Source: Seison nebaliae (Eukaryota > Rotifera > Pararotatoria > Seisonacea > Seisonidae). From it: a stretch of DNA of 22,685 nt. The translations under genes were made by a program, and so were the position numbers. Location of the stretch: the NCBI GenBank assembly GCA_023231475.1, contig JALJEE010001138.1, positions 1-22,685 of the forward strand, written 5' to 3'. Shown in pieces: positions 1 through 22,685 of this stretch; within the stretch, counting starts at the first letter, position 1, and every line of letters begins with the position of its first letter. The notes below the pieces were generated by a model, which was not told the DNA's origin, searched no databases, and saw nothing but the letters and a program-made list of their open reading frames with translations.

Positions 1-677
1 GATTTTGGAAATACTGAAGCATTACTTTTCGTGCAGTTTATAGCGCAAAGTATGCACGTATTTGAGCGCACTTAAAAGTGCACAGATTCTTGAAGTAACT
101 ATGTAGAAAAAAATCCTTATTAATTGTTAACCTATATTCAAAAAATCAAACAGTTTGGATCAATATTCATGATTTTATCAACGAAAATCTAACGAGCATT
201 TTTTAGTTTTTTCTCGATTTTTGTTGAAATATGACGCCATTTTGTGAAAAATGTAGAAATTTTACCATTTTTTCAAGAATGTATGAACAAGCGATTATTA
301 GAAGTCGTCAAATCTAAGAGAAGCTGGACAAAATATTAACAATCGATTTTTTGCCGTTTTTTATTAATAAACGTGTAATTTAGAAAATGTCCGAGAATTT
401 ATTTAACAACTATTTTAGGAAACTATGAGAATTCCTATGTCCGAGATATTTCTTTACGCACTGTATCAATAATTATATGGTTCATAAATTATTTTGTTTA
501 TATACTATCGTCTAAGGATTAAATTTCGTAATAATTTCTTGTAATTTCCATGTAATCTTTGCGAGTCTCTTACGTTCAATTGATGGTTGTTGATGGAATA
601 TTATACGTTTCTGTTGGATTTATCGAAACATCATTTAATTAAGCTTTATTGAAATAATTATATAAAATTTCGTCAAC
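1..677. other. AT-rich left flank, no gene seen
   Basis: No open frame of useful length, RNA gene or repeat could be supported here. The sequence is AT-rich with scattered homopolymers. The last 100 bases presumably hold the promoter and leader of the small + strand gene whose ATG is at 678, but I see no clear TATA box. Confidence 0.4.
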
Positions 678-1275
678 ATGTCTAGATTTTGTTCGCCAAA
701 TTTTTCGACAACTGATAAGAAGAAAAGTTCAGCGACGACCGATGAAATTAGATGTAAGTTTCTGAGATCTTTTTATTCGTTTCATCTTTGCAAATATTTC
801 TCGATTGAATTGAAGATCAACTTATTCTTCACTTACTGTTGCGATTTTTATGGACTTGCCGTTTCTTTGTCCAACACTAAAAAGAGTAATTAGAATGCTT
901 CTCGGTTGTTGTAAGCCTTTTAATAGGGCATTTATGTTTTTTATCTGCGGATTGAAACCCTTTCCTTTTCTCATTGTTCAAAGATATTTGAAAATAATTC
1001 AGTCTATCGAAGAATCTGATTTATCATTTCCATCTTTTCTCCAGTGTAAAATTTTTTTCAATTCGGTTATCTTCTTTTGTTCTTGTTATTCGACTGATGT
1101 TCCTGAATCTTTCGATGAAGCTCATTACATTTCTTCTAACTTCGATATTACTTCTCATATTCCGGAATATTTACGAGATGAAATCGTCATTGGAAGAAAA
1201 CTTATCACTGACAATCTCTACAGCGGTCTATCTCACTTTCTTTTTAATTTACCCCGAGGGCATTTGATTTTATAA
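678..1275 (+). CDS. unresolved small gene, two or more exons
   Basis: I do not recognise this gene. An ATG at 678 opens a hydrophilic Ser/Thr/Lys-rich stretch (MSRFCSPNFSTTDKKK...) that reaches a good donor, GTAAGT, at about 754. A second open stretch, in frame from about 850 to the TAA at 1273-1275, is hydrophobic at first and ends in an acidic segment finishing LPRGHLIL. One model joins them through acceptors near 815 and 892, giving a hydrophobic middle (about LLMLLGCCKPF) that could be membrane-associated. AATAAA signals at 1274-1279 (overlapping the stop) and 1290-1295 support a transcript ending here. Exon structure and function are not established, and part of the hydrophobic stretch may be intron. 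Confidence 0.3.
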
Positions 1276-1295
1276 TAAAAAAAAAATATAATAAA

Positions 1296-1774
1296 TCTGA
1301 CGATATTAACACTACTTACTATTTATTCGAACCACCTGATTAACTAATTAACTATTAGAAAAAATATTCATTGAAAGATATTGTGCTTAGACCGCTGCGC
1401 TTAGCCATTGAGGGTGCCAATAGAATGATAAAAAATATAATGAAAATAAATAGTTATATAATTAAGCCAATTTATAAACGATATTTTAAAAAATGTCGAT
1501 AATCATTGTTTATCGACAAATAAAAGTCAAAAAATCTGGAAACTATTTGTTGTTAAGGTTTCCATGAAAAGAACTAACAATCCCTTATTAAAATTTAAAA
1601 AAAATTATCACAAGTTCAGATAATTTCTCTATAATTTCTCACCCGATATATTTAAAAATTATTAGAAGAAAGAATTTATTAAAATCCATCGTCAAATTCA
1701 TTGTTGACCGTAGACGAAATTAACAATTAAATTTTCATGTACCATTAGAATAAATTTGCCATACTAAAAATAGA
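1296..1774. other. intergenic, convergent 3' ends
   Basis: This lies between the stop of the + strand small gene and the stop of cytochrome b5 on the - strand. The only signal I can support is TTTATT at 1675-1680, which is AATAAA on the - strand about 95 bases past the cytochrome b5 stop and fits its poly(A) signal. Confidence 0.5.
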
Positions 1775-2272
1775 TCATTTACTGTCATTGGCGGAGGTAA
1801 ACATGCGAAACATGAAGTAGACGGCTCCAACAATTAGGAGAGGAATTGCATATGAAACAACAGTTCCAACAAATGAACGATCTTCATTACCACCCGCATC
1901 ATCATCATATCCCTGAAAATAAAAAGTTATTTGGAAATTAGGAAATATTCACAACTTTCTTCGCACTAGTGTTTCTATGTTCATTCTTTGGTAATTGACC
2001 GATATGATATTTCTTCAACATTTCTCTCGCATCAACTGAATGACCAACGTCCTCGAACTGATCGGTAGCATCAGCTCCAGCATTTTCAATCAGAACTTCT
2101 TCTCCTCCCGGATGCTATTTTGACAAGACAGAATTGAAATTGTTAAGAATGGAAAATAGGGAACCTCATCCGCAAACGAAGTAATGTCATAAACTTGGTT
2201 GTGAACGATGACCCACAGTGATTTGATGTTGTTATGTTTTTTAATTTCTTCCTTCGAGATAATTTCCGACAT
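1775..2272 (-). CDS. cytochrome b5, tail-anchored (microsomal type)
   Basis: Small haem protein that passes electrons to membrane desaturases, hydroxylases and P450s; anchored by its C-terminus with the haem domain in the cytosol. Three exons on the - strand: 2272-2165, 2114-1956 and 1912-1775, separated by introns of 50 and 43 bp, all joined in phase 0. The product is 134 residues, the usual length for the family. Both axial haem ligands are visible: HPGG at residues 37-40, the first codons of exon 2, and GHS about 25 residues later. The sequence ITSFADE before HPGG and [13 protein letters not shown] after it are typical. Exon 3 gives an acidic linker, then a single hydrophobic anchor ([16 protein letters not shown]) and a short polar tail ending NDSK. 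The haem domain and tail leave little doubt about identity. ER rather than mitochondrial outer-membrane isoform is inference. Confidence 0.96.
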
Positions 2273-2631
2273 GTTGAATGATTATTTTCTCTAAAATCCA
2301 AGCTACAAATTCAATTGATGATGAGAGAATTTTATCTCAATTTCTTTAAATCGTTCAAATCAAATTCATCATCACACCACCTGATTCTTTCCAAATCGTA
2401 AGAGTTCTCATTTATTTTGTTTTGGAACGTATATTAAATTAATCAAATCAGTTCTTATCTAATTTATCACATCAATTACTTACGTTATACTATCAAATTA
2501 CTTCCAAAGGCACTTAATCGTCAAATATGAATGACGAGTAATAAGAAATAGAAATGTTTATGAAAATTTATTTAGTTGAAAATATGAAATAATAAAAATA
2601 AGAAATATTACTTAACATGAAGATATGATGA
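2273..2631. other. intergenic between cytochrome b5 and FASTKD-like gene
   Basis: This must contain the cytochrome b5 promoter and the 3' end of the upstream gene, both on the - strand. TTTATT at 2567-2572 (AATAAA on the - strand) lies about 60 bases beyond the upstream stop and is a plausible poly(A) signal. I see no other gene. Confidence 0.5.
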
Positions 2632-5600
2632 TTACATAGTTGATTGAATTAAATTCTCCATGAAAAGTGTTTGTTGATTTATAGAGGTGAATTGATTCCA
2701 TTGGTAGTGAGAAACAGGAATGATGGAATAGTTCATTCGTTTTAATTGATTCATTAATAATTGCACATCGGAGAGATAATGACAACGTTCATTAAGAGCA
2801 ACATCTTGATCGATGAGAGGAATGAAAACGAATTTATGAAATTGTTCGAGTGAAGTTTCAGGATCAGATGGCAATTGTCTCACAGGAATTCCATCTTTCT
2901 TCCTCAAAATAAGTCGAATTGGAACATGAATGAAGAATGGAGGTAATAGATAATTATGAGTAATGTTTTCATTTCCATACATCGATTGAAGTGTATTGAG
3001 AAGTGAACAAATGAAATTCTTACGTGTTGTGTAAGTTCGTTCGTTGACGTCAATTAGATCCATTACCATCTTTTCCGAATGGAAGAAAGGTATGTCATGT
3101 ATTTGATGCAGTGAGACAGATTGATTCAATTGAAGTAACTTCTTTCTTGCCATTTCACTCGGATTTCGACGACGACAATCATATAGTTCGATGCCTACCA
3201 TTCCAACAGTATTCTCTTCGTCTGATATGTGAGGAGTAGTGATAAATTGATCGAATCGTTCGAGAAATCTTTTTGAGAATATTTGTCGGAAGAAATCTTC
3301 GAATTCATTTACAAACTCATAATGGATAATGAGATTAGCAAATGAGAGAACGAGAAGTACAGATGATTTATCGAGGTCGATTGTGTTTTGAAGAATCGAA
3401 TTAAATTGTTTGTATAAGATGGAAGATGAATGTTGTGGAAATGAATGATTAAGATGATATGCTGCCAAGAAATAATTGATTGATAGATTAGGATGAAAAT
3501 AATCATTTTGAATAAAATGAAAAAAGAGATTGAATATGTTTTTGGAATATATTCGAAGATATGATAAATTTCTTAATGATTCATTAAAAGATCGATCGAG
3601 ATTCTTCCGATGACTACTTTTCTTCAAATCGATAAGATTCTTTTCATTTCTCATTCTTTTCTCATTTCCTTTCCACAATTCATGGAGATAAGTTGATGCT
3701 ACATTAATGTTATTACTTAATTTTTGTTGGTCTTTCTGGTTAAATAAATTCCATGAAATCGTTGAATAAACCCAAAGAAGTCGATTTATTTCATTAACAT
3801 TATCTACCGTCATTAACGATGATCTCCATTGAGTATTGTTTGTTCGATGATGATTGATGACATTATCATCATTCATTTCATCCTCATCAGAAAATGTGGA
3901 AGATATTTGGAAAGGAACATTCACCAAATGTGTCGTCAGCGACGATTGAAGATAATTGAGTTGTCTTGCCAGAATTCGGGTATGATAACCATGGAAACGG
4001 TAGATACTATCCTCATTCTTAGATGTGTCAATCGGACAATTTTTAAGATGTTGAATTGAATGCAAAAGAGAACGATTGGTCGTGTAGAGATTTGTTAAAT
4101 TTTTCAAAGACGTTTGTTCAATTAATGATGTTAATCGATTGAAGAGAATACCATCAGGAAAGATGAAAAGTTCTGGTAATCCTTGAAATTTATTCGGTGC
4201 AAATTGATGGAGATGTTGTAAACGTTTTTGTTCGAACGACAATTGTTGAATGTATTTACTTCGATGTTGAATTTTCTCGTCATCACCAATCGATTCATTT
4301 TTGGAGAATCTATATCTCTTTATAAATTCTTCGATATTCTGTTGAGTAAATGCGAGAAGCCAATGGAGAGAATAAATTTTTCCTTGACACATATTTCCCC
4401 ATGACGATTGAGTGAGTCGATGACAAATATTGGTAAAGGTGGAACATAAATATTGAGGATGGAGAATGTGGAGTGGGAAGAATTTTTGTTGTTGAAGCAT
4501 TTGATCGAAATCATTAAATCCCAATAAATGAATACGATTAGCAAGTAATTGTGAAATCTTTAATATTAATTCATAAACATTTTCTGATGTATTTGATGTG
4601 AGTGAAAGTGAACAAAGATATCGGAATAATGTTGTTAATGAAATGAGATGAGCAGAAGTTAATTGTGGACGAAGAAGATTCATTAAGAATTTCTGTTCTC
4701 GATCTCCACAACGTCCATGAAGTAACATAAACAAATAAATAAATTCATCCGAATTTCCATTAATAAATAAATTCGAATTAAACATTTCTCTTCCCATTGA
4801 ATAAAGAACAGATGATGCATCTAACATAGCAGGTGAAATGAAACGATGATCTCTCTCAAACATCGACAACACTTTGAATAATTGAAAGAGCAAATAAGGA
4901 GAAGGTGGTGATAATGGTAATTGTTTCGTTTCTTCATTCTTAAATATCGTCTTCTCGTTGCAATCAATCGATTGCAATTGAGTATATTCATCATCCAAGA
5001 TGTTGTTATGTAAAAAAAGTTTTTGAATAACAGTTGCCGGTCGAATACCATCATCATAATTATTAAGAATATGAAGTAATGGTTGTAATTGATATCGATT
5101 AAAAATAGTCATAAGATGATTACGATAATTATCATTTGTGATACAACGGAAAATATATGGTAATCGATAATAAATCGGAGCGAATGTTTCAATTCCATCA
5201 TTATTCTTCTTCCTTTTTGATAAATCATCTTGATCGATTATATCCATCTCTTTCATTACATCTTCAGCAATTCTGCAGAATTTCAAAAGGAATTCCTGAT
5301 GAACAATCATTCGTAAATTGAACAAACAAATAGATAATTGACGAAACTTTTGAATTGATCGAACATCATTTTCATTCATAAAATTATCTAATCTCTCTAA
5401 TATTTGTCTCATATGAGGATAAAGTAATCGTTGATCATATTTCTTACTCACAACAATAAATAAAGACATCGTTTGTGAAGACAAATCATTTAAACGATTC
5501 AACATCGTTTCTGTATGAAATTCTCGAATAACTTCCTCCTCTAATTCACGAACATTCATTTCTCGTTCATTATCATTTAAATCGAATGATGTCCGATTCA

Positions 5601-5985
5601 ATTTAAATACGACATAAAGTATTTGAAGAATATCTTCATCTGTCATCGAATTCAAACGATTCAATGCCAATGTGAGAAGTCTATCATATTCGATAGAAGA
5701 TCTGATACTGTGAACATGTGCTAACAAAAGTTCAAGCGAATGAGAATAACCATACACTTTCTGCAATTGCCATAATGAATTTAATGCATCAGCAATATCG
5801 TTCTCTTTCATTTGTCGTCGTTTCAATGCTACATGATCGAACACATCTTGCACTGAATATACATTGGAAAAAACTCGATTTCTTAAAATCTCTTGAGACG
5901 AAGTAGATGATGACAAACTTCGAAGAATAGAACAGAAATTCAAACGAATTAAATAATTCTTCTTTAGAATTATTCCCAATTTCAT
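2632..5985 (-). CDS. FAST kinase/RAP-domain mitochondrial protein (FASTKD-like)
   Basis: FASTKD proteins act in the mitochondrial matrix on processing and stability of mitochondrial RNAs. This is one uninterrupted exon of 1117 residues. I start it at the ATG at 5985, not at the more upstream in-frame TTG, because the ATG gives a classic mitochondrial presequence: MKLGIILKKNYLIRLNFCSI then LRSLSSSTSS, rich in Lys/Arg/Ser and free of acids. The body is alpha-helical and Leu-rich with helical-hairpin-like repeats. The last 100 residues match the family: a segment resembling the FAST_2-to-RAP linker (LLPPFFIHVPIRLILRKKDG), then a RAP-type end (QLKRMNYSIIPVSHYQWNQF) where the usual pattern is a Leu/Lys helix, a beta strand and a Trp. 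It is longer than the usual family range of about 550-850 residues, with Asn/Ser-rich inserts in the middle. The family call rests mainly on the C-terminus and presequence; which paralogue it is cannot be told. Confidence 0.8.
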   Translation of the reverse strand: MKLGIILKKNYLIRLNFCSILRSLSSSTSSQEILRNRVFSNVYSVQDVFDHVALKRRQMKENDIADALNSLWQLQKVYGYSHSLELLLAHVHSIRSSIEYDRLLTLALNRLNSMTDEDILQILYVVFKLNRTSFDLNDNEREMNVRELEEEVIREFHTETMLNRLNDLSSQTMSLFIVVSKKYDQRLLYPHMRQILERLDNFMNENDVRSIQKFRQLSICLFNLRMIVHQEFLLKFCRIAEDVMKEMDIIDQDDLSKRKKNNDGIETFAPIYYRLPYIFRCITNDNYRNHLMTIFNRYQLQPLLHILNNYDDGIRPATVIQKLFLHNNILDDEYTQLQSIDCNEKTIFKNEETKQLPLSPPSPYLLFQLFKVLSMFERDHRFISPAMLDASSVLYSMGREMFNSNLFINGNSDEFIYLFMLLHGRCGDREQKFLMNLLRPQLTSAHLISLTTLFRYLCSLSLTSNTSENVYELILKISQLLANRIHLLGFNDFDQMLQQQKFFPLHILHPQYLCSTFTNICHRLTQSSWGNMCQGKIYSLHWLLAFTQQNIEEFIKRYRFSKNESIGDDEKIQHRSKYIQQLSFEQKRLQHLHQFAPNKFQGLPELFIFPDGILFNRLTSLIEQTSLKNLTNLYTTNRSLLHSIQHLKNCPIDTSKNEDSIYRFHGYHTRILARQLNYLQSSLTTHLVNVPFQISSTFSDEDEMNDDNVINHHRTNNTQWRSSLMTVDNVNEINRLLWVYSTISWNLFNQKDQQKLSNNINVASTYLHELWKGNEKRMRNEKNLIDLKKSSHRKNLDRSFNESLRNLSYLRIYSKNIFNLFFHFIQNDYFHPNLSINYFLAAYHLNHSFPQHSSSILYKQFNSILQNTIDLDKSSVLLVLSFANLIIHYEFVNEFEDFFRQIFSKRFLERFDQFITTPHISDEENTVGMVGIELYDCRRRNPSEMARKKLLQLNQSVSLHQIHDIPFFHSEKMVMDLIDVNERTYTTRKNFICSLLNTLQSMYGNENITHNYLLPPFFIHVPIRLILRKKDGIPVRQLPSDPETSLEQFHKFVFIPLIDQDVALNERCHYLSDVQLLMNQLKRMNYSIIPVSHYQWNQFTSINQQTLFMENLIQSTM

Positions 5986-6855
5986 TCTATTCAAAAATCC
6001 TTCAACAAAACTAATCAAACTTTCCGGATCTTACAGATTGTTAGCAAGACCATGCAGATTAACTTTGAAATTTTCATTTTAATCATCAAGCTAATTTTTC
6101 CAATTAAAAAAAATTTCTTTTATAATTTTATTGATTCATTTAGTTAAGTGGCATAATGAAGTAAAAATATTGTGGTACAAATATCTGATGACACAATCAG
6201 TAACAATTTATAATTAACTCTATTTAACAATTCGTAATATTAAATTTAATGTGATATTAATTTGGGATGTAATTGAAAAAAAGAATAGATATGCAAATCG
6301 GCTTTGTAAATAAATGCGCTGCATATTTTCCATTATCTATAGATAAGAGATAGTAGACATGAGAAACGTCAACTAAATTCTTATATTTCGCTTTCACTCG
6401 TCAATTAACTAACATCTGATAATTATGAGACTGGTAGTGAGGTATTAGATATTTTGGTGAGAAGGTAAAAGATAAGTTCATCAATTATTTGTTTTTCTGA
6501 AAAAAATTTAATTAATGTACTTGTTAGCCATCTATTCAAATAAATATATCAAAAACGAAAAATTGAAAATATTTTATTTATTTTTAAAATTCTCAGGTTG
6601 AATTGAATTGTCATTGAACTCGGAACTTATAGTTCACTCAAATTATCTATTTCAGCCAATCGATTGAGTATCTGTTGTGGAAATTTTTTTTTCGAAGTTA
6701 TCCCGACCCTAATTGTGAGTAATAACTAATAAATAATAATAAAATAAGTTATAAGAGAATGTTATGTGTCTATTATTTATTTTAAAGATAAAATTTCCTT
6801 GGACGTTGAAATAAAATTAATTGGAATGTCACTTATTATTATTTCGAGAACGGTT
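5986..6855. other. intergenic upstream of FASTKD-like gene
   Basis: AT-rich non-coding DNA. It should hold the promoter of the FASTKD-like gene and the 3' end of the kinase gene. TTTATT at 6776-6781 (AATAAA on the - strand) is 75 bases beyond the kinase stop. A 14-nt perfect palindrome TTATCTATAGATAA is at 6333-6346. No RNA gene or ORF is supportable. Confidence 0.5.
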
Positions 6856-8283
6856 TTAATTCAAAGGTGAAATTGAATGATTTCTAAATGGTTGAAAGAA
6901 ATAATTGAGATCTCTCCACGATTTATAAGTCTTATAAGGCAATGACATTGTAAAGAGGAAATTGAGAAGTGGTAGAATAGGTCGAAGCACAGGTTCTGAC
7001 ATACATGGAATAAATTGGATAACATGCTTACCTTCTCCGCGATGGGAAAGTATGTTATATAAGCGAATGGTAATGTGACGACATTTTACCGATATATTTG
7101 GTCTAAATAAATATATCTTTTTCATAATAAGTAATATTGATAGAATAGCTACGGAACAAAAATCAATTCTCTGTCCTACATTAAATATTCGACCTTTGGA
7201 AAGATGGTATGGTAAGTTGATTTTCCTTCGTTTCCGTAATATATAATTATATTTATTGATTGCAAAATCTTTCATTGATCCATAAAAATTGTTGAAGGAT
7301 AGTCCATAGTCGATGAGAATGGGAACATAATAACTGGAATTGGGAAATCCTTTGAAATCGATCAAGATGTTCTTTGAATGAATATCCGAATGGTAATTAG
7401 TATAGGAATGCCTTTTATAAAATTGTCCATGGAAAACAGGTTTTTCATTTAAAGTAAAATGGACAGCTTGTAATTGTTTTAGAATCAAAATTATGAAAAC
7501 ATAAAATTGTTTGAGAACAGAAACACGATATGGTTGTGGTAGCTCATTCACCAGATCAACCAATGTCTCACCTTCCACATAGGTCATATCTAAACAATAT
7601 TTTCCTCCTTGGAAGTAATATCGAGTATTGGTAACTACAAAATTGAAAATGAGGAAATTCAATAAATAATAATTAACTTTTTGATTCCATCGTATAATTA
7701 GTATGTTTGCTGTCTGGAAAACCTCCATAATTGAGCGATATTATATGGAATTTGTGCCAATCACCCATAGGATGTATTTCAAATGCTTTCGCCGCATTAT
7801 ATTCCATTAATAATGTATATGGTTTATCACTAACTAAAAAGTGTTAGTTTAGAGACAATTTTCATTTTATCATTAAATAGGAAACTTTTTTTAATAAAAC
7901 GACCACCTGAAGGACTCCTTATTAAATAAATTGATCCTTGACCTCCGGAACCTACAGATCTCTATTTTCATAACATAAACAAATTTTTTTTAAAATTTAA
8001 TTAGGAAACAAACTTCAACAGTATATCCCCTTACAGGACCAAGGGGCAGATGTGATTTATCGATTTCAATATCTTTCAAAATTTTGCAGAGAAAATTATC
8101 TGGAAACTCATCAGTCGCACATTGAACTTTTTTATGGTTTTTAGAGTTTTCGTATAAAACTTTTTCGATTTCATTATATGCTCTTCGTTGAACATACTTA
8201 GTCAACAAGTTATCTTCAATGCAGTAAATTATCTTATGAGAAGTTAGAATGGAAAGTAAAAGAAAAATGTGGAGATTATACAT
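6856..8283 (-). CDS. protein kinase-like protein with signal peptide
   Basis: Four exons on the - strand, 8283-8035, 7961-7886, 7833-7678 and 7634-6856, joined through introns of 73, 52 and 43 bp in consistent phase, give 419 residues. The start is the ATG at 8283, because it begins a clear signal peptide (MYNLHIFLLLSILTSHKIIY) that the upstream non-ATG extension would bury. Residues 22-83 are a small cysteine-containing N-terminal region. The kinase domain follows. A glycine loop GSGGQGS lies at 87-93 and a candidate ATP-anchoring Lys at 107/108. LLMEYNAAKAF may supply the helix-C Glu. The catalytic loop is HSDIHSKN at 242-249 (HxD Asp244, Asn249), the metal-binding motif is DYG at 269-271, and RIDFCSVA may be subdomain IX. 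Key residues are present, so activity is plausible. Entry into the secretory pathway is inferred from the signal peptide. Substrate and subfamily are unknown, and I could not match it to FAM20, VLK or POMK families. Domain recognition is strong; the exact first intron acceptor is less certain. Confidence 0.78.
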
Positions 8284-9030
8284 TTGTCTTTTGAACAAGT
8301 TACTTGTTAGTTGAAAGTAGAATAGCAAATAAAAATAAAAAGTAAAATAAATTTTATTCGATTTTCTTTTTTCAGATGTTTTTAAATATTCTTAGCGAAA
8401 AATATAATTGGTCATTTTCTTGTGAGATATTTATCCAAATTGGAAAAAACTGGAATAATAACTTATATGGGTTGAATTAGATGGAAATTATTATACTTCA
8501 TTAATTCTTTCTACAATAATACTATTAAATTGAAACATGAATTCTTGATATACAATTCTGAAAGTTGTCGTTGTCGAATAAAAAAAAAACAGAGTTTTAT
8601 ATCTTTCTCAATTCTATTCATTTCGAATAACTTCAAATACTATTATAAGTCGTGAAAAATCATTATGATGCATCGATCGGATGTGAAATTGTTTATTCAT
8701 CTTAATCTGTTATTTCATATATATCAAATTGAGGAAAACATTCAATAAATCTTTTAGGAAATAATTAATTTATTATAAAGATTATTAATTATTATTATTT
8801 TATGATTTTATTATATTTATTATATATAATATATATAGAAATTTAACAAATTATTAATAATCGTCAATAGTTCCGTCATTGACATTCATGATGGCTTATC
8901 TTCAAATTAGCGTTATGTCTATAATTAATTAGTCTATATGCAATCGAAATGTAGATTTCACAATAAAAAAAACTAAACATAAAATTGTTAAAAATATTCT
9001 TAAACAAAAGTTTTATTAGTAATTATTCTA

Positions 9031-9136
9031 TTATTCTCAGATAGTATAGATTCTATACTATAGAATCTATACTATAGATTTATATTTATAGTATAGAATA
9101 AACCTTATACTATAAAGAGCATTCTATTGAGAATAA
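9031..9136. repeat. nested foldback with 35-nt perfect palindrome
   Basis: Bases 9041-9075 read the same on both strands except for the single central C at 9058, i.e. two perfect 17-bp arms. Immediately to the right TATAGTATA (9087-9095) pairs with TATACTATA (9106-9114), and the outer octamers TTATTCTC (9031-9038) and GAGAATAA (9129-9136) pair with each other. The whole unit could fold as a branched hairpin or a cruciform. It shows no coding content and no recognisable transposon terminal motif. Confidence 0.7.
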
Positions 9137-9211
9137 GGCTCAACTTTCAGATGGAAAGAAAAATAAATTTTTATATTCTCTCATATTAACATAACGTAAA
9201 GATAAGAGAAG

Positions 9212-9227
9212 ACTGTACATGTACAGT
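9212..9227. repeat. 16-nt perfect palindrome
   Basis: ACTGTACATGTACAGT is identical on both strands. It lies about 160 bases upstream of the EB1 start codon, a position where a dimeric transcription factor site would be possible, but no factor is identified. Chance occurrence in AT-rich DNA is less likely for this site than for others because of its six G/C positions. Confidence 0.5.
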
Positions 9228-9388
9228 GTTTAAGAGAATAAAAAGAATTAATAAAACATACTTCATAAGGACATTATTCTTTTAAATAATCTTTAATCAA
9301 TATCTTCATTTTTAGAATTTAAATTAATCTATTTTTTTCACTTACCAAAACAAATAAATTATAGAGTCTATCAACTTATTGGAAGAAT

Positions 9389-10747
9389 ATGGCGACCAAC
9401 GTTTACATTACATCATCATCCAACAATAATTTGAGTAGGAATGAAATGATGAATTGGGTCAATTCTGAGCTGATGTCAAATTTCATGAAAATTGAAGAAA
9501 TGGGAGCGGGCACTGCTTATTGTCAATTGATAGATATACTTTTTCCTGGAATTGTTCCAATGAAACGAGTTAAATGGAATCCGAGAAGTGAACACGAATA
9601 TCTTCATAATTTTAAAGTTCTCCAACAAGCCTTTAAAGACGTCTCCATCGATAAGATGATTCCAATTGAGAAATTGGTAAAATTGAAATTTCAAGACAAT
9701 TTCGAATTTGCGCAATGGTTCAAAAAATTTTTTGATGCTAATTATCAGGATACGAATGATGAAGAATATGATCCATTAAAACGACGAGGACATGTTCAAT
9801 TGGGAAAAGGAACGAAGAAATTGCCATCTGCTACAAATGTAGGAATTAAAAGTTGTTTCATTTCTCCACATTGTCTCATTTCTTCACAACCTTTTTTTTT
9901 TGGAAGGTAAACCGACAAATTTGAAAACGATTCGTTCGGCTAATCTAACAACAGCGACAACACGATTGAAGAATGGAAAAGAATCCTCTTCTCAACTGGG
10001 AAAAAGTTTTAGAAAGATAACTGATTTTCACTTTATACTTTTCTCTCGACAAAAATAGGATCTGCAAATGTTATTACTAATAATCGAACGACCGTCCACA
10101 ATACGAATAATAATAATAATGGTATGAGTGGAATGTCGACAACGGGATCGAAATCGAGTGAATTCAAAGAACTCAAACAAAAATCAGATAAGATGGAAGA
10201 AGAAATGTCATTCGTTCGCCATGAATTGGAAAGAGTTATCAGTTACAATGATGAATTGGAATTTAAAGTTTTAAATTAAACGAACTTTCTTTTTTTTTTT
10301 TCAATTTATTTCATTCAATTTAGTTATCAGATGCGAATCAATCCGTAATCAAATTGGAGAACGAACGAGATTATTATTATAAACGATTAATTGAATTAGA
10401 GAATTTTTGTTTGAATTTTGAAGAGAATGAAACAGCCAAATCTATTCTTGGTTAGTTTTGAACGTGATAAAAATAGAAAATATTTTTGATTCCACTTCAA
10501 AGATATTTTGTACAAGAATGAAGAATTGGAAGAAACAGCGAGTTTGGGACCATCAGTATCTGAAACGCATTTAGCAGATCAAGATTCTGAATTGGAATCG
10601 GACAATCCCGTTCAATTGCCTGAAGAGAGTTCCGAATCAAAAGAAGTGAATGTGACGGCAGATAAATTGAAAGAGAAATTGAATGTCGGAGACGATTTTG
10701 AAGAGATGGAGAAAAAATTGGCTGCAGAAGAAAATGTCTCATTCTAA
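9389..10747 (+). CDS. EB1-family microtubule plus-end tracking protein
   Basis: EB1 tracks growing microtubule ends through an N-terminal calponin-homology domain and recruits partners through a C-terminal coiled-coil EBH domain. Five exons (9389-9851, 9907-10005, 10059-10267, 10324-10450, 10503-10747) with introns of 55, 53, 56 and 52 bp give 380 residues. The CH domain fills exon 1: NLSRNEMMNWVNSEL, then AYCQLIDILFPG, and KFQDNFEFAQWFKKFFDANY, all highly diagnostic. Exons 2-3 are a Ser/Thr/Asn-rich linker. Late exon 3 to early exon 5 is the EBH region, with the diagnostic ERDYYYKRLIELENFC and SILDILY across the exon 4/5 junction. The acidic tail is about 75 residues, much longer than in vertebrate EB1, and ends EENVSF instead of the usual EEY/F. 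An AATAAA is not obvious close behind the stop; ATTAAA near 10981 is the nearest candidate. Confidence 0.96.
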
Positions 10748-12074
10748 TGAGATCATTCACGAAACTTTTCTACACATTATCTCATTATCAGAAGAATGAT
10801 GGAGATGTAAATATTTTCTTATTATTTATAGACTTCAATTTTCTTTTAAAAAAAAAATGTCCACCAAAAATCCATTTCTGATGCAATTTATATTTAGTAA
10901 TATTCTTTTCATTTTATTGCATGTTGATCTAATCACCTAGTGGTTCCTTTTATTTATTTATATTTGAATTTTATTTGCTTATTAAATGAAAAAGGAAATG
11001 ATGGCCGACTAGAAACAAATAGTAATTGTTATAGTAAGCTTTCTACCAAACCTTCATCTTCTGTTCTTATGATAAGAGAAATATGATATATTAATAAATT
11101 GGGAGAATTATCATTTATTATCTTGTTTTGGATAATGTTACGGAAGTAGACAGACGGTCTAATGATCAATTATATTAATTATCATTTAATACTGATGAAG
11201 AGAATTGAATTAATTTATTTATCTGAAGAATATACAAATATTTTAATTTTATCTATTTTATATTTATGATTAATTTTCTTTCATTTCAAATTAACTCATT
11301 AACATCCTTCTTCTAAAAGATGATTTATTTATACGGAACAAATTGAAGAATTGGAAAAAATTAATTTTAAAAAATATCTTAATTAATTGAGAAAGGAACT
11401 GGTTTAGTTCATTTACCAACCAAACTAAATCATAGTACGGTCGATATATCGAAAGAACGTTTATAAGTTTAATTCAAAAGATAAATTATAAACGGTGTGT
11501 AATGAACGATAGTAAACTAAACTAATTAATTGATATAACAATCACTATTCATGTAATATAAATAAAGAAGTTATAAAATTTATGAAGAAACTCATTCGAC
11601 AAGGATGGAACGAACTAAAAAAAGAATGATGTTAAAACGGACCAAATTTTTGTTGGAGAATAATAAAAGGATGACGCTACTTTACCACAAGAGTTAACTG
11701 AAAAGAAAAGAAAAAAATGCGCTGAATGACGTGGAAGAAAAATCTTGAAGAAAACGTTCGTATTCTATAGAGAATGTCTTAATGGAATTAGTGGGAGGGA
11801 AGAGAGGATAATGCGTCACTCTTAATCTTCTTGCAATTTATACTCTATGAAATATATAGTAGTAAGAGAGATTGTCTAAAATTATTTTATTCATATTCTT
11901 CTTTGCGGTTGATTCTTTTTTTTTTTGTGCTTCAAGTGCAAATAATAATAGCTTCCTTCATCCATCTTTTATCTTCTAGTTTTGTCATCTTTTGAATTTC
12001 AGATTAAACTCTTTTTGCATTAACTATTTGTCTAACTCGTTTCTACATTCACAAACATTTCTATTTGGACGAAA
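10748..12074. other. gene-poor intergenic stretch
   Basis: Apart from the EB1 3' untranslated region and the promoter of the acidic-protein gene, I see no supportable feature in these 1.3 kb. All frames are broken by frequent stops; the longest runs are short and low-complexity. No tRNA-like box B and no transposon ends were recognised. Confidence 0.5.
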
Positions 12075-12509
12075 ATGCTTGGAAATCTCATTTCAAATGT
12101 GACCAATTGGACGAATGAACTACATTTCACCACCACTCAAATTTATCAGCAACTCTTTCCCGAATTGCAAGAAGAAGTTCCGACTGAAGTCGAACAGAAT
12201 ACATGTAATGAATTGTTGGAAGTTGGTGAGGATGTTACTTCGGCTAATGGAGAGAATGAGAATGTGATGGAATTTCTCGAATTGTTGCAACCATTGGAGA
12301 ATCAATTGGAGCAGGCCGTTTTAGAACTCAGAGAAAGTCGACTAATGAACTTTCCAGATGAATCGGAAATCGATGAGGGCCAAAGTCCATTTCCGGATGA
12401 AGATCTATTAACGTCCAGCGAAGATGATTATAGAAATTGCGAATGTGAATGTTGGGAGAGACGATGGACGAATGAGATTTCCAACACCGAAAGTGAATCT
12501 GAAGATTAA
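12075..12509 (+). CDS. acidic 144-residue protein, unknown function
   Basis: Not recognised. A single open frame runs from the ATG at 12075 to a TAA, followed 66 bases later by AATAAA (12575-12580), which supports a real transcript unit. The product is strongly acidic (Glu/Asp-rich throughout, very few Lys/Arg). It has a predicted helical central part (FLELLQPLENQLEQAVLELR) and an acidic C-terminus with serines inside Glu/Asp runs (TSSEDD and TESESED, typical casein kinase 2 type sites). A cysteine pair in CECECW lies near the end. There is no signal peptide or membrane segment, so cytosolic or nuclear localisation is inferred. It has no intron, unlike most of its neighbours. Possible roles such as adaptor or transcriptional regulator are speculation. 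Confidence 0.6.
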   Translation: MLGNLISNVTNWTNELHFTTTQIYQQLFPELQEEVPTEVEQNTCNELLEVGEDVTSANGENENVMEFLELLQPLENQLEQAVLELRESRLMNFPDESEIDEGQSPFPDEDLLTSSEDDYRNCECECWERRWTNEISNTESESED

Positions 12510-13085
12510 TTCCCGAGGAACGTTCCGATCGAACCAATTAAATTATTGTTAAATGAAATTAACTATATTTCATAAATAAAAATTGAGATATTTACATTTC
12601 AATCATTTCCATTATTTTAATTTATTTCAACCATCCTTATTTCAACGATAATTTATTTATTTTCTAATTATTTTTTGTTGACATTTGAATTAGTGAATGA
12701 ATGTAACTGATTCATTTGAAGAAATATTGTTTTCTATTATCATTCAAACTCATTTAAGAATTCCATATCCATTTGAGTTACTCATCTGTTCCATAACTTT
12801 TTTAAATAATTTTTCTTATCATCCATTTGATCATCTAGAATCACTATTCTATCATATAAATGACATTCTGAACAGTGACGTTACTGATATGAAAAGATAG
12901 TAGATTATAAGTTATAAAAAACGGTAAATCAAGTGAATTTGAAACTTATAAGCAATGACAATGAAAATAATTAGCGGAAAAGAGAAGGTATGAAGAAGAT
13001 GAGTGACTGATGAGGATATTATTGGATGATGACATTCAAATGATGATAAGAATGTATGACAATTACTCAGCTTTCATGGGTATCG

Positions 13086-13107
13086 ATATATATATATATA
13101 TATATAT
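13086..13107. repeat. (AT)11 microsatellite
   Basis: Uninterrupted alternating AT run of about 22 bases preceded by TATCG. It lies about 350 bases upstream of the urease-homologue start codon. Confidence 0.9.
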
Positions 13108-13405
13108 TAATAATCGGTCCTCTATTTTTGGTTTATTTTAATTCGAAGTAAATTAATTCCGATAAGTAGAAAATTAGCCGATAAGGAGGGAAGACGATTA
13201 GAGCAGCGTCGTTCGGTAAGTCTACCCAATATAATGAGAGGAATGAAATAAAAATATTGTAATTTAAAGTGAAGCTTAATAGTCAATAGGAAATCTTAAA
13301 AATAAATATAATTTTCTAGAGGTATTTGAGGACTTACATTGTTAGACATCTCTGTCAATTATAAATTATATCTTTCATTTGATTGAATCGAGATAAAGTG
13401 ATCGA

Positions 13406-13429
13406 ATATATATATATATATATATATAT
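13406..13429. repeat. (AT)12 microsatellite beside start codon
   Basis: Uninterrupted alternating AT run of about 24 bases preceded by GATCGA and ending 26 bases before the ATG at 13456. Being this close it must lie in the leader or core promoter of the urease homologue, and length changes could affect expression. That effect is inference. Confidence 0.9.
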
Positions 13430-13455
13430 TATTGATCGGAATAATTAAAACGAAT

Positions 13456-16413
13456 ATGTATAATTGGGAATTAGAGAAATGTTTATTAATGCAATTAGGT
13501 TCCATATCACAACGACGATATGTTCGTCGTTTGTTATTAAATGAAAAGGAAGCGAGATCGTTAATTACAATGCAACTAATGGAATATATGAGAGATGGAA
13601 ATGTGTCATTGAATGAAATCGTTCAGATTGGAAGGAATATTCTTGGTTGGATTTTTTAATGAAAAAATAATAATAAAAAATGTTTGTAAAGGAAAGAATG
13701 ATGTGTTGAAAGGAATTGAGAATTTGATTGAAGATATTTATTTAGAAGTGGAAATTGGAGGATTAAAGAAACCAATTCGAATTATCAATCCAATTCATTT
13801 ATATGATGTTCCATCAACTCATGCACTTTATGCATCACATTTCAATAAACGAAATGAACGTGTGGAAATTGAGGATGAAGAGAAAGAAGAATTAAATGAT
13901 TTTGGTAAAGATCGAACACCTGGAGAAATCGTGAGAAGTAAACGTGTCATCGCTCCAAATAATGGAGCGAAACGATTTCTTATTTACAATTTATCTCCAA
14001 AATCCATTTTCGTTTGTAGTGATTTCCCATTGAGTGAAGCGAACACAGAATTGGAATTTGATAGACAATACGCTCTTCCTTATAAATTGGATATTGAAGT
14101 TGGAGAATTTGTCGAATTTCCATCTATGACATGCGTTGATGTACCGATCTGTTATCATGATTGTAAAAGGATTGATGGTTTTAATGGATTCATTAGTCGA
14201 ACATTGGACAAAATTAATTCGGCAAAATTTGAGGAGAAGTTCAATCGATATCAATATCGGTCATCGGAGCAATTGGAACAATTGAAAGAGAAGAAGAAAG
14301 TGGTGGAAAATATAAAATTGTCCGAAAAGAAATATCTTTTGAGATTTGGACCATCAGTTAATGATCGTATTCGATTAGGTGATACGAATCTTTTTATTCG
14401 AATAACAGATGATTTGACATTGAATGATCGAATATATTTTGATGTGAATGGAAATATGAAAGAAGGAATGAAACAATGGAATAATACAAAGATTGATTGT
14501 TCTTTTGATATGATTATTACAAATGTGATAATTGTAGATAATTTAATAGGAATAAAAAAGGGAAATATTGGAATTCGTGATGGAATTATTCATTCTATCG
14601 GTTCATTAATAAATGAATCAAATCGAAATTTAAATGAAACAAATCTAATTGGTATGTCAACAGAAATCGTTAATGGAGAAGGATTAATCGCTACTCCAGG
14701 TGCCGTAGATATTATGGCATCATTAGAACCAGATTCTTTAAAAGATGCAATTCTTTCTGGAATAACAACAGTAGTTGGTGGTGGTATTGGACCAACGAAA
14801 GCATCAAGACTTACTCATTTGACATCAGGAGCGAATGCAATTAAACAGAATATGCAATCATTAGATGAATTACCAGTAAATGTAGCAATAGTAACGAAAG
14901 GTAATTTACCATTGTTAACATCGAAAAATGTGATAAAAAGAGAAATGGAAGATCAATTAGTATCTGGTGCAGCTATGGTTTCCATCTCCTCCTATTATAT
15001 GACATCCATTTTATCAATTGCCAATTGTATGTCATTATTACAAAATTATCATATTCCTCTCCTCTTATCATTTAATGCATTGAATCAATTAAATAATATT
15101 CAAAATATTTCTAAAGCTATCATCAAATATCAAAATTTACAAAATGGAAACAAAATTAATTTTCATCCATCAATTCTCATATCAGCTATTGTTGATTTGA
15201 ATGATGAATTAGATGATAGTTCTGGTGATAATGTCAATTGTATGCATTTCCTCCTCATTACAAATGATGTGATTGAAATGATAATCTCTAATTCAAATGT
15301 TATCGGTATCAGTTGTGCTGATACTATGGCAGGAATGATGAAAGATGAACAACGATTATATAATGAAATTCTCATAGATACAGGAATTATTGCCGTTTTA
15401 GGATCATATTCTTCCGTTTATTCGAGAGCATCAGATTTCATTCGAATGATATGGATGTGTGCTGATCGAATGAAATTATTAGAGAATTGTCAAATGAAAA
15501 ATTCTCCAAAATTATTAAAAAAGAAAATTTTAAAAAAAAATGGAGAAACTGAACAAATTTCATTTTCACAATCTTCATCTTCTCCTCCTCCTTCACAAAC
15601 AATACAAACAACAATATCCTCAACAGACAATGTCACAACAACAACAACAACAACAACAAAAGAAAATAATGGATTTACAGAAAAATTGTCGACGATAGAT
15701 CAATTGATAGAGATTAGTGACGAATCATCTTTTTCAAATGAGAATTTTTCATCTTTTGAAAACGATTTCATCGATATTGATGATCGAGATTCTACTACTG
15801 ATGATAATGATCGAGTATTGAAATATCTCGCTAAATATACATTGAATCCGGCGAATGCTCTTGGTGCCACATTGGTCGGCAGTTTGGAACGTGGTCGAAT
15901 TGCTGATATTTGTTTGTGGAATCCAAAAACATTTGCAGTTCGACCAGAAATGGTTATTAAAGGCGGACAAATTGTCTCATCAATCTCCGGTACTACAAAT
16001 GGTCGTCATCCGAAAATGGAACCGATACAGATAAGAAAGACACTTGGTTCTTTTGGGAAATCTCCTTGTGCCAATTCAGTTTTCCTTATTTCGAAAGCCG
16101 CCTTCGAAACCAACACGACTAATAGTTATGGTATATTTAAACATGTTGAACCGATATCTCGGCCAAACGCTATTTCTACGAAAGATCTCATTGGAGCTAC
16201 TCAACAACCTGTGCACGTCAGCAGTTAATTATTTTTTCTCTTTCTCTTTTTATATTCATTCAATTTCTAGTCAATATTCAAAAGAATGTCATTGAAATTG
16301 TTAAATATATGCCGGAAGAAGAAGAAGTGAAGACGAAGCATTCTCTTAAATCACTCCAAATGTATGAATCGTCACCATTCACTCCCTTATCCAAAAGATA
16401 TTTTATGTTTTGA
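13456..16413 (+). CDS. urease homologue lacking the active site (pseudoenzyme)
   Basis: Active ureases hydrolyse urea to ammonia and carbamate at a dinickel centre. This gene has three exons, 13456-13645, 13692-16223 and 16271-16413, with introns of 46 and 47 bp, giving 954 residues in plant-type gamma-beta-alpha order. Gamma part: NEKEARSLITMQLMEYMRDG, then the phase-1 junction ILG/KNDVL. Beta part: PGEI and TELEFDRQYA. Alpha part: FGPSVNDRIRLGDTNL, GLIATPGAVD, SGITTVVGGGIGP, LAKYTLNPA, RPEMVIKGG. The short last exon supplies the urease-like end PLSKRYFMF. The start is the ATG at 13456, which gives the normal gamma N-terminus. Against K. aerogenes numbering, His134 and His136 are Met405 and Ser407, Lys217 is Ser494, His219 is Ser496, His246 is Ser523 and Asp360 is Tyr636. 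The His272 site appears to be Leu, and the flap with His320 appears deleted. About 105 Ser/Thr/Asn-rich residues are inserted near 660-769. Urea hydrolysis is not expected; a scaffold or binding role is speculation. AATAAA is at 16558-16563. Confidence 0.93.
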
Positions 16414-16498
16414 TATTGAAAATTTTACATTTCCATATTAACACAACTTTTTCAGTTAATATTTCCTTTTTTTAATTTAATGAATTATTAAATTGAAA

Positions 16499-16551
16499 GA
16501 AACAAAATATTATTAATTTCAATATTTTCCCACTTATAATATTTTGTTTCG
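16499..16551 (+). terminator. 3' UTR hairpin before poly(A) signal
   Basis: Bases 16499-16513 and 16536-16550 form a perfect 15-bp inverted repeat (core GAAACAAAATATTA) with a 22-nt loop, 86 bases past the urease-homologue stop and just before AATAAA at 16558-16563. It could be a structured 3' UTR element. Calling it a termination or stability element is inference, and AT-rich sequence raises the chance of coincidence. Confidence 0.4.
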
Positions 16552-16686
16552 TACAATAATAAATTCATTTGCATAACAGCGAAAAGTTGAATGACCTTTC
16601 TGAAATTGGGAAACTATTCTAGGATATTTCTTCTATATTTTATCTGACAATTCAATAATTGAGGTTAAATGTGATCACAGGATTGG

Positions 16687-16928
16687 AGGACATTTCTACT
16701 CCTTTTCCTAAAAGTTTTCCTAATACCTAATACCTTTCCCCTCAAGATATTTTCTTCTGTTTCTTCTGTTCTGTTAGAAAAAGATGTAGAACTCTCCATA
16801 TTTTTAGGAAAAGGAGTAGAAATGTCCTATCTTATAAAAAAAAATGGAGTAGAATTGTCCAAAATAGTTTTAAAAAAGGAGTAAAAGCGTCCTTTTTGCA
16901 TAGGAACTCAAAAGAAGTAGAACTCTAC
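16687..16928. repeat. 27-bp inverted repeat plus ~32-bp tandem units
   Basis: Bases 16687-16713 are the exact reverse complement of 16802-16828 (27/27), with core TAGGAAAAGGAGTAGAAATG on the right arm. The right arm is one of five degraded copies of a unit resembling AAAAGGAGTAGAANTGTCC at about 16778, 16809, 16841, 16873 and 16910, spaced 31-37 bases. The centres drift (GAAATGTCC, GAATTGTCC, AAAGCGTCC, GAACTCTCC, GAACTCTAC). No coding frame is present and no terminal or target-site duplication was recognised, so the class of element is open. Confidence 0.75.
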
Positions 16929-17609
16929 GGCTACCGATCACACGATTGAACTTGTAATTAAAAATGTTGGAATAAATTTCAAGAAATTAATTATAAAAAT
17001 TATTTTACGTCGTTTTTTTTTCGTTTCCCGGTTATTCCTCACCTTATATACAACTTTCGAAAATTAACAGTTAAATTGTGATTTCCTATAGGGATATTGG
17101 TATTATATATAATCATCCGATTTTCTCGTTATCGAATTTTCCTCCTTTAATTCTCTATTAAATGGAAAGTTCCTCATCCATTTCTTTTCAACAAACCTTC
17201 AACTTCATTATTCCCAGATTAAACTTATCCGATATTTAGTTCACCTGCAAATCACCGTTTTGGATAATTAGGAAATCACCTTCTAAGTGCTAATTTTGAA
17301 ATATTTTATATAAGATTAGGAAATGATTCGTTTTGGTGATTCCCTAAAATTATATTGCAGAATTATCATTTTAGTTTTTAGAAACAAGTGATGAAGAGTG
17401 TGAACCAATTTTTTCGAAAATATTTTGTTTCGGATCATTAACATATAAATTCTATATTCTTCCTAATCATGTTTCCATTCTGTTTTGGTACAAATGTGGT
17501 GTCATTTCTTCGAAAAATGAAACGATCTAATGGAGAGTTATCGTTATCATTTCGACACCACTATATTGAACACGAACGGCAGAAAATTCGGAGACTTTTT
17601 CTCAATTTC

Positions 17610-17744
17610 GGACAGTTCTCAACCTCAAAACATAATTAAAATTGAACAGGAAAAATAATAACCGTACATAAAAATCCTCCAGAGGACGGTTATGTTTGGA
17701 AGTTGAGAACTGTCCTTTTTTTCTTAAAAGGTTGAGAACTATCC
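17610..17744. repeat. 26-bp inverted repeat with inner hairpin and third copy
   Basis: Arms 17610-17635 and 17690-17715 match at 24 of 26 positions as inverted copies, with GGACAGTTCTCAAC as the perfect outer part. The 54-nt interior holds a second stem (ATAACCGT at 17658-17665 with ACGGTTAT at 17686-17693, which overlaps the right arm). GTTGAGAACTATCC at 17731-17744 is a further direct copy of the right arm end. The core GAGAACTGTCC resembles GTAGAACTCTCC of the repeat cluster 700 bases to the left, so the two may belong to one family. Confidence 0.7.
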
Positions 17745-18625
17745 GGTTACCTAAACTATTTCGCAGTAACAGTAAACTACAAATATGTTTGAAAAAAATT
17801 ATCAATTTATCACAATTGAAACTATTGGAAGTTAAGGAAATAGCGATGAAATGGAAATAAGAAAGACATACAATGTTTTCAGTTTGGCAGAGAGTAGAAG
17901 ATTAAAATATTTATCCGATGAATTGACTATATACACCAATGTATACCAACCAATCTCAATGTTGCGATGATGAACGTTTTGAAGAATTGCGGATAAGAAA
18001 TTTTCCAATACCGCTGATTTTGCACCCAATTGTTTTGGACACAAATCACAAACTTAACTATTCTCTTATTAATGTACTTTTTTTTAATTTTATAATATAT
18101 TATTAACAAAATATTATTATTTATGTCTGAATTTATTTATTTGTTTTATTTCTTTTCCATAATTACAGATGGAGTAGTTAATAGGAAAATATTATTCTAA
18201 TTATTGTTTTTAGATATTATAATGTCTTATTGGTAGATAAGAAGAATGTATAGATGTTCAGGAACAAATGGTGGAACACTGCCAATTGTGAAATTTGCAA
18301 TTATTTCCAATTTAAAGTTAATTAAAGGGAATAAAGCTTTGAAAGTGAAGGAGAAATCGCGTGGTGAATTTTTGAAAACTATATTGTACTAAACGAATGG
18401 TGATAGAGAAAGGAACGTCTATTACTGAAGGAAGTTTTAGCGATTATACAAAATTCCTTCCATTAATTAGTTATTGTTGTTAACAAAAGTTCTTCTGTTT
18501 CATTCTCTTTTTACAATTCATTTCATTTGAATAGATAATTTGAATTATAAAATTCTTTTAAAGATACAATCTTTCCAAATAATAAATTGTCTCTTCTTGT
18601 CCCTTATTTGAATTTTGAAGTTTGG

Positions 18626-19525
18626 ATGTCGACATCGTCGAATAATGGTGATATAACAGACGACGAGATATATCGTGAACTGCAAATGAAATTGAGAGAC
18701 AAGTGTGCGATTCTTGATCAGTTGAGATTACAGCAGAAATTGTATCAGAGATTGGTCCTTGATCAATGTCATGAAAATAAACAAATTTTCTATGAGGCGT
18801 TTGCTGAAATTGTGACGAAAATACGAATAGTTTTCGATAATAAAAGATGTTTATTTCTTTTTAATTCTCCTCATTATTTCTTATTTGTGAAATAGTTCAT
18901 CATTTGAAGAAAGAATATATTCCAGAATTGGTGTTGAAAGGAACGAGAACTCGAAGAACTATTGATTATTTGTTTGAAGAGCAAAGTGAAGAAGAGGATG
19001 AAGAACAGACAAAGAATTTGATCATTCGATACGGGAGAAAAGCTCGTAGTCTATTGCCGTTAATGTCCACTTTTCAAAGTGTCCGCACACCAGAAAAAAT
19101 GACAACGATTACCGATATGAGAATGAAGAAATCGGAAAAAAATGGAGAAAATCTTCGAAATATTCTTGGAGATAATTTGGGTATGAAAGTCGAACAGTCG
19201 TTGAATAAGAGATCGTTATTTTATTTTTCAACTACAATTTCTACAATTTCTTCCTTAGGAAATGTAAACGTCAAAATCAGAAACGACGACAACAGCGAAA
19301 ATTGAAACGGGAAAAGTTCAGTTGATTATTTTCATTAATTAGTCAATTAATTACAATTTTAGAGAACGGGAAGATCAAATTATTGAGTCTGAGGATGAAG
19401 TCTTAGAGCAACGAACTTCAAATGTTGTCGATGTCAAAGACCTAAATTCCACCGAAGCTATTACTAAAGTAATAAATTCGGCTCCCATATCGGAGAAGAC
19501 GCGAAAGAAATTCCTACGAAAATGA
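18626..19525 (+). CDS. charged coiled-coil-like protein, unknown function
   Basis: Not recognised. Four exons (18626-18848, 18896-19214, 19259-19315, 19363-19525) with introns of 47, 44 and 47 bp join in consistent phase (1, 2, 2) and end at TGA, giving 253 residues. AATAAA follows 22 bases after the stop (19547-19552). The ATG at 18626 is the first in frame. Residues 12-70 form a likely helical region (ELQMKLRDKCAILDQLRLQQ) that could be a coiled coil. Next comes a basic patch TRTRR and an acidic run around 102-111 (EEQSEEEDEE). A strongly basic stretch at about 182-200 (KRQNQKRRQQRKLKREK) could serve as a nuclear localisation or nucleic-acid-binding segment, and the end is also basic (SEKTRKKFLRK). 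Overall it looks like a nuclear or nucleolar charged protein; that is inference from composition only. Confidence 0.65.
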
Positions 19526-19765
19526 GAAAAGGAAAAGGAAAATTTCAATAAATTTTCATTTTGATTTCATTTTATCAATAGAATGATTCTTTTATAAAAA
19601 TGAATTTGTTTTCAAGTGGTAAACAGAAATTTGTTTCCTTTCTATTTCATTTGTTTTTTTCGTTAATAAAATAAGGAAATTATAAACATTTCACTTCAAT
19701 TTCATTTTCACATTTTTGTTTTCGTTCGAAAAATACGAATAAAAGATTACTCGTTCTTTGTCGAT

Positions 19766-21103
19766 ATGGAAGCAGCGAATATTTATGGAAAAGTTTTATT
19801 GGTTTGTTTCTTTGAATAGAAGCTCACATTTTTAAATTATTTTATTTGAATTGTTGAGAAGAATCCATTAAAATTTTTTTGATGTTTCCATATTATGTTT
19901 CTATATATATTATGTATTGTTATTGACGATTATTAAGTAATCGATGATTTATCGATGATTTATCGATAATTAGAGAATTGAAAGAATCTCAGGTATTTAA
20001 ATCTCATCAATTAATTGAAAGATGGTTACTAAAAATTAGATTTATAAACATTTTCCAAATATCTTCTCTTCTCGAGAGAACTTTTAATGATTTGTGAAAA
20101 TTAAAACTTTTCCATTTGATTTTGATAGGAAGAAGAAAGAAGGAAAGTATCAGAATTGTCTAATGAATCGAAATTGGTTTTAAAAGGAGCAGAAGAGAAG
20201 AAGAATTATACGGAATATCCGTCAGCTGCTGAGGCAAGAAGAGTTGGTGATGCATCTGTTATTGGTAGAAATGAACAAATTGATATGAGAGGTCTCGATT
20301 GTATAGAAAGAGATCGAAAAATTAATGGTCGTATACCCATCACTCTCTTTTATCCGAGACATTCGGGAAGAAAAATAATAGTTCTATTTTTTCATGGTGG
20401 TGGTTGGACAATTGGTAATATAAGAACTCATTCATTCGCTTTAAAACGAATTATAGATAGAACGAAAACTATTTGGATAAGTGTTGGTTATTCATTAGCA
20501 CCAGAGAATCCATATCCGAAAGGAATTATCGATGCAGAAGAAGCTGTCAATTGGCTGAAGACGAATAAGAAACAAATTTTAAGAGATTGTTATGGAGAGA
20601 AGATTAGCACGAAATCTTTAAAAATTGGAATTGCTGGAGATAGTGGTGGTGGTACATTAGCCGCTCGATGTACTCAATATAATATGAGTCTTTTTGATTT
20701 CCAAATTCTACTTTATCCAAGTCTCGATTTGAAGATGAATTACGAAGCGGATTCTATGAAGAAATATGGAAAGAATCATCTTTTAACAATTTCCGTTATC
20801 AAATGGTTTACCGATCAATATTTTCATGGGATGGATTTGGAAAAACGGAAAAAGGCTGAATCTGATGTCCGATGTTCACCTGCAAAATATTCAGGTGGAA
20901 AAAAACTACCGAAATTATTAACAATCGAAGCTCCATGTGATCCATTATTTGAGTTACATTTAGATTATTTCCAGAAAGCGAAATCCTGGAAACGGTTTAT
21001 TGTACCTGGTGCTATTCATGGATTCTTTCACAATGAAGCCATCTTCCCTAATAGTTGTGAATTATGTTTCAATATGATTCATAAATTCATTAATGATATT
21101 TGA
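19766..21103 (+). CDS. hormone-sensitive-lipase/AADAC-type alpha/beta hydrolase
   Basis: Serine hydrolase of the HSL family (alpha/beta-hydrolase fold 3), cleaving carboxylic esters such as acylglycerols or xenobiotic esters; substrate unknown. The core exon opens at an acceptor at 20128 and runs 20129-21103. It shows the oxyanion motif HGGGW (from 20393), then GYSLAPENPYP (a family signature). The nucleophile elbow is AGDSGGG (Ser codon at about 20642), the acid Asp is in APCDPL and the base His in GAIHGFF. All catalytic residues are present. The exon has no ATG before residue 40 or so, so the start must be upstream. The best candidate is ATG 19766 (MEAANIYGKVLL, 19766-19801) joined in phase 0 across a 327-bp intron, giving 336 residues; that intron is six times longer than its neighbours, so an unseen exon may exist. 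AATAAA is at 21178-21183. Convergent with LDAH. Confidence 0.85.
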
Positions 21104-21145
21104 GAAATAATTTTATTTAAATAATTCATTTAAAATCTCAAAAAG

Positions 21146-21183
21146 TTTATTTATAATCTCTTTTTTATAGAATAATCAATAAA
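21146..21183. promoter_or_regulatory. crossed poly(A) signals of convergent genes
   Basis: The stop codons of the + strand hydrolase (21103) and the - strand LDAH (21209) are only 105 bases apart. AATAAA on + is at 21178-21183, and AATAAA on - (TTTATT on +) at 21146-21151. Each lies on the far side of the other, so the two mature mRNAs should share several tens of bases of antisense 3' UTR if both signals are used. Confidence 0.55.
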
Positions 21184-21208
21184 TAAAAGTTGTATTAGAG
21201 AATGAATA

Positions 21209-22475
21209 TCATTTGGCATATAATAAAGTTGGAATAATTTTTGCCATTCCAATTGAATCATGTTCCACGAATGAATGACTAACGTTAAAGGTAAGTTGAT
21301 TAAAAGAAGTTGATTTAATCATCTCTTTCATTTTCTCTTTAGCTCCCAATTTACTTATCTTTCTCTCCAAATTCTTCAATAATTTATTCCGATGTTTATG
21401 TTCCAATAATGGTGTTGTCCATTCATCTGTAGATGAATAAAGAAAATGATGTTTATTGAATTCATTTGTTTGAAGGAAGATATGTCGATCATATGGGGAG
21501 ATTGCAGAAACTTGTTCAAATTCAGTTGCCGCCATATGAATCATTTGGGAGCAAGTGGAAGCAGTTGCTAAATAGTCGACAATCGACTTCACAAAATAAG
21601 ATGTATAATTACCTCCGAAGAATAAATGTCGTAAATAAATAATGAATTTGATAAGAATTTTCGGTGTCACAATAAAAATGAGAGAAAAAAGAAAAGTTAA
21701 AAAATTCCGAATAATTTTCATTTGAAGATATGCCAATTCTTTTCCTTTGAATGATTGAGTCATTCCAAATGTGGTTGGAAATAAATAAATACATTGAACA
21801 TTTCTTGTTAATCGTTTAATGAATGGAATAGCCAATCGATAACTATTCCAATTACTAATTATTGTTCTTTCAATTTCGAGAATATCATCCGATTTCAATA
21901 CATTGATCAATCGTTTCCAATCATTTTCCAAAAAATAAAATTTTGTATCTTTTCTTTCATTATCATCATCTCCTTGCATATGATCGATATGAATGAGTCG
22001 ATTGAAGATGAACATTATCTCTTCTAAAATATAACAACCGATTGAATGACCGATGAATATTTTTTCTCCTTCTTCCCAATATGACATGTCAACGAATAAC
22101 ATTGATAATTGATGAAGAATTTGATCGTCCAAATTATAAAAATGTTTCCTTCCAAATATACTTGAATCTAATTAGACAGAAAAAATTTATTTGAAATCTT
22201 TTTCAAAAAAAAAGAACTTTCTGTATGTCCTGCATGTGATAGACATGTCACGAATGCTTTCTCTCCTATAACTAATTCTTTTGCAAATTCTTCATAAAAC
22301 ATTGAAATACCAGGATTCCCTAACATAACATTAATAAATGGAAATGAGAATAAAAAATACCAGGAATTATATGAATTTTCATTTGATTCTCTTCCGTCAA
22401 TTCCCCAACTTCCAAATAAAGAGAAGGAGATGAGAAAATAGGCATCTTTATTGAATATTTCGGTATAAAATTCAT
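21209..22475 (-). CDS. LDAH: lipid droplet-associated hydrolase (LDAH)
   Basis: LDAH is a serine alpha/beta hydrolase located on lipid droplets, linked to sterol ester and triglyceride handling. Three exons on the - strand, 22475-22361, 22319-22218 and 22167-21209, with introns of 41 and 50 bp (both phase 1), give 391 residues. The short first exon starts at ATG 22475 and ends KIHIIPG; joining across the 41-bp intron restores the family signature IIPGNPG. Exon 2 continues ISMFYEEF and LSHAGH, also typical. Exon 3 has the nucleophile elbow GHSIG (Ser114), the acid Asp320 (SSTDEWTT) and the base His370 (NVSHSFV). A hydrophobic stretch around 225-250 (NFLTFLFSLIFIVTPKIL) fits the droplet-anchoring hairpin of the family. 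It is about 65 residues longer than the human protein (325), largely from an acidic insert after GHSIG (HMQGDDDNERKD). The - strand poly(A) signal is at 21151-21146. Confidence 0.93.
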
Positions 22476-22605
22476 TCTTCAAATTCGATTAATTAATAAA
22501 AGATTAATTGTTTCTTTCCAACAAATTAGTGGAAGTAATTCTCGAATATGTAGGAAACCTGTGAAAAAACGAGAAAAAAACAATTAGTTTTGTACAGAGG
22601 AGGAG

Positions 22606-22613
22606 TATAAATA
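22606..22613 (+). promoter_or_regulatory. TATA box candidate near right edge
   Basis: TATAAATA followed by GG is a textbook TATA box on the + strand, so a gene reading off the right end is likely. On the - strand the same bases (TATTTATA) sit 130 bases before the LDAH start codon and could instead serve that gene. The sequence ends before any start codon can be confirmed. Confidence 0.4.
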
Positions 22614-22685
22614 GGAAGAGATAAATGGAAAAAAGGCACTTCTACTATTATTCAGAAAACCACATTTACATCTTTCGATTCTTCA

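Follow-up and report, generated by a model that had tools for sequence, protein, structure and literature searches.

The CRMPs offer the closest precedent, as amidohydrolase relatives whose metal site has been lost. In the available portion of the text on CRMP-4, two of six metal residues are kept, Leu replaces the carboxylated Lys, and the tail is disordered and phosphorylated (PMC4051505). For the urease of Proteus mirabilis, the abstract has ammonia formed by the enzyme (PMC8268090). A 2011 study, in the part of its text available, places metazoan ureases in Nematostella, sea urchin, amphioxus and Ixodes only (PMC3073912). Seison nebaliae, the species considered here, is described in the available part of its genome paper as a rotifer living on Nebalia crustaceans, and a word search of that paper's main text finds urease unmentioned (PMC8351084). 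In a paper on Seison and acanthocephalans, whose available portion makes no mention of urease, ~40% of metazoan BUSCO genes are reported missing (PMC12256650). 'Nickel ureases/hydrogenases' are reported for the acanthocephalan Dentitruncus truttae in a text that, as far as available, gives no sequences or active-site data and serves as a lead only (PMC12274423). Among the matches listed for urease searches of the PMC literature, which leaves most subscription journals outside its scope, titles and abstract openings contain no account of a pseudo-urease or of a urease without its active site.

The window analysed is an entire Seison nebaliae contig of 22,685 bases (G000:C765), and its forward strand carries a urease-like gene deposited as the 'hypothetical protein' SNEBB_005877 (954 residues), which equals our three-exon translation letter for letter. 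An earlier interpretation made from the letters alone (the sequence-only reading) had claimed a continuous frame, and this is borne out: 871 codons are open, with 99% identity to the deposited protein, and splicing on the gamma exon and a C-terminal exon gives the 954 residues. It had also described a full-length urease homologue at 14699..15415; the homologue is indeed full-length, but those coordinates cover only the middle of a gene that extends as follows.

13456..16413, + strand: entire gene, three exons with 954 codons and a stop (deposited SNEBB_005877)
13456..13645, + strand: exon 1, carrying the bulk of the urease gamma domain; the fungal urease P0004 query matches the genome here (E 3.2e-9)
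13646..13691, + strand: intron 1, 46 bp, GT-AG
13692..16223, + strand: exon 2, the remaining gamma, the beta domain and almost the whole of alpha
16224..16270, + strand: intron 2, 47 bp, GT-AG
16271..16413, + strand: exon 3, the C-terminus, ending PLSKRYFMF; pLDDT 38–71 for residues 901–954
13456..13801, + strand: urease gamma domain, residues 1–100 (PF00547 at 4–98, 63.6 bits); intron 1 lies inside
13916..14209, + strand: urease beta domain, residues 139–236
14315..16410, + strand: urease alpha region, residues 272–954; intron 2 lies inside

PF00547, PF00699, PF00449 and PF01979 all score over their cut-offs in the Seison protein, and the gamma, beta and alpha domains are fused in a single chain, as in eukaryotic ureases. 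The end of exon 3 resembles the family ending (consensus PLxQxYFLx). The NCBIfam equivalog for urease alpha (TIGR01792) reaches 269.9 bits, under its 680-bit cut-off. Comparison with jack bean urease (3la4) gives E 4.2e-57, versus 4.9e-10 for the CRMP chain 4b3z_B; urease chains thus come well ahead of CRMP chains, and the closest kin are not the dihydropyrimidinases that would mark a CRMP. The Seison protein is a urease homologue, yet no urease.

The grounds for this lie in the active site. We aligned the protein with 209 others, the matches listed from protein-collection queries with the open reading frame and with residues 1–470 (the best 120 of 153 matches to the latter entered the set). 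Positions are numbered after what we take to be the Klebsiella urease scheme. His134, His136, Lys217, His219, His246 and Asp360 are kept in 209/209 listed homologues, and all six are replaced in Seison, in agreement with the sequence-only reading that metal and catalytic residues had been substituted.

14714..14716, + strand: His134 site, now Met405 (His kept in 209/209 listed homologues)
14720..14722, + strand: His136 site, now Ser407 (kept in 209/209 listed homologues)
14981..14983, + strand: Lys217 (carbamylated Lys) site, now Ser494 (kept in 209/209 listed homologues)
14987..14989, + strand: His219 site, now Ser496 (kept in 209/209 listed homologues)
15068..15070, + strand: His246 site, now Ser523 (kept in 209/209 listed homologues)
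15146..15262, + strand: His272 region, residues 549–587, mostly gapped against active ureases; pLDDT <50
15293..15295, + strand: His320 site, now Ser598, column less certain (kept in 208/209 listed homologues)
15335..15337, + strand: Arg336 site, now Met612, column less certain (kept in 208/209 listed homologues)
15407..15409, + strand: Asp360 site, now Tyr636 (kept in 209/209 listed homologues)

The strings reported earlier were recovered in frame (GAVDIMAS from 14699, MVSISSYY, LLLSFN, and GSYSS ending at 15415). The accompanying claim of aligned urease motifs flanking every site stands for HxH, Lys217 and Asp360; residues ~525–620 are weakly aligned, so the columns of His272, His320 and Arg336 are less certain. 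In this segment, which is mostly gap around His272, phmmer places H555 (in FHPS) on that position and MAFFT does not. HxH is absent from the whole Seison protein and present in 209/209 listed homologues, and residues 396–660 hold four His only, so no realignment could supply the ligand set. A six-frame scan of 13401–16500 found the + strand frames of the gene free of ligand-like motifs; its sole + strand match lies at 16428, outside the gene, and three HxH-like matches are on the - strand. Splicing or a frameshift would therefore not restore the site, and we rejected a frameshift or hidden exon as the source of the missing residues. To judge from its sequence, the protein would almost certainly neither bind two nickel ions nor hydrolyse urea.

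Replacement extends beyond the ligands. Columns were counted as near-invariant when ≥95% conserved (weighted) and filled in ≥60%, which gave 96 such columns, all in alpha. Seison keeps 57/96, and the losses concentrate in one part of the barrel.

14939..15478, + strand: catalytic half-barrel of alpha, eroded, residues 480–659; 11/40 near-invariant columns kept
15482..15802, + strand: Ser/Thr/Asn-rich insert, residues 661–767; pLDDT <50 for residues 680–764

Retention in the eroded half compares with 46/56 elsewhere in alpha (Fisher p 8e-8), and five of the 29 columns lost there are gaps. Leaving out the catalytic columns (five inside, two outside) gives 11/35 versus 46/54 (p 3e-7). All 19 near-invariant columns in residues 765–879 are kept. 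By an unweighted count of 104 columns among the listed homologues, 45 are lost in Seison, 18 in the homologue with the next most losses and 1 in the median row. Identities to five fused ureases (P0002, P0003, P0004, P0006 and P0096) follow the same division: 28–37% in gamma (median among the five themselves, 60.5%), 27–32% in beta (53%), 33–46% in alpha N (63%), 30–39% in the first barrel part (59%), 19–23% in residues 466–660 (72%), 40–52% in alpha C1 (62%) and a weak 23–31% in alpha C2, residues 846–954 (43%). The region most guarded by working ureases is thus the region relaxed in Seison. Taken alone, the half-barrel scores 14.5 bits against a urease profile, with 4.0 the best of 200 shuffles, and hhalign gives it a probability of 43% locally and 24% globally; it is barely recognisable, and erosion there may reach far past the active site.

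The AlphaFold model of the Seison protein is of moderate confidence (pLDDT 72.6, pTM 0.70), and because it was built on an alignment of real ureases its likeness to urease is partly imposed. The fungal urease P0004, modelled as a control from the same alignment rows, reached pLDDT 93.1 and pTM 0.93, with no segment <50. Barrel strands 1–4 of the Seison model (residues 401–496) fall in blocks of pLDDT 77–96 and strand 5 onward at 60–67; confidence is also low at residues 112–137 and 901–954. Part of the barrel may be disordered or rearranged, as far as this model can indicate. The loop bounded by the K658 and D768 columns is 109 residues long in Seison versus 8–34 (median 13) in the 209 listed homologues, and Ser, Thr and Asn together make up 41% of residues 661–767. 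This insert had gone unmentioned in the sequence-only reading. Nuclear-localisation or kinase sites in the insert were considered from simple motif counts and are not put forward.

That reading had proposed looking for the same replacements in relatives. When residues 465–665 were used as a query of the protein collection, only the Seison protein itself was returned from 783 candidates, so the search yielded no relative sharing them. No animal besides Seison appears among the named matches listed, most matches being without a name; for the open reading frame and residues 1–470 queries, scoring covered the 7998 and 8000 candidates, respectively, with the most words in common, and distant animal ureases may be missed. 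In a quick tree of 74/210 rows and 272 columns outside the eroded half, the Seison branch is 2.12 changes per column long and has no supported place. A clade of Seison and the five fused ureases is not rejected (p-AU 0.74; the best tree constrained to this clade exceeds the free tree by 19.9 log units), and the best tree groups Seison with P0015, P0022 and P0024 (two of them named archaeal) at support 31. The gene may have originated by vertical descent or by transfer, both being compatible with the tree.

Searches of the genome covered a 36.0 Mb assembly of a genome given as ~46 Mb in the available part of its description (PMC8351084), and absences are accordingly provisional. No second urease was found in the 36.0 Mb, where the Seison and fungal P0004 queries match this locus only; the latter also recovers the gamma exon, indicating that exon-wise search is workable in this genome. 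UreD, UreF and UreG had 0 matches each in the same 36.0 Mb (2, 2 and 6 of 14 controls matched, all prokaryotes). The separate active urease with UreD/F/G genes for which the sequence-only reading had suggested a search was thus not found in the sequence covered. Arginase likewise had no match in the assembly (8/14 controls matched), and a search for urea transporters was uninformative, as no control matched. An amidohydrolase-family search returned five genome places, the urease-like gene among them. The assembly has a single CobW-family GTPase gene (G000:C706, L002), which was considered as a UreG and rejected: seven NCBIfam models match it, all under cut-off, CobW- and ZigA-type models among them and TIGR00101 (UreG) not.

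Other open reading frames on the contig match RAP, CH, Abhydrolase_3 and lipid-droplet hydrolase families, some of which we take to be typical of eukaryotes. With such neighbours and introns in the gene, a bacterial contaminant is unlikely. A long frame at 2632–6018 (- strand, 1128 aa) has a RAP domain at its C-terminus and is presumably FASTK-like, and 9389–9910 (+ strand) encodes a CH-domain protein (PF00307) that by eye we take to be EB1-like. Two - strand frames, 6856–7728 and 7990–8328, are possibly exons of one divergent gene; a stretch of the former faintly resembles a protein kinase (Pkinase E 0.09, below the cut-off). The Abhydrolase_3 frame at 20156–21103 (+ strand) adjoins that of the lipid-droplet associated hydrolase at 21209–22132 on the opposite (-) strand. 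Phage records gave 7 distant matches only, at <60% identity and of no use.

Three other explanations of the locus have to be weighed. That an assembly or annotation error conceals either the exon with the true active site or another, functional urease would be easier to entertain for an assembly spanning 36.0 of ~46 Mb, but we consider it very improbable: the deposited protein matches the contig exactly with GT-AG introns, no + strand frame inside the gene carries a ligand motif, and an intact-site fungal query finds this locus only, gamma exon included. The published assembly of lineage B, possibly the one analysed although its size and contig count differ, is credited with 99.99% base accuracy in the available part of its paper (PMC8351084). 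Decay is the more serious objection, holding that catalysis was recently lost and the frame is so far unbroken. The half-barrel, partly modelled without confidence, is down 29/40 near-invariant columns, the Seison branch is very long, and many genes are missing from the lineage. Against this, we simulated neutral change on the Seison coding sequence (AT-rich equilibrium, substitutions only, 400 runs). The first stop had appeared by 0.038 substitutions per site in every run (median 0.004), no run (0/400) reached seven changed active-site codons before any stop, and runs that had accumulated seven such changes had at least 20 stops standing (median 67). This outcome argues strongly against pure drift all along. 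Also opposed to decay are the wholly intact near-invariant columns of residues 765–879, the GT-AG ends of both introns and the in-frame C-terminal exon. Constraint may have been lost very recently, after a period of altered selection; ongoing decay is on balance unlikely. The simulation and the regional conservation favour selective upkeep, albeit from one sequence of one species, and on this sequence evidence the gene has probably been kept by selection, now or until very recently. 'Dead' is nevertheless much better supported than 'maintained'.

Upkeep could also reflect a former pocket that has acquired another site, for catalysis or for ligand binding: Ser494, Ser496, Ser523, Ser598, Tyr498 and Tyr636 stand at or beside the old metal and catalytic positions. 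Most of the substituted residues are Ser or Tyr, which could bind a polar ligand, and the strands up to residue 496 are the better-modelled part of the barrel; the model does not support a closed pocket, however, given the pLDDT from strand 5 onward and in residues 549–587, and no relative returned by the protein-collection query shares the residues, leaving the idea without conservation support. We regard such neofunctionalisation as improbable. The protein combines a retained enzyme fold (low-confidence in the second half-barrel) with lost catalytic residues, as a pseudoenzyme does. We therefore prefer, with a probability of about 0.7, to read the gene product as a urease pseudoenzyme retained for a role other than catalysis, probably that of a scaffold. 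The 'maintained urease pseudoenzyme' proposed from the letters alone thus gains support from the urease fold, the absent ligand set, the intact frame and splice sites and the failure of drift to reproduce them.

If this pseudoenzyme reading is right, a eukaryotic-type urease with gamma, beta and alpha in one chain would have lost function in its nickel site and catalytic half-barrel, the remainder of the protein staying under purifying selection. Ureolysis and the maturation genes would have disappeared in a lineage that has lost genes to an extreme degree, the structural urease protein being retained for a second role. The conserved shell (gamma, beta, the alpha N-terminal domain and the first alpha C-terminal part) would bind partners in a CRMP-like manner, and the new, largely disordered loop would possibly join in that binding. 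That it works in this way, as a non-catalytic and probably oligomeric scaffold binding partners through its shell and possibly its loop, is by analogy with CRMPs conceivable, somewhat short of probable; the role is suggested by the parts kept and the loop gained. More tentatively still, this could be a first pseudo-urease, a multivalent non-catalytic scaffold in Seison and perhaps in its parasitic sister group Acanthocephala, with an oligomer-forming shell kept, a reaction centre dissolved and a disordered loop on each subunit recruiting partners, in parallel with CRMPs. With such a gene retained despite extreme gene loss in an animal lineage, the question 'kept for what?' can be put to the test.

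Compared with jack bean urease (PDB 3la4) and the fungal P0004, the Seison protein has a like gamma-beta-alpha order in one chain, like domain boundaries, C-terminal ending and fold; it differs in its replaced nickel ligands and catalytic residues, its eroded half-barrel, its 109-residue loop and the lack of maturation genes found in the 36.0 Mb assembly. Ureases with non-enzymatic activities are active enzymes, as the Seison protein almost certainly is not. It can be likened to the urease of Proteus mirabilis, for which properties independent of urea hydrolysis are reported in the available text (PMC8268090). The comparison with CRMPs made in the sequence-only reading is apt, since CRMP-4 has likewise lost most metal residues, as the accessible part of its description has it (PMC4051505). 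CRMPs or dihydropyrimidinase-related proteins (PDB 4b3z, 4cnu) share with the Seison protein the amidohydrolase superfamily, a lost metal site and a disordered segment, which is an internal loop in Seison and a phosphorylated tail in CRMPs. CRMPs derive from dihydropyrimidinase and the Seison protein from urease; we also take CRMPs to be without gamma or beta domains, unlike the Seison protein. Urease is a textbook nickel enzyme, and a shell kept without the nickel site separates the work of the scaffold from catalysis. The Seison gene would represent another origin of a pseudoenzyme in the amidohydrolase superfamily besides the CRMPs and, if its scaffold role is true, an independent parallel within that superfamily to the origin of CRMPs from dihydropyrimidinase.
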